From the NCBI RefSeq assembly GCF_024494645.1, contig NZ_JANHDJ010000003.1, positions 248,001 to 312,000 on the forward strand: a stretch of DNA of 64,000 nucleotides, given 5' to 3'. The stretch comes from Halohasta litorea (lineage in GTDB: Archaea > Halobacteriota > Halobacteria > Halobacteriales > Haloferacaceae). How positions within the stretch are numbered: position 1 is the first letter of the stretch; each line of letters begins with the position of its first letter. Made by a program: the position numbers and the translations under genes. The notes under the pieces were generated by a model, which saw only the letters and a list, made by a program, of their open reading frames with translations, did not search any database and was not told where the DNA came from. Shown here one piece after another: positions 1 through 64,000 of the stretch.

Positions 1-693
1 GGTGTCCACGGGCCGATGTCGACCGAGAAAATCGCCTCGGTGCTCAACCATGCGGGCGCACCCGAACCCGAACTCACCTTCGAGCGCGGCTCGATGGGCG
101 ACGCCGGGGTCACCGTCGTCGCGAGCGACAACCCGACCGGTGAGGAGGGGTACGAGGTGATCTGTGGGGCCGACGACGCCGAGAGCGTCCTGGATACCCT
201 GATCAATCACGGCCTCAACGCCGCGCCCTTCGGCTACCGGACGTTCGACTCGCTGAGCCTCGAAGCGGGGACGCCGCTGTTCGAGACCGAGCTCCACGGT
301 CGGGTTCCCAACACCGCGGGGCTCCGTCACGGCCTCGACTTCGAGAAGGGCTGTTACGTCGGCCAGGAGCTCGTCTCGAAGGTCTCAAACCGCGGCCAGC
401 CGAGTTCGCGGCTCGTTGGGCTGCGAACCGACTCGCTGGTCGAGGCCGGGGCGACAGTGACCGACGCGGGCGAGGAAGTCGGCGAGGTGACGCGGGCCGT
501 CGAGAGCCCCTCGCTCGACGAACCGATCGCGCTGGCGTTCGTCTCCTTCGATGCCCAACTCGACAGCGCCGCCGTCGAGAACGCCGAGGCGGCAGCCGAT
601 GCCGAAGCGGTCGATCTCCCGTTCGTGACCGGTAGCAGAGACTCCCTTCGGCTGCCGAGCTATCCCGACCCGAAGACGACAGATCAGGGGTAG
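1..693 (+). CDS. GcvT/YgfZ-family aminomethyltransferase-like protein, 5' part outside window
   Basis: The reading frame is open to the window edge, so the ATG at 16 is probably internal and only the C-terminal part is seen. The segment KGCYVGQELVSKV (about residue 113 from that ATG) matches the YgfZ/GcvT signature K-G-C-x-x-G-Q-E, and the following region resembles the C-terminal beta-barrel of this fold. Family members bind folate and act in glycine cleavage (GcvT) or Fe-S cluster repair (YgfZ). The K-G-C form favours the YgfZ-like or general aminomethyltransferase side, but the missing N-terminus prevents a choice. The gene stops 31 bp before the KaiC-like gene on the same strand. Confidence 0.8.
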   Translation, partial: GVHGPMSTEKIASVLNHAGAPEPELTFERGSMGDAGVTVVASDNPTGEEGYEVICGADDAESVLDTLINHGLNAAPFGYRTFDSLSLEAGTPLFETELHGRVPNTAGLRHGLDFEKGCYVGQELVSKVSNRGQPSSRLVGLRTDSLVEAGATVTDAGEEVGEVTRAVESPSLDEPIALAFVSFDAQLDSAAVENAEAAADAEAVDLPFVTGSRDSLRLPSYPDPKTTDQG

Positions 694-724
694 GTTAATA
701 CAGCTACCTGATCTATACGGGATT

Positions 725-2173
725 ATGAACATGGATCCCCGACTCTCGACGGGCGTCTCGGGGTTGGATGCGGTACTGTCGGGCGGGGTACTGCCCGAGC
801 GGTCCTATCTCGTTCGAGGCGGACCGGGCACGGGCAAGACCATTCTCGGCCTCCAGTACCTGCTGGCGGGCATCGAGGCCGATGAGACCGCGCTCTATCT
901 CAGTTTCGAGGAGCCGCCCGACAACATCATCGAAAACGCCGCCCGACTCGGCTTCGACCTCTCGGGGATCGAGTTCCTGGATCTCACGCCGAGCGGTGAC
1001 CTGTTTGCGGACCCACGGCCATACAGCATCTTCGAGCCCGACGAGGTCGAAGGCGAGACCGTCCTCGGGCGGGTCAGCGAAACGATCGACCGGCTCGCTC
1101 CCGACCGGGTGGTGTTGGACTCGGTTAACCGGATGGAGGCGCTGACGGCCGACCGGTATCAGTTCCGCCAGCAGCTGGTCTCGCTGATGACGCGGCTGAC
1201 CGACAACGGCGCGACGGTGCTGTTTACGACCCAGCCGACCAGCGAAACTCCTGACGACGAACTCCAGTTTCTGGCCGACGGGACGATCGAACTCGATTTC
1301 GGATCGAAGGGCCGAACCATCCAAGTCACGAAGTTCCGCGGCTCGGGGTTCCAGAGCGGCTCTCATACGGTCCAGATCACCGACACCGGGATGGCGGTCT
1401 ACCCGAAGCTCGTTCCCGGCAACTACGAGCGGGAGTTCGTCGCCGAGACCGTCTCTTCGGGTGTCGAGGGGCTCGACTTGCTTTTGAACGGCGGGATCGA
1501 ACGCGGAACGGTTACGGTGCTGAGCGGGCCGACCGGCGTCGGCAAGACGACGACCGCGACGAGTTTCGCCGTCGAGGCGGCCAGACGCGGCGAGCGGGCG
1601 GCGCTCTACCTCTTCGAGGAGAGTCCCGGCACCTTCCGCCACCGCTGTGCAGGCATCGGGTTGCCGATCGACGAACAGATTGACGCGAGGACGCTCGCGG
1701 TCGAAGCCGTCGAGCCGGTGACCATCTCGCCCGACGAGTTCGCGGACGCGGTCCGCGAGGAGGTCGAGACCCACGGGACCCGGCTGGTGATGCTCGACGG
1801 CATCTCGGGGTATCAGCTCTCGATGCGCGGCGAGGACGACGACATCGTCACCGAACTCCACTCGCTGTGCCGGTATCTCAACAACATGGGGGTGACGACG
1901 ATCCTCCTGGACGACGTCTCGAAGGTCACCGGCAACACCGAGGTGACGAGCCACGGAATCAGCTATCTCGCCGACAACGTGGTCATGCTCCGCTATCTCG
2001 AAATCGAGGGCGAGCTTCGGAAAGCCGTCGGCGTGCTGAAAAAGCGGGCCAGCGACTTCGAGCGCAGCCTGCGAGCCTTCGAGATCACCGACGACGGGAT
2101 CGTCGTCGGTGAGAAACTCACCGATCTCCACGGGATCCTCTCCGGAACCCCCGAAACAACCGACCCACCGTAA
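725..2173 (+). CDS. KaiC-like double RecA-domain ATPase
   Basis: The 482-residue protein holds two KaiC/RadA-type ATPase domains in tandem. The first has Walker A GGPGTGKT at about 32-39 and the paired glutamates FEEPP near 61. The second has GPTGVGKT at about 268-275 and FEESP after it. Walker B-like strands are RVVLDS near 128 and RLVMLDG near 350. Such haloarchaeal proteins are signalling ATPases found beside histidine kinases and are not clock genes in themselves. The sensor kinase starts 2 bp after the stop codon, so the two are probably co-transcribed and work together; their signal is unknown. Another in-frame ATG at 731 could serve as start. Confidence 0.85.
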   Translation: MNMDPRLSTGVSGLDAVLSGGVLPERSYLVRGGPGTGKTILGLQYLLAGIEADETALYLSFEEPPDNIIENAARLGFDLSGIEFLDLTPSGDLFADPRPYSIFEPDEVEGETVLGRVSETIDRLAPDRVVLDSVNRMEALTADRYQFRQQLVSLMTRLTDNGATVLFTTQPTSETPDDELQFLADGTIELDFGSKGRTIQVTKFRGSGFQSGSHTVQITDTGMAVYPKLVPGNYEREFVAETVSSGVEGLDLLLNGGIERGTVTVLSGPTGVGKTTTATSFAVEAARRGERAALYLFEESPGTFRHRCAGIGLPIDEQIDARTLAVEAVEPVTISPDEFADAVREEVETHGTRLVMLDGISGYQLSMRGEDDDIVTELHSLCRYLNNMGVTTILLDDVSKVTGNTEVTSHGISYLADNVVMLRYLEIEGELRKAVGVLKKRASDFERSLRAFEITDDGIVVGEKLTDLHGILSGTPETTDPP

Positions 2174-2175
2174 AA

Positions 2176-4038
2176 ATGAGCGAAGAGTCCTCCACCACAC
2201 CGATTCAGCCGCTCGGCGACACCCCCCGCTCTCAGTCCCCGCGGCTCCACGTGGTCTGTTCGATCCGGAGCAGTCGGGATCGCGAGCTGCTGGTCGGCTG
2301 GCTCGAATCGATCGACCGGGTGACCGTCTCGACGGCCAGTCCCGAGGAGCTGGCCGTCGTCCCGTTCGATCTCTGTATCGTCGACCAGCCGACGCTGTCG
2401 CAGAGCGGCGACCGGCTGCTCGCTCGCAGCCAGCGCGCCCAGCCCGTCGCGCTTCCCTGTTTGTTGGTGACTGCTCGGAGCGAGAGCCACACAAGCGCCG
2501 GGAGAGCGGTGGTTCCGGACGATCTGCAGCCGTTGGTGACAGACATCATCAAACCCCCGGTTCGGAAAGCGCAGCTCCGGCGGCGACTCGACGTGTTGTT
2601 GGAGATCCGCCAGCAGTCCAAACAGCTAGCGAGTTCGAACGCCCACCACCGGGAGCTGTTGGAGCTGCTGCCGGAGGCCGTCTTCGTGATCGCCGACGGG
2701 GAGATTCAGTACGTCAACTCGGCCGGGGAGTGTCTGCTGGATGCCAGCGAACCGATCCTTTTGGGAACGGCGTTTCTCGACTACGTCGCAAGCGAAGATC
2801 AGTCGACGGCGGCCGATCTGCTCGATCCCGAGACGGCCGCGGCAGCCGTCAGCGAGCATCGCACGGCGTTCGTCGAGCTCGAACTCCACGTCGACGGCGA
2901 GGCGGTCATCACCGAGGCGGCTGCGACACCAGTCGGCCTGGACGAGGATGCGGTCCAGCTCGTCTGCCGGGATATGACCGAGCGAAACGAGCGGGAAAGT
3001 CGGCTCCGGCTCTACCGGACCGCGATGGACGAGGCGACAGTCGGCATCACGATCACCGACGCCAGAGAGTTGGATAACCCGCTCGTCTACGTCAATCGGG
3101 AGTTCGAAAAGCTGACCGGACACGACGGCGAGGAGCTACTCGGAGAGAATCCCCGGCTCGTCCAGTCGCCACGAACGGACCCCGAGACGGTCGCCGAAAT
3201 CCGCAAGTCGGTCGACGCGGGGGAGCCGATCTCGGTCGAGCTCATCAATCAGCGGGCCGACGGCACCGAGTGGTACAACGCGCTGACGATCTCGCCGGTC
3301 CACCAGGACGGCGAGCTGACTCACTTTCTGGGCTTCCAGCGCAACGTCTCGGCGAGCCGCGCCCAACAGAACCAGCTGGCGGTCCTCGATCGGGTGCTGA
3401 GACACAACCTCAGAAACCGCCTGAACGTCGTTCTCGGCCACGCCGAAACGCTTGCCGACGGCACGAGTACCGAGGCTGTTCCGATCCACGCGAGTGCGAT
3501 CTGCAAGACGGCGACGGAGCTGTTGGCGCTCAGTGAGAAGACCAGACGGTTTCGGACCGCCCTCGAAGCCGACGCCGAGACGACCACAACGGTGGGATTG
3601 GGCGGGGTGATCGAGGACAGTCTCGGACCGGTCCGCGAGGAGTGGCCGGATGCCCGCTTCGAGTATCGGGTCGATGAGACGGCCCGCGTTCAATCCGAGA
3701 ACGCGGTTCGGTTTGCGGTCACCGAGCTGCTGACCAACGCGGTCGACCACACCGAAAGCGAGATGCCACAGGTCAGAATCGAGGTGACGACCGCCGACGG
3801 GGAGATCGAAATCCGGATTAGCGACACCGGTCCAGGAATCCCGGAAGACGAGCGGCAGCCATTCGACGATACGACCGAGACGCCGGTCGATCACGCCATC
3901 GGTATCGGGCTGTGGCTCGTCCGGTGGGCCGTCAACAGTGCGGGCGGCGACCTCGACTACGAGGAGCGCGATCCCCACGGCAGTCGCATTACGATTCGGC
4001 TACCTGCGGTGGCCGACTCGCCGAACGACCGGACCTAA
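2176..4038 (+). CDS. PAS-domain sensor histidine kinase with receiver-like N-terminus
   Basis: 620 residues, no membrane segment. Residues about 24-140 have a receiver-like alpha/beta pattern (HVVCSI, DLCIVD, DIIKPP). A PAS domain follows at about 160-270, then a second PAS at about 280-392 with PLVYVNREFEKLTG and the core GENPRLVQSP; this looks like a LOV-type PAS lacking the photoactive cysteine. The H-box RVLRHNLRNRLNVV puts the phospho-histidine near 410. The HATPase domain (about 510-615) shows ELLTNAVDH, DTGPGIPEDE and GIGLWLVRW. It is a cytoplasmic kinase, probably partnered with the KaiC-like ATPase just upstream. No dedicated response regulator is adjacent. Confidence 0.88.
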   Translation: MSEESSTTPIQPLGDTPRSQSPRLHVVCSIRSSRDRELLVGWLESIDRVTVSTASPEELAVVPFDLCIVDQPTLSQSGDRLLARSQRAQPVALPCLLVTARSESHTSAGRAVVPDDLQPLVTDIIKPPVRKAQLRRRLDVLLEIRQQSKQLASSNAHHRELLELLPEAVFVIADGEIQYVNSAGECLLDASEPILLGTAFLDYVASEDQSTAADLLDPETAAAAVSEHRTAFVELELHVDGEAVITEAAATPVGLDEDAVQLVCRDMTERNERESRLRLYRTAMDEATVGITITDARELDNPLVYVNREFEKLTGHDGEELLGENPRLVQSPRTDPETVAEIRKSVDAGEPISVELINQRADGTEWYNALTISPVHQDGELTHFLGFQRNVSASRAQQNQLAVLDRVLRHNLRNRLNVVLGHAETLADGTSTEAVPIHASAICKTATELLALSEKTRRFRTALEADAETTTTVGLGGVIEDSLGPVREEWPDARFEYRVDETARVQSENAVRFAVTELLTNAVDHTESEMPQVRIEVTTADGEIEIRISDTGPGIPEDERQPFDDTTETPVDHAIGIGLWLVRWAVNSAGGDLDYEERDPHGSRITIRLPAVADSPNDRT

Positions 4039-4049
4039 ACCGACGCTCC

Positions 4050-5135
4050 TCAGGACAACAGCCGTCTGAGGTGGGCCTTCGAGAAGAACGAGGAAGGTTT
4101 GTCCATATGGACGCCGATCTCACCGGCCAGCAGCCGGAGGCCGACCCGCTGGACCGGCTCGGGCAGCGAGTAGGCCCGGCGGATCAGCCGGCCCATTCGG
4201 ATCTCGGTCGCCAGCGTCTCGCGCCACGCCGACTCGTAGATCCCCAGCGACGCGGGACTGTCGGGCCGGATATGCCGGGCCGCACAGTCGGCGGCGGTCA
4301 TCCCGTAGAGGATGCCACCGCCGGTGAACGGTTTGGTCTGTCCGGCTGCATCGCCGAGCAGAAAGACCCGGTCGGTCGTCACCGTGTCGGGCGGCCCGAT
4401 CGGGATCGCTCCCGAGCAGAACCGGTCGGTCTCGACGCCGTAGGCATCGGTCAGACGGTTGAACAGCGCCGTCACGTCGTCGCCCGGCGGGGCGGCCAGC
4501 CCGTATTCGACGCCCGCCTCGCCGCGAGGGATGCGCCACGCGAAGAATCGCGGGACGGTGAGGTGGACATCGACGTGGTCCGAGTGGTCGGCCTCGTCGG
4601 TAAACGCCAACACGCCGTGGAGTTTCTCGCCCGGTTCGGGGAGGCCCGCGGCCTGCCGGACCCGCGAGACAGGACCGTCACAGCCAGCGACCATTTTGGC
4701 CTCGAAGGCAGTAGTCCCCTCCTCGCCAGCGACGCTCGCAGTGATGTCGACGTGGTCGGGGTGTTCCTGGATTCCAGTGACGGTGTGGCCCTCCCGAACG
4801 TCGGCTCCGGCCCGGCGGGCGCAGTCGGCCAGCGTGCGGTCGAGGCCGACGCGGTCGATTACGTTCGAGATCTCCTCGGTTTTATAAAAGAGATGGGCGT
4901 CGGCCTCGGGCCCACCGGTGTAGAAGTTCGCGCCGTAGATCCGGTTCTGAAAGAGTTCGTCGCGGGCGTCCTCGGGGACGTAGTCCCAGATGTCGGTGCT
5001 GACGTGGCCCGAGCAGGCCAGCGGCTCGCCGACGGTCCCCTTTTCGAGGGCGAGCACGTCGTAGCCCGTCTCGGCCGCGCGGCGGGCGAACCGCGCGCCC
5101 GCCGGGCCGACGCCAACGACGACGAAATCGTACAT
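4050..5135 (-). CDS. Geranylgeranyl reductase family FAD-dependent oxidoreductase
   Basis: 361 residues. The N-terminus VVVGVGPAGARFARRAAETG is a Rossmann dinucleotide-binding motif, followed by an acidic residue at the end of the second strand (ALEKG). ACSGHVS near 40 and FLLGDAAGQTKPFTGGGI in the C-terminal half match the second FAD-binding signature of the geranylgeranyl reductase family. Haloarchaeal members saturate isoprenoid chains of membrane lipids or related prenyl compounds; which substrate this paralogue uses cannot be told. It converges with the histidine kinase gene, leaving 11 bp between the stop codons. Confidence 0.82.
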   Translation of the reverse strand: MYDFVVVGVGPAGARFARRAAETGYDVLALEKGTVGEPLACSGHVSTDIWDYVPEDARDELFQNRIYGANFYTGGPEADAHLFYKTEEISNVIDRVGLDRTLADCARRAGADVREGHTVTGIQEHPDHVDITASVAGEEGTTAFEAKMVAGCDGPVSRVRQAAGLPEPGEKLHGVLAFTDEADHSDHVDVHLTVPRFFAWRIPRGEAGVEYGLAAPPGDDVTALFNRLTDAYGVETDRFCSGAIPIGPPDTVTTDRVFLLGDAAGQTKPFTGGGILYGMTAADCAARHIRPDSPASLGIYESAWRETLATEIRMGRLIRRAYSLPEPVQRVGLRLLAGEIGVHMDKPSSFFSKAHLRRLLS

Positions 5136-5227
5136 ACCCGCTCATTGGGTCCGATTTGCATATAGTTTGTTAGTTTGTAAACCGTCTCCGTGGTGAAGTC
5201 CGTCCCTCGTCGACTGGACGGAGACGA

Positions 5228-5244
5228 GTAGGCAGTGGCTACTG
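5228..5244. repeat. Variant copy of the dispersed GTAG-CTAC hairpin repeat
   Basis: GTAGGCAGTGGCTACTG lies at the 3' end of the small membrane-protein gene. It resembles the better copies at 18861, 18893 and 34145 but its inner stem is imperfect. Confidence 0.4.
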
Positions 5245-5451
5245 AGCTAAAACGCGTGTTTTACTCTTTTTCGAGTTCGTCGACGCGCCGTTCGAGCGCC
5301 TCGATTCGGCTTCATCGCCGGACTGTTGGCGTCTGAGCCCTACGAGAACGACGACGCCGATCCCGAGCAAGATCACGAATAGAGTGAGGGCCACGAGCAG
5401 TATCACGAACACTTCCGGCCCGACGGGGATCTGAAGGGGGGTGACTGGCAT
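5239..5451 (-). CDS. Small membrane protein with an apparent C-terminal frameshift
   Basis: As read, a 70-residue protein: short N-terminus PLQIPVGPE, one hydrophobic helix at about residues 12-38, then a hydrophilic tail. Its first 46 residues look normal, but the tail (SRRSNGASTNSKKSKTRVLAQ) lacks haloarchaeal character. One frame over, the same DNA reads RIEALERRVDELEKE then TAA at 5261-5263, a coiled-coil ending typical of such proteins. One missing base near GATGAAGCC (about 5318-5326) explains the switch. The intact gene would be 63 residues, 5261-5451. The LQIPVGPE start recalls proteins sometimes labelled TatA-like in haloarchaea, but no TatA amphipathic helix is seen. Confidence 0.6.
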   Translation of the reverse strand: MPVTPLQIPVGPEVFVILLVALTLFVILLGIGVVVLVGLRRQQSGDEAESRRSNGASTNSKKSKTRVLAQ

Positions 5452-5489
5452 AGATCGATGTATGGAAGCCGATTAAAAAGTAAACCCGG

Positions 5490-6497
5490 TCACTCAAAAA
5501 CAACAGCCAGCCCACGCGGCGTCTGCTCTGTCAGCGGCTCGTCCCACGGGATGTCGACCGGGGTCCAGGAGTCTCCCTGATCGGCCGTTCGATACAGCCC
5601 TTCGTTAGTCGCCGCATAAAATACGCCAGCCGACCGGCCACGGGCGACGAGGGCCCGGACGACGCCCTCACCCATCGGCAGGCCACGATCGTCGAGGCGT
5701 TGCCACCGCTGGCCGTCACGTCGCCGGTAGAGGTAGCTGTCGGCGGTCTCCGGCGTGTTGGCCGCCCGCGCGCCGTGAGCCGCTGACAGCAGGACACAGC
5801 TCGGGTCGGCGGCGTCGACCGCGATGCTCCAGCAGTAGTGATGGTCGAGGCCGTCTTGTGGCTTGGCCCAGCTCACGCCGCCGTCGCGGGTTTCGGCGTA
5901 GCCGTCACCGGCGGCGACCCACGCGTGACCCGGGAGTTCCGGATGGGTCGTCATCGTGTGAACGTCCCGCCGCGCGGTGGGGCGGCGATCCTCCCACGTC
6001 TCGCCGCCGTCGTGTGTCTGGACCAGCGCGCCCGCCTCGATGCTGACGTACAGATGGTCGGCATCGTAGGGGTCGGGTTCGATCCACCGGACGTGGTGGG
6101 TATGGGGGCGCGGCGGAAACGACCACTCCGACGCCGAGGGCAGATCGGTCAGGCCGGGTTTTTCGGTCCACGTCCCACCGGCGTCGGTCGACCGATACAC
6201 CCGGCTCGGCTCGGTACCGACCCAGATCTCGTCGGGGCTCCGGGAACCGATCGCGACGGCCGTGATCCGGTCGGGACCGATCTCCTCGGCTCCGACCCGG
6301 TCGAAGGTGGTGCCGCCGTCGGCGCTGCGGAGCAACCCCGAGTCGGTCGTACCGACGAACAGGCGCTCGGGGGCCGCGGGGGCGACCGCGAGACACGCCA
6401 GCGAACGGCCCTCTAGTCGGGTGTCAGCTGTCGGTGCATCACCCCCGTCGGAGACGATACGGAGGGCGTTCCGCATCGCTAGATAGCAGGTGACCAT
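5490..6497 (-). CDS. BNR/Asp-box beta-propeller protein (WD40/YVTN/BNR-like)
   Basis: 335 residues from the ATG at 6497 (MVTCYLAMRNALRIVSDG). I chose this start because the frame upstream runs into uvrA and is basic nonsense, while YLAMRNAL looks like a first propeller strand; the ATG at 6476 is an alternative. Asp-box motifs recur along the chain: SADGGTTF, STDAGGTW, THDGGETW, TRDGGVSW, RRDGQRW and TADQGDSW, spaced as in a six- or seven-bladed propeller. No signal peptide is visible, so it is likely cytoplasmic. It lies 52 bp downstream of uvrA on the same strand. Function is unknown; haloarchaeal relatives carry only fold-based names. Confidence 0.78.
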   Translation of the reverse strand: MVTCYLAMRNALRIVSDGGDAPTADTRLEGRSLACLAVAPAAPERLFVGTTDSGLLRSADGGTTFDRVGAEEIGPDRITAVAIGSRSPDEIWVGTEPSRVYRSTDAGGTWTEKPGLTDLPSASEWSFPPRPHTHHVRWIEPDPYDADHLYVSIEAGALVQTHDGGETWEDRRPTARRDVHTMTTHPELPGHAWVAAGDGYAETRDGGVSWAKPQDGLDHHYCWSIAVDAADPSCVLLSAAHGARAANTPETADSYLYRRRDGQRWQRLDDRGLPMGEGVVRALVARGRSAGVFYAATNEGLYRTADQGDSWTPVDIPWDEPLTEQTPRGLAVVFE

Positions 6498-6549
6498 AGC
6501 GACCCATTCGATACGGGATGTAGAAAAGCCTCGTGGCGGTGGGCAGGAT

Positions 6550-9498
6550 TCAGTCGTCGCTCGGGACTGTCGCGGGTTTCCGACGGTCCGATCGGGGACC
6601 CTCCATGTCGACCTCGGGCAGGTAGTCACGAAGGTACTCGCCCGTATACGACCCCTCGGTCCGGGCGACGTCTTCGGGCGTGCCGCTGGCGACGATTTCG
6701 CCACCGCCCTCGCCGCCCTCGGGCCCGAGGTCGACGATATGGTCGGCGTTCTTCACGAGGTCGAGTTCGTGTTCGACGACGACCACGCTGTTGCCGTTAT
6801 CCACGAGGCGTTGAAGTACCTCGATCAGCTTGCGTTCGTCCTCCTTATGGAGACCGGTGGTTGGTTCGTCAAGCAGGTAGAGCGTGTCGCCGGTCTGTTT
6901 TTTCCCGAGTTCTTCGGCCAGCTTCACGCGCTGGGCCTCCCCACCCGAAAGAGTGGTCGAGGGCTGGCCGAGCGACATATAGCCAAGCCCGACGTCTTTG
7001 AGCAACTTGAGCCGCCTGCGGAGCTGGGAGTTGGCCTCGAAGAAGTCGTAGGCCTCGGCGACCTCCATCTCCAGGACGTCGGCGATCGTCTTGTCCTTGT
7101 AGGTCACATCCAGCGTCTCGTCGTTGTAGCGCGCGCCGCCACACTCCTCACAGGGGACATGGACGTCCGAGAGGAAGTTCATCTCGATTTTGACCGTCCC
7201 CTGGCCGCCACAGGCCTCACACCGGCCACCTTTGACGTTGAACGAGAACCGACCCTTCTTGTAGCCGCGCTGTTTCGAGAGTTTGGTCTCCGCAAAGAGC
7301 TCCCGGATGTAGTCGAAGACGCCCGTATACGTCGCGGGGTTCGACCGCGGCGTCCGACCGATCGGGCTCTGGTCGATCAGCCGGACGGTCTCGATGTTGT
7401 CGAGACCCTCCAGTGCATCGTGGTCGCCGGGATCGACGCTGGTGTTGTCGTTCATCTGCCGCGCGAGGCTTTTATAAAGGATGTCGTGCATGAGCGTCGA
7501 CTTCCCCGAGCCCGACACGCCGGTGACAGCCGTAAAGACGCCCAGCGGGATCGACACATCGAGGTCCGAGAGGTTGTGCTGGCGTGCGCCACGAATCACG
7601 AGTTCGCCGTCGGCCTCGCGTCGCTCGTCGGGGACCGGGATCTCTTTGCGACCCGAGAGGTAGTCGCCGGTCATCGATTCGTCGGCCGTACAGACCTCGT
7701 CGAACTCGCCTTGGACGACGATCTCGCCGCCTCGTTTGCCGGGTCCAGGACCCATATCGATCACGTTGTCGGCCCGCCGCATCGTCTCCTCGTCGTGTTC
7801 GACGACGATCAGCGTGTTGCCGAGATCTCGCAACCCCTCCAGCGTGTTCAGGAGGCGGTCGTTATCCCGCTGGTGAAGGCCGATCGAGGGTTCGTCGAGC
7901 ACGTAGAGCACGCCGACCAGCCCGGAACCGACCTGCGTTGCGAGTCGAATACGCTGGCTCTCGCCGCCCGAGAGCGTCGAGGCCTCGCGGTCGAGGGTGA
8001 GATATTCGAGCCCCACTTCCTCCATGAAACCGAGCCGCGCGCGGATCTCCTTGAGGATCTCCGTGGCGATCGTCCGGTCGCGCTCCGAGAGGTTCGATTC
8101 GAGCCCCTCGAAATGCCGTCGGGCATCGCCAATTGACATCTTGTTGACTTCGGTGATCGAGGTCCCATCTACGAGGACATGCCGGGACTGCTCTTTGAGG
8201 CGGGTCCCCTCGCAGGCCGGACAGTCGGTGACGGCCATGTAGTCCTCGATATGCTCTCTGGTGCCTTTGGATTCGGTTTCGACGTGGCGGCGTTCGAGGT
8301 TGGGAATGACGCCTTCGAACCGCTTTTCCTTCCGGCGGGTGCCGTTTTTCGTGGTTCGCTGGAAGACGACCTGCCGGTCGGTGCCGTAGAGGAACTGCCG
8401 CTGGACGTCGTCGTCGAGCTCCTCCCACGGCGTGTCGACGCTCAGGTCGAAGTGGGCCGCCACGGAGTCGATCCGGGTCCGGTAGTACGAACGGTTGTAG
8501 CTCCAGGCCTCGAAGACGTCCTTCAGTGGTTTGGAGGGGTCCTGGACAACGAGCGCTTCGTCTACCTCCTTGGCCTGGCCGATCCCCTCACACTCGGGGC
8601 AGGCTCCGTGTGGGCTGTTGAACGAAAAGGAGCGGGTCTCGATCTCCGAGAACTGAAAATCGGTGTTGGGGTTGCCGAGTGCCTCGGAGAGTTCGACGAC
8701 GAGCCGGTCGTCGCCCTCGCCCGCGAGATCGCCGGTCGACCGGGAGTTCGATCCCAGCGGCGGATCCGCGGGTGGATCGGGGACGATCAGTTTGAGATTG
8801 CCGTCGGCCTCCTCCAGTGCCGTTTCGACGCTGTCGGTAATCCGCGAGCGGGAATCGGCCGAGAGTTTCACCCGGTCGACGATCACGTCGATCGTATGAT
8901 CGAAATTCTTGTCGAGCTCCGGCTTGTCGATGGTCAGATCGAACCCCTCGCCGTCGACCTCGACCCGAGAGTAGCCGTCGGCCACCAGTTCGTCGAACAG
9001 GTCCTCGAAGGCCCCCTTCTGGTCGCGGACCACGGGGGCGGCGATCATCGCGCGGGTGCCCTCGGGGAATTCGAGCAGTTGCCGGACCATCTCCTGGGCG
9101 CTCTGTTCGCCGACTTCCTCGCCGGAGATCGGGTCGTACTGGGTGCCGATCCGGGCATACAGCAACCGAAGGTAGTCGTGGAGCTCGGTGACCGTGCCGA
9201 CCGTCGAGCGGGGGTTGTTGGCAGCGTTCTTCTGGTCGATCGAAATCGCGGGCGAGAGTCCCTCGACGGCCTCGACTTTCGGCTTGTCCATCTGTCCGAG
9301 GAAGTTCCGGGCGTAGGCCGACAGCGACTCGATATACCGTCGCTGGCCCTCGGCGTAGATCGTGTCGAAGGCCAGCGAAGATTTACCCGAACCCGACAGC
9401 CCGGTGACGACCGTGAACTCCTCGCGGGGGATCTCGACGTCGAGGTCCTTGAGGTTGTGTTCTTCCGCGCCACGGACGGTTATATACTCTTTACTCAT
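6550..9498 (-). CDS. uvrA: Excinuclease ABC subunit A
   Basis: 982 residues, full length for UvrA. It is the DNA-damage recognition ATPase of nucleotide excision repair and works with UvrB and UvrC, which are not in this window. The N-terminal ABC half has [14 protein letters not shown] at about 34-47. A first zinc module (CPECEGIG) precedes the ABC signature [13 protein letters not shown]. The second ABC half has [10 protein letters not shown], the zinc module CEACGGQG plus CEECGG, and [17 protein letters not shown] followed by LDEPTTGLH. Bacterial-type UvrABC is normal for haloarchaea. The ATG at 9498 gives [16 protein letters not shown], the expected start. Confidence 0.97.
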
Positions 9499-9655
9499 GC
9501 TGATCCGGTCGGCGTCGATCGTTCGTCAGCGACTGCCCAGTGCATACAGACGGATGGGTGGCGAGGAACTTAACCCGCCCGCTCCGTGGTACTGGCTGCC
9601 GCCAAACCGGCGGCTCGGCCCCTCCTGTGTCGATCTTCAGTATTTGAATCCGCTA

Positions 9656-9670
9656 GTAGTCAGTGCCTAC
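9656..9670. repeat. Variant copy of the dispersed GTAG-CTAC hairpin repeat
   Basis: GTAGTCAGTGCCTAC overlaps the stop codon of the riboflavin synthase gene. The outer four base pairs of the stem are perfect. It is placed at a gene 3' end like most other copies. Confidence 0.4.
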
Positions 9671-10293
9671 GATCCGCCCCGATAGCCGTCGAGCATGTTC
9701 TCGACGTACTTGGCGATCACGTCGACCTCAACGTGGACCGGATCGCCTGCGGATTTCTCCTGGAGCGTCGTCAGCTCGTAGGTTGTCGGGATGATCGCCA
9801 CCTCGAAGCGCCCGGCTTCGCGGTCGATAGCGGCGACAGTGAGTGAAATACCGTCGAGACAGATCGATCCCTTGTCGACGATGTACTGGCCGTAGCCGTC
9901 GGGAAGTGCGAAGGAAAACCGCCAGTCGTCGCCGACCTGTGCGATGTCGGAGACGGTAGTGACGGTGTCGACGTGGCCCTGAACAACGTGACCGTCGAAC
10001 CGGCCGTCGGCAGCCATCGCGCGCTCGATGTTGACCGCGTCGCCGACAGAGGCGTCGCCGAGGTAGGTTTTCTCGACGGTCTCGCCTGCGAGAAACACCT
10101 CGAACCAGCGGTCGTTGTCCGTCTTGGAGCCGGATTCGAAGGCCTCGACGGTGAGACAGACGCCGCTGACACTGATCGACTGGCCGTGATGGAGGTCGTC
10201 GAGTCCCGAGGCCCGAACCCGGAGCCGACGGCCACCCGCGTCGTCCTCGACAGCAACCACTTCGCCCGCAGTTTCGACGATCCCGGTGAACAT
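9667..10293 (-). CDS. ribE: Riboflavin synthase, bacterial alpha-subunit type
   Basis: 208 residues starting at MFTGIVE, the hallmark start of this enzyme; a longer upstream frame is not protein-like. It dismutates two 6,7-dimethyl-8-ribityllumazine to riboflavin. The two tandem lumazine-binding barrels are visible: the first with SGVCLTVE, the second starting near [11 protein letters not shown] with [13 protein letters not shown]. This is the bacterial trimeric type, not the lumazine-synthase-like archaeal riboflavin synthase of methanogens. Other riboflavin genes are absent nearby. It is divergent from the small membrane protein at 10378, sharing an 84-bp intergenic region. Confidence 0.95.
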
Positions 10294-10377
10294 ACCGATT
10301 GCAGGCGGCACACACAAAAAGCGGTTGTGACTACGGTGGCGGCGTGTTTTTATTCGACCGGACGGAAACCACCGGTA

Positions 10378-10626
10378 ATGAGACTCGGACTCATCGATAT
10401 GATTGGCCTCGCGGCAACGCTGATTTTCGCCCTCCCCGTCGCGAACTTCGGCGTGACTCGACTGCTGGCTGGCGAGACCGTCATGGGAGCGACGCTGCTG
10501 GTCGTCGCGGTGGCGATGGTCGCCGTCCCCCACTATTTCATGGACCCCCGAACGATCCTCACGAAGCTTTTCAAAGGGCTGCTTCCCGGTCGGGTTCGGG
10601 ACACCGACGAGCAGTCGAAGCAGTGA
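10378..10626 (+). CDS. Small conserved-type membrane protein, unknown function
   Basis: 82 residues from the ATG at 10378 (MRLGLIDMIGLAATL). Two hydrophobic helices at about 6-27 and 33-51 are followed by a basic, amphipathic tail (DPRTILTKLFKGLLPGR) and a polar end. The pattern predicts a two-helix membrane protein with both ends inside. I recall similar short haloarchaeal proteins placed in a DUF family (possibly DUF7533) but cannot confirm it. It is divergent from the riboflavin synthase gene; no partner suggests a role. Confidence 0.65.
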   Translation: MRLGLIDMIGLAATLIFALPVANFGVTRLLAGETVMGATLLVVAVAMVAVPHYFMDPRTILTKLFKGLLPGRVRDTDEQSKQ

Positions 10627-10741
10627 CCGATTACGAACCGTCTCTAGCAGTCGCTACGCGTGTGAAAACACACCAGTAAAAACCATTTAACGGCCAGTTA
10701 AACAGATCATAACATTATCCAACGGGGATATGGTTCGATCT

Positions 10742-10870
10742 ATGAGTCCCCAACTGGAAGACCGGACGACGACGGAGAAACACCTCCACGAAGCCCTCGA
10801 AGCGGCCGAACACAGACAGACGAAATACCACATCCGCGAAGCGCTTCAGCTGACGAAGGTGAGTCAGTAA
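10742..10870 (+). CDS. Very small hydrophilic protein, hypothetical
   Basis: A 42-codon frame (MSPQLEDRTTTEKHLHEALEA at the start, stop TAA at 10868). An in-frame ATG at 10730 would add MVRS. The composition (Glu, His, Arg, Thr) with alternating charges predicts one or two helices, and codon third positions are GC-rich like neighbouring genes. An AT-rich stretch just upstream (TTTAACGGCCAGTTAAAC, 10685-10702) could hold a promoter. It ends 7 bp from the convergent M24 gene. I cannot assign a function; the evidence is composition and placement only. Confidence 0.5.
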   Translation: MSPQLEDRTTTEKHLHEALEAAEHRQTKYHIREALQLTKVSQ

Positions 10871-10877
10871 CGACGGC

Positions 10878-12098
10878 TCAGTCCGTATCGAGACGGTCGA
10901 CCGGCGACAGCGAGTACGGATACTCGACGAGCGTCTCCACACCCTCCTCGGAGAGTTCGAAGAGCGTCCCGAGTCGAATCGCACCGCGGGTGGGGTCGTC
11001 GACGCCAGTTTCGACGGCGACCACCGAGCCGGAGTGGAGTTCGCTCTCGGTGCCGCTCGCTGGCGGCTCGTATGCCGACAGCCCGACGCCGTGGACGACT
11101 GCGGTTGCCCGCGCCCGTGTCGATGGGTCATCGGAAGCTACGGCAAAGCCGTAGGCACCGACCTCCGCGACCGCCTCCCCTTCGACGGTCGAGACATCGA
11201 CGCCGGGTTCGAGCTGGCGTACTGCGGCCTGGAGTCCGGCCTCGGCCGCGATGAACCCCCGTCGCTCCCAGCCACCCTCGCTGTCGACGGCGAGGGTTCG
11301 TGTGAGAGAGCCATGGTAGCCATGTGGTCCGCGGGGGGCGACCTGGAGCCGAATCGGCTCGCCCGCCGGAAGCGGGGCACTCGCGGCTGTCGAGGCCGTG
11401 ATTCGGGTGTTGGCAGCCGGTGAGACACCGACTGACACGAGTTCAGCGTCGATCCGACGACGCAGCCGCTCGGCAGTAAGCGGTCGACCGTCGAGAGTCA
11501 GTCCCTCATCGGCGGGCTCGCTGGTCGCCAAGACGGCCTCGGCGCGAGCCATCCCGGCAGTCGCGGCCGCCTGCACGGTCCGGAGACAGTCGCGTTCGAC
11601 TGGAGTTTTGGTCGCGCGTGCGGTCGTGATGGCGGCCGTCGACTGCAGTTCGTAGCCCGCCTGCTGGAGAAAGACGGCCGTATCATGGGGGAGCTGCCGG
11701 GGAACGAGAAGCGTTCGGTCGTCGCCAGTGGCTTGGTGACGCTCGGCGAGGATCGCCCGGACCTGCTGGCCGGTCGCTGTGGTGGGATTCCGACTGACGA
11801 CACGGTGGGCGATATCGGGCGGGTCGGCACGCTCTTCGAAGACACTGACCGCCCCGACCACATCGCGCGGGACACAGTAGACTGCCTCCGGCTCGTGGTC
11901 GGCATCACCCGGCAGGAAGACGACCGCCATCTCGCGATCGGGGCCGTCGACGCGGGTTAGATACCGCAGATCAGCATCGGCGCGGCCGCCAACGTGGACG
12001 AAGCCCGCGGCCCCGGTCTCCTCTATGGCCGCCTGAACGGCCGGAAGGCCCGACGAGGGCCGAGCGGAGTCCGCTATCGGCTCCGGCTCGCCGGTCAC
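10878..12098 (-). CDS. M24 (Xaa-Pro peptidase fold) protein with missing metal ligands
   Basis: 406 residues with the two-part layout of aminopeptidase P/prolidase-like proteins: an N-terminal creatinase-type domain (1-160) and a pita-bread domain. The segment GYHGSLTRT aligns with the family's GYHSDLTRT, and VVHGVGLSAYEPP and VVAVETGV align with the His and Glu motifs. By that alignment the first two Asp ligands are V253 and S264 and the last Glu is G377, while H336 and E363 remain. Loss of three of five ligands predicts no di-metal peptidase activity. Its start overlaps the helicase stop (ATGA), so the two are probably translationally coupled. Confidence 0.75.
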   Translation of the reverse strand: MTGEPEPIADSARPSSGLPAVQAAIEETGAAGFVHVGGRADADLRYLTRVDGPDREMAVVFLPGDADHEPEAVYCVPRDVVGAVSVFEERADPPDIAHRVVSRNPTTATGQQVRAILAERHQATGDDRTLLVPRQLPHDTAVFLQQAGYELQSTAAITTARATKTPVERDCLRTVQAAATAGMARAEAVLATSEPADEGLTLDGRPLTAERLRRRIDAELVSVGVSPAANTRITASTAASAPLPAGEPIRLQVAPRGPHGYHGSLTRTLAVDSEGGWERRGFIAAEAGLQAAVRQLEPGVDVSTVEGEAVAEVGAYGFAVASDDPSTRARATAVVHGVGLSAYEPPASGTESELHSGSVVAVETGVDDPTRGAIRLGTLFELSEEGVETLVEYPYSLSPVDRLDTD

Positions 12099-13972
12099 GG
12101 CTCGGGTTCGGGGGCATCTTCAGCCGCCTGGACGGCATCGAGCAGCTCGTCGACCGGCTCCTCGCGGAGTTCGTTGTGGAGCAGCACGCTGATCGGTACC
12201 GTCGGCGCGCCGTCGATCAGGTTCTCCAGGAGGACGAGCCGCTCGCGGGCCCGGCTCATCCCGACGTAGAAGACGCGGCGTTCGTTGTCGGTCAAAAGCG
12301 GCACCGGGTTGGTGTGTTTGGTGAACTCGTCTTCATCGGGGAGCTCGTCGTCCGATGGCTCGACGTCGCTCTCCTCGCGGCCGGTGACGGTCGCGGCCAT
12401 CTGCTCGACGACCTTCTCGGTGAGATCCGTCCCAACGAAGACGTGGTCGGCCTCACGACCCTTCGCGGAGTGGATCGTCCCCACCCGGACGAGGTTGGGA
12501 TCCTGGCCGTGGTAGTCGCCGCCGAAGTAGGCGGCGATCGATTTCCGCTGGAAGCTCGTCACCTTCCGGACCATATCGTCCGCCGAGGCCGGGTCGGGGA
12601 TGAACGGCGCGAAGTTCTTGACGTCCTCGGGGGCGAGCGGTACCTCGGCGAGATCCTCGGTATCGGCGGCCTCTTCGCGCTCTTCGAGGAACTCGTAGAA
12701 CTCGTCGCGTTCGTTCGAGCCGAAGGCGGAGGTCTGGAGCATATCCGCCAGCCGTCGACCCTGCAGCAGGGTGAGGTCCTCGTCGGCGTCGTAGGCCTCG
12801 ATCGCCCGGACGTAGTCGACGAGCCGATCGGTCCAGAGCCGCTGGTCGGTCAGCGCCTTGAACGGAATCCCCTCGTCGATGAACTCCTCGATGAACTGGA
12901 ACAGCTGGTAGCGGGCGCGGAACAGCACCATCACGCTGCCGTCGTCCTCCTGGACCGTATAGCGGACGTTCCGGACGAGTTCGAGCATCGACGCGTTGGG
13001 GACGCCCTCGACGACGCCGCCCTCCTTGCGGGGTTTGAGGTCCTTTTCCTGGCGTTTGTCGATATGCTGGATCTCCTTGTTGACGACATCCAGGATCCGC
13101 GAGGGCAGTCGGTAGGAGTTCGGCAGGATCTCGTCGGTGTCGCGTTCGGCATCGAGCAGGAGGTTGGGGTCCGCACCCTGCCAGGCGTAGACGACCTGGT
13201 CGTCGTCACCGGCGATCAGGACCTGCTTCATGTGGGGTTTCCACTCCTCGAAGACGTCGTACTGGAGGGTCGTGATATCCTGAAACTCGTCGATGACGAG
13301 ATAGTCGACGTTCGGCAGCAGCGAGCGCTGTTTGACGCGTTCGAGCATGTCGGCGAAGCCGACCAGCTCGTGGTCGCCCTTATAAGCGCGCCACGCACGA
13401 ATCGCCTCGGGAATGTCGACCCGGTCGTCGTCGGCGGTCCACGTCGGGGTGTACTTGTTTCCTTCTTGGGCGTTGGGATCGATCTCCGGCGGGAGGCGAA
13501 CCTCCTCGACGTTCCACTGGAAGGGAACGTCGTACCAGTCGGAGACTTCGCGGCCGGTCCGCTGGAGCCACTGGCTCGTCGAGATGATCTTGTTGCCGAG
13601 CGTCGTCGAACGGGCGGTACGGCGGCCGCCGCTCTGGTACTCGTCTTCGTATTCGAGACCGTAGTCTTCACAGAACTCCGTCTTCTCGGATTCGCCGACG
13701 ACGTCACCACGGGAGAGATTCAGCAGCTCGTAGGCTTTGGCGTGCATCGTACAGACGTTGCCCTTGAGCTCGCGGGGGTTCGTGTCCAGTCGCTCGGCGA
13801 GCCGCTCGCGGATCTCGGCCGCGGCGGCGCGGGTGTAGGAGACGACCAGAATGTCGCGGGTGTCGACGGTGTCGTCTTCGAGGATCGTCTCGACGCGGTC
13901 GAGGAGTGCTGTCGTCTTCCCGCTGCCGGGACCACCGAACAGGCGAGTGATCTCCACATCCGTGGTACTCAT
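12095..13972 (-). CDS. UvrD/Rep-type superfamily 1 DNA helicase
   Basis: 625 residues. Helicase motifs in order: I, FGGPGSGKTTALLD (about 12-25); Ia, VVSYTRAAAAEIRERL; II, YLVIDEFQDIT; III, VLIAGDDDQVVYAWQGA; IV region with VMVLFRARYQL; V, VGTIHSAKGREADHVFVG; VI, RVFYVGMSRARERLVLLE. All catalytic residues are present, so it should be an active 3'-5' ATP-dependent helicase in repair or recombination. The C-terminus is acidic (DAPEPEP). Its stop overlaps the start of the M24 homologue by four bases, an unusual partner for a helicase. The start ATG at 13972 gives MSTTDVEITRLFGGPG. Confidence 0.93.
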   Translation of the reverse strand: MSTTDVEITRLFGGPGSGKTTALLDRVETILEDDTVDTRDILVVSYTRAAAAEIRERLAERLDTNPRELKGNVCTMHAKAYELLNLSRGDVVGESEKTEFCEDYGLEYEDEYQSGGRRTARSTTLGNKIISTSQWLQRTGREVSDWYDVPFQWNVEEVRLPPEIDPNAQEGNKYTPTWTADDDRVDIPEAIRAWRAYKGDHELVGFADMLERVKQRSLLPNVDYLVIDEFQDITTLQYDVFEEWKPHMKQVLIAGDDDQVVYAWQGADPNLLLDAERDTDEILPNSYRLPSRILDVVNKEIQHIDKRQEKDLKPRKEGGVVEGVPNASMLELVRNVRYTVQEDDGSVMVLFRARYQLFQFIEEFIDEGIPFKALTDQRLWTDRLVDYVRAIEAYDADEDLTLLQGRRLADMLQTSAFGSNERDEFYEFLEEREEAADTEDLAEVPLAPEDVKNFAPFIPDPASADDMVRKVTSFQRKSIAAYFGGDYHGQDPNLVRVGTIHSAKGREADHVFVGTDLTEKVVEQMAATVTGREESDVEPSDDELPDEDEFTKHTNPVPLLTDNERRVFYVGMSRARERLVLLENLIDGAPTVPISVLLHNELREEPVDELLDAVQAAEDAPEPEP

Positions 13973-14092
13973 TGTACCATCTACATGGGCCCCGACCTGA
14001 TAAACGACGTGACTTCGGGCCGTGAGAGCCGACGCCTGTAGGCCGCTCGCGGGAAAATCGGTCGCACAGCGCAGTCGGCTGGCGCTGCCGGG

Positions 14093-14275
14093 CTACCGTT
14101 CGGGGAACCAGCCACAGACGGAACACTGCTGTGCGCCGTCATCGTGGATGCCTCCGCACTCGGGACACTGCTTTTTGTTATACGAGTGGTCCCAGCCAGC
14201 CGGTGTCGTTTCGTGCCCGTTCGCCGAAAGGAACTCGTCGAACAACTCCTCGTCAGTGTTCTGTGCTGAGGCCAT
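14093..14275 (-). CDS. Small zinc-finger protein (HVO_0416-like)
   Basis: 60 residues. The C-terminal half holds CPECGG then CSVCGW, a four-cysteine zinc ribbon, preceded by a polar N-terminus (DEELFDEFLSANGHET). It closely resembles what I remember of the HVO_0416 family of haloarchaeal zinc-finger proteins, including the NKKQCPECGG core and ending near GWFPER. Function in the cell is not known. The gene stands alone between the helicase and a 290-bp stretch without a recognisable gene. Confidence 0.75.
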   Translation of the reverse strand: MASAQNTDEELFDEFLSANGHETTPAGWDHSYNKKQCPECGGIHDDGAQQCSVCGWFPER

Positions 14276-14565
14276 ACTGTATCGTGATAACGTGTGTCAC
14301 CCACTTAGCTGTTTGGCTCCTGGAGGTGATTGCCCCGACTCGGTGAAACGGATCGTCCAAACCGTGTCAAAAGGGTGTAGTCGACCGGTATTGCGGCGAT
14401 ATCGAATCGTGGGGTGCACAGGTCTGACTGCCCGATACTGGGACGAACGTCCCTGTCCGAGTGCCCGCAGACCGTCCCTCGCGGTTGGAGGGTGCCCGGA
14501 ATGTGATGCCCGCAGTGGGATGCGTTCGTAACTGTGTCGGTGGTTGCTGTCGACCGGACAGCTAC
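14276..14565. other. Intergenic stretch, no gene recognised
   Basis: 290 bp between two minus-strand genes. Short frames exist on the plus strand but they run into the low-complexity 3' part of the secreted-protein gene and lack haloarchaeal composition. No tRNA-like or strong hairpin pattern was seen. Confidence 0.5.
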
Positions 14566-15645
14566 TTACTGACCGCCAGCGCCCTGTCCGTTACCTTGGC
14601 CGCCATTGCCCTGGCCGCCACTGTTACTGGAGCCGCCGTTCCCCTGACCCTGACCACCGCTCCCGCCGCGGTCAGAGCCACCGTTGGCCCCGCTGTTGTC
14701 CCGTCCGTTACCCGCGCCGTCTTGCCCGTTGCCCGCGTCTTCCGGCGCGTTACCGGAGCCGTTGCCCGCTTGGTCCGGTGAGTTGCCCTGTCCGTTGCCA
14801 GCGTTCTCTGGTGCATTGCCCGGGTTTTCTGGCGCGTTATCGGAGCCGTTGCCGACGTCGGCTGGCGGCCCACGACCGGCGGCTTCCGAGACGATCGGAC
14901 CGAGTTTCTCGAACTCGCCGTTACGGAACGCCGAGATCAGTTTCTGAATCGACGAAACCTGGTCGGCTGCCTCGTCGGGGACTTCCTGTGCGTCCTCCGC
15001 GCTCTCTTGGGTGACGAGTTCACCGGCGACAACCTCGTAGGTCATCGTCTGGGTGGTCCCGTCGACCGTCACTGCAATCTCGACCGCCGATCGGTTCTCG
15101 AGAGGGAACTGGAGGGTTCCGTTTGCGTCAGTGGAGCCTACATCGCTTCCGTTGACCGCGACTGTCGCGTTCTCGACGGCCGTGCCGTTCGAGGTGACCG
15201 AGAGGGTCACCGTCTCGTTGTCGAGGGTCGCATCGGAAACGAAGTCGGTCGTCTCGTCGGTGGGTTCGGTCTGCTCGACGAGACTGCCGTCGACTACCTC
15301 GTAGGTCGTCGACTGGGTCGTGTTGTCGACCGTCACTCCGATCTCGACCGCCGAACGGTTATCGAGGCCGAACTGGAGGGTACCGTTCTCGTCGGTCGTG
15401 CCCGCCGAACTGCCGTTGACCGCGACCGACGCGTTGTCGACGGCCGTGTCGTTCGAGGTGACCGAGACGGTCACCGTCTCGTTGTCGAGGGTCGCGTCGA
15501 ACGCGAAGGCGGTGTCGTTCGTCGTGTTCGTTTCGTTCGTCGTTCCGTCGTCTGCCGTCTGCGCCCCGACAGTCGTTGCCATGGCAGGAACAGCCATGAG
15601 CAAACAGCCCATCAGGACGAGCAGCATGATCGGACGTCTGTTCAT
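14566..15645 (-). CDS. Secreted protein with two Ig-like repeats and Gly/Asn-rich tail
   Basis: 359 residues. A Sec-type signal peptide covers about 1-29 (MNRRPIMLLVLMGCLLMAVPA). A Thr/Asn linker follows, then two near-identical 66-residue beta-rich modules at about 51-116 and 139-204, each beginning ATLDNETVT and ending TTYEV or MTYEV, like carboxypeptidase-regulatory/Ig-like surface modules. Many N-x-T/S sequons suggest N-glycosylation. The last 90 residues are Gly, Asn and Gln (GNGQGNSPDQAGNGSGN) and probably disordered. A cell-surface or matrix role is likely but no enzyme domain is present. An upstream TATTTAAAACC (minus strand, about 15735) may be the promoter. Confidence 0.8.
   Translation of the reverse strand: MNRRPIMLLVLMGCLLMAVPAMATTVGAQTADDGTTNETNTTNDTAFAFDATLDNETVTVSVTSNDTAVDNASVAVNGSSAGTTDENGTLQFGLDNRSAVEIGVTVDNTTQSTTYEVVDGSLVEQTEPTDETTDFVSDATLDNETVTLSVTSNGTAVENATVAVNGSDVGSTDANGTLQFPLENRSAVEIAVTVDGTTQTMTYEVVAGELVTQESAEDAQEVPDEAADQVSSIQKLISAFRNGEFEKLGPIVSEAAGRGPPADVGNGSDNAPENPGNAPENAGNGQGNSPDQAGNGSGNAPEDAGNGQDGAGNGRDNSGANGGSDRGGSGGQGQGNGGSSNSGGQGNGGQGNGQGAGGQ
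15034..15495. repeat. Two 198-bp in-frame repeats inside the secreted-protein gene
   Basis: Positions 15034-15231 and 15298-15495 are direct copies offset by 264 bp (88 codons), each encoding 66 residues. They are nearly identical over long runs, for example around CACCGTCTCGTTGTCGAGG at the end of both, suggesting recent duplication or ongoing gene conversion. Confidence 0.9.
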
Positions 15646-15871
15646 TGCGATCTATCGTACTGGTGGATAGTACATCAATCAGAACAGTAGTGGAGCCGAT
15701 TTGCGCCGGATTACCCCCGAAAACGTCGCTGGTTTTAAATACTAGAAACGAAATTCGGCAAAAAATGCTGAAATCTTCACGGCGGTCGGTGGGTAGTCAA
15801 GCGGATGAGATCGTCAAAGTCGACCGCGCGCGTCGCTAGCTCAACAGATCCGAAAAATCACACACCGTCGA

Positions 15872-16204
15872 CTAACTGTCGGCAGCCAGTTCCTCAGCCA
15901 CTACGTCCGCAGCCAGCAGCGCCGGGTCGACAGCCAGATCGGCCTGTCCCTTGGCGAACTCCGGCAGCGACTCGCGGCTGTAGACGACCGCCCGCACGTC
16001 GGGGTTGCGGTCCTTGGCGACCGAAATCCCGGTCGCTTCGGCCACGTCGGTCAACACCAGCAGATCGGCGGCGTCGATGTTGGCCGCCCGAAGCGTCTCT
16101 CCGGAGACGACATCAGTGATCCGGCTCACGGCGAGCCCCTCGGCTTCCAGTGCGTCGCCGACACCCTCGGGGTCGGGTCCGGCGACGATTGCGACTTGGT
16201 CCAT
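15872..16204 (-). CDS. DUF7126-like small Rossmann-type protein in the nucleotide operon
   Basis: 110 residues with an alternating beta/alpha pattern: VAIVAGPDPEGVGDALEAEG, then DLLVLTDVAEATGISVAKD, then RAVVYSRESLPEFAKGQADL. It resembles a short nucleotide-binding or receiver-like fold with no catalytic signature that I recognise. I recall it as a haloarchaeal DUF7126 member. Its ATG overlaps the guaA stop by one base (TAATG), and guaA directly abuts pyrG, so it is the third gene of a tight pyrG-guaA operon. A role tied to glutamine-dependent nucleotide synthesis is inference from position only. Confidence 0.7.
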   Translation of the reverse strand: MDQVAIVAGPDPEGVGDALEAEGLAVSRITDVVSGETLRAANIDAADLLVLTDVAEATGISVAKDRNPDVRAVVYSRESLPEFAKGQADLAVDPALLAADVVAEELAADS

Positions 16205-17121
16205 TACTCGTACTCGATGGTCGCTGGCGGCTTGTGTGTGACGTCGTAGACGACGCGGGCGACGTTCTCGTTTTCGCCGGTGATCCGGCTCTGGATACGC
16301 TGGAGTGTCTGCCAGTCGATCTCCTGGGCCCGAGCGGTCATCCCGTCGCGGCTCTCGACCGACCGCACTGCGACGACCCAGCCGTGGACCCGGTTGTCAC
16401 CCTTGACACCGGTGGCCTTGCCGATGACGGCGGCGAAGGCCTGCCACGGCTCGTACTCTTCGAGTTCCTCTTCGACGACGTGGCAGGACTCGCGGGCCAC
16501 CTCGACCTTCTCGGGAGTGACCTCGCCGATGATTCGGACGGCGAGGCCGGGGCCGGGGAACGGCATTCGCTCGGAGATGATCTCTTCGAGTTCGAGTTCG
16601 CGGGCGACCTCTCGGACTTCGTCCTTGTAGAGGTCGCGGACAGGCTCAACAATGCCCTCGAAGTCGACCACGTCCGGGAGGCCCCCGACGTTGTGGTGGG
16701 ATTTGATGTTACCCTCAGATTCGATGCGGTCCGGATAGATCGTGCCTTGGACCAGCTGTTTGGCGTCGGTCTCTTTGGCCTCACGTTCGAACTCCCGGAT
16801 GAACTGCTCGCCGATGACCTTGCGCTTCTCCTCGGGGTCGGTGACGCCAGCGAGGGCCTCCAGGAACCGTTCGCGGGCGTCGACGATTTCGAGGCTCTCC
16901 ATAAATGAGAAGGTCTCGCGGATCTGGTCGGTCTCGCCTTTGCGCATCAGGCCAGTGTCGACATACACTGGCGTGAGCTGGTCGCCGACCGCCCGATAGG
17001 CGAGCGTCGCGGCGACCGACGAGTCGACGCCGCCCGACAGCGCGATGATCGCGTTGTCGTCGCCGATCTGCTCTGTAATCGATTCGACTGCCTCGTCGAT
17101 GAACTCAGTTGGATTAACCAT
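16204..17121 (-). CDS. guaAB: GMP synthase, ATP-pyrophosphatase subunit
   Basis: 305 residues. It converts XMP to GMP using ammonia delivered by a separate glutamine amidotransferase subunit, as usual in archaea. The P-loop-like PP-motif [15 protein letters not shown] is at about 28-42, and the C-terminal dimerisation region contains [16 protein letters not shown] and the end KPPATIEYE. No class I amidotransferase domain precedes it, consistent with the split archaeal enzyme; that partner gene is not in the window. The ATG directly follows the pyrG stop codon (TAA-ATG), implying coupled translation. Confidence 0.95.
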
Positions 17122-18786
17122 TTAAACAGTAACCTCGTCTTCGGCTGTCGTCTGGGTTTCGGATTCGCTGCGGTCAATGACGGCATCTAGGAAGCCGACG
17201 AACGGCGGGCTGGCGCGGTCGGGACGGGAGCGGAACTCGGGGTGGAACTGCGTACCGAGGAAGAAGGGATGATCGTCGAGCTCCAGGATCTCCATACGTC
17301 GGCCCGCAGTGCCGGAGAACGTCATGGTCTCGGATTCGAGCTGTTCGATGTAGTTGGGGTTGACCTCGTAGCGATGGCGGTGCCGCTCCGTGCAGGAATC
17401 GGATTCATAGATCGCCTCGGCCAGCGTGCCGGGGTCGATCTGCGTTTCGTGTGCGCCGAGCCGCATCGTCCCGCCCATGTCGTCGATCTCCTTCTGTTCG
17501 GGGAGGATATCGATGACGGGATGGGGCGTCTCTTCGTCGATCTCCGCGGAGTGTGCGCCCTCCAGTCCGAGGACGTTGCGGGCCTGCTCGATGACCGCCA
17601 TCTGGAAGCCGAGACAGAGCCCGAGGAAGGGTACGTCGTTCTCGCGGGCATACCGGACGGCCTCGATCTTGCCGTCGGTGCCACGGGAGCCGAAGCCGCC
17701 GGGGACGATGATCCCGTCGGCCCGTCGGAGTCGGTCGCGGTGGTCGTCGTGCATCTCGTCGGAGTCGACCCACAGCACCTCGACGTCGACTTCCTGTTCG
17801 ATCCCGGCGTGTTTCAGCGCCTCGTGGATCGACATATAGGCGTCTTCGAGGCCGTACTTGCCGACCAGGGCGATCTCGACGGTACCCTCGCGGTCGCGGG
17901 TGACCAGTTCGCGCCAGCGCTGGGAGCGGTCGGCCTTGGGGAGGGCCCCCTCGCTGATCCCGAGTCGGTCCATCACGTGCTCGTCTAATCCTTCGTCTTC
18001 GACCATCAGCGGGACCTTGTAGATGTCGTCGACGTCAGGATTCGAAAAGACCGCCTCGGTCGAGACGTCACAGAAGCGGGCGATCTTGGTCTTGGTTCCC
18101 TCTTCGAGCCGCTCTTCGTTCCGCCCAACGAGAATATCCGGCTGCAGCCCGATCGAGCGGAGCTCCTTGACGCTGTGTTGGGTGGGTTTGGTCTTCTGCT
18201 CGCCGTTCATCGAGTCGGGGACGAGGGTGACGTGCATGAAGAGGAGATCCTCGTCGTCCTCCTCGCTGGCGAACTGCCGGAGGGACTCCAGGAAGGGCAT
18301 CGACTCGATGTCGCCGACGGTGCCGCCGATCTCGACGATACAGACGTCGGTGCCTTCGGCGGCCTCCCGAATCCGCCGCTTGATATCGTCAGTGACGTGG
18401 GGGATGATCTGGACCGTTTTGCCGAGGTAGTCGCCCGCCCGCTCGGCCTCGATCACGCTCTGATACGTTTTGCCCGTGGTGACGTTGTGATCCGAGGTCA
18501 TGTCGATCCCGAGGAACCGCTCGTAGTTCCCCAGATCGAGGTCGACCTCGCCGCCGTCCTTGAGGACGTACACCTCCCCGTGCTCGTAGGGATTCATCGT
18601 CCCGGCGTCGACGTTTAAATAGGGGTCGACTTTGACCGCCGTGACGTCGAAGCCAGCGTTGGCCAGCAGTCGGCCCGTACTCGCGGCTGTAATTCCCTTT
18701 CCGAGCCCGGACATCACACCTCCCGTTACAAAAATGAACTTCCGCCCCAGTGTGGGGTCATATCCCGTGGTGGGTTCCGTCGGCAT
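17122..18786 (-). CDS. pyrG: CTP synthase
   Basis: 554 residues from the ATG at 18786 ([19 protein letters not shown]); an upstream in-frame ATG at 18801 would add five residues. It aminates UTP to CTP with glutamine. The synthetase domain starts with [18 protein letters not shown]. The C-terminal glutaminase has the nucleophile elbow [10 protein letters not shown] and the His-Glu pair in [10 protein letters not shown]. The protein is full length. It heads the pyrG-guaA-DUF7126 operon. Confidence 0.97.
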
Positions 18787-18860
18787 ACTGACTGTCCGCA
18801 AGGTTTCGTCAAAACGGTTTCGATGGGGTCGATGGGCTGTCTCGTGTTGGCATGGGCACG

Positions 18861-18910
18861 GTAGTCGACGGCTACTGGGCGACCGAGGCAGCGTAGTCGG
18901 CGGCTACTGG
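18861..18910. repeat. Two adjacent copies of the dispersed hairpin repeat
   Basis: GTAGTCGACGGCTACTGG at 18861-18878 and GTAGTCGGCGGCTACTGG at 18893-18910 differ by one base. Each can fold as a 6-bp stem (GTAGTC with GGCTAC, one G-T pair) and a 3-nt loop. They lie directly after the stop of the DUF389 gene (stop codon 18914-18916, minus strand), where a terminator would be expected. A near-identical copy is at 34145 and an inverted one at 60888. Confidence 0.75.
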
Positions 18911-18913
18911 CGA

Positions 18914-20239
18914 CTATTGTTCGGTGAGACGTTGAACGCTCGTGTTCGGCTGAGTGAGCGAACTCGTCCGATTGTAGTCGGTGAATCTGGTCCGAACCGT
19001 CACCGGCTCACCAGTTGCGGTACTGATTCGATCTTCCAGTTCGGCGGCGACAGCGGGCGGGTCACCACTGCCGGTGTAGGCGAAATGGACCGTCACGGTT
19101 TCCGGCTGGGCGAGGAGCGTGTCGTCGCTGTATTCGGTCCGAACAGCAATCGGGTCGATCGACCGGTAGTCGGGCTGTTGTGCGAGGCTGTTAACCTCGG
19201 TGGTGACCTGTCGATCAAAGCCCACCTGCTGGGCGGTCCCAACGCCAACGGTTCCGACGACCAGCACCAAGGCAACCGCAGTCGCGATGACAGCGACTGT
19301 TTCGCGCCGTGAGGCCGAGCCGAGGAGCCACCCGGATTCGTCGGGTCGGTAGCCCATCGCGACCAACACGAGAAACGCACCGAGGTTGATCAGTACCATC
19401 GTCACCACCAAGAGTAACAGCGAGCCGACCGCGAGCCGCGGCTCGCGCCAGACGATCGCGATCCCGGTGGTTGCGGCCGCCGGAATCAGTGCCGCCGCGA
19501 TCATGACGCCGATCAGTGAGGTCGGGCCCTTGGTCGTGAGTCCGAACGCGCCCGCGGCCCCCGCAGCGAGTCCGACGGTGACCGAAAGCACTCCCGGCGA
19601 GAGACGGACACCGATCAGTTCGATGGCGGTGACAGCGAGCTGCTGGGGCACGAATCCCGTGACATAGACGATTCCCGAAAACAGTGCGGCCCCGGCGACT
19701 GCCACGGCGAGGCCGCTCGCTTGGAGCCAGATGCTATCGAGCAGCATTCGTCGGTCGCCGGTGACAGCACCGACGGTCGCGGTCAACACCGGGCCGACGA
19801 TCGGCGCGATCACCATCGAGCCGACGATGATCGCCGGCGAATCCATGAGGAGTCCCACGACGGCGATGACCGCACTCAGAAAAATCATCGACAGAAACGA
19901 GGTCGGGTCCGAACTCATATCGGTGGCTTTCGAGCGAAGCTCCGGCTGTGTGAGCGGGTCGAAATCGCTGGCGAACCGGGCCTGGAGGGCCTTGTCGTTG
20001 GGAGTGACCGCGCTTTCGAGGCTCCCGATGACGGTGTACTGGTCTTTGTCGAGGCCGACCTCGTCGAGCCGTCCTAACAGGTAGCCGATCGAGTCGCTGG
20101 GGACGGGGGCCGAAAACAGCCACCCTCGGCGGCCGTCGGTCCATGCCTCCTGCCGGACGTAGTCGACACCCTCCTCGGTGAACAGATCGGCAACGGCCTC
20201 GCGGGTATCGTCGTCGACGAGGACCTGCAACTGGCGCAC
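18914..20239 (-). CDS. DUF389 / TIGR00341 family membrane protein
   Basis: 441 residues. A soluble N-terminal domain (1-105, starting MRQLQVLVDDDTREAVADLF) looks like an ACT-like alpha/beta fold. The DUF389 membrane core follows: SMIFLSAVIAVVGLLMDSPAIIVGSMVIAPIVGP is the family hallmark, and about six to seven helices extend to about 340. A C-terminal soluble region (345-441) follows. The family is conserved in bacteria and archaea but has no established transport function. It is followed by two hairpin repeats that may end its transcript. Confidence 0.88.
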   Translation of the reverse strand: MRQLQVLVDDDTREAVADLFTEEGVDYVRQEAWTDGRRGWLFSAPVPSDSIGYLLGRLDEVGLDKDQYTVIGSLESAVTPNDKALQARFASDFDPLTQPELRSKATDMSSDPTSFLSMIFLSAVIAVVGLLMDSPAIIVGSMVIAPIVGPVLTATVGAVTGDRRMLLDSIWLQASGLAVAVAGAALFSGIVYVTGFVPQQLAVTAIELIGVRLSPGVLSVTVGLAAGAAGAFGLTTKGPTSLIGVMIAAALIPAAATTGIAIVWREPRLAVGSLLLLVVTMVLINLGAFLVLVAMGYRPDESGWLLGSASRRETVAVIATAVALVLVVGTVGVGTAQQVGFDRQVTTEVNSLAQQPDYRSIDPIAVRTEYSDDTLLAQPETVTVHFAYTGSGDPPAVAAELEDRISTATGEPVTVRTRFTDYNRTSSLTQPNTSVQRLTEQ

Positions 20240-20647
20240 ACCGGAGGCACCACGCCACCGCTCAAAAGACTCGTGGCCGTCTGACCGGTGCCGACCGCGC
20301 GCTGAGCCAACCGGCCACTACAATCATGTGGAGCGAGACACACTTCTCTGTATCGCCACAACTCGTCGTCAACCCTCCAAAAATCCGTACGATCCGGCAC
20401 AAATTGGGGTCAAAGCGTGACCCATCCAGTCGGTCCAGGACGGCGAGGTCGACACCCTCGGCGCGTCGCGGAGTAGTTCGGTCGGCGGCCCAGCCGAGAA
20501 CGCTGGCCAGTCCACCGCCTCACGGTCGACCACGACAGTCCCACGATCCACACCACACGCCGTTTGTATACCAATGACACACACTCGCGGTTTGAGACAC
20601 GCAACGTCGACGAGACATCGGCACCAGCCACGGGGGGCGATCCGGCG
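20240..20647. other. Intergenic region without a convincing gene
   Basis: About 400 bp upstream of both the DUF389 gene (leftward) and the exported protein (rightward), so it should hold both promoters. Frames on both strands are Arg/Ser/Pro-rich and overlap each other without haloarchaeal acidity. If the TTG at 20564 is the true start of the next gene the region shrinks to 324 bp. No structured RNA was recognised. Confidence 0.5.
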
Positions 20648-21157
20648 GTGAGCCGACGGCTCCTCGCCGGTGGACTCCTTGTCGCGGTACTGGTGGTCGG
20701 TGGACTCGGCGCGGCCATCTCCTCCGACATCGGCCCGACTCCTGGAAGCGAGCCCAGCTTCGGGAGCGACACCGAGGCGTTGCCCAGCGAGACGGACGAC
20801 GAAGCCGCCGCGGCGGAGCCGTTCGCGTTCGCCGTCGAGGGGATCGACGACTGCGGCGAGACCTGTCGTGACGTGACCGCGACCGTCGAGAACAGCCAGG
20901 ACGAACCGGCCGAATCGGTGACCGTCTCCACCAGCATCTTCGCTGGCGAAAACAGTACCGAAGAGCTCGTTTGGGAGGGTACCGAGGCGGTCGGCACGCT
21001 CGACGGTGGTGACTCTACCACCACGACCAAGCGAGTCGACCTCTCGTTGAGCGAGGCCTACGCGATCGACGAGACCGACGGCTGGATCACCATCGTCACC
21101 ACTATCGACTCCGAGGAGGAAACGGTCACCGTTCGTGAAAGCAGACAGGTGGGGTGA
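20648..21157 (+). CDS. Predicted exported or membrane-anchored protein, unknown function
   Basis: 169 residues from a GTG start (VSRRLLAGGLLVAVLVVGGLG); the frame continues upstream to a TTG at 20564, which would add 28 residues. The start gives a short basic N-terminus and one hydrophobic helix, so it is a signal anchor or Sec signal. The rest is acidic and beta-rich (AFAVEGIDDCGETCRDVTATVENSQ), with one Cys pair and the look of a single immunoglobulin-like or FxLYD-like domain that adjusts an extracellular assembly. No catalytic motif is present. Start choice and function are uncertain. Confidence 0.6.
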   Translation: MSRRLLAGGLLVAVLVVGGLGAAISSDIGPTPGSEPSFGSDTEALPSETDDEAAAAEPFAFAVEGIDDCGETCRDVTATVENSQDEPAESVTVSTSIFAGENSTEELVWEGTEAVGTLDGGDSTTTTKRVDLSLSEAYAIDETDGWITIVTTIDSEEETVTVRESRQVG

Positions 21158-21175
21158 TCGAGCGACGCCCCCGAC

Positions 21176-22222
21176 TCACCGATCCTGCCGAGTCACACCG
21201 GGGAGTTCGACGACGAGATCGGGACCGAACGCGCCCGCAGGTGTGGCAACTCCGGCTGGGGCCTCACCCGCGGTGACACGCTCGGCGCAGGCCAACGCGG
21301 CCTCGACAGTCAGCGCGTAGGTGTCGGGCGTCCGGAGGATCGACTGGACGGTCTCGCCGCTTTCTTCGCTCCAGGCTTCGCCCCACACAATCGTTTCATT
21401 CTTTTTCCGGTCGGCCTCGCTCGGCCCCTCGACGAATCGATCGACGAGTCCTTTTAAAAATCGCTGGACCAGTTCGGTCGCCAGCACGCCCTCGAAGGGT
21501 CGGGCGACCATGAGCGCGTGTCGAACCGCGTCCGGGACCGCCACGTAGACCGCGATGTTGGGGATGCCGGTCGTCCGGTAGGCCGTCGAGAGATCGCCCC
21601 ACGGGATCGTCATCACCGTCTCGGTGCCCGCCCCGAAGTCGACGACCCGCTGTTTGGACGCCGTGGGAATCGCCCGGAGTTGGCCGTCCTCGCGGACCGC
21701 ACTCCCCGAGCCGAACCCGTTTATAAGGGTCTTGAGCGTCCCACCGGAGAGCGACCCCGACGCCGAGAGTGCCAAGGAGAGATGCGTCGCCTCCGGGAGT
21801 CGCTTTTGGAGATGCGCAGCCAGCGAGTCGGTCGGCACCACGTCGTAGCCGACGCCGGGCATGAGCGTGATGCCCGCGTCGCTGGCCGCCCCGTCCCGGC
21901 GGGCGAGTCGCTCGAAGACCGGGAGTTCGCCCGTAATATCGAGATAGTCGACCCCCCGGTTTAGACAGGCCTCGACCAGCGGTTCGGCGGTCGTTTCGAA
22001 CGGTCCGGCACAGTTGAGTACCGCATCGACCCCCGAGAGCTGGGCTTCGATATCGCCAGTCAGACCGAACGCACGGCTTCGACAGTCGAGTTCCGTTCCG
22101 AGTGGGTGGAGGCGGTCGGGGTCGCGTCCGGCCAGTATGGGATCGAACCCACGGTCGGCGGCCGTCCGAGAGATGAGTTCACCCGTGTATCCGTACGCGC
22201 CATAGATCAGCAGGGAGTCCAT
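21176..22222 (-). CDS. Saccharopine dehydrogenase-like / trans-acting enoyl reductase family oxidoreductase
   Basis: 348 residues from the ATG at 22222 (MDSLLIYGAYGYTGELISR); the longer frame upstream enters the intergenic region and is not protein-like. The N-terminal GAYGYTG motif is the NAD(P)-binding glycine loop of the saccharopine dehydrogenase-like family. NCAGPFETTAEPLVEACL and YLDITGE are typical of the family. These proteins reduce imines or enoyl groups on diverse substrates, so the substrate is not predictable. It is divergent from the beta-RFAP synthase gene with 98 bp between. Confidence 0.83.
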   Translation of the reverse strand: MDSLLIYGAYGYTGELISRTAADRGFDPILAGRDPDRLHPLGTELDCRSRAFGLTGDIEAQLSGVDAVLNCAGPFETTAEPLVEACLNRGVDYLDITGELPVFERLARRDGAASDAGITLMPGVGYDVVPTDSLAAHLQKRLPEATHLSLALSASGSLSGGTLKTLINGFGSGSAVREDGQLRAIPTASKQRVVDFGAGTETVMTIPWGDLSTAYRTTGIPNIAVYVAVPDAVRHALMVARPFEGVLATELVQRFLKGLVDRFVEGPSEADRKKNETIVWGEAWSEESGETVQSILRTPDTYALTVEAALACAERVTAGEAPAGVATPAGAFGPDLVVELPGVTRQDR

Positions 22223-22320
22223 ACGGATCGGTTGGTACGTCGACACAAAAAGCCTGTAGGCGAGTGGGCTATCGTTGCCACCGTCGAAACCCGAATACCG
22301 GCGGGGTCCAAACGGGGGGT

Positions 22321-23298
22321 ATGACGAGGGTCGACGTTGGATCGCGGCTACATTTCGGCTTCGGAAACCTCTCGTTGGCCCACGAACGGCTGTACGGAGC
22401 CCTCGGCGTCGCACTCGACCGCCCACGGCTCTCGCTTCGGGCCGAGCCAGCCGACCGGGTCGACGCCCCCCAGCGTTGTGAACGAACTGTCGAGACCGTC
22501 TGTGACCTCCTGGAGGTTCCAGGAGCATCGGTCACCGTCACCGACCCCCTCCCCCAGCACGTCGGCCTCGGCAGCGGGACGCAGTTGGCGCTGGCGGTTG
22601 CAGTGGCCGTCGGGGGTGCCTACGACCGATCGATCGACGTCCGGTCGCTCGCGCCGAAACTCGGCCGTGGGGGACGGTCGGGAATCGGCGTCGCCACCTT
22701 CGAGGGCGGCGGGTTCGTCCTCGACGGCGGCCATCCGACCGCGCGGTTTACGACCGACCGACCGGTCGACGGCGCGTGGACGGTCCCACCGGTCGCGGCC
22801 CGCCACCGGATTCCCGACGACTGGCGGTTCCTGGTCGTCCTGCCCGACGCCGAGCCCGGCCGGAGCGGCGAGACCGAAGAGGAGAGCATCCGCGGGGTCG
22901 TCGAGCGGGCCGATCCAGATCCCGCCGACCGGATCGCGGGACTGATCAATCGGCGTGTACTGCCCGCGATCGCGACGGGCAACGCCGACCGGTTCGGGAG
23001 CGCCGTCGCCGAGATCGGGCGGCTCAACGGCACGTGGTACGCCGACGAGCAGGGCGGCGTCTACCGGCCGCCGGTGGGCGAACTCGTCGGCGCCTTGGCC
23101 GCCGAACCTGCCGTCTACGGGGCCGGACAGTCCTCCTGGGGACCGGCCGTCTACGGCGTCACCGACGCGGCAAACGCGGCCGCCGCCCGGAGCGCCGGGG
23201 AGGCTGCGCTCGCCGACGCCGGACTCGACGGCGAGGTCGTGATCGCCAGCGGGCGGAACCGGGGGGCCAGCGTCGACGGAGGTCACCGACCGGAGTAG
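22321..23298 (+). CDS. Beta-ribofuranosylaminobenzene 5'-phosphate synthase homologue (GHMP fold)
   Basis: 325 residues from the ATG at 22321 (MTRVDVGSRLHFGF). The start motif SRLHFGF and the glycine-rich PLPQHVGLGSGTQLALA at about 77-92 are those of beta-RFAP synthase, a GHMP-kinase-fold enzyme that joins 4-hydroxybenzoate or pABA to PRPP with loss of CO2 and PPi in methanopterin synthesis. GGGRSGIG-like GRGGRSGIGVATFEGGGF is also present. Haloarchaea are not known to use methanopterin as their main C1 carrier, so the product's fate is open. It sits alone between divergent and downstream genes. Confidence 0.82.
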   Translation: MTRVDVGSRLHFGFGNLSLAHERLYGALGVALDRPRLSLRAEPADRVDAPQRCERTVETVCDLLEVPGASVTVTDPLPQHVGLGSGTQLALAVAVAVGGAYDRSIDVRSLAPKLGRGGRSGIGVATFEGGGFVLDGGHPTARFTTDRPVDGAWTVPPVAARHRIPDDWRFLVVLPDAEPGRSGETEEESIRGVVERADPDPADRIAGLINRRVLPAIATGNADRFGSAVAEIGRLNGTWYADEQGGVYRPPVGELVGALAAEPAVYGAGQSSWGPAVYGVTDAANAAAARSAGEAALADAGLDGEVVIASGRNRGASVDGGHRPE

Positions 23299-23380
23299 CA
23301 CGGAGAGCGTTGGCAGTCGGCTCCGATTGCCGGTGTAGGGTCGTCGTAACGGCTAAGGAGTGGCCCGAATAGTGGTCAGT

Positions 23381-24217
23381 ATGCAGGATATTCCGTTCGG
23401 TATCTCGCGGCTCGACTCGCTCCTGGAGGGGGGTGCGCCGCCGGGGAGCGTCGTGCTGCTGTCGGGCGAGGCGGGGGCGGGAGCCCGGGAGTTCGTCTAC
23501 ACGAGCGCGGCGATGAATGCCCTCGCGCATACGAACGACGACCTCTTCGACCTCCACTACGGCGAGCTTCCCGAGGGGGCAATTTTGCCGCCGGAAGTCC
23601 ACTACGTCTCGTTTACCTCCTCGAAGGAGACACTCGAACAGGAGCTCCGGTATACGATGTCCGACGACATCGTCGACGACGCCATCGACCACATCAACTA
23701 TCAGGATCTGTCGGTCGAATACTTCCAGTCCAGTCGCATACCACAGGACTGGTATCTCGGGCGGACGACCGATCTCTCGGATCTCAGCGGCGGCGGCAAC
23801 CGCGAAAAAGTGCTCAGCGTCCTCGGGGACTACCTCACCGAACACGCCTCGGGGAACCTCGTCGTCTTCGATGCGATTACCGACCTCCTGAGCGCGCTGG
23901 GCGACGATTTGGAGTGGCAGGATATCCCGATGTTGATCCGCGGGCTCAAACGCGCCGCCGCCCAGTGGGGCGGCCTCATTCTCGTGTTGGCCAGCGAGGA
24001 GACGCTGACACCCACCCGACTCGGCCAACTGTCGGATGCCGCCAGCGGAACGATCAACTTCTCGTGGGAGACCGGCGGCTCGAAACGGGCTCGTGTCATG
24101 GTCGTCAAACAGTTCCGTGGGGTCCTCTCGCGGCTCGAACAGGAGGATATCGTCCAGTTCGAAAGCGAGATCCACGAGGGGGGCTACGACCTCAGTAACG
24201 TCCGGAAGATCCGGTAG
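23381..24217 (+). CDS. RecA-superfamily (KaiC/RAD55-like) protein with degenerate Walker A
   Basis: 278 residues from the ATG at 23381 (MQDIPFGISRLDSLLEGG); a GTG at 23360 is an alternative. The start GISRLDSLLEGGAPPGSVVLLSG is the KaiC/RAD55 pattern, but the P-loop reads GEAGAGARE, replacing the canonical Lys-Thr by Ala-Arg at about 35-36. A hydrophobic Walker B-like strand (NLVVFDAITDLLSAL) is present. Similar haloarchaeal proteins are called HTR-like. Lack of the P-loop Lys suggests weak or no ATP hydrolysis and perhaps a scaffold role. It precedes the coiled-coil gene at 24335 by 117 bp with its own likely promoter there. Confidence 0.72.
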   Translation: MQDIPFGISRLDSLLEGGAPPGSVVLLSGEAGAGAREFVYTSAAMNALAHTNDDLFDLHYGELPEGAILPPEVHYVSFTSSKETLEQELRYTMSDDIVDDAIDHINYQDLSVEYFQSSRIPQDWYLGRTTDLSDLSGGGNREKVLSVLGDYLTEHASGNLVVFDAITDLLSALGDDLEWQDIPMLIRGLKRAAAQWGGLILVLASEETLTPTRLGQLSDAASGTINFSWETGGSKRARVMVVKQFRGVLSRLEQEDIVQFESEIHEGGYDLSNVRKIR

Positions 24218-24334
24218 CGACATCCAATTTCGGGATACAGTCGGTTCCAGTGCCGAACGCGTTCTCAGGACCGGAAATAGTGTCCAATCAGTTATGGTGG
24301 ATATTTAAGTTTGAGGAATGATAGGAAGATATCA

Positions 24335-25180
24335 ATGGCGAGTGAGCAGGAAGATCCGGCACCACTTCCGTCGGGGATCGAGGAGTGGATCGCCGATCGG
24401 ACAGCCGAGACGGGAGACAGCCGAGAGACGGTGCTTGCTCGTGCGGTTGCATCCTACCGACTGCTCGCAGAAAACGCCGACGAAGACGAGGTCTTAGAGA
24501 CGACGCTTTCGGAGCTCGAAGCACGTATCGCGGCCCTCGAAAGCGACTCTGACCCCGACGCCGACCGGATCGAGGCACTCGAAGCCGAACTCGATGAACA
24601 CGTCGAGGACCTCCGGTCACGGATCGTCGATGTGGTCAAGGAGGCCCGCTCGCGCGCACCAGCCGACCACAGCCACGAGGAGCTTCGAGCATCGATCGAG
24701 GGCATCGAGGCCGAGGTCGAGACGCTCGACGAGATGGTCGAGGACCGCCTCGGAGTGGCCGAAGGCGAACTGGGGTCGGTCTCGGAGTCCGTCGAGACGC
24801 TCGAAACGAAGGCCGACCGGCTTGCTGGCGCGGTCGTCGACCTCCGGCGGCGACTGAAACGGGTCGAGAGCCACATCACTCATCAGACCGCGCTCGCGGA
24901 ACTCCTCGAAACAGCAGCCCGCGAGGAAATCGAGAAGGCCCGGTGTAACAACTGCAACGAGACGGTCCAGCTGGGGCTGCTCGTCGAGCCCGCCTGCCCG
25001 CACTGCCGGAGCGTCTTCGATGGGATCGAGCCGGGATCGATGTTCTTCAAATCGGCGTGGCTCACGATCGCCGACCGACCGGCGCTCGAAGCCGGATCGA
25101 CGACCGAAGAGCCGTTCGATGCCGACGGCACTGACACACAACCAGTCGACGACGGCCATACCCACCGGAACGACCAATGA
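24335..25180 (+). CDS. Coiled-coil protein with RHH-like N-terminus and C-terminal zinc ribbon
   Basis: 281 residues from the ATG at 24335 (MASEQEDPAPLPSGIEEWI). Residues 10-45 (LPSGIEEWIADRTAETG) could be a ribbon-helix-helix-like segment. Residues 50-200 form a long acidic coiled coil of heptads (SELEARIAALESD, VETLETKADRLAGAV). A CNNC/CPHC pair at about 208-230 makes a zinc ribbon. A TTTAAG box at about 24304 is placed like a TATA element. The next gene overlaps by four bases (ATGA), so they form a two-gene unit. Function is unknown; binding of nucleic acid or protein is plausible. Confidence 0.7.
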   Translation: MASEQEDPAPLPSGIEEWIADRTAETGDSRETVLARAVASYRLLAENADEDEVLETTLSELEARIAALESDSDPDADRIEALEAELDEHVEDLRSRIVDVVKEARSRAPADHSHEELRASIEGIEAEVETLDEMVEDRLGVAEGELGSVSESVETLETKADRLAGAVVDLRRRLKRVESHITHQTALAELLETAAREEIEKARCNNCNETVQLGLLVEPACPHCRSVFDGIEPGSMFFKSAWLTIADRPALEAGSTTEEPFDADGTDTQPVDDGHTHRNDQ

Positions 25181-25860
25181 GCGGACGCGACGGGGACGAG
25201 GAGTCGAGCGAGGATCTCTGGGACGAAGTCGAGGAGTTCGCCGAGGACGATCCAAGCGAGATCGAAGAGTTCGCCGACCAGGATTCGAACGACGAGGAGT
25301 TCATCGAAGCCGAAGCGATCGAGGCTGACCCTGTCGAGTCCGAGGCGGTCACCGACCCCGAGCCGAGCGACGACCCGCCGACGGACGCGTTCGGCGAGCC
25401 TGAACAGGCGACGGTCGACGAGCAGCTGCCGAACACCGGGGATGCGCCCGACGCCGACGAGGTGTTCGACGAGATGGACGTCTCGGCGGTCGACGGAGAA
25501 GCCCTCTGGGACGAGCTGGCCGGTGCCGAGGCCGAGGCCAAGTCGTTCGAGGGCGAGGCGGCCGACGACGAGGCCGATGACCCGATCGATGCGGAGCCGG
25601 TCGAGCCGTCTGTCGGGGCTTCGGCCGACGGGCCGACTCGCGATCGATCGACCGGCAGCGAGGGCGACACCGAGACGCTCGTCGACAAGCGGGCCTACTG
25701 CCAGCAGTGTCCCTACTTCAGTGAGCCGCCGACCGTGAGTTGTGGGCACGCTGGCACCGAAATCATCGAGGTGCTCAAGGACGGCCGGTTCCGCGTGCGG
25801 AACTGCCCGGTGGTCACCGACACTGGCCCCGATCGGACGATCCTGAACGACGGTCATTAA
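25177..25860 (+). CDS. Highly acidic protein with C-terminal Cys/His cluster
   Basis: 227 residues. The first 165 are Glu/Asp-rich and mostly without order (DEVEEFAEDDPSEIEEFAD). The C-terminal 60 residues form a compact module CQQCPYFSEPPTVSCGHAG then NCPVV, with Cys and His spaced like a small zinc-binding domain. It overlaps the preceding coiled-coil gene by ATGA, so the two proteins are likely made together, and the transcription factor S gene follows 23 bp later. No known family name came to mind. Confidence 0.7.
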   Translation: MSGRDGDEESSEDLWDEVEEFAEDDPSEIEEFADQDSNDEEFIEAEAIEADPVESEAVTDPEPSDDPPTDAFGEPEQATVDEQLPNTGDAPDADEVFDEMDVSAVDGEALWDELAGAEAEAKSFEGEAADDEADDPIDAEPVEPSVGASADGPTRDRSTGSEGDTETLVDKRAYCQQCPYFSEPPTVSCGHAGTEIIEVLKDGRFRVRNCPVVTDTGPDRTILNDGH

Positions 25861-25883
25861 CTGCCGGAGCCCCAACCCCCGGT

Positions 25884-26213
25884 ATGCAATTCTGCGATGA
25901 CTGCGGGTCGATGATGCGCTCCGAAGACGGCGTGATGGTCTGTTCCAACGAGGACTGCGGGGCAACCGCCGAACAGGACACAGAGCGCGCCGCCCAGTTT
26001 ACCTCAACCGAGTCCCAGAGCGGCGACGAACTTATCGAAACCGAAGAGGGCGCGGAGTTCGAGGGGAAACCGACCGCCGACGATATCGTCTGCGAGGAAT
26101 GCGGCCACGGCGAGGCGTGGTACACGATCAAACAGACCGGCGCGGCCGACGAGCCGCCGACGCGGTTTTTCAAATGTAAAGAGTGCGGGTATCGGTGGCG
26201 AGAGTACAACTGA
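25884..26213 (+). CDS. tfs: Transcription factor S (TFIIS-like)
   Basis: 109 residues from the ATG at 25884 (MQFCDDCGSMM). The N-terminal zinc ribbon is CDDCG...CSNEDCG, the linker is acidic, and the C-terminal ribbon CEECGHGEAWYTIKQTGAADE...CKECGYRWREYN has the two acidic residues (AADE) needed to stimulate cleavage by RNA polymerase. It rescues backtracked polymerase. The 3' end of this gene matches a decayed copy at 27084-27131 beyond an AT-rich insert. It may be co-transcribed with the two genes before it. Confidence 0.93.
   Translation: MQFCDDCGSMMRSEDGVMVCSNEDCGATAEQDTERAAQFTSTESQSGDELIETEEGAEFEGKPTADDIVCEECGHGEAWYTIKQTGAADEPPTRFFKCKECGYRWREYN
26196..26211 (+). repeat. Left copy of the 16-bp direct repeat flanking the AT-rich cassette
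   Basis: TGGCGAGAGTACAACT lies in the last codons of tfs (W-R-E-Y-N, up to the first base of the stop codon). The same 16 bp recurs at 27114-27129, 918 bp to the right. Confidence 0.85.
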
Positions 26214-26286
26214 GACTAATGACACAATGGCTTAGATTATCGTTTGTGACTGGATTGCGTTTTAAGTCCATAAATTATTATTTGTG

Positions 26287-27021
26287 TCAAATATCAAAAT
26301 ATCCGTCTGGTAGATCAAAATAGGCTTCTGCTCGGTTTATATGAACATACAACCGGCTTTCTTCGTAAGACAACTGATCAATGTTACTCATACACCAAGA
26401 GAAATGATTTTCTAAATAGCTTATAATATTTTGGCGAGTATCATCATCATATGATTCCCACCATTTCCAGTTACGAGGATTGTCTGATGCAGATTCATGA
26501 ATTCCAATTCCGTAGGGAGCTAACCCTCTTTCAATATTGTGTGCATTTGCTATTGGTTCACCAAATGGAATACTATCTAACCAATCAACATTTGAAATGT
26601 CAGAATCCCCATTGGAATCGAAATCGGATCCATGATATACTACACCTTGTGCTATTCCTCCTCTCAGTAGGAAACCTAACCAAGGGCCATAATTATCACT
26701 AGCGTCATTATCCCTCATATATGTTAAATTTCCAAACTGTCTAAATATGTTACTCAGGATAGTTGGGATATACATCGGTTCATCATCGTTTGGATCATCG
26801 TCAGATAATATGTACATTCCATCTACCATAGGGTACACTTCAACATTTCCAACAAACCTATGATTCGCAACCGCTGCGAAAAGCTTCCCCACATTGACTG
26901 CAGCAGATTGATAGCTCCTACTCATTGCATCTCCAACACCCATTAAATCAACCCAACCAACATAGACTTCATCACCTTCAGCTGGAAGATGTTGAGGACC
27001 TAACCATGGATCATCTGGCAT
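26287..27021 (-). CDS. Orphan AT-rich gene; class III nucleotide-cyclase-like domain (tentative)
   Basis: 244 residues with strongly atypical codon use. By pattern it resembles divergent class III cyclase/GGDEF-like catalytic folds: YVGWVDLMGVGDAM at about 20-33 has an Asp (D25) as in the first metal site, VYPMVDGMYILSDD has a second Asp (D67), FLLRGGIAQGVVYHG follows near 118-131, and PFGEPIANAHNIERG at 152-166 resembles the cyclase segment that positions the substrate. Bacterial relatives include phage-defence nucleotide cyclases (Pycsar-type), but no effector gene adjoins. The identification is by eye and could be wrong; the foreign origin is the stronger claim. Confidence 0.55.
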   Translation of the reverse strand: MPDDPWLGPQHLPAEGDEVYVGWVDLMGVGDAMSRSYQSAAVNVGKLFAAVANHRFVGNVEVYPMVDGMYILSDDDPNDDEPMYIPTILSNIFRQFGNLTYMRDNDASDNYGPWLGFLLRGGIAQGVVYHGSDFDSNGDSDISNVDWLDSIPFGEPIANAHNIERGLAPYGIGIHESASDNPRNWKWWESYDDDTRQNIISYLENHFSWCMSNIDQLSYEESRLYVHINRAEAYFDLPDGYFDI

Positions 27022-27083
27022 AGGTCAAGATATTCATACTCGAATTAATAATTTCCTGTTACGAACATGCGCTCAAGTCATGA

Positions 27084-27131
27084 TTTCGCAAGTACAAGAA
27101 GTGCGGCTATAGATGGCGAGAGTACAACTAA
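27084..27131 (+). pseudogene. Decayed copy of the tfs 3' end
   Basis: Codons read F-R-K-Y-K-K-C-G-Y-R-W-R-E-Y-N-stop, against tfs F-F-K-C-K-E-C-G-Y-R-W-R-E-Y-N. A zinc-binding Cys is Tyr here, several changes are synonymous, and nothing upstream continues the gene, so it is a remnant with no start. It overlaps the stop codon of the methyltransferase gene, which suggests that tfs and the methyltransferase were once directly adjacent. Confidence 0.8.
27114..27129 (+). repeat. Right copy of the 16-bp direct repeat flanking the AT-rich cassette
   Basis: TGGCGAGAGTACAACT, identical to 26196-26211, sits inside the decayed tfs 3' end. Confidence 0.85.
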
Positions 27132-28192
27132 CGGCACTCACGCTTTTTTGCTTCGAGGACGCTCATATCTCCGTCGGGTTCGCTCCGGTCAACCAGTTCC
27201 CATCCCGATTGCTCGAAGAGCGACCGATACTCCGCGTCGGTGCGCTCGCGGCCATCCATGTGGACCAGCATCGTCATATCCAGCCGTTTGGCGAACCCCG
27301 GTCTGTCGGGGCCCGGAACGATTGCCTCGATGACGAACAGCCGACCGTCGGCCGGGGCGGCATCGTGGATCGTCGAGAGGATCTCGACACACTCCTCGTC
27401 GCTCCAGTCGTGAAGCACCCATTTGAGAAGGTAGCCGTCGGCAGTCGGCACCGACTCGAACATATCCCCGCCGACGTACTGACAGCGATCGTCGACGCCG
27501 AGTTTCGGGGCCCAGTGGTCGGCGGTCGCGTCGACGACGCTCGGCCGTTCGAGGACGGTTCCGTCGAGGTGGGCGTGGGCGTCCAGGAGACGACTCAACA
27601 GATAGCCATGGCCGCCCCCGACCGCACAGAGATGGGAGAGCCCGTCGACAGCGTCGGCGAGTGCAGCCAGAATCCCCTCTGTCTGTCGCCGCGTCTCGGC
27701 GGTCATGAAGTCGTTGAACGTCTCGCCGAACTCAGGGTTCGCGTCGATATACTCGAAGATGTCAGTGCCGAACTCGCGGGTGAATCCGCCCGGTTGGCCT
27801 TCCTCGACGATCTCTGGGAGATGAAACATCGCTGAGACCCACTCGGGGCTGTGGAGACAGCGGAGATACGCCCGCATCGATTGGGGATGGTCCGGTTCGA
27901 AGACCTCGCCGACGGGCGTGAGCGTGAACCGTCGGTCGTCGTCTTCGGTGAGCACGCCGTAGTGTGCCAGCGTTCGAAGCAGGCGGTAGGTGGCCTCGGC
28001 GTCCAGTTCCAACTCCTCGGCGAGCCTCCCGGCGGCTGTCGGTGTGTCGTCGAGCGCGTCAACGATGCCCAGCGTCACCGCCGTATACAGGAGTCGACCG
28101 CTCCACAGGCCGCTGACCAGTTTGTATGCGTCGCCGAGGTGTTCGTCGTGCGATTCGGCAGCAGTCGTCGTGGGTTCCGTTTCGGTCGTCAT
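27128..28192 (-). CDS. SAM-dependent O-methyltransferase, plant/acetylserotonin OMT-like family
   Basis: 354 residues. An N-terminal winged-helix dimerisation domain (about 20-110, GIVDALDDTPTAAGRLAEELE then RTLAHYGVL) is followed by a Rossmann methyltransferase with VGGGHGYLLSRLL near 208 as the SAM motif I and WVLHDWSDEECVEIL, the family's catalytic-region signature with the His general base (LHDWSD). The substrate is a hydroxyl-bearing small molecule, unknown here. The stop codon lies within the tfs remnant. Confidence 0.88.
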   Translation of the reverse strand: MTTETEPTTTAAESHDEHLGDAYKLVSGLWSGRLLYTAVTLGIVDALDDTPTAAGRLAEELELDAEATYRLLRTLAHYGVLTEDDDRRFTLTPVGEVFEPDHPQSMRAYLRCLHSPEWVSAMFHLPEIVEEGQPGGFTREFGTDIFEYIDANPEFGETFNDFMTAETRRQTEGILAALADAVDGLSHLCAVGGGHGYLLSRLLDAHAHLDGTVLERPSVVDATADHWAPKLGVDDRCQYVGGDMFESVPTADGYLLKWVLHDWSDEECVEILSTIHDAAPADGRLFVIEAIVPGPDRPGFAKRLDMTMLVHMDGRERTDAEYRSLFEQSGWELVDRSEPDGDMSVLEAKKRECR

Positions 28193-28237
28193 AGATACCG
28201 GACCAATGGCTACTCCAACGGAGGCTACTAAGCGTGT

Positions 28238-29350
28238 CTATCCCGACCGAATCGCCCGCAGCCACGGCTCCCCCGGCCAATGCGTGCCGCCGATCTCGAT
28301 CACGCGGAGTTTGGACGCCAGCACGTAGACCGCGAGCGCGCCGAAGAACGTCGCGGGCGTCGACAGCAGATGCCAGCCGAGGGTCGCTGCCAGCGGGTAG
28401 CCAGCCGCTTCGAGTAGTTCACGTCCGGCCCGCAGGGCCGCAAACACCACCGGGTGGCAGACGTAGATCCCGACGGCGTAGCTCCCCCACGACGGCAGCG
28501 GCGTCCCACGACCGAGTTGTGGCCGCGAGAGGAGGAACAAAAACAGCGAGGCTGTCAGCAGCGCGGTCGTGATCCCGTAGCTCGGCGCGTAGACGTACGC
28601 GCCGAAGGCCTCGCCGCGCAGTGGGTAGCCCAGCGCATAGAACTCGCCGAACTGGGCGAGAGCGAACACGCCCGTCGCGGCGAGATACCGCCGACTGCGG
28701 TCGGACGAGGGCCGCCAGTCGCGGGCGGCGATCGTGTAGCCGAGGCCGGTATAAAAGAAGCCGAAAAACAGCCCGTCGCGGATCTCGAAGGGCACCTCGA
28801 CGAACATGGTGTAGTTCGTCCCAAGCAAGCCGACGACGTGGAACGCCGCCGCGACCGGCAGCAGATAGCCGGGCTTACCGACCGCGATGAAGGCGTATAC
28901 GAGGAGGAACGACACCGCCAGCGCCGGGAGGAACCACAGGATTTCGGAGACCGAGGTGCCGTAGTACAGCAGTTCGACCGGCGAGAGGAACGCGGCGACC
29001 GTCTCGATGGCGGCCGGAGCCAGCGGTCGACCGTCGAGTGCCTCGCTGCCGACGAGACCGATGAAAAACACTGGCGCGGACAAGGCCAATCCGAACACGT
29101 AGAACGACGAGATCGACGCGACCCGTTTTTTCAGGTAGGCGGTCGGCTCCCGGTCGGCAGTTTTGAGCGCGAACAGGAAGCCAGCGGTGACGAAAAAGAA
29201 CGGCACGGCGAAGCGGGCGGTCGTTTTAATTGCAAAGTTAACCATGTTGCCCAGCGTGCCGACCCCCTGAAACGGGTCGGTATGGATCATCACGATGAAG
29301 CCCATCGCAACGATTCGCATCGCATCGAGGCTGTAGATTCGCTCGCCCAT
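28238..29350 (-). CDS. Acyltransferase 3 family membrane protein, copy 1
   Basis: 370 residues, about ten hydrophobic helices. MGERIYSLDAMRIVAMGFIVMIH at the N-terminus holds the family's R-x(10)-H pattern (R11, H22 region), with FFFVTAGFLFA in helix three. Such proteins transfer acyl groups to sugars or surface glycans from the inner face of the membrane. It is a tandem paralogue of the gene at 29455: both encode exactly 370 residues, are alike throughout, and share their last 22 residues (from RVIEIGG) identically. No glycan-synthesis genes are adjacent, so the target is unknown. Confidence 0.87.
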   Translation of the reverse strand: MGERIYSLDAMRIVAMGFIVMIHTDPFQGVGTLGNMVNFAIKTTARFAVPFFFVTAGFLFALKTADREPTAYLKKRVASISSFYVFGLALSAPVFFIGLVGSEALDGRPLAPAAIETVAAFLSPVELLYYGTSVSEILWFLPALAVSFLLVYAFIAVGKPGYLLPVAAAFHVVGLLGTNYTMFVEVPFEIRDGLFFGFFYTGLGYTIAARDWRPSSDRSRRYLAATGVFALAQFGEFYALGYPLRGEAFGAYVYAPSYGITTALLTASLFLFLLSRPQLGRGTPLPSWGSYAVGIYVCHPVVFAALRAGRELLEAAGYPLAATLGWHLLSTPATFFGALAVYVLASKLRVIEIGGTHWPGEPWLRAIRSG

Positions 29351-29454
29351 CGGTGTTCACTAACGGCCATCTGTTAAATGACTGTTTTCATCCGTTCGTC
29401 CGCCTCAGCCGTCGAACTGCCGATTTTGGCAGTTCTAAATACAAGGGAGAGCCG

Positions 29455-30567
29455 TTATCCCGACCGAATCGCCCGCAGCCACGGCTCGCCCGGCCAGTGG
29501 GTGCCGCCGATCTCGATGACGCGGAGCCGGTCGGCCGCCAGATAGACCAACACCGAGAGGACGAACAGCGTCGGCGTCAACAGCAGATGCCAGAGGATCG
29601 TTCCATCGATGGTGTAGCCACTCGCCTCCAGGACGTCGCGCCCGGCACGGATCAGCGCGAACACCGCCGGATGGACGACGTAGATGCCGACCGCGTAGCT
29701 CCCCCACGACGGCAGCGGCGTGTCGGCACCGAGCTTCGGCCGTGATAAGAGAAACAGAAACAGCGACGCGGTAAACAGCGCCGTCGAGATCCCGTAGCTC
29801 GGTGCATAGACGTACGCGCCGAAGGCCTCGCCGCGCAGCAGGTATCCTAACACATAGTATTCGACCAGTTGCAGGGCCGCAAAGGCGACGACGAGCCCGC
29901 CGAGCAGCCGACTCCGGCTGGCGCTCGGCTTCCAGTCCCGACTGCGGATCGTAAAGCCGAGACTCGTATAAAAGAAGCCGAAAAACAGCGCGTCCCGAAT
30001 CTCGACGGGGATATCGACGAACATCGTGTAGGTCGATCCCAGCAGGCCGACGATATGGAACGCCAGCGCAATCGGGAGCACGTAGGCCCCTTTATCAAAG
30101 CGGATGAAGGGATAGACGAAGAGGAACGAAAACAGCAGCGCGGGGAGGAACCAGAGGATATCCGAGACGGAGGTGCCGTAGTAGAACAGGGCGACGGGAT
30201 CGACGTACTCCGTGAGGCTCTCGGTGACGGTCTGTTCAAGCGAGCGACCGTCGACGGCGGCGCGGGCGAGCCGACCGGCGAGGAACGTCGGCGCACAGAG
30301 CAGCAGTCCGAACACGTAGATGGAGCTAATCGACGTCACCCGGCTGCGGACGTAGTCGGCCGGGTCGCGCTGGGCGGCTTTGATCGCGAAGAAGTAGCCC
30401 GAAGTCATGAAGAAAAACGGCACCGCGAACCGGGCGGTCGTCTTGATGACGAACGTCGTCATGTTCCCGTAGTCGTTGAGCCCGGCGAACGGATCGGTGT
30501 GAATCATGACGATAAACACCATAGCGACGATCCGCATGGCGTCGATGCTGTAGATACGGTCGGCCAT
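29455..30567 (-). CDS. Acyltransferase 3 family membrane protein, copy 2
   Basis: 370 residues with the same domain plan as the neighbouring copy: MADRIYSIDAMRIVAMVFIVMIH start and FFFMTSGYFFA. The 104-bp gap to copy 1 and equal lengths point to a tandem duplication. Divergence is spread over the chain, concentrated in the membrane loops (residues 60-120), while the C-terminus and many DNA stretches remain close to identical, which suggests gene conversion at the ends. Both copies keep the conserved Arg/His residues, so both are probably active, perhaps with different acceptors. Confidence 0.87.
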   Translation of the reverse strand: MADRIYSIDAMRIVAMVFIVMIHTDPFAGLNDYGNMTTFVIKTTARFAVPFFFMTSGYFFAIKAAQRDPADYVRSRVTSISSIYVFGLLLCAPTFLAGRLARAAVDGRSLEQTVTESLTEYVDPVALFYYGTSVSDILWFLPALLFSFLFVYPFIRFDKGAYVLPIALAFHIVGLLGSTYTMFVDIPVEIRDALFFGFFYTSLGFTIRSRDWKPSASRSRLLGGLVVAFAALQLVEYYVLGYLLRGEAFGAYVYAPSYGISTALFTASLFLFLLSRPKLGADTPLPSWGSYAVGIYVVHPAVFALIRAGRDVLEASGYTIDGTILWHLLLTPTLFVLSVLVYLAADRLRVIEIGGTHWPGEPWLRAIRSG

Positions 30568-30680
30568 GATCCGACCAACCGCCCTGCTACTAATGGGTAT
30601 TTTTGCGTATATCCAACCCGGTTTGCGTGATGTGTCTCGAAAACTAGGTTCTCGGGTCGGTCGGCGGTGAAAGAGGGCGG

Positions 30681-30980
30681 TTATGCGTCCTCGCTGGTGT
30701 CGATCGCGTCGTCCCCGCCGTACGGCGCGTTCGACTTCGCGTTGTCGTCGGTGTCGCGCTCGGTGACGATGCCATCACCGTACGGTGCGTTCGACTTCGC
30801 GTTATCATCGGTGTCGCGCTCGGTGACAACCCCTTTGTCACCGTACGGACCGGCGGCTTTTCGCTCCTTTTCGCCCTCGCTTTCCTCGACGATCCCCTCG
30901 TCGCCGTACGGTCCGGCCGCCTTCCGCTCCTTTTCGCCCTCGCTTTCCTCGACGATGTCGATTTCTTCGGTGTCGTTCAT
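30681..30980 (-). CDS. Small protein made of two pairs of 19-residue repeats ending PYGD
   Basis: 99 residues. After MNDTEEID come IVEESEGEKERKAAGPYGD (9-27) and an identical copy (30-48), then VVTERDTDDNAKSNAPYGD (51-69) and a near copy starting IVTERDT (71-89, ending APYGG), then an acidic 10-residue tail. The A and B units share the frame [IV]V-E/T-E...-PYG-D. No signal peptide, membrane helix or enzyme motif. Repeats with a constant ending resemble multi-core precursor peptides, but no modifying enzyme is near. It is divergent from pspA across 164 bp. Function unknown. Confidence 0.7.
   Translation of the reverse strand: MNDTEEIDIVEESEGEKERKAAGPYGDEGIVEESEGEKERKAAGPYGDKGVVTERDTDDNAKSNAPYGDGIVTERDTDDNAKSNAPYGGDDAIDTSEDA
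30714..30956. repeat. In-gene tandem DNA repeats (A-A-B-B)
   Basis: The four 57-bp units are at 30900-30956, 30837-30893, 30774-30830 and 30714-30770, minus strand. Within each pair the DNA is nearly identical, for example TCGCCCTCGCTTTCCTCGAC in both A units, so both duplications are recent; A and B units differ more. Confidence 0.85.
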
Positions 30981-31144
30981 GGATCGGTGTATTTACTCAC
31001 TACTGAGTTCTCACAAACTTATCAGTTCGTATGCTGTCGCTTTTTTCCACCGGAACTGGGAGCGACCGCCATATCGTCGCGAAACCGGTGCTGAGAGAGT
31101 TCGACTGTATGAGGATTTAAGCCCGACCTGTCCCAAAGGCGGCT

Positions 31145-31993
31145 ATGGGAATCCTTTCGCGAACCTCCTACGTCATTCGGTCGAAGATCAACGCGATCCT
31201 CAATCGGTCGGAGGATCCGAGCGAGACGCTCGACTACTCCTACGAGAAGATGCGCGACGAACTCCAGGACGTCAAACAGGGAATCGCCGACCTGACGACC
31301 CAGAAGAAGCGTCTGGAGATCCAGAAACGGCGGCTCGAAGAGAACGTCGAGAAACACAACAGCCAGGCCCGGGAGGCCGTCCAGCAGGATCGAGACGATC
31401 TGGCCCGGCAGGCCCTCGAAAAGAAGAAATCGAAGATGTCCCAGATCGAGGAGCTGGAGACCCAGATCGCCGATCTCGAAAACACCCAGGAGAACCTCGT
31501 CGAGAAGAAAAACAAGCTCCAGGGACGGATCGAGGAGTTCAAGACCAAAAAGGAAACGATGAAAGCCCGCTACGAGGCCGCCGAGGCCTCGACCAGGGTT
31601 TCAGAAGCGATGACCGGCGTTGGCGACGAGATGGACGACGTCGCCCGCTCGATCGAGCGCGCCGAAGAGCGAACCGACGAGATGGAGGCCCGTTCGGAGG
31701 CGATGGACGAACTGGAGGACTCGGGAGCCTTCGAGGACGCCCTCTCGGATAAGGACAGCATCGACCGCGAACTCGACGAGCTCTCTTCGAGCCGGGAGGT
31801 CGACTCCGAGCTCGATACGCTGAAAGCCGAGATGGGGAAAGCACCCGCCGAGGAAGAATCCGACACCGCCGACGAGGCGTCGGCCGATCTCGACGAGGAG
31901 CTGAACGCCGAGGGCGACGTCGACGTTGATGCCGAACTCGAAGACGCCGAAGTCGAAGCCGAACTGGACGAACTCAAAGACGACGAGTCCTAA
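31145..31993 (+). CDS. pspA: PspA/IM30 family protein
   Basis: 282 residues from the ATG at 31145 (MGILSRTSYVIRSKINAIL). The first 220 residues form the long helical hairpin of PspA/Vipp1, with the family's N-terminal amphipathic helix and basic segment, the heptads KKRLEIQKRRLEENV, and RVSEAMTGVGDEM. The haloarchaeal form ends in an acidic, mostly disordered tail of about 60 residues. It supports membrane integrity under stress, probably by coating the inner face of the membrane. No PspC or AAA partner gene is close; the repeat protein is divergent. Confidence 0.88.
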   Translation: MGILSRTSYVIRSKINAILNRSEDPSETLDYSYEKMRDELQDVKQGIADLTTQKKRLEIQKRRLEENVEKHNSQAREAVQQDRDDLARQALEKKKSKMSQIEELETQIADLENTQENLVEKKNKLQGRIEEFKTKKETMKARYEAAEASTRVSEAMTGVGDEMDDVARSIERAEERTDEMEARSEAMDELEDSGAFEDALSDKDSIDRELDELSSSREVDSELDTLKAEMGKAPAEEESDTADEASADLDEELNAEGDVDVDAELEDAEVEAELDELKDDES

Positions 31994-32085
31994 GCGGGGA
32001 GCGAACAGCCACGCGCGGACGACAGTCGGCCAGGCGGGAGGCTCCGGACTGTTTTGGGAGTCTCGCCCATCGGTAGCAGTACCGA

Positions 32086-33111
32086 ATGAGCGACGCAGCC
32101 CCAAGTGATCGTCTCGAAGACCGGACCGCGGGGAGTCGGTACTGGATACGCCTGCTGATCGCGGCCGACCGATGGCTGCTGGTTGCAGTCATCCTTGCCG
32201 GGATATTCAGTCTTCTCGTCGTCACGAGCCAGCTCGGATTGGCTCCGCTCCGCGAGATCGCGGCCACCCAAAACGGTGTCAGATACCTGTTTTCGCCGTT
32301 TATCGGGGCGATCATCACCGGCACCTCGATCGTTGTCACCATCAACCAGCTCGTGCTCTCACAGGAGCTCGGTGCGGTCGGCGACCAGCGCAACCGGATG
32401 CAGGAGTCGATGGAGTTTCAGACGGACGTCGAATCGAAACTCGGCGTTGGCGTCAGCAATCCGGAGCCCGCGGCGTTCCTGGATCAACTCCTCGATGGGA
32501 TCGACGACCGGGCCACCCGACTGGGCGAGACGATGACTGCGGACCACGACGCCGAGCGGTCCAACCCGATCGACGACTTGGTCGAGGACGTCACCCGGAA
32601 CGCGGAGACGGTCAGGAACGAGCTCGACGGCGCGCAGTTCGGGACGTTCGAGGTGATGCTGGCCGCGCTCAACTTCAACTACTCCTGGAAGATCTACGCC
32701 GCCCGCCGGATACAGCACCACCACGGCGAGTCGCTGTCGACCGAGGCCGACGAGGCGCTCGACGAACTGCTCTCGCTGTTGAAGTTCTTCGGCGAGGCGC
32801 GAGAACACTTCAAGACGCTGTATTTCCAGTGGGAGCTGATCAACCTCTCGCGGGCGCTCCTTTATATTGCAGTGCCCGCGCTAGCTGTGGTCGGGGTGTT
32901 CCTCATGTACGTCGATGCGACCACTCTGTACGGGACGACACTGGGGGTCGACAACCTCGTCTGGCTGGCCAGCGCGGGCTTTGCGCTCGGGGTGGCTCCG
33001 TTCGTCGTCTTTATCGTCTTCATCCTGCGGATCGCAACCGTTGCCAAACACACCCTTGCGATGGGGCCGTTCATCCTGCGCGAGACCGAACGGGAGGGGG
33101 ATGTCGAATGA
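32086..33111 (+). CDS. Conserved-type membrane protein, unknown function
   Basis: 341 residues. Two hydrophobic helices at about 29-48 and 67-88, a long mostly hydrophilic helical stretch (90-245, with an acidic coiled segment), and two helices at about 258-279 and 288-315. The pattern of membrane pairs around a soluble middle is like channel-type or sensor-type membrane proteins, but no known signature (no TrkA, MscS or Ntn motif) is seen. It starts with MSDAAPSDRLEDRT. The putative lipoprotein gene follows 73 bp later on the same strand. Confidence 0.65.
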   Translation: MSDAAPSDRLEDRTAGSRYWIRLLIAADRWLLVAVILAGIFSLLVVTSQLGLAPLREIAATQNGVRYLFSPFIGAIITGTSIVVTINQLVLSQELGAVGDQRNRMQESMEFQTDVESKLGVGVSNPEPAAFLDQLLDGIDDRATRLGETMTADHDAERSNPIDDLVEDVTRNAETVRNELDGAQFGTFEVMLAALNFNYSWKIYAARRIQHHHGESLSTEADEALDELLSLLKFFGEAREHFKTLYFQWELINLSRALLYIAVPALAVVGVFLMYVDATTLYGTTLGVDNLVWLASAGFALGVAPFVVFIVFILRIATVAKHTLAMGPFILRETEREGDVE

Positions 33112-33184
33112 GGGACGGTTGGTTCGTGACACCCGGTCGGACGGCACGCAGACTGAAAGCCAAGTGTCGCGTAGGGAGGCCCTA

Positions 33185-33673
33185 ATGGTTCGTCGACCAA
33201 GCCGCCGACAGCTGCTCGGTGGTGTCGGAAGCGTCCTCACGGTCGGCCTCACCGGCTGTACCGACGGTAGCGGCGGGCCGGACTACGAGCGTGAGGCCGT
33301 CGAGCTCCCGGCGGCTGCGGAGCCACGAACCACCGCCGAACTCTCGGTGGCGACCCAACAGGCGACGACCGAGCCGAACGATGCGGTGGCACCGACGAGC
33401 GCCGTCGACCTCACCGACCACGCGTTCGTCTTCGAGTCGGGGTATCTCGGCGCGACAGTCCAGGGGACGGTCGTCAACCGAGCGGGCAGCCGGATCGATA
33501 GCTGCGAGGTCCGTGTGCGCGTCTACAACGGCGATGACCAACTGCTCGGCCGGTACCTCGATCGCGTGGGCGGCCTCGACAGTGGCCGGTCGTGGCGGTT
33601 CACCGTGATCGTGCTCGAAGCGCCGGGCGATATCGCGTACTACGATATCACGGCCCTCGGGACGCCAGGGTGA
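33185..33673 (+). CDS. Tat-exported lipoprotein with FxLYD-type domain
   Basis: 162 residues from the ATG at 33185 (MVRRPSRRQLLGGVGSVL). The start has twin arginines (SRRQLLGG) and a lipobox LTVGLTGC at about 19-26, so it is a Tat-exported lipoprotein, the usual haloarchaeal mode. The C-terminal 75 residues (TVQGTVVNRAGSRIDSCEVRV...LDSGRSWRFTVIV) match the FxLYD/immunoglobulin-like extracellular domain pattern. It is a surface binding module with no catalytic residues. The gene for a universal stress protein follows 44 bp later. Confidence 0.78.
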   Translation: MVRRPSRRQLLGGVGSVLTVGLTGCTDGSGGPDYEREAVELPAAAEPRTTAELSVATQQATTEPNDAVAPTSAVDLTDHAFVFESGYLGATVQGTVVNRAGSRIDSCEVRVRVYNGDDQLLGRYLDRVGGLDSGRSWRFTVIVLEAPGDIAYYDITALGTPG

Positions 33674-33717
33674 GCGCCCGCGATGATTTTAGTAGCTGCC
33701 ATGGGAACACCGACGCA

Positions 33718-34140
33718 ATGCCACGAACACTACTGGTGCCGGTCGATGGCTCACCCCAGTCGAAGGAGGCACTGCGGTACACAGTCGAGACGTTTCCCGA
33801 CGCCGAACTCGTCGTCGTCCACGTTCTGAACCCGGCCGCAGGGACCGGTGATCTCGACGGAATGATCGCCGATACCGCCGGAATCATCGACGAACAACAG
33901 GAGTTTGCCGAGGAACTGTTCGATGAGGCCCGCGAGATCGTCGGTGCCGAACGCATCGTCGACACCGAACTGCTGGTGGGGCGGGCAGCCACCGAAATCG
34001 TCGGCTACGCGGACGACAACGCGGTCGACGAGATCGTGATGGGCAGCCACGGCCGGGATGGGGCGGCTCGGCTCCTCTTGGGCAGCGTCTCCGAGACCGT
34101 CGTCCGGCGGTCGCCGGTGCCCGTCACAGTCGTCCGATAG
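33718..34140 (+). CDS. Universal stress protein (UspA family)
   Basis: 140 residues from the ATG at 33718 (MPRTLLVPVDGSPQSKEAL). The N-terminal LVPVDGS and the C-terminal VMGSHGRDGAARLLLGSVSETVVRRSPVPVTVV form the ATP-binding pattern GxxGx(9)G(S/T). Typical alpha/beta Usp fold, cytoplasmic. An AT-bearing sequence TTTTAGTAG lies about 25-30 bp upstream and could be the TATA element. Confidence 0.9.
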   Translation: MPRTLLVPVDGSPQSKEALRYTVETFPDAELVVVHVLNPAAGTGDLDGMIADTAGIIDEQQEFAEELFDEAREIVGAERIVDTELLVGRAATEIVGYADDNAVDEIVMGSHGRDGAARLLLGSVSETVVRRSPVPVTVVR

Positions 34141-34144
34141 GCTG

Positions 34145-34163
34145 GTAGTCGGCGGCTACTGGC
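34145..34163. repeat. Dispersed hairpin repeat between convergent genes
   Basis: GTAGTCGGCGGCTACTGGC lies between the ends of the usp and Vms1-like genes. It is identical over 18 bases to the copy at 18893. Its position fits a bidirectional terminator or similar 3'-end element. Confidence 0.75.
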
Positions 34164-34176
34164 GGGAGAACAGAGG

Positions 34177-35091
34177 TTAAAAGCGGACTAACCGTGTCGT
34201 CCAGAAATCCGTCATCGCGTGATCGAGTGCCGCCTCGGGTTTGCCACCGGCATCGGTGCTGGCGGTGTGGTCGGCGAGGCCCGACAGTTCCTGGAGCACC
34301 GACTGCTCGCCGGTCAGGATTACCCGGTCGGGGTTGGCCCGATCGATGTGGTCGACCAGTAGCTCGCGGGCCTCGTCGAGATGGTCGTCGATCTGTTCGT
34401 TCCGAATTCGCTCGAAGCGGCCCTGTGAGAACCCACCCTTCGAGTGGTCGGATTTGACGTTGCTTTCGAACCCTGCGAACTCGGTTCGATCGCCGTCCTC
34501 GTAGACACCGACGGCGAACACGTCGGCCCGGACCACCCCGAACACGAGGCTGCCAGTGGGTCGGAACCACGACTCATCGACCCGGAACGTCTCGGCCCAG
34601 TCGACGAATCCCTCGGGGGTGATCGGCGGCCGGAGCGCGACCGAGACGAGCCCCGCGTCATCAGTATAATAAATAGCTGGCGCGGCACGCCGAACCAGCG
34701 GCCCACAGTCACCCGCGGCCTCGCTGACCGTCTCCGGGAGGGCAGCCTCCGCGTCGACGACCGCCGCACTCAGCGCACCTTCCGGCCCCGTTTGAAACGA
34801 TCGGAGCCGGTCGAGCACCGCGGCGAGGCGGCCGCCACGGAGCGATTCGGTGCCGCGGACGGTGCGGTCGGTGGCCGTCTCGCGGTCGGCCTCGCGGTCG
34901 AGGCGGTCTTCGAGTTCGATGATCTTGTCTTCGAGTTTGTTGACTCGCTGTTCGGCCTGCTGGCGATCAGCGACCGCATCGGATCGCCGCTCGGATTCGG
35001 CCGCCAGCTGGCGCTCCAGGTGGTGTTTTTCCTCTTCTAACTCCTGGATGCGCGCTTTGAGTTCGGCCCGGCCGAGCAGTTCGTCAAGCAT
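34177..35091 (-). CDS. Vms1/Ankzf1-like peptidyl-tRNA hydrolase (VLRF1 domain)
   Basis: 304 residues. An N-terminal coiled coil (about 5-70, RIQELEEEKHHLERQLAAE) is followed by an eRF1-like release-factor domain. The loop KGGFSQGRFERIRNEQ at about 218-233 holds the catalytic glutamine (Q223) in the GG-x-S-Q form seen in the Vms1-like release factors. Such proteins cleave peptidyl-tRNA on stalled large ribosomal subunits. The haloarchaeal version has the coiled coil where eukaryotic Vms1 has other domains. The gene is convergent with usp. Confidence 0.85.
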   Translation of the reverse strand: MLDELLGRAELKARIQELEEEKHHLERQLAAESERRSDAVADRQQAEQRVNKLEDKIIELEDRLDREADRETATDRTVRGTESLRGGRLAAVLDRLRSFQTGPEGALSAAVVDAEAALPETVSEAAGDCGPLVRRAAPAIYYTDDAGLVSVALRPPITPEGFVDWAETFRVDESWFRPTGSLVFGVVRADVFAVGVYEDGDRTEFAGFESNVKSDHSKGGFSQGRFERIRNEQIDDHLDEARELLVDHIDRANPDRVILTGEQSVLQELSGLADHTASTDAGGKPEAALDHAMTDFWTTRLVRF

Positions 35092-35163
35092 ACAGGAAGG
35101 GCGCGTTCAGCGAACTTGAAACGTTGGGTCGGCGCTGCAAGCGGCAGTTGCCGGTTCGGGACG

Positions 35164-35171
35164 CTTATAAA
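35164..35171 (+). promoter_or_regulatory. TATA-type promoter of the DUF6498-like gene
   Basis: CTTATAAA ends 27 bp before the ATG at 35198, the spacing expected for a leaderless archaeal transcript; no Shine-Dalgarno sequence is needed. Confidence 0.6.
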
Positions 35172-35197
35172 TCGACCGTCCGTACGTCTGACAGTTG

Positions 35198-36622
35198 ATG
35201 CGCTCGTCCAGAGACCGGGTCCCCGACATCGCCGGGTTCGTACCCGTGTTGCTCGCCAATCTGGTTCCGCTGGTCGGTGTCGCTGTCTTCGGCTGGGAGG
35301 CGTCGACGGTGGTCGTGATTTATGTCCTGGAGGTGCTGTGGTCGTTTCCGCTCGCGGGGGCCAAGGCGTTGTTCGCCCAGCGGCCGCCACGCACGGACCG
35401 CGAGAGCATATACGATCTTTCCGAGGCTGTCCTCGTCAATAAGCGCGGCAGTCTGAAGCCGGTCTCGTGGCTCCCGCCAGTCCACCCCCGGAACGTGCCG
35501 TTCGCGCTCGCCGTCGCTGGCGGCGCGGGCTGGTTCGCCGTCTTCGTGGGGTTCGTGCTCGGTCCGGAGTTACCGCTCGTCGACGCGGTACTGCGCCCGG
35601 AAGTCGTCGTGAGCCTCGCGGCGCTGGCGGTCGGCCAGCTCGTCGAGATCGGCCGCGACTACATCGGCGACGGCCGCTACGAGACTACCTCGCCGTTTGC
35701 GGTCGTCGAAACCCCGGCGCGACAGGCGTTGTTTCTGACCGCTCTCCTGTTTGTCGTGCCAGCAGTCGGCGACAGGGTCGACCTTGCGGTCGGGGCGTTC
35801 GTCGTCGGGAAACTCGTCATCGAGTGGTCGGCGTTCCGGGCGACCCACGGGACCGAAGGGCGGCTCACGGCGTGGCTCTCGGGCCCCGACACACCGGCCG
35901 AGCGTCCCGACCGGCCACAGGTTCCCGACAGCGCGCCCACTGCGGTCGTCTCGACGGCCGACCGCGCGGTGTGGCTGACCGCCGTCGGCCGGACGCTCAC
36001 GACCGTCGTGCCGAGATATCTCAAACCGTTCGTGATCGCCTGGCTCGTGTCAGTTGCAGTGATCTCCTGGAGTGGACGCTCCGGGACAGCCGTAACCGGC
36101 GTGACGGTCGCGCTGTTCGGGCTGTTCGCCGCCGCGCTGGCGGCGAAAACGGCGGCCTACTACTACAGATACGGACCGCTCGAATACCGCCGGTACGGCG
36201 ATCGACTGGTCGCCTACGACACGTGGCTCGACGAGCCGCAGTGGTCGACCCCGATCGACGTGCTCCGAGATGTCGAGATCGTCGGCAACCGGCTGGCCGA
36301 TCGGCTGCTCGACACCCGGACGATCTCGCTGACGACGGGGTGGGGAGACGACGAGACTGAACGAACCGTCGGCCCGATCGCCGAGCCGGAGCAGTTGCTA
36401 ACGGCGTTCGAACTCCCAATACGGTCGACGGAGCTGCCAGCGGTCGACCGACGTCTCGCGGCCGGAGCGGTCGGTGCGGCCGGGGTGGTCGGTGGCCTCG
36501 TCGGGCTCGCCGTGGTCGGTCCGTGGGCCTCGACCGGCGCGGTGTTGAACCTCCTGTTTTTGCTCCCGGTGTTGCTGCTGGCTCCGGTCGGCCTCTGGCG
36601 GCGAGCCGCAAGTGAGCGGTAG
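35198..36622 (+). CDS. DUF6498-like multi-pass membrane protein with PH-like C-terminal region
   Basis: 474 residues from the ATG at 35198; a TTG three bases earlier is ignored because of the promoter position. About eight hydrophobic helices. The start LLANLVPLVGVAVFGWEASTVVVIYVLEVLW is the DUF6498 pattern, with a second group of helices at about 105-240 and one at 285-315. The soluble part RYGPLEYRRYGDRLVAYDTWLDEPQWSTPIDVLRDVEI (about 330-410) looks like a bacterial PH-type module. Two terminal helices end the chain. Function unknown. Confidence 0.75.
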   Translation: MRSSRDRVPDIAGFVPVLLANLVPLVGVAVFGWEASTVVVIYVLEVLWSFPLAGAKALFAQRPPRTDRESIYDLSEAVLVNKRGSLKPVSWLPPVHPRNVPFALAVAGGAGWFAVFVGFVLGPELPLVDAVLRPEVVVSLAALAVGQLVEIGRDYIGDGRYETTSPFAVVETPARQALFLTALLFVVPAVGDRVDLAVGAFVVGKLVIEWSAFRATHGTEGRLTAWLSGPDTPAERPDRPQVPDSAPTAVVSTADRAVWLTAVGRTLTTVVPRYLKPFVIAWLVSVAVISWSGRSGTAVTGVTVALFGLFAAALAAKTAAYYYRYGPLEYRRYGDRLVAYDTWLDEPQWSTPIDVLRDVEIVGNRLADRLLDTRTISLTTGWGDDETERTVGPIAEPEQLLTAFELPIRSTELPAVDRRLAAGAVGAAGVVGGLVGLAVVGPWASTGAVLNLLFLLPVLLLAPVGLWRRAASER

Positions 36623-36643
36623 TCGGTGGGGCCGGAGCGAGGC

Positions 36644-36988
36644 TCAGACGCCAGTGGCTGGCTGCCAGCCCGAATACTGCAACAGCTCCATCGCACGGTT
36701 GGCCTTCGCCAGCAACACTTCGCGCTGGCTGGGCGAGGTCTCATCGAGCAGTTCGGCGGGTACAGCGAGCGTTCCCGATGGAACCCCCTCGTCGCCGTGG
36801 ACGGGGAAGTGTGTGGTGTCGACTTTCATCACGAGCGGCGCGTCGAGCCGCTCGATGCCCTCGCCGTCCGTATACAACTGCTCGTTGACCGCTTCGTGGT
36901 CGTCCCGATGGATCACTGCCCGTTCGCCGTCGTGCGGCTCGACGTACAGTTTCCCGAGGTAGTAGCCGCCCGAAAATTGCTCGAACAT
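36644..36988 (-). CDS. DUF5802-like haloarchaeal protein
   Basis: 114 residues from the ATG at 36988 (MFEQFSGGYYLGKLYVEP), which I recall as the usual start of the DUF5802 family; ATGs at 36997 and 37012 are possible, the last lying about 30 bp after a TATATAAAA box (37039-37047, minus strand). Small alpha/beta protein: YYLGKLYVEPHDGERAVIHRDDHEAVNEQLY then a helical end. No catalytic motif. An 18-bp palindrome overlaps the start region and may be an operator. Confidence 0.75.
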   Translation of the reverse strand: MFEQFSGGYYLGKLYVEPHDGERAVIHRDDHEAVNEQLYTDGEGIERLDAPLVMKVDTTHFPVHGDEGVPSGTLAVPAELLDETSPSQREVLLAKANRAMELLQYSGWQPATGV

Positions 36989-36997
36989 ACTATTCAT

Positions 36998-37015
36998 GCC
37001 ATGGTATACCATGGC
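36998..37015. promoter_or_regulatory. 18-bp perfect palindrome at the DUF5802 transcription start
   Basis: GCCATGGTATACCATGGC is perfectly self-complementary and lies about 25-45 bp after the TATA box at 37039-37047, straddling the expected transcription start. A dimeric repressor site is a reasonable reading. Confidence 0.5.
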
Positions 37016-37156
37016 GACTGATAAGCGTTGTCGAGGTGTTTTATATAGACCCGCAATGAGACTCCTCGGCAGGCAACCAAAGGAATGTCGACAGCGAACC
37101 GGTAGTAGTCGGCGTTTGTTTAAATAGTAGCAGTCGAGCAGGGGGCCAAACGGGGC

Positions 37157-37675
37157 CTAGTTCCACTCGACGTCGACCGATTCGAGGACGACATCGTCGT
37201 AGGGTTTGTCGTTGCCGTCGGTGCGAACCGAGCCGATCTCCTCGACGACGTCCATACCGTCGATGACTTCGCCGAACACCGAGTGTTTGCCGTCGAGGTG
37301 CGGGGTGGCATCGAGGGTGATGAAGAACTGCGAGCCGTTGGTGTTCGGCCCGGAGTTGGCCATACTAAGGACGCCCGCGCTGTCGTGGGTAAGTTCGTCG
37401 TGGAACTCGTCGTCGAACTGGTAGCCGGGGCCGCCGCGGCCGGTGCCGGTCGGGTCGCCGCCCTGGATCATAAAGCCCTCAATGATGCGGTGGAAGATGA
37501 CGTCCTCGTAGAGGGGCTGGTTTTCGACGGTGTCGCCGGTCTCGGGGTCGGTCCACTCCTTGGAGCCGGTGGCGAGGCCGATGAAGTTGCCGACAGTATT
37601 GGGAGCGCGCTCCTCGAACAGTTCGACGGTGATGTCGCCGTGGTTCGTCTGTAGGGTCGCGGTTGGGTTTGCCAT
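37157..37675 (-). CDS. Cyclophilin-type peptidylprolyl isomerase
   Basis: 172 residues from the ATG at 37675 ([20 protein letters not shown]); the longer frame is not protein-like. Cyclophilin core residues are present: [24 protein letters not shown] holds the catalytic Arg (FHRI) and the GFMIQGGD signature; [18 protein letters not shown] and [16 protein letters not shown] follow. It is a single-domain cytoplasmic prolyl isomerase for protein folding. It stands alone on this strand. Confidence 0.96.
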
Positions 37676-37840
37676 ACAGGTCGACTGGCTGGCACGGTGA
37701 AAACAGTGCTGTCTCGGGGTCGGTCGTTTCGGCCAGCCGACGTCGTGGTGTGAATCAGCGAGCAGACCACTCACTGTCGACATGGTGCCACGGCTCAACG
37801 AGGTTTATGTAGGTCGCCTGCATAAGACGCTTCCAACCCG

Positions 37841-38548
37841 ATGGAAGAGAGCATTTCCGGCTTCAAAGTACGCGGCGAGTGGAGCGACGTCGTCGAACAC
37901 GGCGAACGCATCACCCAAGCACTCCGGGAGACGGGCACCGCGGAGAGCAAGCCGTTCGAAGCGGCCTTCGAGGAGTGGAACGAGTGGCGACCCAAAGCCC
38001 ACGAACGGCTGAGCAAGGACGTCAACGAGAAGACGGCCGATCAGGCCAGCGTCGCCGAGGGCGAAGGCGAAAAGGCGGGCAAGGCCGCGACTGACGACGT
38101 CCGAGCCGCGGGTGAGAAGCTCTCTGAGTCCTACGAGAAGATGGACGAGGGCGACGACGAGGGCGCGGTCGAGCGCTGGCAGGATTCGATCGACTACGTC
38201 ACCCGCGCGGCGGACTCGGTGGGCCGGAAGGCGATCCGAACCGTCGAGACCACCGTGTATCAGAAGGTGATGACACAGCTCGCGCCCTACTATTTCGACA
38301 ACGACCTCATCAGTGCCAACATCCAGAAGTCGACCCAGGGCAACGGCGACGAGGAATTCATCTTCGAGGTCAACGTCAACGACGACGAGCTGAAAGAAGC
38401 GGTCTCCCAGCAGCTCGGCGAGTACGAGGACACCATCGACCGATGGCACGTCACCACCGAAAAGGAGACCGAAAGCGTCGAAGCCGCCGAGGGCGTCGAA
38501 CCGCCCGAACCGCAGGACAACGACGACACCCGGTCGACGACCAACTGA
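37841..38548 (+). CDS. DUF5828-like haloarchaeal protein
   Basis: 235 residues, acidic and mainly helical, no membrane segment. MEESISGFKVRGEWSDVVEHGERI at the start and APYYFDNDLISANI in the second half resemble what I recall of the DUF5828 family. A helical middle (60-125) carries charged repeats (EGEGEKAGKAATDD). The C-terminus is disordered. The next small gene begins 3 bp after its stop, so they form a pair. Function unknown. Confidence 0.72.
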   Translation: MEESISGFKVRGEWSDVVEHGERITQALRETGTAESKPFEAAFEEWNEWRPKAHERLSKDVNEKTADQASVAEGEGEKAGKAATDDVRAAGEKLSESYEKMDEGDDEGAVERWQDSIDYVTRAADSVGRKAIRTVETTVYQKVMTQLAPYYFDNDLISANIQKSTQGNGDEEFIFEVNVNDDELKEAVSQQLGEYEDTIDRWHVTTEKETESVEAAEGVEPPEPQDNDDTRSTTN

Positions 38549-38550
38549 CA

Positions 38551-38784
38551 ATGACCGATCCACTCCGCATCGAGCCCGGCGACCGAACGGCCGAAGCGAT
38601 CGTCGACGAACTCACGGCCGGTCGCCGAATCCTGGTGACCGTCGAGATGCTCGGGCAGCCAAAGGAGATCAGCCTCCGGTACGACGGGACGCACTACTAC
38701 TGCGATACGCCGACCCGGCTCCACAAACATAGCGATGCGAGCGAGATGCGGGAGTGTGTCCGCGAGATGGGGTACGGAACGTAG
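38551..38784 (+). CDS. Small conserved-type haloarchaeal protein (77 residues)
   Basis: Starts at the ATG 2 bp after the preceding stop (MTDPLRIEPGDRTAEAIVDEL), so it is co-transcribed with the DUF5828-like gene. Short alpha/beta pattern, ILVTVEMLGQPKEISLRYDGTHYYCDTPTRLH, with one Cys and two His near the end (RLHKHSDASEMRECV); a metal site is possible but not clear. I recall similar haloarchaeal proteins (possibly DUF8001) but cannot confirm it. It lies 48 bp before the HTH protein gene. Confidence 0.65.
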   Translation: MTDPLRIEPGDRTAEAIVDELTAGRRILVTVEMLGQPKEISLRYDGTHYYCDTPTRLHKHSDASEMRECVREMGYGT

Positions 38785-38832
38785 CCACGCCAAGCCGCGT
38801 GATTTTACTGTGGGTCGGTCCTACGGACGGGT

Positions 38833-39204
38833 ATGACCGATTCGCCAGATATCGAAACGCTCGTGGGCACCACCGAGCCGGAGTTCGCCCACATCCTCTC
38901 GTGTGTGTTCGGCATCCGTGACCACGAGAGCCGGACCTATCTCACGCTCCTGGACAACCCTGGCAGTACCGTCGAGGAACTGGCCGAGACGCTCGACCGC
39001 GACCGGAGCAACGTCAACCGCTCGCTGTCGACGCTCCGAGAAAAGGGGCTGGCCGACCGGGAGCGCCGCCTCCTCGATCCGGGCGGCTACGTCTACCAGT
39101 ACACCGCGGTCGAGCTCCCGACCGCCAAGGAGATGCTCCACAACGCCCTCGACGAATGGGCCGAGGCGGTCCACGATTCGATCGACGGGTTCGGCGACCG
39201 ATAA
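38833..39204 (+). CDS. Winged-helix transcriptional regulator (TrmB/MarR-like)
   Basis: 123 residues. A helix-turn-helix at about 45-85: LLDNPGSTVEELAETLDRDRSNVNRSLSTLREKGLADRERR, with a wing that follows (LDPGGYVYQYTAVEL). This is the small stand-alone TrmB-like type common in haloarchaea. A C-terminal helix may dimerise (AKEMLHNALDEWAEAVHDSI). No ligand domain is present. It precedes threonine synthase by 53 bp on the same strand; a regulatory link is only a guess. Confidence 0.8.
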   Translation: MTDSPDIETLVGTTEPEFAHILSCVFGIRDHESRTYLTLLDNPGSTVEELAETLDRDRSNVNRSLSTLREKGLADRERRLLDPGGYVYQYTAVELPTAKEMLHNALDEWAEAVHDSIDGFGDR

Positions 39205-39257
39205 GAAGGCTGCCGACAACCGACCGGCTTTTGAGGCCGCCGCGTCAGCATTAGACA

Positions 39258-40520
39258 ATGAGTCTTGAGCTTTCTGCCCCGGCCCAGTCGGCCCCGGGCT
39301 GTGCGAACGACGACGACGTCTGGCTGGAGTGTATCGAGTGTGGCGAGCAGTTCGCCCCCTTCGACGACATCCGCTATACCTGTGACGACTGCGACGGCCT
39401 GCTTGAGGTCCGGTACGCCGAACCGCCGACCTTCGATGAGTTCGAGGGCCGTGGCGTCTGGCGGTACAACGCCGCCCTCCCATTCGAGGTGGGCGTCACC
39501 CTCCCCGAGGGCGACACGCCGCTCCACGAGGCCCCACGGCTCCGCGAGGATATCGGTGTCGACAAACTCCGCATCAAACACGAGGGGATGAACCCCACCG
39601 GCTCGTTCAAGGACCGCGGGATGACCGTCGGCGTCCGCGTGGCCAAGGAACTCGGCGTCGGGCGACTCGCCTGCGCCTCGACCGGCAACACCAGCGCGGC
39701 GCTGGCGGCCTACGGCGCCCGCGGCGGGATGGAAACGCTCGTCTTGCTGCCGTCGGGCAAAGTCGCCGCGGGAAAGATCGCCCAGGCGAGCCTGCACGAC
39801 GCCCGGATCCTGGAGGTCGACGGCAACTTCGACTCCTGTCTCGACATCGTCCAGGAGCTCGCTGCCCGCGGCGAGGCCTACCTCCTCAATTCCCTCAATC
39901 CGTTCCGCCTGGAGGGCCAGAAGACGATCGGCTTCGAGATCCTCGAAGCACATTACGAGGACTACGGCGAGTATCCCGACCGGATCGTCCTCCCGGTCGG
40001 CAACGCGGGCAACACCTCGGCGCTCTACAAGGCGTTCCGCGAACTCGTCCAGAGCGGCTCGCTCGACGAGGATCAGGTACCGAAACTCACCGGCGTTCAA
40101 GCCGAGGGCGCAGCCCCGATGGTCGAGGCCGTCCGCGAGGGCAACGACGAGGTTCGGCGCTGGGAGCACGTCGAGACCAAGGCGACGGCGATCCGCATCG
40201 GCAACCCGGTCAACGCGCCGAAGGCGCTGCCCGGCATCCGCAACACTGGCGGCACTGCCGTGGCGGTCACCGACGAGGAGATCACCGACGCCCAGCGCGA
40301 TCTCGCCGGAGAGGGGATCGGCGTCGAACCCGCCTCGGCGGCCTCCGTAGCTGGCCTCCGGAAACTCCGCCAGTCGGGCGAAATCAGTGCGGATGAATCG
40401 GTGGTCTGTCTCACCACCGGCCACCTGCTGAAGGACCCCGACGCCGCCTTCGCGGCCGGTGACGACCCCGAACCGGTGCCTAACGACACCGAAGCCGTCA
40501 TCGACCACCTCCACGAGTAG
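39258..40520 (+). CDS. thrC: Threonine synthase
   Basis: 420 residues. It converts O-phosphohomoserine to threonine with PLP. An N-terminal Cys-rich zinc-like segment (WLECIECGEQFAPFDDIRYTCDDCDGLLEV) is the usual archaeal start, then the PLP lysine motif NPTGSFKDRGMTVG at about 111-124 and the Ser-rich phosphate loop VGNAGNTSAL. The protein is full length. No other threonine genes are adjacent. Confidence 0.95.
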   Translation: MSLELSAPAQSAPGCANDDDVWLECIECGEQFAPFDDIRYTCDDCDGLLEVRYAEPPTFDEFEGRGVWRYNAALPFEVGVTLPEGDTPLHEAPRLREDIGVDKLRIKHEGMNPTGSFKDRGMTVGVRVAKELGVGRLACASTGNTSAALAAYGARGGMETLVLLPSGKVAAGKIAQASLHDARILEVDGNFDSCLDIVQELAARGEAYLLNSLNPFRLEGQKTIGFEILEAHYEDYGEYPDRIVLPVGNAGNTSALYKAFRELVQSGSLDEDQVPKLTGVQAEGAAPMVEAVREGNDEVRRWEHVETKATAIRIGNPVNAPKALPGIRNTGGTAVAVTDEEITDAQRDLAGEGIGVEPASAASVAGLRKLRQSGEISADESVVCLTTGHLLKDPDAAFAAGDDPEPVPNDTEAVIDHLHE

Positions 40521-40623
40521 GCAATCGACGGCAGACAGTCAGCGGCAGACAGGCGGCGGCAGCAGCCGTTGTCATGCGGCGGTCTGACATACCCTTTTGT
40601 TTGTGAGCGACAGCTAGCCTGCT

Positions 40624-41061
40624 ATGTGGTCATCAACGCTCCCGACGAGAACAGTGCGCAACGAGGGGCGTAGTCGTCGGACCTTCCCCCGGCAGTCGAC
40701 CGCGCAGCCGAACAGTCGACGGAAACAGCCCCAACGGCCCGATTCGACAGCCAACCGCTCGCAGGCGGCGCTCCGAGAGGAGATCGACCGGCTCCGAACC
40801 GAAAACCAGCAGGCCGAAGCCGAGATCCAGCGGCTCCAGTCGGAGATCGACCGGCTTCGGGGCCAGCTGGCAGACCACCAGCAGTCCCAGCAGGCGATCA
40901 TCGACCGGTACGAAGCGATACTCGGCGAACTCGAATCGGCAGCCGCGACCGACCCGCCAGCGACGACGCGCCGAGCACCGGTCGACAGCACGGGGTCGAC
41001 CGAGAGCAGGCGCGCGGAGAAGGGAGTTATCGCTCGACTCAGGCGCTGGCTACTGGGTTAG
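40624..41061 (+). CDS. Coiled-coil protein with basic N-terminus and amphipathic C-terminus
   Basis: 145 residues, MWSSTLPTRTVRNEGRSRRTF. The first 45 residues are Arg/Ser-rich, the middle (48-105) is a clear heptad coiled coil (EEIDRLRTENQQAEAEIQRLQ), and the end GVIARLRRWLLG is an amphipathic helix that may touch the membrane. Such small coiled-coil proteins are common in haloarchaea without known function. Its stop codon overlaps that of the convergent metallophosphoesterase gene (TTAG). Confidence 0.68.
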   Translation: MWSSTLPTRTVRNEGRSRRTFPRQSTAQPNSRRKQPQRPDSTANRSQAALREEIDRLRTENQQAEAEIQRLQSEIDRLRGQLADHQQSQQAIIDRYEAILGELESAAATDPPATTRRAPVDSTGSTESRRAEKGVIARLRRWLLG

Positions 41062-42128
41062 TCGTCGACGGTCGTCGATCCCGGTGGCGGTGAGGACGTC
41101 GGTTCAAGGCTGAGTGGTCCGGTCGGGAGCCACTCTTCGACCAGCGGGAACTGCGCGGTTCGGATCGCGCCGAGGGCGGCCTGGCCGCGGTCGACATCGG
41201 TGCCGTCGAGACGGGCCCGGTAGGCTGCCAGCGACTCTCGTTCGGAGGCTACCGGAACGTACCGAACCGTGGTGCCACGGCTGTCGATGTCGACGAGCAG
41301 GTACGCTTGGGGGAACGTACAGGTCGAGGGTGCAGTGATCTCGGTAACCGTCGCGCTGTCGGCAGTGGGTCGGCTCACCAGCGGATCGGCGGTCGGTGTG
41401 ATCGTCCCGGCGGCTGGCTCGGTCGGCTGCTGGCCGTGGAAGGCGACACCCGGCAGGTGAATGTGGCCGGTGAGGACCAGCGGCACCCCGGCGGCCGCCA
41501 GCGTCTCCATCACCGCCCCGCCGTTGCGCATGATCGGTACCGTGGACATATCGATCCCCGAGGCGACGCCGGAGGCTTCGGCTTGCCGGGCCGTCGGCGG
41601 GAGGTTGTGATGGGTGAAGGCGATCGGACAGTCGGCCGACTCGACGCGGCTGGCGAGCCAGCCCAACTGGGAATCGGTGATCCGGCCGTCGTGGCTCTCC
41701 CGAAGGTCGCCGTCGGGCATCCACGCGCTGTCGAGGCCAAACACGTCGACGCCGTTGATCCCCACGTGGTAGGGCAGCGAGCCCGGCGTATAGCGGTCGA
41801 CGAACCGGCCGCGGGAGGCCGAGCGGTGGTCGTCGAACGTTTTTGGGACATCGTGGTTGCCGGGCACCGCGAGGAACGGGGCATCCAGCTCCGAAAGGAG
41901 GTCGTCGACACGGTCGAAATCCCACGGTGCGCCGTCCTTCGTGAGATCGCCGACCGAGAGCACCGCGTTCACGCCGCGGCTGTTGATGTCCTCGATCGCC
42001 GTCTCGAAGCGAGCTTCGGTCCGATCGAACTGCTTTGGGGAGCCGCTGGCCCGCGTCGAGACGTGTGGATCGGCGACGATCGCAAACCGTGTGTGACGGG
42101 CCGCCGTGGGTTCGGCGAGTCGAGCCAT
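41058..42128 (-). CDS. Calcineurin-like metallophosphoesterase
   Basis: 356 residues from the ATG at 42128 (MARLAEPTAARHTRFAIVADPHVS); an upstream ATG at 42167 is possible. The five metallophosphoesterase motifs occur in order: DPHVS (D-x-H), SVGDLTKDG (GD), PGNHDVP (GNHD), FTHHNLPP (H), and LTGHIHLPG (GHxH). All metal ligands are present, so it should be an active phosphodiesterase or monoesterase; substrate not predictable. No signal peptide, so cytoplasmic. It converges with the coiled-coil gene. Confidence 0.87.
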   Translation of the reverse strand: MARLAEPTAARHTRFAIVADPHVSTRASGSPKQFDRTEARFETAIEDINSRGVNAVLSVGDLTKDGAPWDFDRVDDLLSELDAPFLAVPGNHDVPKTFDDHRSASRGRFVDRYTPGSLPYHVGINGVDVFGLDSAWMPDGDLRESHDGRITDSQLGWLASRVESADCPIAFTHHNLPPTARQAEASGVASGIDMSTVPIMRNGGAVMETLAAAGVPLVLTGHIHLPGVAFHGQQPTEPAAGTITPTADPLVSRPTADSATVTEITAPSTCTFPQAYLLVDIDSRGTTVRYVPVASERESLAAYRARLDGTDVDRGQAALGAIRTAQFPLVEEWLPTGPLSLEPTSSPPPGSTTVDD

Positions 42129-42342
42129 CACCGTGCTGGCGGAGTGCCGAAGGGGTAGACCACGCATTGGCGTCGACTCGGTAGTCGAAGGCTAAAGCCG
42201 TATCTAGGAGGTATATACTGCACTGGAGAGTCTATATAGCCGCTCCGGAGCAACGGTGGTTTATAAGTGGCATACGAACCACATAAAAATCGTTATCGGT
42301 CGACTACGGCTATCGCCCGTGAGGCCCAATATAAGGGAGATC

Positions 42343-42948
42343 ATGGAACCCCAATCCTCTCCCCAGTCGACCGAGATGACAACTCCCAAGAGCTGGTGGC
42401 CGTTCGTCGTTGGCGGTATCGGCCTCGCAGTTGTCGGCCTTACTGCGATGATTGTCCCGTTTTTCACGGGGATCTCACTATCGCTACTGTTAGGTGGGCT
42501 GCTGGTCGTCGGCGGCCTCGTCCACGGCTGGCACGCCGTTGGCGTCCGACAGTGGCGCGCATTTCTCTGGCAGGTCGCCCTCGCGGCAGTCTACACCGTC
42601 GCCGGGCTCGCGCTGCTGGCGAATCCTCTCGTCGGGCTCGCCACGCTGTCGACGCTCCTGATCGCGTTTTTCATCGCGGAGGGGATCGTCGAGATCGGGA
42701 TGGGACTGCGCTCGCGGACCCACTCCGGGTGGGGGTCGTTGGTCGCCAGCGGCCTGCTGTCGCTCGTGCTGGCCGGGGTGCTGCTGGCCGGGCTGCCGGG
42801 GAGCCTGCTGTGGGCAGTCGGCCTCCTGTTCGGCGTCGACCTCCTGGTGACCGGCCTCACGATGGCCGCACTCGGGATCTCGAGCCGTCGACGCATCGCT
42901 GCGACTGAGACACTCGAAGAGCCGGCCGCACAGCGACCCAGCGTCTGA
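42343..42948 (+). CDS. HdeD/DUF308 family small membrane protein
   Basis: 201 residues from the ATG at 42343 (MEPQSSPQSTEMTTPKSWW). Six hydrophobic helices in three pairs with the internal repeat of the family, each with the GLLVVGGLVHGWHAV / IAFFIAEGIVEIGMGL / GVDLLVTGLTMAAL pattern. Family members such as HdeD are tied to acid resistance in bacteria; in archaea the role is unknown. A TTATAAG box at 42261-42267 and AT-rich DNA downstream precede the gene; with a start at 42343 this would leave a leader of about 50 nt. Confidence 0.85.
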   Translation: MEPQSSPQSTEMTTPKSWWPFVVGGIGLAVVGLTAMIVPFFTGISLSLLLGGLLVVGGLVHGWHAVGVRQWRAFLWQVALAAVYTVAGLALLANPLVGLATLSTLLIAFFIAEGIVEIGMGLRSRTHSGWGSLVASGLLSLVLAGVLLAGLPGSLLWAVGLLFGVDLLVTGLTMAALGISSRRRIAATETLEEPAAQRPSV

Positions 42949-42971
42949 GATCGATCACCCCGTCCCTGGTA

Positions 42972-43787
42972 TTAGCTGTCGAGAGCCGAATGAGAAAAGA
43001 CGAACTCCCGGAGCAGTTTGCCGCCGAGCGCGGCGGCTTGGCCGTCGTCTCGGTCGTTGACCTCGACGAGATCGAACCCCACACAAGCGGATGCAACCGT
43101 CCGCACCACATCGCGCATCTGCCGGGGCGAGAGTCCGAACGGCTCCATCGTCCCCGTTCCGGGCGCGAATCCTGGATCGGCGGCATCGATGTCGACACTT
43201 AGATACGCCGACCGACCGCCAAATGTCGGCGGATCGGCCAGCCAGTCGTCGACCGATTCGGGCCCAACGACGGTCACGTCATCGGCCTCGGCGCGTGCCC
43301 ACTCGTCGGCCGAGCCCGTTCGCGCACCGAGGATGATCGCCTCGTCGGCGGTTTGTAGGGTGCGGTGGGTGACACAGGCGTGGCTCCATGCGTTGCCGTC
43401 GTATTCCTCGCGGAGGTCGAGATGGGCGTCGAGACAGACGAACACGTCGGGGTTGGCCGCCTCAACCGCCGGAGCGGTGACGGTGTGCTCGCCGCCCAAC
43501 AGCAGGGGGACAGCCCCGTCCCAGACAACGTCGCGGAGTTGGCCGCCGAGGTAATCGCAGTACTCCGGAACGTCATCCCATGCGCGGACATCGCCCGCGT
43601 CGTGGACGCCAAGTTCGGTGAACTGCTGGTCCGTCCGGTGGTCGTAGTTATCGTAACTCTCGGCAAAACGGCGAACGCGGTCGGGACCGAACCGGGTCCC
43701 GGGTTGAAAGGTGGTCGTGACGTCGAGGGGCGCGCCGACGACCACGTAGGAAGCAGCCTCGCGGTCGGCAGTCGCGCCAGGGAACAT
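42972..43787 (-). CDS. speB: Agmatinase/ureohydrolase, probably in eIF5A modification
   Basis: 271 residues. Ureohydrolase metal ligands are all present: GGEHT (His), DAHLDLREEYD (Asp-x-His-x-Asp), and SVDIDAADP (Asp-x-Asp). It would split agmatine-type guanidines to amines and urea. Its start overlaps the eIF-5A stop by one base (TAATG). In Haloferax work that I recall, the neighbouring agmatinase-like gene helps make the deoxyhypusine-type side chain of eIF-5A, and this arrangement is the same. No deoxyhypusine synthase gene is in the window. Confidence 0.9.
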   Translation of the reverse strand: MFPGATADREAASYVVVGAPLDVTTTFQPGTRFGPDRVRRFAESYDNYDHRTDQQFTELGVHDAGDVRAWDDVPEYCDYLGGQLRDVVWDGAVPLLLGGEHTVTAPAVEAANPDVFVCLDAHLDLREEYDGNAWSHACVTHRTLQTADEAIILGARTGSADEWARAEADDVTVVGPESVDDWLADPPTFGGRSAYLSVDIDAADPGFAPGTGTMEPFGLSPRQMRDVVRTVASACVGFDLVEVNDRDDGQAAALGGKLLREFVFSHSALDS

Positions 43788-44161
43788 TACACGACCTTTC
43801 GCTGACCCTCGTACTCGAGGTATTCGATATTGGTGTCGCTCTCGAACTCCTCGTCTTCGGGGATGCGCATCGTGAACGTCTCGTAGGTGTCCAGGTCCAT
43901 CACCTGGGCGTCGTCACCGGTCACGGAGACGACCTGGCCCTGTTTCCGCTCGATGATCGGCACCCAGACCTTCGCGTCGACGGGCTGGCTGAGGCTCCGC
44001 TTTTTCTCGTCGAAGACGCCTTTGCCCTCGACGCGGGCCTTCGCACTGCCGTGTTTGCCCGGCTTGGCTGTGCTGTAGTGGTTGATTTTGCACGGCGAGT
44101 CGTCCATCATTACGTAGCTTCCCTCTTGGAGTTCGCGAACCTGCTTCTGTTCTCGCGGCAT
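43787..44161 (-). CDS. eif5A: Translation factor IF-5A (eIF-5A)
   Basis: 124 residues. Helps the ribosome pass proline-rich and other difficult stretches. The N-terminal SH3-like domain carries the modified-lysine loop [12 protein letters not shown], where the Lys (position 36) becomes hypusine or deoxyhypusine. The C-terminal OB domain follows. First gene of a two-gene operon with speB. Start: [16 protein letters not shown]. Confidence 0.96.
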
Positions 44162-44230
44162 GAACGTCCCTTCTTGAGGAGCCAGTATAAACCGTTTGGA
44201 ACGCGCCGACGCGAGAGGGGTTGGCGGATC

Positions 44231-44270
44231 GTAGTCAGCGACTACTCACGTCGTAGCGACTGACTACTCA
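44231..44270. repeat. Two variant hairpin copies at the 3' end of the HAD phosphatase gene
   Basis: GTAGTCAGCGACTACTCAC (44231-44249) and GTAGCGACTGACTACTCAC (about 44253-44271) are related near-palindromes, followed by ATAGTCACTCACTGA. Each forms a short stem of GTAGTC with GACTAC or a near variant. They lie directly after the stop codon of the HAD gene, which reads away to the left. Confidence 0.5.
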
Positions 44271-44278
44271 CATCATAG

Positions 44279-44947
44279 TCACTCACTGATCGACTCCAGG
44301 ACCGACAGCGTCCCGTCGAAATACGACGCGTCGGTCACGTGGTCGGCCGCCGCCAGCGCCCGATCGTCGGCGTTGCCCACCGCATACGACTCCCCGGCGG
44401 TCTCGAACAATGAGACGTCGTTTTCGCTGTCGCCGACGGCGACGAACGCACTCGGGTCGAGGCCGAGGAGGTCGGCGACCGCCGCAAGCCCATCGCCCTT
44501 CTCGACGCCCGGCGTCTTCAAGTGGTAGGCATAGCCCGTGTCGACGACTTCGAGGTCGAACTCCGCGGCCACCTCTCGCAGGAGATCCTCGTCGGCGTCC
44601 ATCGAGGCGGCGATCTCGCTTTCCCGCCAGCGATTGGTGGTGTCGGCGTCCCCCCAGCCGAGATCGCCGCCCCGCTCGCCGAACAGTTCGATGGCGGCCT
44701 CGGCGACCTCGCGGTCCCCCTGAAACGCCAAGTGATCGTCAGCACAGACGACGCCGCCGTTTTCGGCGATGACGCGCTCGGGAATGCCGAGGAAGTGACA
44801 GAGTGCGACCGGGTAGGGAAACGATTTGCCCGTGGCGATGACGATCGGCGCGGGCCACTCGGGGAGGCGTTCGAAGACGCGAGGGTCGATCCGGTGGGCC
44901 GCAGTTGTCAGCGTGCCGTCGATATCGAGCGCGAGCGGTGGTACCAT
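44279..44947 (-). CDS. HAD-family phosphoglycolate phosphatase-like hydrolase
   Basis: 222 residues from the ATG at 44947 (MVPPLALDIDGTLTTAAHR). HAD motifs: DIDGTLT (nucleophile Asp8), VIATGKS (Thr/Ser motif II), GVEKGDGLAAVADLLGL (Lys motif III), and AVGDSENDVSLFETAG (motif IV). The C2B cap matches the archaeal phosphoglycolate phosphatase family of about 225 residues. It removes phosphate from phosphoglycolate or a similar metabolite. It is divergent from dhaK across 103 bp. Confidence 0.88.
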   Translation of the reverse strand: MVPPLALDIDGTLTTAAHRIDPRVFERLPEWPAPIVIATGKSFPYPVALCHFLGIPERVIAENGGVVCADDHLAFQGDREVAEAAIELFGERGGDLGWGDADTTNRWRESEIAASMDADEDLLREVAAEFDLEVVDTGYAYHLKTPGVEKGDGLAAVADLLGLDPSAFVAVGDSENDVSLFETAGESYAVGNADDRALAAADHVTDASYFDGTLSVLESISE

Positions 44948-45050
44948 AGCCACCCTTGGTGAGCGGCCGCAAAAACGTCTCTGCAATGGGTACTGTCAAT
45001 GCAGGAGAAATCATCTTTTTCATAATAGATGGTGTAGTACGGGATGTCGT

Positions 45051-46046
45051 ATGAAGAAACTGATCAACGATTCAGAGGCAGTCGTCGACGAAATGCTCGA
45101 TGGAATGCTTGCGGCCTACCCGGAGCAGCTTCGGCGGCTCGATGATACGGAGGTGATGGTACGGGCAGACGCTCCCGTCTCGGGCAAAGTCGGGATCGTC
45201 TCGGGCGGTGGCAGCGGCCACGAACCCACACACGCTGGCTTCATCGGCGACGGAATGTTGGACGGCGCAGCGGCGGGCGAAGTGTTCACCTCGCCGACGG
45301 CCGACCAGCTCAACGACATGATCGAAGCCTGTGATTCGGGCGAAGGCGTCCTCTGTGTGGTCAAAAACTACGAGGGCGACGTGATGAACTTCGAAACAGC
45401 AGGCGAGATGGCCGCCATGGAGGACATCGAGGTCAGGCAGGTCGTCGTCAACGACGACGTAGCTGTCGAGGACTCGCTGTATACGAGCGGCCGACGCGGC
45501 GTCGCCGGGACCATTTTCGTCCACAAAGTCGCCGGGGCAAAGGCCGCGGAGGGCGCGGAGCTCGACGAGGTCGAACGCGTCGCCAACAAGATGATCGACA
45601 ACGTGGCGACGATGGGCGTCGCGCTGACCTCGTGTGTGACACCCGATAAGGGAGAACCGACGTTCGATCTCCCGGACGACGAGATCGAACTCGGTATCGG
45701 TATCCACGGCGAGCCGGGCACCGAGCGTGTCGACATGATGAGCGCCGACGAGATCACCGACCACCTCACCGAGAAGGTCCTCGAAGATCTGGATCTCGAC
45801 GAGGGCCAGGAGATCCTCACACTCGTCAACGGAATGGGCGGCACCCCACAGTCGGAGCTGTTCATCCTCAACCGTCGGCTCCAGGAGGTCGTCTCCGACC
45901 ACGGCCTCGAAACCTGGGACGCGTGGGTCGGCGACTACATGACCTCGCTGGATATGATGGGCGCGTCGATCACCGTGGCGGCAGTCGACGAGGAGCTCAA
46001 AGAGCTGCTGTCCGCCGACGCCGACACGCCAGCACTCACAGTCTGA
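45051..46046 (+). CDS. dhaK: Dihydroxyacetone kinase, substrate-binding subunit
   Basis: 331 residues from the ATG at 45051. DhaK binds dihydroxyacetone through a covalent hemiaminal with a His; the segment IGIHGEPGTERVDM (about 224) has that His. The start KKLINDSEAVVDEMLDGML and SGGGSGHEPTHAGFIGDGML (about 51-70) are DhaK hallmarks. It receives phosphate from DhaL to form dihydroxyacetone phosphate. First gene of the dhaK-dhaL-dhaM run. A CATAATAG stretch lies about 25 bp upstream. Confidence 0.96.
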   Translation: MKKLINDSEAVVDEMLDGMLAAYPEQLRRLDDTEVMVRADAPVSGKVGIVSGGGSGHEPTHAGFIGDGMLDGAAAGEVFTSPTADQLNDMIEACDSGEGVLCVVKNYEGDVMNFETAGEMAAMEDIEVRQVVVNDDVAVEDSLYTSGRRGVAGTIFVHKVAGAKAAEGAELDEVERVANKMIDNVATMGVALTSCVTPDKGEPTFDLPDDEIELGIGIHGEPGTERVDMMSADEITDHLTEKVLEDLDLDEGQEILTLVNGMGGTPQSELFILNRRLQEVVSDHGLETWDAWVGDYMTSLDMMGASITVAAVDEELKELLSADADTPALTV

Positions 46047-46170
46047 GACGGCCAGCACACTCCCATTTTTCCGACAACTGCACGACCTGACACCGATACT
46101 GACAAGCAAGCCGACAAGTGCATGGTTTTTCGACACAAATACTTTGATGTTCGGGCGACTCTCCTACAAC

Positions 46171-46890
46171 ATGGTAGATGAACCAACACAGCAGGAGGCG
46201 ATCCGGGCAGCCGCCGAAGCAGTCGCCGACCGACTGGAGGACGAAAAAGAGTACCTGACCGAACTGGATTCGGCGATCGGTGACGCCGACCACGGCTCGA
46301 ACCTCGCACGCGGTTTCCGGGCAGCCGCGGATGCAGTCGCAGACGACGAGGAGTCGACGCCGGAGGAACTGGTCAAGAAGATCGGCGTCACACTGATCTC
46401 GAAGGTCGGTGGGGCCTCCGGGCCGCTGTACGGCGGCTCGATCATGAGCGCCAGCCAGACCTTCGAGGAGGGGGTGACCGCCGAGAGTTCGGTTGCGTTC
46501 GCGGAGGCCTATCTCGACAAGGTCAAAGACCGGGGCGACGCCCAGCTCGGCGCGAAGACGATGGTCGACGCGCTGACCCCGGCGGTCCACACATTTAAAA
46601 AGTCGATCGAGGTCGACGAACTGCCGCCGCTGACCGCCTTCGCCAAGGCCACTGCCGCCGCCGAGCGCGGCGTCGAGTACACGGTCCCGATCCGGGCACA
46701 GAAGGGCCGGGCCTCCTACCTCGGTTGGCGGTCGGTCGGCCACCAGGACCCCGGGGCGACCTCGACGTGGTTCATTATGCAGGAGCTCCTGGAGGTCGCC
46801 GACGACTACCTTGAGGGCGAAACCGACGTCGACGCGCGGTCGCCGACGATCCCCGAGGAGACACCCGACGAAGTCGAGGAGGAGGCGTGA
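46171..46890 (+). CDS. dhaL: Dihydroxyacetone kinase, ADP-binding subunit
   Basis: 239 residues from the ATG at 46171 (MVDEPTQQEAIRAAAEAV). DhaL holds a bound ADP that is phosphorylated by DhaM. DSAIGDADHGSNLARGF (about 31-47) has the two Asp and one His that bind Mg-ADP, and GGASGPLYGG is the nucleotide loop; DALTPAVHTF follows. An in-frame ATG at 46147 could extend it. It is followed at once by dhaM with a four-base overlap. There is a 124-bp gap after dhaK, so a second promoter is possible. Confidence 0.95.
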   Translation: MVDEPTQQEAIRAAAEAVADRLEDEKEYLTELDSAIGDADHGSNLARGFRAAADAVADDEESTPEELVKKIGVTLISKVGGASGPLYGGSIMSASQTFEEGVTAESSVAFAEAYLDKVKDRGDAQLGAKTMVDALTPAVHTFKKSIEVDELPPLTAFAKATAAAERGVEYTVPIRAQKGRASYLGWRSVGHQDPGATSTWFIMQELLEVADDYLEGETDVDARSPTIPEETPDEVEEEA

Positions 46891-47270
46891 TCGGACTCGT
46901 CGTGGTTTCTCACAGCCACAAGGCCGCCGAGGGGATCTGCGAGCTTGCCGCCCAGATGGGCGGCGATGCGCCCCTCGAACCCGCGGGTGGTGACGGCGAG
47001 GGCGGGATCGGCACCGACGCCAGCCGGATCGGCGACGCGATCGCGGCCGCCGACGACGGCGAGGGCGTGGTCGTCCTCGTCGACCTCGGCAGCGCGGTGA
47101 TGAACGCCGAACTCGCCATCGAGATGACCGAGGCCAACGCCACCATCGCCGACGCCCCGATCCTGGAGGGCGCGCTCAACGCCGCGGTCGAGGCGACAAA
47201 CGAGAAGGCGACCGTCGAGTCGGTCCTCGAAAAAGCCGAAGAGGCCCGCACCTACCGGAAGACCTCTTAA
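46887..47270 (+). CDS. dhaM: PTS-type dihydroxyacetone kinase phosphotransferase subunit
   Basis: 127 residues from a GTG start that overlaps the dhaL stop (GTGA). IIA-type (mannose-family) fold: IGLVVVSHSHKAAEGICELAAQMGG with the active His9, and VVVLVDLGSAVMNAELAIE later. It carries phosphate from HPr to DhaL-ADP. It is a single IIA domain, without the fused HPr and EI parts of E. coli DhaM, fitting the separate ptsH and ptsI genes just downstream. Confidence 0.95.
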   Translation: MIGLVVVSHSHKAAEGICELAAQMGGDAPLEPAGGDGEGGIGTDASRIGDAIAAADDGEGVVVLVDLGSAVMNAELAIEMTEANATIADAPILEGALNAAVEATNEKATVESVLEKAEEARTYRKTS

Positions 47271-47280
47271 AAAGGACTGA

Positions 47281-47309
47281 CGGTCGGTGCGACCGCCGGG
47301 CACTTTTTT
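47281..47309. terminator. Hairpin with T-run between dhaM and ptsI
   Basis: CGGTCG-GTG-CGACCG (47281-47295) forms a perfect 6-bp stem with a 3-nt loop, followed 8 nt later by six T (47304-47309). It ends the dhaKLM run, 10 bp after the dhaM stop, and lies between convergent genes. Confidence 0.65.
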
Positions 47310-47346
47310 AAATACCAGTAGAGGAAAACAGACCTTCGGCGTGTGT

Positions 47347-49056
47347 TTATAAGCAGTCCTGAACCTCGGCGAGCGTGTCGGCCGCAAGCACCGACTCGGC
47401 CAGCGCGTCGGCAGCCTCGGTGTCGACCTCCTGGATCGCCGTTTTCACATCGGGGATCGTCACCGCGCTCATGCTGAGTTCGTCGAGGCCGAGTCCGACG
47501 AGGAGCTCGGTCAGCTCGGGATCACCGGCCATCTCGCCGCACATTCCGACCCACGCGCCGCCAGCGTGGCCCGCGGTGACGGTGCGGTCGATCGCCCGGA
47601 CGACCGCCGGAGCCAGCGGGTCCTGGTAGTCGGTCATCCGATCCAGATCGCGCTGGGCGCTCTGGATGTACTGGGTGAGGTCGTTGGTCCCGATCGAGAG
47701 GAAATCGACCCGTTCGGCGAAGGCGTCGGCCAGATACGTCGAGGCCGGGGTCTCGACCATCACGCCGAGTTCGGGAATCGCGTACTCGACGCCCTCACTC
47801 TCAAGGTCGTCGGCGACCTGCTCGACCTGTTCGAGGGCAGCCTCCAGCTCCTCGACCGTCGAGACCAGCGGGAACATCACTGCGAGCCCGGCCCCCGCAT
47901 CGGTGGCCGCGACGCGCAGGAGTGCTCGAAGCTGCGTCTCGAAGAGGTCGGCGTGTTCCTCCAAGGAGAGTCGAATCCCACGCGCGCCGAGGAAGCCGTT
48001 TTCCTCGGGGTCGAGATCCAGATAGTCGATGGGCTTGTCGCCGCCGACATCGAGCGTGCGGACGACGATCCGCGGCTCCTCGCCCGTGAGGCCTGCCGCG
48101 AAGGTCTCACAGACCTCGTGGTAGGCATCGTACTGCTCGTCCTCGTCGGGCGCCGCCGAGCGGTCCTGGAACAGGAACTCGGTCCGGAACAGGCCGACGC
48201 CGTCCGCACCGCGGTCGACCGCCGGTTCGGCCTCGACGGGCGTGCCGAGGTTGGCTGCGACCTCGATCTCGCGACCGTCGGCGGTCGCAACCGACTCCTC
48301 GACGACCGGTGTTTGGGTCGACTCGGCGGCTCGCTGGCGGGTCTCCTCGTCCGGCTCGGCGATCACGACGCCCGCCTCGCCGTCGACGACCACCTGCTGG
48401 CCATCCTCGATGGCGTCGAGCTCGTCGCCGATGCCGACAACCGCCGGAATCCCCAGCGAGCGGGCGATGATCGCGGCGTGGGCGGTTCGGCCGCCCTTGC
48501 TCGTCGCAATGCCGGTGATCGCCTCGGGGTCGAGCTGGGCCGTATCGCTGGGCGTCAGCATCTCCGCGAGGACGACCGACCCATCGGGCAGCGAGCCGAG
48601 ATCCGTGCGTTCGGTCCCCGTCAGCAGCCGAAGGAGCCGATCGCGGATATCCCGGAGATCGTCGGCGCGCTCGGCCATCATCCCGTCCATCCCCTCGAAC
48701 TGCTCGATAGGACCTTCGAAGGCCTCCATCACTGCGTGCGGGGCCGGAAGCCCATCGTCGAGGGCCGCCTCGACGCCGGACTCGATCTGTGGGTCCTCCA
48801 GGAACTTCAGGTGGGCGTCGAACACCGCCGCTTCATCGTCGCCCACGCGCTCGCGCGTCGACTCGCGTTCGGCCTCCAGTTCGGCGCGGGCGTCGGCCTG
48901 TGCCTCGTCGAATCGCTCGCGTTCGGCCGCGGCGTCGACGTCTTCGGCGGCTGGCGGCTCGTCGAGATCAGTGACATCGGTGGGGCGGTACCACGTCGCA
49001 GTGCCGATGCCGACGGTGGGTGTGGCACCGATCCCCTCGTAACGCCGTTCGGTCAC
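47347..49056 (-). CDS. ptsI: PTS enzyme I (PEP-protein phosphotransferase)
   Basis: 569 residues, normal EI length. It autophosphorylates from PEP and passes phosphate to HPr. The active His lies in SKGGRTAHAAIIARSLGIPAVVG (about 187-209). The C-terminal PEP-binding barrel has FRTEFLF, SIGTNDLTQY and GMCGEMAGDP with the active Cys. Its start overlaps the ptsH stop (ATGA). Together with dhaKLM it makes a complete PTS for dihydroxyacetone; no sugar EIIBC gene is near. Confidence 0.96.
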   Translation of the reverse strand: MTERRYEGIGATPTVGIGTATWYRPTDVTDLDEPPAAEDVDAAAERERFDEAQADARAELEAERESTRERVGDDEAAVFDAHLKFLEDPQIESGVEAALDDGLPAPHAVMEAFEGPIEQFEGMDGMMAERADDLRDIRDRLLRLLTGTERTDLGSLPDGSVVLAEMLTPSDTAQLDPEAITGIATSKGGRTAHAAIIARSLGIPAVVGIGDELDAIEDGQQVVVDGEAGVVIAEPDEETRQRAAESTQTPVVEESVATADGREIEVAANLGTPVEAEPAVDRGADGVGLFRTEFLFQDRSAAPDEDEQYDAYHEVCETFAAGLTGEEPRIVVRTLDVGGDKPIDYLDLDPEENGFLGARGIRLSLEEHADLFETQLRALLRVAATDAGAGLAVMFPLVSTVEELEAALEQVEQVADDLESEGVEYAIPELGVMVETPASTYLADAFAERVDFLSIGTNDLTQYIQSAQRDLDRMTDYQDPLAPAVVRAIDRTVTAGHAGGAWVGMCGEMAGDPELTELLVGLGLDELSMSAVTIPDVKTAIQEVDTEAADALAESVLAADTLAEVQDCL

Positions 49057-49343
49057 GGCAGCTCCATGTCGTCGAGTTCGTCTTCGGGTGTCGAGAGGAT
49101 CGCCTCAAGGGCATCGAGGGCGGCCTCGGCGTCGGGACCCTCGGCGACCAGCCGCACGTCGTCGCCGCCACGGACGCCGAGCCCCGTGACGCCGAGCATA
49201 CTATCGGCGGAGACGGCCGGGCGGTTGCCGTCGACTGCCTCGACGGTGACCTCGGCATCGAAGCTCCCCGCGGTCTCGACGAAGGTGGCTGCTGGGCGTG
49301 CGTGGAGTCCATCATCAGGGACGACAGTCAGGGTTCGTTCCAT
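49053..49343 (-). CDS. ptsH: PTS phosphocarrier protein HPr
   Basis: 96 residues. The active His motif VPDDGLHARPAATFVE gives His14. SADSMLGVTGLGVRGGDDV carries the conserved Ser region; the regulatory-Ser spacing is as in bacterial HPr, but no HPr kinase gene is known in the window. ptsH is upstream of ptsI in the same two-gene operon (four-base overlap). Transcription is toward dhaM, convergent. Confidence 0.95.
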   Translation of the reverse strand: MERTLTVVPDDGLHARPAATFVETAGSFDAEVTVEAVDGNRPAVSADSMLGVTGLGVRGGDDVRLVAEGPDAEAALDALEAILSTPEDELDDMELP

Positions 49344-49489
49344 ACCCTACTGTTGGACTCGACGGTCTTTATCTTACTGCAGACAGGAGCCGTTTACCCG
49401 ACAATCAGCCGAAAGGAGCGGGGGTATCCCGCCCGTGTTTCGATAACTGTTACAAATGTTGATAGAAACGTCGAATGGGTGTGAGCCGA

Positions 49490-52261
49490 CTATCGGCCGT
49501 TTTGGCTGTAGGATTCGAGCTGTCGTTCGACCCGGTTGGTGAGTCGTTCGAGTTCCGCTTCGACATCGCCGTCGACCATATCGGGGTAAGCCTCGCCGAC
49601 GAGCGTGCGGACCGTGCTGAAGGGGCCGATCCGCGCGCCGTTTGTCGCGGGGCTGTCCTTGCTTGAGAGCAGTTGGTCGATGGCGACCTTGTGGCCGGGG
49701 TTCTGCCGGAACCAGCCGTCACGGTCGAGCTGGTCGATCCCGCCCTCGTGGACCGGCAGGTAGCCGGTCTCGCGGTGCCAACGTGCCTGCTGTTCGGGCT
49801 GGGTGAGCCACGCGAGGAACTGGCCCGCGGCGTCCTGTTCTTTCTGGGAGGCCGACTCCGAGACCCACAGCGACGCCCCGCCGACGATGAGCCCCTCGCG
49901 TTGGCCGGGGGTGGGGAGGCCGCTGATGCCAACGTCGAAGTCCGCATCGCCGGTGATGCCGCCGAGCGACGACGAGGAGGCGATGACCATCGGCGCGGTG
50001 CCGTCGTGGAACGCGTTTTTGGCCTTCCCACGGGCCTCCATGCCGGGATTATGGTAGAGCCCCTCGCGGTCGAGGTTCGTCCACCAGCCGTAAATCTCCT
50101 GGGCGGCCTCGCTGTCGAAGTAGGCCTCGTCGGGCGTTCCGGCCCGGCCGTTCCGTTTGTTGACGATCTCCTGGCCCGCGGTTGCGAACCACTGCTCGAC
50201 GAACCACGAGTAGTTGGCGAAGGTAATGCCGTACTCCGCGACGCCCTGGTCGACGATCTGCTCGGCGGCCCGGGTGACCTCGTCGAACGTCGTCGGCGGG
50301 TTGTTCGGGTCGAGTCCGGCCTGTTGGAAGGCTCGTTTGTCGAAACAGAGCACAGGCACCGAGGAGTTGAACGGCATCGAGTTGAGCGTCCCGTTGGTTC
50401 GGTAGTAGCTCAAGACGGGATCGACGTAGTCGTTCAGCGAGACGTTGCGGGGTAACACGCCCTCAACAGGGGTGAACGCCCCGCTGTCCATCGCGCGGGC
50501 GGTGCCGATCTCGTAGATCTGCGCCAGCGCCGGGGCAGCCCCCTTCTCGGCGGCCGACATCGTCGATTCGAGCGTGCCGCGGTAGCTGCCCTTCGAGGTG
50601 GCGTTGATCTGGATGCCATCGGCCTGCTCTTCGAACTCACGGATGAGGTCTTCGAGCAACAGTCCCTTCTCGCCGCCCATCGCGTGCCAGAACTCGATGG
50701 ACGTGACGTTCGAGCCGACGGCGGTTCGTGATCGGGTATCGCGCAGCGTGTAGGAGTTGACCAGCGAGTCGAGGGTATCGACACGCTCGTCGAGAGTCGT
50801 CACACCGGTCGAGACCTCCGCCAGGGCGGTGGTCTGCTGTTCGGCGGCTGCTGCCGCGGTTTCGGAGCGCTCGGCAGTCTCGTCGGATATCTCGCCCACA
50901 TCGTCGACCATCGCGGCGGCCTCCTGGAGCGAGTTGGCCTGGCTGTCGGTCGCCTCGCTGATCTCCTGGACGCCGACGTTGGTCTCCTCGACGTCGTCGG
51001 CGATCTCGCGGAACGTCTCGACGGCACCCTCGATGGTGTCGACGCCGGCGTCGATCCGTTCGCGGGTCTCTTGCATCTCGTCTACGGTGGTATCGGCCTG
51101 CTCGCGGACGTTTCCAATCGAGGTCTCGATGTCGCCGGCGGCCTCCTCGGCGTCCTCGGCGAGGCTCTTGACCTCGTTGGCGACGACCGCGAAGCCTTCG
51201 CCCGCCTCACCGGCCCGGGCGGCCTCGATCGAGGCGTTGAGCGCGAGGATGTTGGTCTGGCTGGCGACCTCGCCGATGAACTCGGCGATATCCTCGATCT
51301 CCTCGATCAGCTCGTCGAGCTCCTCGGTCGCCTCCAGCGTTCGGCTGGTGCGGGTATCGATCTCGTCGAGTTCGGCCAGGGCGTTGGTCGCCAGCTCCCG
51401 GCCTTTTTCGCCGCGCTGGGCGGCCTGCTCGGAGGCCTCGGCGACCTCGTTGGCCGAGGAGGCGACCTCTTCGGTGGCGGCCGACAGCGACCGGATCTCG
51501 TTGGAGAGATCGTCGACCATCTCGTGTTGTTTGGCCGTATCGTCTGAGATCCCCGAGACGGAGTGGCTGACCTCCTTGCTTGCGGATTTGACCTCGTCGA
51601 CCCGGCCGGTGACGCGTTCGGTGGCCCCCTCGACCTGGTCGCCGAACTCGTCTACGGTCTGGATCGTATCCTCGAACTCATCGAGCATATGGTTGAACGC
51701 GTGGGCGACCTCGGCGGCGTTCGCGTCGTCGTGGTCGGCATCGAGCCGGACGGTGAGATCACCTTCCGCACACTGTTCCATCGCCGTCGAGAGCTGCGAG
51801 GAGAACTGCTGCCAGTCTACATCCGGTTCCGAGCCCCCGGCCGACGAGCGAGAGCCATCCTCATCGGAGAGATCGGAGTACTCGGAGCCGACCGGCTCCC
51901 CGCCGTCGGAGGCCGTCGAAACCCCAGCATCGACCGGTTCCGCCTCGACAGTCACTGGTTCGGTCGAGTCGGCGTCGGTATCTGATTCCGGTTCGGCCGT
52001 GGTATCGACTGCCGAGCGTCCACCCTCGTCGTCAGCCAACGGTTCAGACTTGTCGGATCGGTCATCGGAATCGCCGCCCCACGGTCTCGAAAACAGTCCG
52101 AAGAAGCCGAGGGCCGGTCCAACACCGACCGAGAAATCTGTGAGACTACTCCATCCGAGAAGAACAACGAGGAGTCCGATCACAGCAGCAGCACGCTCGA
52201 CCCGGTGCCAGCCGACACCGAAGGGACCGACCGTGTGACTGGCTCTCAGTTGTACACGCAT
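49490..52261 (-). CDS. Chemoreceptor (MCP) domain fused to C-terminal UgpB-type glycerol-3-phosphate binding domain
   Basis: 923 residues. A hydrophobic N-terminal segment (about 24-57) is one long or two short membrane helices. An acidic linker (60-148) leads to a HAMP-like region (150-205), then the methyl-accepting signalling hairpin (210-505) whose tip reads [19 protein letters not shown]. From about 520 the chain is a solute-binding protein of the UgpB type: [66 protein letters not shown]. From memory, UgpB residues contacting glycerol 3-phosphate (Tyr, Glu, Ser, Ser, Gly, Tyr, Arg) are all kept. No hydrophobic segment separates the domains, so the binding domain should be cytoplasmic. 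It lies among glycerol and dihydroxyacetone genes. Confidence 0.88.
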
Positions 52262-52346
52262 GTTGTGGAAAGTACCCGCATGGTTTAAATAAACTTGTGT
52301 TTCAAATTATCGTCTATGAAACTCATCCTCTCGGCCGCCGGACAGC

Positions 52347-53516
52347 TTAGCAGACCGAGGAGAGATAGCGAAACACGAGCGTGGGGAACCGGGGTTCGAG
52401 CCGCGAGGGTGGTCGGCCGACCCGCTCGGCGTCGTCGACTTTGAGGCGACGAACGATCCCTGCCTCGGCGAGCTCGTAGAGCACCCGTTCGGTCGTCGCC
52501 CGCGAGAGGTCCAGCCGGTCGTCGGCGATCCCATCGGCGGCCGCGCTGACGGAGTTGCGGTCGGTCTCCGGGAGGTCGACGAGCCGACACAACACCTGTT
52601 GGCGGCTTTCGGGGAGGGACAACACCCGCCCCAGCGAAACGGAGGGCCGTGGGACGGCGTCCATCCCCGCGGCGAGGTCGTCGGGGCCGATCTGTTCGTG
52701 GCCGTTGTCGTCGGCGATCAGTCCGGCGCTGAACAGCGCCGCCAGGGCGTCGTGGCTGTCGCCGTCGGCCCACGCGGCGATCTCCCGGAGCTGTTCGTGT
52801 GTGACTGCGGCCCTGGTGAGACCGTCCGTCTGTCGGCTCGTCAGGATCTCGATCAGCGTGTGGCGGCGATAGGGACCGAACCGGACCGTTTCGGGGTCGT
52901 TTAGGAGTTCCGCCACCGCATCGGGTTCGTCGTGACCGGCGAGCACGGTCGAGACCGACGTGCTGAACCCATCGAACTGGTCGCAGACGGTTTCGACCGA
53001 CAGCGTCTCGGGCTCGCCGACGTGGTCGACCGCAACCACGACCGACTGGCCGTCGACCGACAGGCGGTCGGCCAACCGGGTTCGGATCGTCTCGGCACCG
53101 ACCCCCTGTTTGGGCACTGGGTCGGTGGTGAGACTGTTGAGAACGGTATGCGCCAGCGCGAAGCCGGTTTTGGCCTGTCGGCCATCGACGTAGACGAAGG
53201 CGATGTCCGTTGTGGGCTCCGCGCGCGTAGTAGTATATATACGACCGGTGGAGCGACCGATCAGCCGATCGAGATGAGTAAACAGCGCGCGGATGACGGC
53301 GGATTTCCCGGTGCCTTTCGGCCCCCAGACGTAGCAGTCGCTCGGCAGCCGACCGGCGAAAGCCGGGTTGAGGATATCGAGCAGCTGCTCGATCACGAGC
53401 CCGCGGCCGGTCGGCTCGGTGGGGTGGGCGATCGGATTCAACGCATCGGATTCACGCACCAAGCGTGGCTCGTGGTCGGTCTGCTGGCGTCGGAGGATGC
53501 GCTCTTCGATGTTCAT
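52347..53516 (-). CDS. Orc1/Cdc6-like ATPase with altered Walker B
   Basis: 389 residues. The AAA+ start GRGLVIEQLLDILNPAFAGRLPSDCYVWGPKGTGKSAVIRAL has an intact Walker A (65-72). Walker B reads VVVAVDHVGE (159-168) where replication initiators have Asp-Glu, so ATP hydrolysis may be changed. A winged-helix C-terminus follows (RATTERVLYELAEAGIVRRLKVDD). It belongs to the many divergent Cdc6 paralogues of haloarchaea. I see no origin repeats beside it, so an origin role is not supported. It sits between the MCP-UgpB gene and the glycerol membrane protein, same strand, without obvious link. Confidence 0.83.
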   Translation of the reverse strand: MNIEERILRRQQTDHEPRLVRESDALNPIAHPTEPTGRGLVIEQLLDILNPAFAGRLPSDCYVWGPKGTGKSAVIRALFTHLDRLIGRSTGRIYTTTRAEPTTDIAFVYVDGRQAKTGFALAHTVLNSLTTDPVPKQGVGAETIRTRLADRLSVDGQSVVVAVDHVGEPETLSVETVCDQFDGFSTSVSTVLAGHDEPDAVAELLNDPETVRFGPYRRHTLIEILTSRQTDGLTRAAVTHEQLREIAAWADGDSHDALAALFSAGLIADDNGHEQIGPDDLAAGMDAVPRPSVSLGRVLSLPESRQQVLCRLVDLPETDRNSVSAAADGIADDRLDLSRATTERVLYELAEAGIVRRLKVDDAERVGRPPSRLEPRFPTLVFRYLSSVC

Positions 53517-53674
53517 GCTGGGTTTTGGGATTCGGGTGTCGGTGGGTACTGAAATGCGTCTCGTGGGGTGTACTGAAAACCGAAAAAACGTCAGCCAACA
53601 CCGTCACCGAACGACGAGTGTCAGCGGCTCCGACTCACCAACGGGGTGAGCAAGGAGTGGTTGGTGTGGCTGTC

Positions 53675-54667
53675 TTAGAGCCCGAGCGCGCTGATCGGGG
53701 CCCAGAACGTACCACCCAGCACACCGGCGGCGGTCAGGGCTGCCGAGAGCAGACCGGACAAGGCGATAGCGAACGCCGGCGGGTCAACGTGGGTCTTGCC
53801 GTGCATGTAGAACACACGGTTACAGACCTCACCCATGACAGCGCCGAAGAGGCCGAACAGTCCACCGACGATGAGCACGAGCGCCGGGTCGTAGCCCGCT
53901 GCGCCCGCACCGAGTGCACCGACCGAGCCGGGCAGCGTGATGTGGTGGGTGACCGGGATGTTATCGACACCGGCCTGCAGGAACACGAGGGTGGCCGCGC
54001 TGATACCGAAGCTCAGCGTGGTGCTGCCGGTTGCCTGCCACAGGAAGCCACCGAGGATACCGCCGATGAGACCGAGGAACGCGACGTTACCCCATTTGTA
54101 CTGCCATCCGAGCCAGATACCGGGTGCGTCGTCCTCGTCGCGCTCCCACGGACCGACATCGAACAGACCGCTACCGGTGACCTCGCCGATGACGCTGTAT
54201 CCGAACGCAACACGGTGGATGAGTGCGGAGATGAACACCATCAAGGCGATGTTGTCAGTCGGGAATCCGATGAGGTTGAGCGTCGACGTGCCTGCGTGAC
54301 CGATGAGACCGAAGACCGCACCGACCATCAGCACGTCGATGTGGTTGGTTCCGGCCGCCCACAGGATATTCTTTCCGTCGTCGATGTAGCCCTGTTTAGC
54401 TGCGTAGGCGGCCGCTGCGGCACCGCCCGCGAACGCAATGTGCGGACCAAAGACCGGACCGAAGCCGATCATTCCCGTAAAGGAACTGCCACTGTCGACG
54501 ATCTCCTCTCCGGCGAGACCCAGAGCCTCACCGGCGATGACTACGAAGCCGGTGAAGATGAAGGATGGCAGTGCACCGATGGCTGCTCCGAAGGCACCGC
54601 CAGCGAAGGCGGTGATCCACATCGTCGGGTCAGTAAGCATTGCCATCTGAAGGACAGTTGCCGACAT
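53675..54667 (-). CDS. Putative glycerol-permeation membrane protein of the haloarchaeal glp locus
   Basis: 330 residues, about nine or ten hydrophobic helices, small-residue rich (GGAFGAAIGALPSF, FGPVFGPHIAFAGGAAAAAYA). It lacks the two NPA motifs of aquaglyceroporins, so it is not a classic GlpF. Its start overlaps the glpK stop by one base (TAATG), a strong sign of common function. In Haloferax volcanii, as I recall, a similar membrane gene next to glpK has been called a putative glycerol facilitator (glpX in that locus). Glycerol entry is likely, but direct evidence is absent. Confidence 0.75.
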   Translation of the reverse strand: MSATVLQMAMLTDPTMWITAFAGGAFGAAIGALPSFIFTGFVVIAGEALGLAGEEIVDSGSSFTGMIGFGPVFGPHIAFAGGAAAAAYAAKQGYIDDGKNILWAAGTNHIDVLMVGAVFGLIGHAGTSTLNLIGFPTDNIALMVFISALIHRVAFGYSVIGEVTGSGLFDVGPWERDEDDAPGIWLGWQYKWGNVAFLGLIGGILGGFLWQATGSTTLSFGISAATLVFLQAGVDNIPVTHHITLPGSVGALGAGAAGYDPALVLIVGGLFGLFGAVMGEVCNRVFYMHGKTHVDPPAFAIALSGLLSAALTAAGVLGGTFWAPISALGL

Positions 54668-56202
54668 TATTCACCACCGTCCTGTGCCCAGTCTTCCGAA
54701 CGCTCGACGGCGTCCTTCCAGCGGTCGTAGTTGACTTCGATGTCGGCGTCCTCGTCGATCTCGAAGGATCGATCGATCTGCCAGTTGTTACGCAGCTCGT
54801 CGACGGTGTCCCAGTAGCCGACTGCGAGACCGGCGGCGTAGGCCGAACCCAGCGCGGTCGTCTCGTCGACGACCGGGCGGACGATCTCCGTGCCGATGAT
54901 GTTGGCCTGGAGCTGACAGAGGAAGTTGTTCTTGACTGCGCCACCGTCGACACGGAGGCTTGCCAGGTCGATGTCTGCGTCCTCGACCATCGCCTCGGCG
55001 ACGTCTTTCGTCTGGTAGGCGATGGATTCGAGGGTCGCGCGAACGACGTGCTCGCGTCGGGTACCACGCGTCATGCCGACGATGGTACCGCGGGCTCGCT
55101 GATCCCAGTGGGGTGCACCGAGACCGGCGAAGGCGGGCACGACGTAGACGCCGTCCGTGGAGTCGACGCTACGTGCGAGACTCTCGGATTCGGCGGCGTC
55201 CTCGATGAGGGTCATGTCTTCGAGCCACTCGATGGCGGCACCGGTGATGAAGATCGAGCCTTCGAGGGCGTACTGGACGGGCTCACCCGAGCGCTGGAAG
55301 CCGATCGTGGTGAGGAGACCGTGTTCCGAGGGAACGGCCTCGTTACCGGTGTTCATCAGCATGAACGAACCGGTACCGTAGGTGTTCTTCGCGTCGCCTG
55401 CGTCGAAACAGGTCTGACCGAAGAGGGCGGCCTGCTGGTCACCGAGCGCGCCCGCGACGGGCACTTCGGCACCGAGGAAGCCGTCCGGATCGGTGGAACC
55501 GTAGGTCTCGTCGTCCGAGGACGGACGGACTTCCGGCACCATCGCCTTGGGCACGTTGAACAGGTCGAGCAGTTCGTCGTCCCATTCGAGCTCGCGGATG
55601 TTGTACAGCATCGTCCGCGAGGCGTTCGAGACATCCGTGATGTGGTTACCCGTGAGGTTGTAGATGACCCACGTGTCGATCGTCCCCATCAGGAGTTCGC
55701 CTTCTTCGGCGCGCTCGCGGACGTCCTGTGGTCGGGATCGCTGGAGCTTGATCGGGTCGGCGTTGTCGAGGATCCACTCGGTCTTGGTCGCCGAGAAGTA
55801 GGCGTCACATTCGAGACCCGTTTTCTCACGGATGTCCTCGACTTTGCCCATCTCCTGGATCTCTTCGACTCGATCCGTGGTTCGCCGGTCCTGCCAGACC
55901 AGTGCGTTGTGGACTGGTTTGCCGGTCTCGGCGTCCCACACGATCGTGGTCTCTCGCTGGTTGGTGACACCGATGGCTTCGAGCTGCTCGGCGTCGAGGC
56001 CCTCCTCGTCGAGAGCCGTGTTGATTACCGACTTCGTGTTCTCCCAAATCTCCATCGGGTCGTGCTCGACCCAACCGGGCTCGGGGTAGATCTGCTCGTG
56101 TTTCTCATATGCGTTTGCAACGACGTTACCACCATGGTCGAAGACCATGAACCGCGTTCCTGTAGTCCCTTGATCGATGGAACCAACGTATGTTTCTGAC
56201 AT
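54667..56202 (-). CDS. glpK: Glycerol kinase
   Basis: 511 residues, full length. ATP-dependent glycerol phosphorylation to glycerol 3-phosphate. FGGY-kinase motifs are present: IDQGTTGTRFMVFDHGG at the N-terminus, DRRTTDRVEEI and, in the C-terminal half, RVDGGAVKNNFLCQLQANI and SAYAAGLAVG. It is the first gene of a leftward pair with the putative permeation protein and is divergent from glpABC. The 273-bp intergenic region carries two palindromes that may be operators. Confidence 0.97.
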   Translation of the reverse strand: MSETYVGSIDQGTTGTRFMVFDHGGNVVANAYEKHEQIYPEPGWVEHDPMEIWENTKSVINTALDEEGLDAEQLEAIGVTNQRETTIVWDAETGKPVHNALVWQDRRTTDRVEEIQEMGKVEDIREKTGLECDAYFSATKTEWILDNADPIKLQRSRPQDVRERAEEGELLMGTIDTWVIYNLTGNHITDVSNASRTMLYNIRELEWDDELLDLFNVPKAMVPEVRPSSDDETYGSTDPDGFLGAEVPVAGALGDQQAALFGQTCFDAGDAKNTYGTGSFMLMNTGNEAVPSEHGLLTTIGFQRSGEPVQYALEGSIFITGAAIEWLEDMTLIEDAAESESLARSVDSTDGVYVVPAFAGLGAPHWDQRARGTIVGMTRGTRREHVVRATLESIAYQTKDVAEAMVEDADIDLASLRVDGGAVKNNFLCQLQANIIGTEIVRPVVDETTALGSAYAAGLAVGYWDTVDELRNNWQIDRSFEIDEDADIEVNYDRWKDAVERSEDWAQDGGE

Positions 56203-56261
56203 TATGTGTTCACCACACTCCTTGGGGGCTGTTCCCCCTGGTCCGGGAACCGTTCTTTACG

Positions 56262-56279
56262 CGTGGTTCCCTGACCACG
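56262..56279. promoter_or_regulatory. 18-bp palindrome upstream of glpK
   Basis: CGTGGTTCCCTGACCACG has perfect 6-bp arms and a 6-bp centre, 60-77 bp before the glpK start. Possible binding site for a glycerol regulator. Confidence 0.45.
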
Positions 56280-56295
56280 GGTAAACACTATGGAA

Positions 56296-56312
56296 TAACA
56301 TGATAAATGTTA
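56296..56312. promoter_or_regulatory. 17-bp palindrome in the glpK-glpA intergenic region
   Basis: TAACATGATAAATGTTA has perfect 6-bp arms and a 5-bp centre. It lies near the middle of the divergent promoter region. Two copies of TTAATATACATG (56334-56345 and 56395-56406, 61 bp apart) lie to its right and could be TATA elements or further sites. Confidence 0.45.
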
Positions 56313-56475
56313 CTCTTGTACCCATAATTGTCCTTAATATACATGGGAGTATGCCATCCTTTAGCACGATTTGGTGGTCTATTTGTTGTGTTGTTTAATA
56401 TACATGAAGAATTTACGCGAACCGGACGAGTAGGGGTAAAGTAAAGTTACTATAGTGCAAAACCCAATTGAACGG

Positions 56476-58218
56476 ATGAGTAACAAGCCACACGTTGTCG
56501 TCATTGGGGGCGGTTCCACGGGGACTGGGATCGCACGTGACCTCGCTATGCGGGGCCTCGAGGTCACTCTCGTCGAACAGGGGAACCTCACCCATGGGAC
56601 AACAGGACGAATGCACGGACTCCTGCACAGCGGCGGTCGGTATGCGGTTGCCGACCAGATTGCTGCCGAAGAGTGTATCGACGAAAACCGAATTCTACGG
56701 GATATCGCCAGCCACTGTGTCGAGATGACCGGTGGGCTGTTCGTCAAGCGACCCGAAGACACCGAGGAGTACTTCCAGAAGAAACTGGAGGGCTGCAAGG
56801 AGTGCAACATTCCCGCCGAGGTGTTGTCGGCCGAAGAGGCCCGCGAAATCGAGCCGTATCTCGCCAAAGATATCGACAAGGCGATCAAGGTACCTGACGG
56901 CGCGATTGACCCCTTCCGGCTCTGTGTGGCCAACGCCGCCAGCGCCGAGGAACACGGCGCGCGAATCGAGACCCACGCGCCCGTGGTCGACATCCTCAAA
57001 GAGGACGGCGAGGTCGTCGGCGTCGAGGTCGAACACGAGACGGGCCCGGGCAAGCGCGTCCACCGTGAGCCTGGCACGCGCGAGGAGATACGCGGAGACT
57101 ACGTCGTCAACGCCACCGGCGCATGGGCCGGTCGGATCGGCGAGATGGCAGGCCTCGAAAAAGAAATCCAAGTCCGCCCCGGCAAAGGCGTGATGACGAT
57201 TATGAACACCCGACAGGTCGACACCGTCGTCAACCGGTGTAAGCCGAAAGGCGACGCCGACATCGTCGTCCCACACGAGACGACCGCGATTTTGGGCACC
57301 ACGGACGTCGAGGTCGACGATCCGGAGGACTACCCCGAAGAGCAGTGGGAGGTCGATCTGATGATCGACACCCTCTCCGAACTCGTGCCGATTCTCAAGG
57401 AGGCCCGGACGATTCGCTCCTTCTGGGGCGTCCGACCGCTGTACGAGCCGCCGGACACCGGCACAAGTGACTCGACGGACATCACCCGGCGGTACTTCCT
57501 GCTCGACCACGAGGAGCGGGACAACGTCAACGGGATGACGTCCATCGTCGGCGGGAAATTCACCACCTACCGACTGATGGCCGAGGAGATCTCCGACCAC
57601 GTCTGTGAGAAGTTCGGGATCGACGCCGAGTGTGAGACCGACACGACGCCGCTGCCCGGCAGTGAGGACTTCTCGGTGCTCGACAACTACATGGAGCAGT
57701 ACGGAATCCGCTCGCCGATCGGTCGGCGGAGCACCCAGCGGCTCGGCTCTCGGACCGACGAAGTGCTCGATTACGACGGCCCGAACCCGACCGTGTGTGA
57801 GTGTGAAGCCGTCACGCGCGCCGAGATCCAAGACGGGATCGAGGGCGCGGGATCGGATCTCAACGCGGTCCGACTTCGCACGCGCGGCTCGATGGGCAAC
57901 TGTCAGGGGGCCTTCTGTTGTCACCGGATGGCCGCCGAGCTGTACGACGAGTACGACGAGACGATCGCCTACGACGCGTGGGACGAACTCTACCAGGAGC
58001 GCTGGAAGGGCGAACGCCACGCGCTGTGGGGCACCCAGCTCTCGCAGGCAGCCCTGAAATACTCGCTGCACGCAACGACGATGAACCGAGACAAGGACGC
58101 CGCAACCACCGATTCGGTGGTCGACTTTGCGGCCTTCGACAGCGGGACCGCAGCCGGTGGGTCCGGTGGGACAACTGGTACTGCCGCAACCGATGGCGGC
58201 CGACGGGAGGATGAGTAG
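56476..58218 (+). CDS. glpA: Anaerobic-type glycerol-3-phosphate dehydrogenase subunit A
   Basis: 580 residues from the ATG at 56476 ([18 protein letters not shown]); a GTG at 56455 is an alternative. It oxidises glycerol 3-phosphate to dihydroxyacetone phosphate with FAD. The FAD motif [17 protein letters not shown] is at the start. The C-terminus has a BFD-like [2Fe-2S] module: [17 protein letters not shown] and [12 protein letters not shown]. GlpB starts 2 bp after it. In haloarchaea (gpdABC) this is the main catabolic glycerol-3-phosphate dehydrogenase. Confidence 0.95.
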
Positions 58219-58220
58219 CC

Positions 58221-59519
58221 GTGGCGATCCGTGAGGACGTGATCGTGATCGGCGGCGGACTCGCTGGCTCGGTTGCAGCCATCGAGGCTGCCGAAACCGG
58301 TGCCTCCGTACGGCTTGTTACCTACAAAAAGAGCACCCTCCGACACGCCAGCGGCCTGATCGACGTGCTGGGATACAACGGGTCGGACGACCCGATCGCC
58401 GACCCCTTCGCCGCGCTCGACGACCTCCCCGACGAGCATCCCTACAGCGTCGCCGGTGAGACGGCCGTCCGCGACGGCCTCGACCGGTTCGACGAGATCG
58501 TCGGCGACACCTATGGGGGCAGCCACACCGATTCCAACGCGCTGATCCCGACCTTCGGCGGCACGGTTAAACCGACCGCGCGGTATCCCGCCGCGGCGGC
58601 CGCCGGAATCGCCAGCGACGACCGGCCCATGCTCGTGGTCGGCTTCGAGGGCATGACCGAGTACAACGCCGGGATGCTTGCGGACCACCTGGAGGCTTCG
58701 GGCGTCCCGTTCGATGTCGAGGGCGTCGAATGCTCGCTGCCGGGAACCTACAAGAACGACTCCCGCGTGACGCGGTTCGCCAAACGGCTCGATATCAACG
58801 AAAGCGTCGAGTACGAGGGCCGGACCATGGGCGCACGCGAGGCATTGATCCAGGAGGTCGAACCACACGTCGGCGACGCCGAGCGGGTCGGCTTCCCGGC
58901 CTTTTTGGGCGACGAACACACCGACGAGGTGCGCAACGACCTCGAACGCGAACTCGGCGTCGACGTCTTCGAGATCCCGATGGGTCCGCCGAGCTACCCC
59001 GGTATCCGGCTGGCTGACCAGCTCAAAACGGCAGTCGACGAGGCGGGCGTCCGCATTACTGCCGGGAGTCCGGTCGTCGGCTTCGAGGCCGATGACGGCG
59101 AAATCCAGTCGGTGACCGTCGACAGCAAGGGTCGAGAGGTACCGTACCACGCCGAGGAGTTCGTGCTGGCAACGGGTGGACTGGTCGGCAAAGGAATCGA
59201 TTCAGGTCGGGAAGAAGGTGTGACCGAGTCGATCTTCGACTGTCACATCCCCCATCCGGAGGACCGCTACGAGTGGTTTGACGAGCAGGCCTTCGGCGAC
59301 CAGCCGTTCGCCCACTTCGGCGTCCGGGTCGACGAGACGATGCGACCGCTGACGGCCGACGACGTCCCGGAGTTCGATAACCTCCGGGCCGCAGGCGGGG
59401 TGATCGGTGGGGCCGATACGGTTGCGGAAAAATCACAGAGCGGTGTCTCGCTGGCGACGGCGGTCGTCGCCGGTGAACGGGCTGGCGAGCAGGTAGCGAA
59501 ACACGAGGTGAGCCAATGA
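58221..59519 (+). CDS. glpB: Anaerobic-type glycerol-3-phosphate dehydrogenase subunit B
   Basis: 432 residues from a GTG start (AIREDVIVIGGGLAGSVAAIEAAE), 2 bp after the glpA stop. An FAD/FMN-binding subunit: the N-terminal GGGLAGS motif and a C-terminal GLVGKGIDSGREEGVTE. It mediates electron flow from GlpA to GlpC. Its stop overlaps the glpC start (ATGA), so glpA-glpB-glpC is one tight operon. Confidence 0.94.
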   Translation: MAIREDVIVIGGGLAGSVAAIEAAETGASVRLVTYKKSTLRHASGLIDVLGYNGSDDPIADPFAALDDLPDEHPYSVAGETAVRDGLDRFDEIVGDTYGGSHTDSNALIPTFGGTVKPTARYPAAAAAGIASDDRPMLVVGFEGMTEYNAGMLADHLEASGVPFDVEGVECSLPGTYKNDSRVTRFAKRLDINESVEYEGRTMGAREALIQEVEPHVGDAERVGFPAFLGDEHTDEVRNDLERELGVDVFEIPMGPPSYPGIRLADQLKTAVDEAGVRITAGSPVVGFEADDGEIQSVTVDSKGREVPYHAEEFVLATGGLVGKGIDSGREEGVTESIFDCHIPHPEDRYEWFDEQAFGDQPFAHFGVRVDETMRPLTADDVPEFDNLRAAGGVIGGADTVAEKSQSGVSLATAVVAGERAGEQVAKHEVSQ

Positions 59520-60823
59520 GCGACGCAGAACAAGCAAGCGATTTCGATCCAACGACGACGGTAGATGAGTTCGAGCCGGTAGACGTCTTCCCCTCCAGCG
59601 AGGACATGGACCTCCGGCCCGGAGCCGACAACTGTTACAAATGCACGAGCTGTGACACGTCGTGTCCGGTGGCCGAAGTAGACGAGTCCTTCCCCGGACC
59701 GAAGTTCCAAGGGCCCGAACAGTGGCGGCTCAAACGCGGCGAGGACGTCGACATCGACGACTCGATCCTCTCGTGTTCGAACTGTATGCGGTGTGACGAC
59801 GCCTGTCCGTCGTCGGTCCCACTGAGCCAGATGCACAACACCGCACGCGGGGAGTACGTCGAAGAGCACATGGACAAGCTCTCCCGAGAGTACCTCCGCA
59901 ACCGGATGCTGTCGAACTACCGGACGCTGGCCTCCATCGGGAGCAAGGTCCCACGGCTCGCGAACTTCGTGATGGGACTCGGCATCACCAGCGTCCTCGG
60001 CGAGAAGATCATGGGGATTCCCAGCGAGCGCGACGTGCCGGAGTTCGCCACCGAGACCTTCCGCCAGTGGTTCAAGAAGCGCGGCGGCTCGAAGGTCACC
60101 AACCCGGACAAACAGGTCGCCTACTTCCACGGCTGTTACTCCAACTACAACACCGTCGAGGTCGGCAAGGCGATGGTCCGGGTCTTCGAGGAGTTCGGCT
60201 ACGAAGTGCTGGTGCCCAAACAGCAGTGTTCCGGCACCCCGATGTTCGCCAACGGTATGCTGAAGGACGCCCGCCGCGAGGCGGAGGTCAACGTCCGCGA
60301 ACTCGGCAAAGCGATCGACAACGGCGCGGACGTCATCGCTTCCTGTACCTCCTGTTCGATGGCGCTCCGTCAGGAGTACCCCGAACTGTTCGACATCGAG
60401 GGGATCGAGGACCTCTCGGAACACACTTACGAGGCCATGGAGTTCCTCCGCATCCACGAGGACCTGGAGGGAACCATTCGGGAGTCGGAAGTCGACCCGC
60501 AGGCCTTCGCCTACCACGCGCCGTGTCACGCCCGGAATCAGGGCCTCGACCGCCAGGCGGTCGAACTGTTCCGCGAACTCGACGGCGCACAGATCGAAGA
60601 CGTCGGCGACTCCTGTTCCGGAATTTCGGGCACCTACGGCTGGAAGTCCGAGAAGTACGAGACCTCGATGAAGATCGGCGCAGAGATGTTCGATCACATG
60701 GAACACGCCGAGGGTGACGTGGGGATGACCGAGTGTCCGACCTGTGCGATGCAGATGAACCACGGGACGGGCTACGAGATCCGCCACCCCCTCGAACTGC
60801 TCGAAGAAGCCGTCGCCAACTAA
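59516..60823 (+). CDS. glpC: Anaerobic-type glycerol-3-phosphate dehydrogenase subunit C
   Basis: 435 residues. Two 4Fe-4S ferredoxin motifs, CYKCTSCDTSCPV (about 40-52) and CSNCMRCDDACPS (about 83-95), then two CCG-type domains including QQCSGTPMF, CTSCS, APCHARNQG and SCSGISGTYG. It passes electrons from GlpAB to the membrane quinone pool. No membrane helix is visible; it probably docks through the amphipathic C-terminal region. Start overlaps glpB by ATGA. Confidence 0.94.
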   Translation: MSDAEQASDFDPTTTVDEFEPVDVFPSSEDMDLRPGADNCYKCTSCDTSCPVAEVDESFPGPKFQGPEQWRLKRGEDVDIDDSILSCSNCMRCDDACPSSVPLSQMHNTARGEYVEEHMDKLSREYLRNRMLSNYRTLASIGSKVPRLANFVMGLGITSVLGEKIMGIPSERDVPEFATETFRQWFKKRGGSKVTNPDKQVAYFHGCYSNYNTVEVGKAMVRVFEEFGYEVLVPKQQCSGTPMFANGMLKDARREAEVNVRELGKAIDNGADVIASCTSCSMALRQEYPELFDIEGIEDLSEHTYEAMEFLRIHEDLEGTIRESEVDPQAFAYHAPCHARNQGLDRQAVELFRELDGAQIEDVGDSCSGISGTYGWKSEKYETSMKIGAEMFDHMEHAEGDVGMTECPTCAMQMNHGTGYEIRHPLELLEEAVAN

Positions 60824-61116
60824 CCCCTCCACGCGTTTGGTCTCCCGTGTTCTCTCGTCACCAACCGACAGCGACCGCTCTCGGACCCAGTAGCCGCAGA
60901 CTACCGTCGACCGAACAGACCAGTAGGTATTGCCTACGCCAGTACCCACCCCGCGACGGCAGCCGTGAAGAATCAGTATACTCCCTTACTCACAATCTGT
61001 GTCTGTATATATGACAACAGCCAAACGGAGAGTAACAAGGTCCAAACGACCGTTGGTATCGGTATCCCTACCTATGCGGTAAAAATTATTATTTGTATTA
61101 CAGTCTGCCATCGAGT
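60824..61116. other. Intergenic region after glpC, AT-rich right half
   Basis: About 290 bp. The left part holds the inverted repeat copy at 60888 and CAGTAGGTATTGCCTACGC, a second weak palindrome (60921-60939). The right part (about 60970-61116) is AT-rich and probably holds the promoter of the beta-helix gene. No gene was recognised. Confidence 0.5.
60888..60905. repeat. Dispersed hairpin repeat, inverted copy after glpC
   Basis: Its reverse complement, GGTAGTCTGCGGCTACTG, matches GTAGTCGNCGGCTACTGG except for one base. It lies about 65 bp after the glpC stop, a terminator-like position. Confidence 0.7.
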
Positions 61117-62241
61117 ATGGTTTCAGACCAGATGGGAGACAGTCCCGAGACGTCACCGGGCCGTAGTCGACGATCCTACCTCAGCCTCGTTGGCGGCCTC
61201 GTAGCCGCTGGAGGCCTCAGCACGTCGGCTGCAGCCCGGACGCCAGCCGAGACAGTCGACCTCGCGGATCAGGGACTGACTACCGGCGAGCTAATCGATC
61301 CTTACTTGACGGAGTTCTTCGTCGACGGCGCGACCGTCGAGATACCGGCAGGGAGCTACAAGTGGGACGGCGAAGGGTTCGAAGGAGCTACCGAGAACGC
61401 GGCCGTCATCGGGCAGGGTGACGTTAACCTCGAACTAACGGGCGATTCGTTCCGCAACAACATCCGCGCGGAGGCCGGAACCATCGAACTTCGAAACTTT
61501 ACGGTTCACGGGATTGTCAGCGAGAAATCCCATTTCCGCCTGGAGACCGCCGAGGGGGCGACGATCATCGCCGACGGGCTCGATTTCCCCGATGGCGCAG
61601 TCGACGAAAGCGAGTGTCGGCCGTTTTACGTCCCGCGTGAGCACGCGGGGACGGTCGACATCCGCAACTGCTCGTTCAGCAGCTTTTCGGACAACGGGAT
61701 CTATGCCTCATCGCCGGGGTACGACGACGGGGCTGGTGGACGCGTGCTGATCGAGAACTGTGTCGCCCACAATATCAACATCGCAGCCATCCGGGTCGGC
61801 TCCAGCGGGAGCGTCGTGCGGAACTGTCTCATCGTCAACGATGGCCCAGCGCCGAAAAGCGAGACCGAGCAGCGAAATATGCGCGGGATTCGGGTCCGGA
61901 ATCCGGGCGATGACATCCGGATTGAGGACTGTGAGATCATCATGCGCCACGATGAGACGGGGGCGCCGATCCAGATCCACGAGGAGGCCGAAGGTGGAAG
62001 CGGAACGATCAGCAACGTGACGATCAGTAACGACACCGACTCCGAGGCGATCAACGAGGGCGACGACGCCGCAGCCGACTGGGAGGTTTCGGATGTCGAA
62101 ATCAGGGGTTCCGGCGATCTGAGCTACCCCGAAAGCTTCGAGTCAGTCTGTACGGGTGAGTCCTGTGAGCCACCGACAACCGACGTCGACAGACGAACAC
62201 GGGAAATTCTATCTTCGGATATCACCCCGTCGATTAGATAA
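61117..62241 (+). CDS. Tat-exported right-handed beta-helix protein
   Basis: 374 residues from the ATG at 61117 (MVSDQMGDSPETSPGRSRRSYLSL); an ATG at 61132 is possible. The twin-arginine signal SRRSYLSLVGGLVAAGG ends near TSAAARTP. The body shows recurring beta-helix turns of the pectate-lyase type: IELRNFTVHGI, VDIRNCSFSSFSDNGIYAS, VLIENCVAHNINIAAIRV, IRIEDCEIIMRHDE, TISNVTISNDTD. No catalytic residues of a known lyase were recognised. Extracellular or surface-attached; polysaccharide binding or cutting is only a guess. It lies between glpC and the glpA paralogue. Confidence 0.8.
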   Translation: MVSDQMGDSPETSPGRSRRSYLSLVGGLVAAGGLSTSAAARTPAETVDLADQGLTTGELIDPYLTEFFVDGATVEIPAGSYKWDGEGFEGATENAAVIGQGDVNLELTGDSFRNNIRAEAGTIELRNFTVHGIVSEKSHFRLETAEGATIIADGLDFPDGAVDESECRPFYVPREHAGTVDIRNCSFSSFSDNGIYASSPGYDDGAGGRVLIENCVAHNINIAAIRVGSSGSVVRNCLIVNDGPAPKSETEQRNMRGIRVRNPGDDIRIEDCEIIMRHDETGAPIQIHEEAEGGSGTISNVTISNDTDSEAINEGDDAAADWEVSDVEIRGSGDLSYPESFESVCTGESCEPPTTDVDRRTREILSSDITPSIR

Positions 62242-62330
62242 TCACAAAAAATAATCGTACAAAAAACAAGTGCGTTTTTGTTTATTCAGTGTGTAGTTGT
62301 ACCATACCTCTGGATTCTCAGATGGCCGCA

Positions 62331-62350
62331 CGCACAGCGGCGACTGTGCG
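62331..62350. promoter_or_regulatory. Perfect 7-bp-arm hairpin just before the glpA paralogue
   Basis: CGCACAG and CTGTGCG flank a 6-bp centre; the hairpin ends 29 bp before the ATG at 62380. It could be an operator or a leader hairpin for the second glpA. Confidence 0.45.
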
Positions 62351-62379
62351 GGAGGTCCCGTGATCCGAGGAATGAACAC

Positions 62380-63648
62380 ATGACACACCAAACAACCGTA
62401 CTCGTTATCGGCGGTGGCGGAACCGGCGTCGGAACTGCACGCGATCTGTCCGCCCGCGGCGTCGACGTCACGCTGGTCGAGCGGGATGGACTGGCTGGTG
62501 GCACCACAGGGCGTTCTCACGGCCTGCTCCACAGCGGCGCGCGGTACGCCGAATCCGACCCAGAGGGCGCGGCCGAATGCATCGAGGAAAACCAGATCAT
62601 CCGAGAGATCGGCGGTCACTGTATCGGTGACACCGGCGGAATCTTCGTCCAGCTGGAGGAGGACGATCCCGAGTACTTCGAGGCGAAACTGGAAGGGTGT
62701 CAGGAACACGGTATTCCGGCCGAGGTCATCGACGGCGACGAGGCCCGCGATCGGGTGCCCGAACTCTCCGAAGACGTCGTCCGGGCGATGGTCGTCCCCG
62801 ACGGCGTCATCTACCCCTCGCGGCTCGTCGCCGCGAACGCCGCCAGTGCCGAAGCCCACGGCGCGACGGTGTTGACACACGCACCAGTCGAGGCGATTAC
62901 CGTTAGCGACGGCGTGATCTCCAGCGTCGAGGTCGGCGGCGAGGTCAACGAGACCATCGAGGCAGAGTACGTCGTCAACGCCACCGGCGCGTGGGCCGGG
63001 GAGTGTGCCGCAATGGCCGGGGTCGACGTCGAAATGCAGCCGACCAAGGGCGTGATGGTCGGCGTCGACTACGAGGGGCTCGGCCCCGTTGTCAACCGCT
63101 GTCGGGTCCCCGACGACGGCGACATCATCATCCCCCACGAGACGCAGGTCGTCCTCGGGACGACGAGCGTGGCGGTCGACGATCCCGACGAGTTCGACGA
63201 AGAAGGGTGGGAGGTCGAAAAGATGTTCCAGGAGTGCGCCGATATGATGCCAGCGCTCGACGGCCGGGAGATCGCCCGCACCTGGTGGGGCGTCCGGCCG
63301 CTGTATGCGCCCGACGAGGCCGGTCGCGGGAGCCGCGACTCCGGGAAAGGCGACGAGCGGGGCATCTCGCGTGGCTTCTTCCTCCTGGATCACGAGCAGG
63401 ATGGCGTCGAGAACTTCGCCAGCGTCGTCGGCGGCAAGCTGACGACCTACCGGATGATGGCCGAAGCCGTCGCCGACCACGTCGCCGACGTACTGGGCGT
63501 CGACGGCGAGTCGATCACCGCGACCGAACAGCTTCCAGGAGCCGACGACCCCGACCGACTCGACGAGTTCGTCGCGAAGTACAGCGCCCGCCAACCGGCC
63601 GATCTGGATGTCGTCGAGGACCGCAGCGGACAGGTAGCCGACGACTAA
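62380..63648 (+). CDS. GlpA paralogue without the C-terminal Fe-S domain
   Basis: 422 residues from the ATG at 62380 (MTHQTTVLVIGGGGTGVG). Clearly a GlpA-type FAD oxidoreductase: FAD loop GGGGTGVGTARDLSARGVDV, then TTGRSHGLLHSGARYAESDP and [10 protein letters not shown], as in glpA. It ends about 160 residues earlier and lacks the Cys-rich BFD-like module, so electrons must leave by another route. No glpB or glpC copy follows. It may dehydrogenate glycerol 3-phosphate or a related polyol phosphate. It has its own AT-rich promoter region. Confidence 0.88.
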   Translation: MTHQTTVLVIGGGGTGVGTARDLSARGVDVTLVERDGLAGGTTGRSHGLLHSGARYAESDPEGAAECIEENQIIREIGGHCIGDTGGIFVQLEEDDPEYFEAKLEGCQEHGIPAEVIDGDEARDRVPELSEDVVRAMVVPDGVIYPSRLVAANAASAEAHGATVLTHAPVEAITVSDGVISSVEVGGEVNETIEAEYVVNATGAWAGECAAMAGVDVEMQPTKGVMVGVDYEGLGPVVNRCRVPDDGDIIIPHETQVVLGTTSVAVDDPDEFDEEGWEVEKMFQECADMMPALDGREIARTWWGVRPLYAPDEAGRGSRDSGKGDERGISRGFFLLDHEQDGVENFASVVGGKLTTYRMMAEAVADHVADVLGVDGESITATEQLPGADDPDRLDEFVAKYSARQPADLDVVEDRSGQVADD

Positions 63649-63750
63649 CCCGCGTCGCTCCCTCCACGACAGCGTCTCGGTCTCCGGGTCGGCGGGCCAT
63701 CCCGACTCCGAGTAGACACCTTAACATACCGAGACCGTTCTCTGTGGTGT

Positions 63751-63936
63751 ATGGTCGATCCCACGTCCGATATTGGCGAGGATGTTACGGAGGACAACGC
63801 GCCCGAATGCGAACAGTGCAGCGAGACGATCGTTCAGTCGACGAGCCACCGGGTCGTCACGGCAGTCGAAGACGGCCGGGCCGTCCACCACCATTTCTGC
63901 AGCGACGGGTGCCGCGACGAGTGGCAGGCCGCCTAG
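63751..63936 (+). CDS. Small zinc-finger protein (DUF7576-like, TRASH-type)
   Basis: 61 residues. Acidic N-terminus, then CEQCSETIVQ and, near the end, HHHFCSDGCRDEWQA, a Cys/His pattern like TRASH or small zinc-binding modules. I recall such short haloarchaeal proteins as DUF7576 members. Nothing in the neighbourhood indicates a partner. Confidence 0.68.
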   Translation: MVDPTSDIGEDVTEDNAPECEQCSETIVQSTSHRVVTAVEDGRAVHHHFCSDGCRDEWQAA

Positions 63937-64000
63937 CCGGGCATGTCGGCGTCGGCTCCACAGCTGCCTCCGGGTAGCGGTGCGTTCGGGGAGAGTTTTT

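What the first reader, a model, noticed from the sequence alone, without database searches (positions are those of the whole stretch)
30681..30980. Small protein of two recent tandem duplications, each unit ending PYGD
A-A-B-B arrangement of 19-residue units with constant PYG ends and DNA repeats that are almost identical within pairs. The ending x-P-Y-G next to a charged leader looks like a repeated core. Tyr-Gly motifs are targets of radical-SAM spliceases in bacterial spliceotides, but that analogy is weak because no radical-SAM gene is visible. It is divergent from pspA, so a membrane-stress role is another option.
Basis: inference. Interest (0 to 1): 0.58.

Follow-up and report, generated by a model that had tools for sequence, protein, structure and literature searches.

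The report
Halohasta-only repeat protein, sugar-type promoter
A salt-loving archaeon carries a small, probably unfolded protein built of four near-copies of a 20-residue unit; close relatives have four to six copies, selection preserves the unit, and the gene's on/off site resembles those of sugar-metabolism genes.

Summary
The ORF is real: 99 aa, minus strand 30681-30980, four units (periods 21, 21, 20 aa) in A-A-B-B order, divergent from pspA. All 4 Halohasta genomes held have it at the same site, with 4, 4, 5-6 and 6 units; no convincing relative was found in 166 other Haloferacaceae genomes, in a 392-genome draw of the order, or in viral, phage and plasmid collections. Third codon positions take most changes (pS 0.65, pN 0.10 between B units of different species), so the unit is kept as protein. 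The duplications are not recent: a sister species has the same A-A-B-B order. The model is unstructured (pLDDT 49). No radical-SAM gene lies within 32 kb in the three genomes with long contigs, and pspA linkage is ordinary synteny. The new lead is the promoter: a 16-bp palindrome just before the start codon, perfect in one species and imperfect in two, fits the published TrmB motif, and the same palindrome precedes glucose dehydrogenase, a glucokinase-like gene and type II GAPDH in Halohasta. I read it as a genus-specific, sugar-switched, disordered multivalent repeat protein. The regulator, the sugar response and any binding partner are inferred, not shown.

The parts
30681..30980 (-). 99-aa PYG-repeat protein gene (4 units, A-A-B-B)
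   Evidence: ORF; 4 of 4 Halohasta genomes; purifying selection
30903..30956 (-). unit A1 core, IVEESEGEKERKAAGPYG (residues 9-26)
30840..30893 (-). unit A2 core, IVEESEGEKERKAAGPYG (residues 30-47)
30777..30830 (-). unit B1 core, VVTERDTDDNAKSNAPYG (residues 51-68)
30717..30770 (-). unit B2 core, IVTERDTDDNAKSNAPYG (residues 71-88)
30994..31009 (.). imperfect 16-bp palindrome, AACTCAGTAGTGAGTA on the minus strand, operator-like, 13 bp before the ATG; TrmB-type motif with 1 mismatch
   Evidence: aligned sites in G001 and G003
31145..31993 (+). pspA (PspA/IM30 family), divergent neighbour with its own conserved promoter just before its start; not counted as part of the system
   Evidence: PF04012 E 3.9e-32

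Best explanation
A genuine gene found only in Halohasta, encoding a small acidic protein, presumably cytosolic and without stable fold, that presents one short peptide motif (core about DxDDNAKSNxPYG) four to six times. Its most likely mode of action is multivalent weak binding: each unit docks the same surface of a partner, and copy number tunes avidity. Its gene is most likely controlled by a TrmB-like sugar sensor bound to the palindrome between the presumed TATA region and the start codon, so that it is shut off without glucose and made when sugar is present, in step with glucose dehydrogenase. Shown: the gene, the repeats, their selection, the limit to the genus in the collections searched, the conserved palindrome and its presence before sugar genes. 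Inferred: which regulator binds, the direction of control, disorder in vivo, and the binding role. The partner is unknown.
For: Homologues in 4 of 4 Halohasta genomes at the same site (name). Selection on protein: B units across species pS 0.645, pN 0.099 over 78 pairs; G000 against G003, first 90 codons, differ 6, 8 and 35 times at codon positions 1, 2, 3. Model: mean pLDDT 49.3, pTM 0.10, no residue at 70 or more; no Cys or Trp, net charge -20 to -34. Palindrome TACTCAGTACTGAGTA perfect in G003, one of 8 pairs broken in G001 and two in G000, aligned about 8-14 bp before the ATG while much of the rest diverges. Published H. salinarum TrmB motif is TACT-N7-8-GAGTA (PMC4158304, passages). The palindrome with up to 1 mismatch has 42 sites in 4 genomes, all inspected; leaving out the 3 sites of this gene, 6 sit intergenically 0-100 bp before a called start, and 4 of these 6 precede sugar genes: glucose dehydrogenase twice (G003 copy matches PDB 2b5v, E 4e-162), ROK glucokinase-like, type II GAPDH above cut-off. 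gdh and gapII are TrmB-bound in Haloarcula hispanica (PMC10817205, section 21).
Against: The palindrome is not clearly enriched genome-wide: 45 matching rows against 31 for the reversed control over 4 genomes, and exact TACT-N7-GAGTA in G000 gives 12 against 21. Taken singly, only the G003 palindrome is unusual (10 of 5000 resamples reach it; G001 534; G000 2290). G002 lacks a clear site. The presence of TrmB in Halohasta was not tested. A GfcR-like gene follows gdh (label recalled), so another sugar regulator could own the site. TATA positions were judged by eye. Low pLDDT from a 4-sequence alignment is weak proof of disorder. No binding partner is known.
Confidence: 0.4

Rival explanations
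1. Hydrophilin-like protectant: a very hydrophilic disordered repeat protein that shields enzymes or membranes under water or salt stress, comparable in build to GsiB of Bacillus subtilis and group 1 LEA proteins.
For: Gly 8.1-12.1%, GRAVY -1.08 to -1.44 in all 4 proteins, no Cys or Trp; only 2 of 52 predicted genes in the window, this one included, pass Gly above 6% and GRAVY below -1 (cut-offs recalled). Description of hydrophilins read in PMC3691520 (passages).
Against: No Pfam match above cut-off in any of 4 proteins; the unit core is kept more strictly than composition alone would need; the promoter resembles sugar genes, not a known stress regulon.
Confidence: 0.2
2. Partner or regulator of PspA: the repeats bind PspA and modulate membrane repair.
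For: Divergent neighbour of pspA in 4 of 4 Halohasta genomes, 146-179 bp apart.
Against: PspA relatives occur in 54 of 60 genomes, yet the repeat gene was found only in the 4 Halohasta; pspA has its own conserved promoter; in at least 15 of 23 readable non-Halohasta loci the divergent gene is a hydrolase-like gene instead (label recalled), so the slot is not dedicated.
Confidence: 0.12
3. Multi-core peptide precursor: units are cut out and modified at PYG.
For: Tandem units with a fixed PYG end and changing copy number.
Against: No radical-SAM gene within 32 kb in G000, G001, G003 or on the 25-kb G002 contig; 10 neighbouring proteins of the window scanned with Pfam hold no peptidase or known peptide maturase; no secretion signal seen by eye; the whole 18-aa unit is conserved, not only a core.
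Confidence: 0.05
4. Derived from, or mimicking, the methylglyoxal synthase segment around ERKxSGPxGGD.
For: Profile hits L133 and L134 are methylglyoxal-synthase-like (label recalled) and match unit A at 12 of 18 positions.
Against: E 0.027-0.029 per genome in 392 genomes is chance level; the Halohasta copies read (L160, L166, L167, L168) have GPLGGD and lack the Tyr; in a local profile search the other such proteins score E of about 10 or worse; unit B, found in all 4 species, does not match.
Confidence: 0.03

Closest known systems
TrmB regulon of Halobacterium salinarum and Haloarcula hispanica
   Same: Promoter palindrome fits TACT-N7-8-GAGTA; shared with gdh and gapII promoters, both TrmB-bound in H. 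hispanica. That regulon also holds unexplained small proteins (HAH_0188, HAH_2805; PMC10817205, passages).
   Different: Binding not shown; TrmB of Halohasta not looked for; the repeat protein itself was not found outside Halohasta.
Hydrophilins / group 1 LEA proteins and GsiB
   Same: Small, very hydrophilic, Gly-rich, no Cys or Trp, tandem repeats of about 20 residues (repeat length of GsiB recalled).
   Different: No family match; no stress regulation known.
Multi-core ribosomal peptide precursors, including spliceotides
   Same: Repeated unit with a fixed Tyr-Gly end.
   Different: No nearby radical-SAM gene; whole unit conserved; no maturation genes among scanned neighbours.
PspA/IM30 system
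   Same: Adjacent divergent gene.
   Different: Not conserved with pspA outside Halohasta.

Membership tests
TrmB-type sugar regulon (as a target) | Promoter site TACT-N7-8-GAGTA | tested here: met
   Exact in G001 and G003, 1 mismatch in G000, not found in G002
TrmB-type sugar regulon (as a target) | Same site before known TrmB targets in this genus | tested here: met
   gdh (2 genomes), gapII (1 genome), and a glucokinase-like gene; 4 of 6 other promoter-placed sites
TrmB-type sugar regulon (as a target) | Site enriched genome-wide over control | tested here: inconclusive
   45 against 31 rows; 12 against 21 for the looser motif
TrmB-type sugar regulon (as a target) | A TrmB gene in the genome | not tested
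TrmB-type sugar regulon (as a target) | TrmB binds the site; expression changes with glucose | not testable with these tools
   needs ChIP, gel shift or RNA data
Hydrophilin | Gly above 6% and hydrophilicity above 1 (recalled cut-offs) | tested here: met
   4 of 4 proteins
Hydrophilin | Protects under water limitation | not testable with these tools
   bench assay needed
Group 1 LEA / GsiB | Recognisable family repeat | tested here: not met
   No Pfam family above cut-off, 4 of 4 proteins
Spliceotide / radical-SAM peptide | Radical-SAM splicease next to the precursor | tested here: not met
   PF04055 search of 4 genomes: none within 32 kb in three, none on the contig in the fourth
Psp system partner | Association with pspA across lineages | tested here: not met
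   Only in Halohasta

The most novel reading that the evidence does not exclude
A young gene, born in the gap before pspA in the Halohasta ancestor by amplification of one 20-residue motif, was wired into the old sugar regulon by gaining a TrmB operator, and now acts as a sugar-switched multivalent binder; unit types and numbers drift between species while the motif is held by selection.
Probability: 0.25. Interest if true: 0.6.

Novelty: new variant of a known kind. Interest (0 to 1): 0.4.

Why it matters
If right, it is a compact case of an orphan repeat protein recruited into a conserved archaeal sugar circuit, with a clear, cheap test (glucose against no glucose). It also gives a selected repeat unit to use as bait for a partner. 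If the promoter reading fails, it remains a well-supported genus-specific gene of unknown role.

Tried and rejected
Pfam and NCBIfam: nothing above cut-off for the repeat protein; weak Tudor_5 and MSSS scores come from summed short stretches, none passing alone. Solved structures: none. Plasmids, phages, viral contigs: nothing convincing. The first genome-contig scan with the single protein found nothing; the alignment query found two loci, one named Halohasta salina, the other a Haloferacaceae metagenome assembly. Methylglyoxal synthase origin: pursued and dropped. A Ca-binding DxDxD reading was considered by eye and dropped, since no Pfam model matched and unit A lacks it. Weak profile hits in the order (8 genomes outside Halohasta, E 0.002-0.05) were read: chance segments in unrelated frames, or the synthase segment. 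Coding on the plus strand (361-aa ORF) was rejected because changes concentrate at third positions of the minus frame.

Full report
What is there. The ORF at 30681-30980 (minus) encodes 99 residues with four units, cores at residues 9-26, 30-47, 51-68 and 71-88. The periods are 21, 21 and 20 residues. Within-pair DNA identity over the cores is 91% and 89%, and 10 of the 11 differences are synonymous.

Who has it. All 4 genomes of the genus have the gene. G003 has 4 units in A-A-B-B order, G001 has 6 B-type units, G002 has 5 B-type units after a degenerate first one. With the unit profile, 8 of 170 family genomes match at E 0.1 or better: the 4 Halohasta and 4 weak partial matches without a PYG end. 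In the order, 11 of 392 match at 0.05 or better: 3 Halohasta and 8 weak ones, of which two (L133, L134) carry ERKASGPYGGD inside a methylglyoxal-synthase-like protein.

Selection. Between species, B units differ at pS 0.645 and pN 0.099 (78 pairs; pairs are not independent). Between G000 and G003, over 90 codons, changes fall 6, 8 and 35 times on positions 1, 2 and 3. The protein sequence is under constraint. Since G003 shares the A-A-B-B order, the duplications predate that split; copies may have been homogenised since.

The site. In G015, whose PspA is the closest to Halohasta's, a TFS-like gene (label recalled) ends 152 bp before pspA with nothing between. In G002 the repeat gene sits between the TFS-like gene and pspA. 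In the other three Halohasta an acyltransferase follows it, confirmed by Pfam for the window only and cut by a transposase-like gene in G003. In at least 15 of 23 readable non-Halohasta loci the gene divergent from pspA is a hydrolase-like gene (counted by eye). So the gene appeared in Halohasta at a slot that other genera fill otherwise; linkage to pspA is plain synteny within one genus.

The promoter. The pspA side is conserved even in G015. On the repeat-gene side, G000, G001 and G003 share a 16-bp palindrome, TACTCAGTACTGAGTA in G003, about 8-14 bp before the ATG. H. salinarum TrmB binds TACT-N7-8-GAGTA (PMC4158304, passages). I read the context of all 42 palindrome sites with up to 1 mismatch in the four genomes. 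Apart from this gene's 3, six sit intergenically 0-100 bp before a called start: glucose dehydrogenase in G003 and G001, a ROK glucokinase-like gene in G001, type II GAPDH in G002, an aldo-keto-reductase-like/Ndk-like pair in G003, and a dihydrolipoamide-dehydrogenase-like gene in G000 (last two labels partly recalled). A further site in G001 lies inside an ORF 56 bp before a TBP-like gene, and one in G003 overlaps the start of a 93-aa ORF; I did not count these. Glucose dehydrogenase was confirmed for G003 by the PDB match, GAPDH by NCBIfam above cut-off, the kinase only by sub-cut-off ROK glucokinase hits. In Haloarcula hispanica gdh and gapII are TrmB-bound (PMC10817205, section 21 read). 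[quoted passage not shown] By eye, the repeat gene and gdh have the site close to or downstream of the TATA region, gapII and the kinase upstream of it, so I predict repression without glucose. Against this: little or no genome-wide enrichment, weak palindromes outside G003 when taken singly, no clear site in G002, and TrmB itself not searched.

What the protein may do. It is acidic, without Cys or Trp, and modelled without structure. Strict conservation of an unstructured unit repeated several times is what a multivalent binding motif would show; this is inference. The hydrophilin reading fits composition but not the strictness. The peptide-precursor reading lacks enzymes nearby.

Literature. 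Searches for Halohasta with 'phage shock' gave 0 papers and with 'tandem repeat' 2 papers, unrelated by their listing; a broader search and the haloarchaea/small protein/PYGD search, by listing, showed no such protein. Absence in print is claimed only for these searches. Papers read in part: PMC10817205 (passages and section 21), PMC4158304, PMC3691520, PMC7601130 and PMC11519228 (passages).

Noticed in passing
window 28238-29350 and 29455-30567 (-): Two adjacent acyltransferase genes (PF01757) of equal length (370 aa) next to an O-methyltransferase gene; absent directly beside the repeat gene in G002.
   Followed up: partly
L002 1899-3086: In G003 the acyltransferase after the repeat gene is cut short by a transposase-like gene.
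   Followed up: no
L094 1501-1516: In G001 one of only two exact palindrome sites lies 40 bp before a ROK glucokinase-like gene.
   Followed up: yes
L169 519-2214: Glucose dehydrogenase gene followed at once by an HTH plus phosphoribosyltransferase-like protein, GfcR-like (label recalled).
   Followed up: no
L176 1516 onwards: A 93-aa ORF in G003 starts at the last base of a palindrome copy (TTCTCAGTTCTGAGTA).
   Followed up: no
window 26287-27021 (-): 244-aa ORF without any Pfam match.
   Followed up: no
window 34177-35091 (-): Protein with a VLRF1-type release-factor domain (PF18859) in an archaeon.
   Followed up: no

Follow-up and report, generated by a model that had tools for sequence, protein, structure and literature searches.

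A haloarchaeal chemoreceptor with a UgpB-type binding domain behind its signalling hairpin, predicted to read an intracellular glycerophosphate

The window analysed here (64,000 nucleotides of the Halohasta litorea genome) carries on its reverse strand a gene (49490..52261, ATG start) for a protein of 923 residues in which a chemoreceptor (MCP) signalling hairpin is followed by a binding domain with the fold of UgpB. The assignment draws on Pfam and NCBIfam models, a PDB sequence search and AlphaFold prediction. We read the protein as a chemoreceptor for an intracellular metabolite, with a UgpB-fold sensor for glycerol-3-phosphate (G3P) or a close glycerophosphate placed behind the MCP hairpin, and give this reading a probability of about 0.6. 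Counting the Halohasta protein, 63 distinct fused open reading frames were collected; the 62 others are intact and come from 13 genera.

Domain order and predicted fold

A Pfam scan of the protein identified MCPsignal at residues 278-457 (3e-41) and SBP_bac_8 at residues 539-839 (2e-40). They are preceded by a HAMP-like segment (residues 156-197; 51671..51796, reverse strand) that scores below the cut-off (E 1e-4). No Cache match was found in the same scan. The signalling hairpin (50755..51724, reverse strand; Pfam and AlphaFold) has an intact tip at about residues 350-355, with a conserved stretch of 18 residues, and methylation-like sequence motifs on both of its long arms (residues 260 and 470). 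By every feature tested the fusion is an MCP. A flexible linker (about residues 503-518; 50709..50754, reverse strand; pLDDT below 50 at 508-516) without hydrophobic stretch leads to the UgpB-type domain (residues 518-923; 49493..50710, reverse strand), for which the evidence is the PDB search, the ligand contacts, the domain model and structure alignment. An AT-rich TATA-like box, read by eye about 25 bases 5' of the ATG (52280..52294, reverse strand), suggests that the gene has its own promoter and a leaderless transcript.

The full-length AlphaFold model consists of two very long helices (180-350 and 355-502), the linker and a complete two-lobed UgpB fold from residue 519. Since its pTM is 0.50, the relative placement of the domains was not used. 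The sequence-only reading had placed the binding domain C-terminal to the hairpin, the reverse of the normal order, and both the model and the Pfam order HAMP-MCPsignal-SBP_bac_8 agree with it. Modelled alone, the binding domain reaches a mean pLDDT of 95. Structure alignment of the predicted domain confirms the UgpB fold on which its superposition had been proposed: it matches 6x84, an E. coli UgpB entry carrying W169S/W172S, with Z 51.3 over 402 residues at 1.6 A rmsd, followed by 4aq4 (Z 46.6) and Phaeobacter 9lff (Z 45.4). M. tuberculosis UgpB and other CUT1 proteins come next, at Z 40 or below. The PDB sequence search gave the same first relatives (4aq4, 4.8e-60, then 9lff).

UgpB is also the top NCBIfam model for the C-terminal part (9e-71), at a score (238.7 bits) below the equivalog cut-off of 411. 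The likeness to the E. coli (4aq4/6x84) and Phaeobacter (9lff) proteins thus extends over about 400 residues (Z 45-51) and eight of nine ligand contacts. However, the fused domain sits behind an MCP in the cytoplasm, has neither signal peptide nor adjoining ugp transporter genes, lacks Trp169 and scores below the equivalog cut-off. With no export signal, an incomplete Trp clamp and a score short of the equivalog level, the fused domain falls outside the UgpB family of transporter proteins.

Ligand pocket and gene setting

The pocket was mapped from the published G1P and G3P contacts of Phaeobacter UgpB (PMC12718374). The phosphate contacts correspond to Y560, S634, S762 and Y834 of the fusion, the hydroxyl (diol) contacts to E584, G795 and R885, and the second Trp of the UgpB clamp is kept as W686. 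These eight of the nine contacts are invariant in the query and in 62/62 other fusions. The ninth (E. coli Trp169, Phaeobacter Trp188) is N683 in the query and Asn (52/62) or Thr (10/62) in the others; the first Trp is lost and the clamp is incomplete in every fusion. The sequence-only reading had described the G3P contacts as kept. All those it listed are indeed present, but Trp169 was left out of its list. This residue is reported to be essential for G3P binding in E. coli UgpB, and M. tuberculosis UgpB, with Leu at this position, bound glycerophosphocholine and not G3P (PMC7034087). Moreover, UgpB pockets take G1P as well as G3P without separating them (PMC12718374). The proposal of G3P as the ligand is therefore sustained in part: the phosphate and diol contacts and the glycerol-gene setting agree with it, whereas the Trp tied to G3P binding is missing. 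With that position lost, G1P, DHAP and glycerophosphodiesters are to be counted among the candidate ligands.

Asn at the Trp169 position is shared with free haloarchaeal UgpB homologues and is therefore older than the fusion. The adjoining Y684, found in 62/62 fusions and in 0/48 free proteins, might supply the missing ring. One group of free haloarchaeal paralogues (L113, L114, L125, L126) has changed two contacts, Glu to Ser and Arg to Gln, suggesting another ligand; pocket conservation in the fusions is thus not automatic. L058, another free homologue that has this Asn, lies ahead of ugpA-, ugpE- and ugpC-like genes and is flanked by a GDPD-like gene (families assigned by eye), a setting that agrees with a glycerophosphate as ligand without pointing to any one of them.

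In the window the gene order is dhaKLM / ptsI-ptsH - fusion - AAA - glpX - glpK / glpABC, as the sequence-only reading had described for the pts, dha and glp genes. The dihydroxyacetone kinase genes dhaK, dhaL and dhaM (45051..47270, forward strand) precede ptsI (EI; 47347..49056) and ptsH (HPr; 49053..49343), both on the reverse strand like the fusion. Beyond it, also on the reverse strand, lie genes for an AAA/Cdc6-like protein conserved in the glp cluster (52347..53516; AAA_16 and Cdc6_lid in Pfam), for a conserved hydrophobic membrane protein (53675..54667; glpX in the gene order) and for the glycerol kinase GlpK (54667..56202; FGGY N and C domains), which makes G3P. The membrane protein has no Pfam match and is a likely transport partner in glycerol uptake, possibly a glycerol channel. 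On the forward strand, glpA, glpB and glpC (56455..60823) encode the glycerol-3-phosphate dehydrogenase that consumes G3P. In Halohasta, Halonotius, Haloarcula, Halomicrobium and one Haloferax, the AAA/Cdc6-like ATPase is found together with glpK and glpX. The presence of an Orc1-like protein among glycerol genes points to an as yet undescribed regulator. Further along the window, a right-handed beta-helix protein (61111-62238) precedes a second GlpA-like oxidoreductase (62374-63648), and both also adjoin glpC in G003 (L167).

Clusters of the window type were found in Halohasta, Halonotius and G011, and in G031, where the contig end cuts it. In Haloarcula and Halomicrobium the fusion is relocated: it starts about 580 bases from a divergent glpA and ends about 140 bases 5' of glpK, on the same strand. 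Two further gene orders occur in G282 and in one Haloferax (G213). In total, the fusion is linked to glp or dha genes in 8/13 genera. With the chance for each genus put roughly at 0.8%, this corresponds to about 2e-14, a value that over-estimates the significance because genera share ancestry. The existence of several different gene orders argues for selection. Orphan copies, away from glp genes, are found in Halorubrum, most Haloferax and the Halobiforma group. The sequence-only reading had called for a check of co-occurrence with glp genes; as linkage on the chromosome, it holds for the majority of genera but not for these.

In an even draw of 323 genomes from the order, 48 carry the fusion, a genome being counted if it has an SBP match with E <1e-110 within an open frame no shorter than 540 residues. 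All 48 have glpK, as against 272/323 overall (Fisher p 1e-4), an association that is weak at genus level and when relatedness is considered, since glpK is common in the order. All 48 also have CheA (Fisher p 1e-7), scored as H-kinase_dim: 46 at E 1e-5, while G000 and G003 exceed the Pfam cut-off in a looser search. CheA of the Halohasta genome itself is over the Pfam cut-off. A homologue search of this genome revealed no other UgpB homologue, and a Ugp transporter partner was accordingly rejected; internal G3P should come mainly from GlpK.

The same receptor might bind another ligand, for instance DHAP, a glycerophosphodiester released in lipid turnover, or G1P as the precursor of the archaeal lipid backbone. 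Its signal would then concern triose flux or the lipid or phosphate state of the cell, and not the uptake of glycerol. The Asn or Thr in place of Trp169, the ligand of the M. tuberculosis protein, the G1P binding of UgpB and the surroundings of L058 all favour this reading. It is opposed by the glp/dha linkage, by the invariance of the two residues that grip the free diol (Glu584 and Arg885), and by Tyr684 if it does replace the ring. We consider such a ligand unlikely, although it is a serious alternative. The fusion is best read as a cytoplasmic chemoreceptor for a small glycerophosphate, of which G3P made by GlpK is the most likely.

A second alternative retains glycerol phosphate as the signal but replaces motility as the output by gene regulation or the tuning of receptor arrays, for instance together with the AAA/Cdc6-like protein, or takes its input from HPr and EI of the PTS. 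The AAA/Cdc6-like gene does travel with the glp cluster, and in Halohasta and Halonotius ptsHI directly adjoins the fusion. However, the Haloarcula copies have no ptsHI in their vicinity and the orphan copies no adjoining AAA gene; the tip and hairpin of the MCP and its methylation-like motifs are all preserved, and CheA is present in all 48 fusion genomes. This possibility appears improbable to us.

Topology and ancestry

By hydropathy, the only TM-like segment of the fusion lies near residues 20-45 (52126..52204, reverse strand), where AlphaFold places a helix (19-40, pLDDT about 60); it is a probable membrane anchor. From residue 150 to the C-terminus the highest 19-residue window reaches 0.84 on the Kyte-Doolittle scale, and the best window of the linker 0.39. 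A hidden TM segment ahead of the binding domain was rejected on these values, and the claim that nothing hydrophobic separates MCP and binding domain stands. None of the 63 fused frames shows a clear TM segment after the MCP start by hydropathy, the highest value (1.57) being located inside the binding domain of L104. The N-terminal hydrophobic segment is confined to the Halohasta/Halonotius/G011 branch; among the 63 fusions, no N-terminal segment outside this branch reaches the TM threshold, and most relatives look fully soluble. Free haloarchaeal UgpB homologues carry signal-peptide or lipobox starts, whereas the fused domain has neither.

The MCP tip must contact CheA inside the cell. Since no membrane pass separates the binding domain from the hairpin, and most relatives have no membrane segment at all, the working side of the domain is the cytoplasm, as the sequence-only reading had proposed. 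In the Halohasta branch, despite the N-terminal helix, MCP and binding domain would still both face inward. Export through an unrecognised signal or membrane pass, which would make the domain an ordinary tethered binding protein, is very improbable: UgpB domains are normally extracytoplasmic and the Halohasta branch has its N-terminal helix, but the absence of hydrophobic segments past residue 150 in any fusion, the soluble relatives and the position of CheA speak against it.

The search for other MCP-SBP fusions of the same order thus returned 62, in haloarchaea. A related-locus search located fusions in Halohasta, Halonotius, Halobiforma, Halomicrobium, Haloarcula, Halorubrum and Haloferax. 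In the tree of binding domains, the fused ones group in one clade (SH-aLRT 98) that lies among the free haloarchaeal UgpB homologues, and the fused MCP halves likewise group in one clade (97) when compared with the other MCPs of the Halohasta genome. The two clades are most simply explained by one ancient fusion event. Among Halohasta relatives, each half has a dN of about 0.03-0.12 and a dS of about 0.4-1.1, values that indicate purifying selection on both; the N-terminal linker is loosely conserved. An assembly or annotation artefact joining two genes, of which one MAG (L062) with the halves in different frames might be reminiscent, can be dismissed in view of the 62 intact fusions in 13 genera, their single clade per half and the selection across both.

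Broken or partial copies were observed in L062, in L053 and, near glpK, in genome G251, with split frames or a domain matched in part; they are MAG or draft errors, or decay. An apparent glpK-MCP fusion of 2402 residues in L022 was rejected as it spans a scaffold run of N. UgpB-like domains also occur in 760-residue frames with one in-frame TGA in G060 (C1:304459-305664) and G101 (C6:48934-50139), possibly another domain combination. UgpB-like proteins of the halophilic Halanaerobiales (L063, L068-L071, L073) rank with the nearest relatives that the binding domain has in bacteria, which hints at transfer between organisms living in brines.

Proposed mechanism and relation to known systems

In the mechanism that we propose, glycerol would enter the cell, GlpK would convert it to G3P and GlpABC would remove the product. 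G3P or a close glycerophosphate would bind in the cleft of the cytoplasmic domain and close it, and the short linker would pass this closure on to the base of the coiled coil of the MCP. CheA activity would change, the archaellum would be biased and the cell would swim toward places of greater glycerol burning. Fold, orientation, contacts and gene setting are observed; the ligand, the sign of the response and the coupling are putative. Periplasmic-type domains usually bind at about micromolar affinity; cytoplasmic G3P might saturate such a domain, which counts against its use as a G3P gauge. Archaea build their lipids on a G1P backbone (PMC12718374), so G3P should for the most part reflect the breakdown of glycerol. 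The most specific version, in which a binding fold captured once from a haloarchaeal Ugp protein and turned inward became a cytoplasmic G3P gauge driving glycerol-metabolism chemotaxis across haloarchaea, is tentative, and we would place it somewhat short of an even chance.

Several known systems share parts of this design. Car (Htr11) of Halobacterium salinarum is a cytoplasmic arginine transducer (PMC3579733), likewise a haloarchaeal reader of an intracellular metabolite but with another sensed compound. In the same genus, BasT and CosT are fed by the external binding proteins BasB and CosB (PMC3579733); they too link haloarchaeal chemotaxis to substrate-binding proteins, which there are separate and outside, whereas the fusion is one polypeptide, inside. 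PacP (sCache_PC3), described in plant-associated bacteria in 2025 as the first chemoreceptor family for phosphorylated compounds, senses G3P and other C3 phosphates (PMC12395807); its sCache ligand-binding domain is unrelated to the UgpB fold. M. tuberculosis UgpB (6r1b, 4mfi) resembles the fused domain in its fold, its phosphate contacts and the absence of Trp169, but is a transporter lipoprotein that binds glycerophosphocholine.

A 2022 census of archaeal MCPs lists SBP_bac among the ligand-binding domain types and C-terminal ligand-binding domains in some cytoplasmic MCPs (PMC9680633). The MCP-SBP pairing may therefore have been counted before, although the main text of the census gives no ligand, gene setting or function for these proteins. 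Our literature search found no paper pairing MCPsignal with SBP_bac_8, but an earlier description in reviews of cytoplasmic receptors or signalling binding proteins is possible; no paper on haloarchaeal glycerol taxis was found either. While its parts and principles have precedents in Car, UgpB and PacP, the inverted intracellular UgpB-MCP architecture is a new variation on them.

In brines, the glycerol made by Dunaliella is considered a principal source of carbon, and the literature search revealed no described haloarchaeal receptor for it. If our reading is correct, a binding-protein fold moved inside the cell and wired to an MCP would be a simple molecular case of metabolism-dependent taxis, and a second chemoreceptor solution for phosphorylated compounds, unrelated to PacP and intracellular. 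The spread and setting of the fusion suggest that many haloarchaea may steer by reading their own glycerol breakdown product, a case of metabolism-dependent taxis that would be testable in cultured Haloarcula and Haloferax species.
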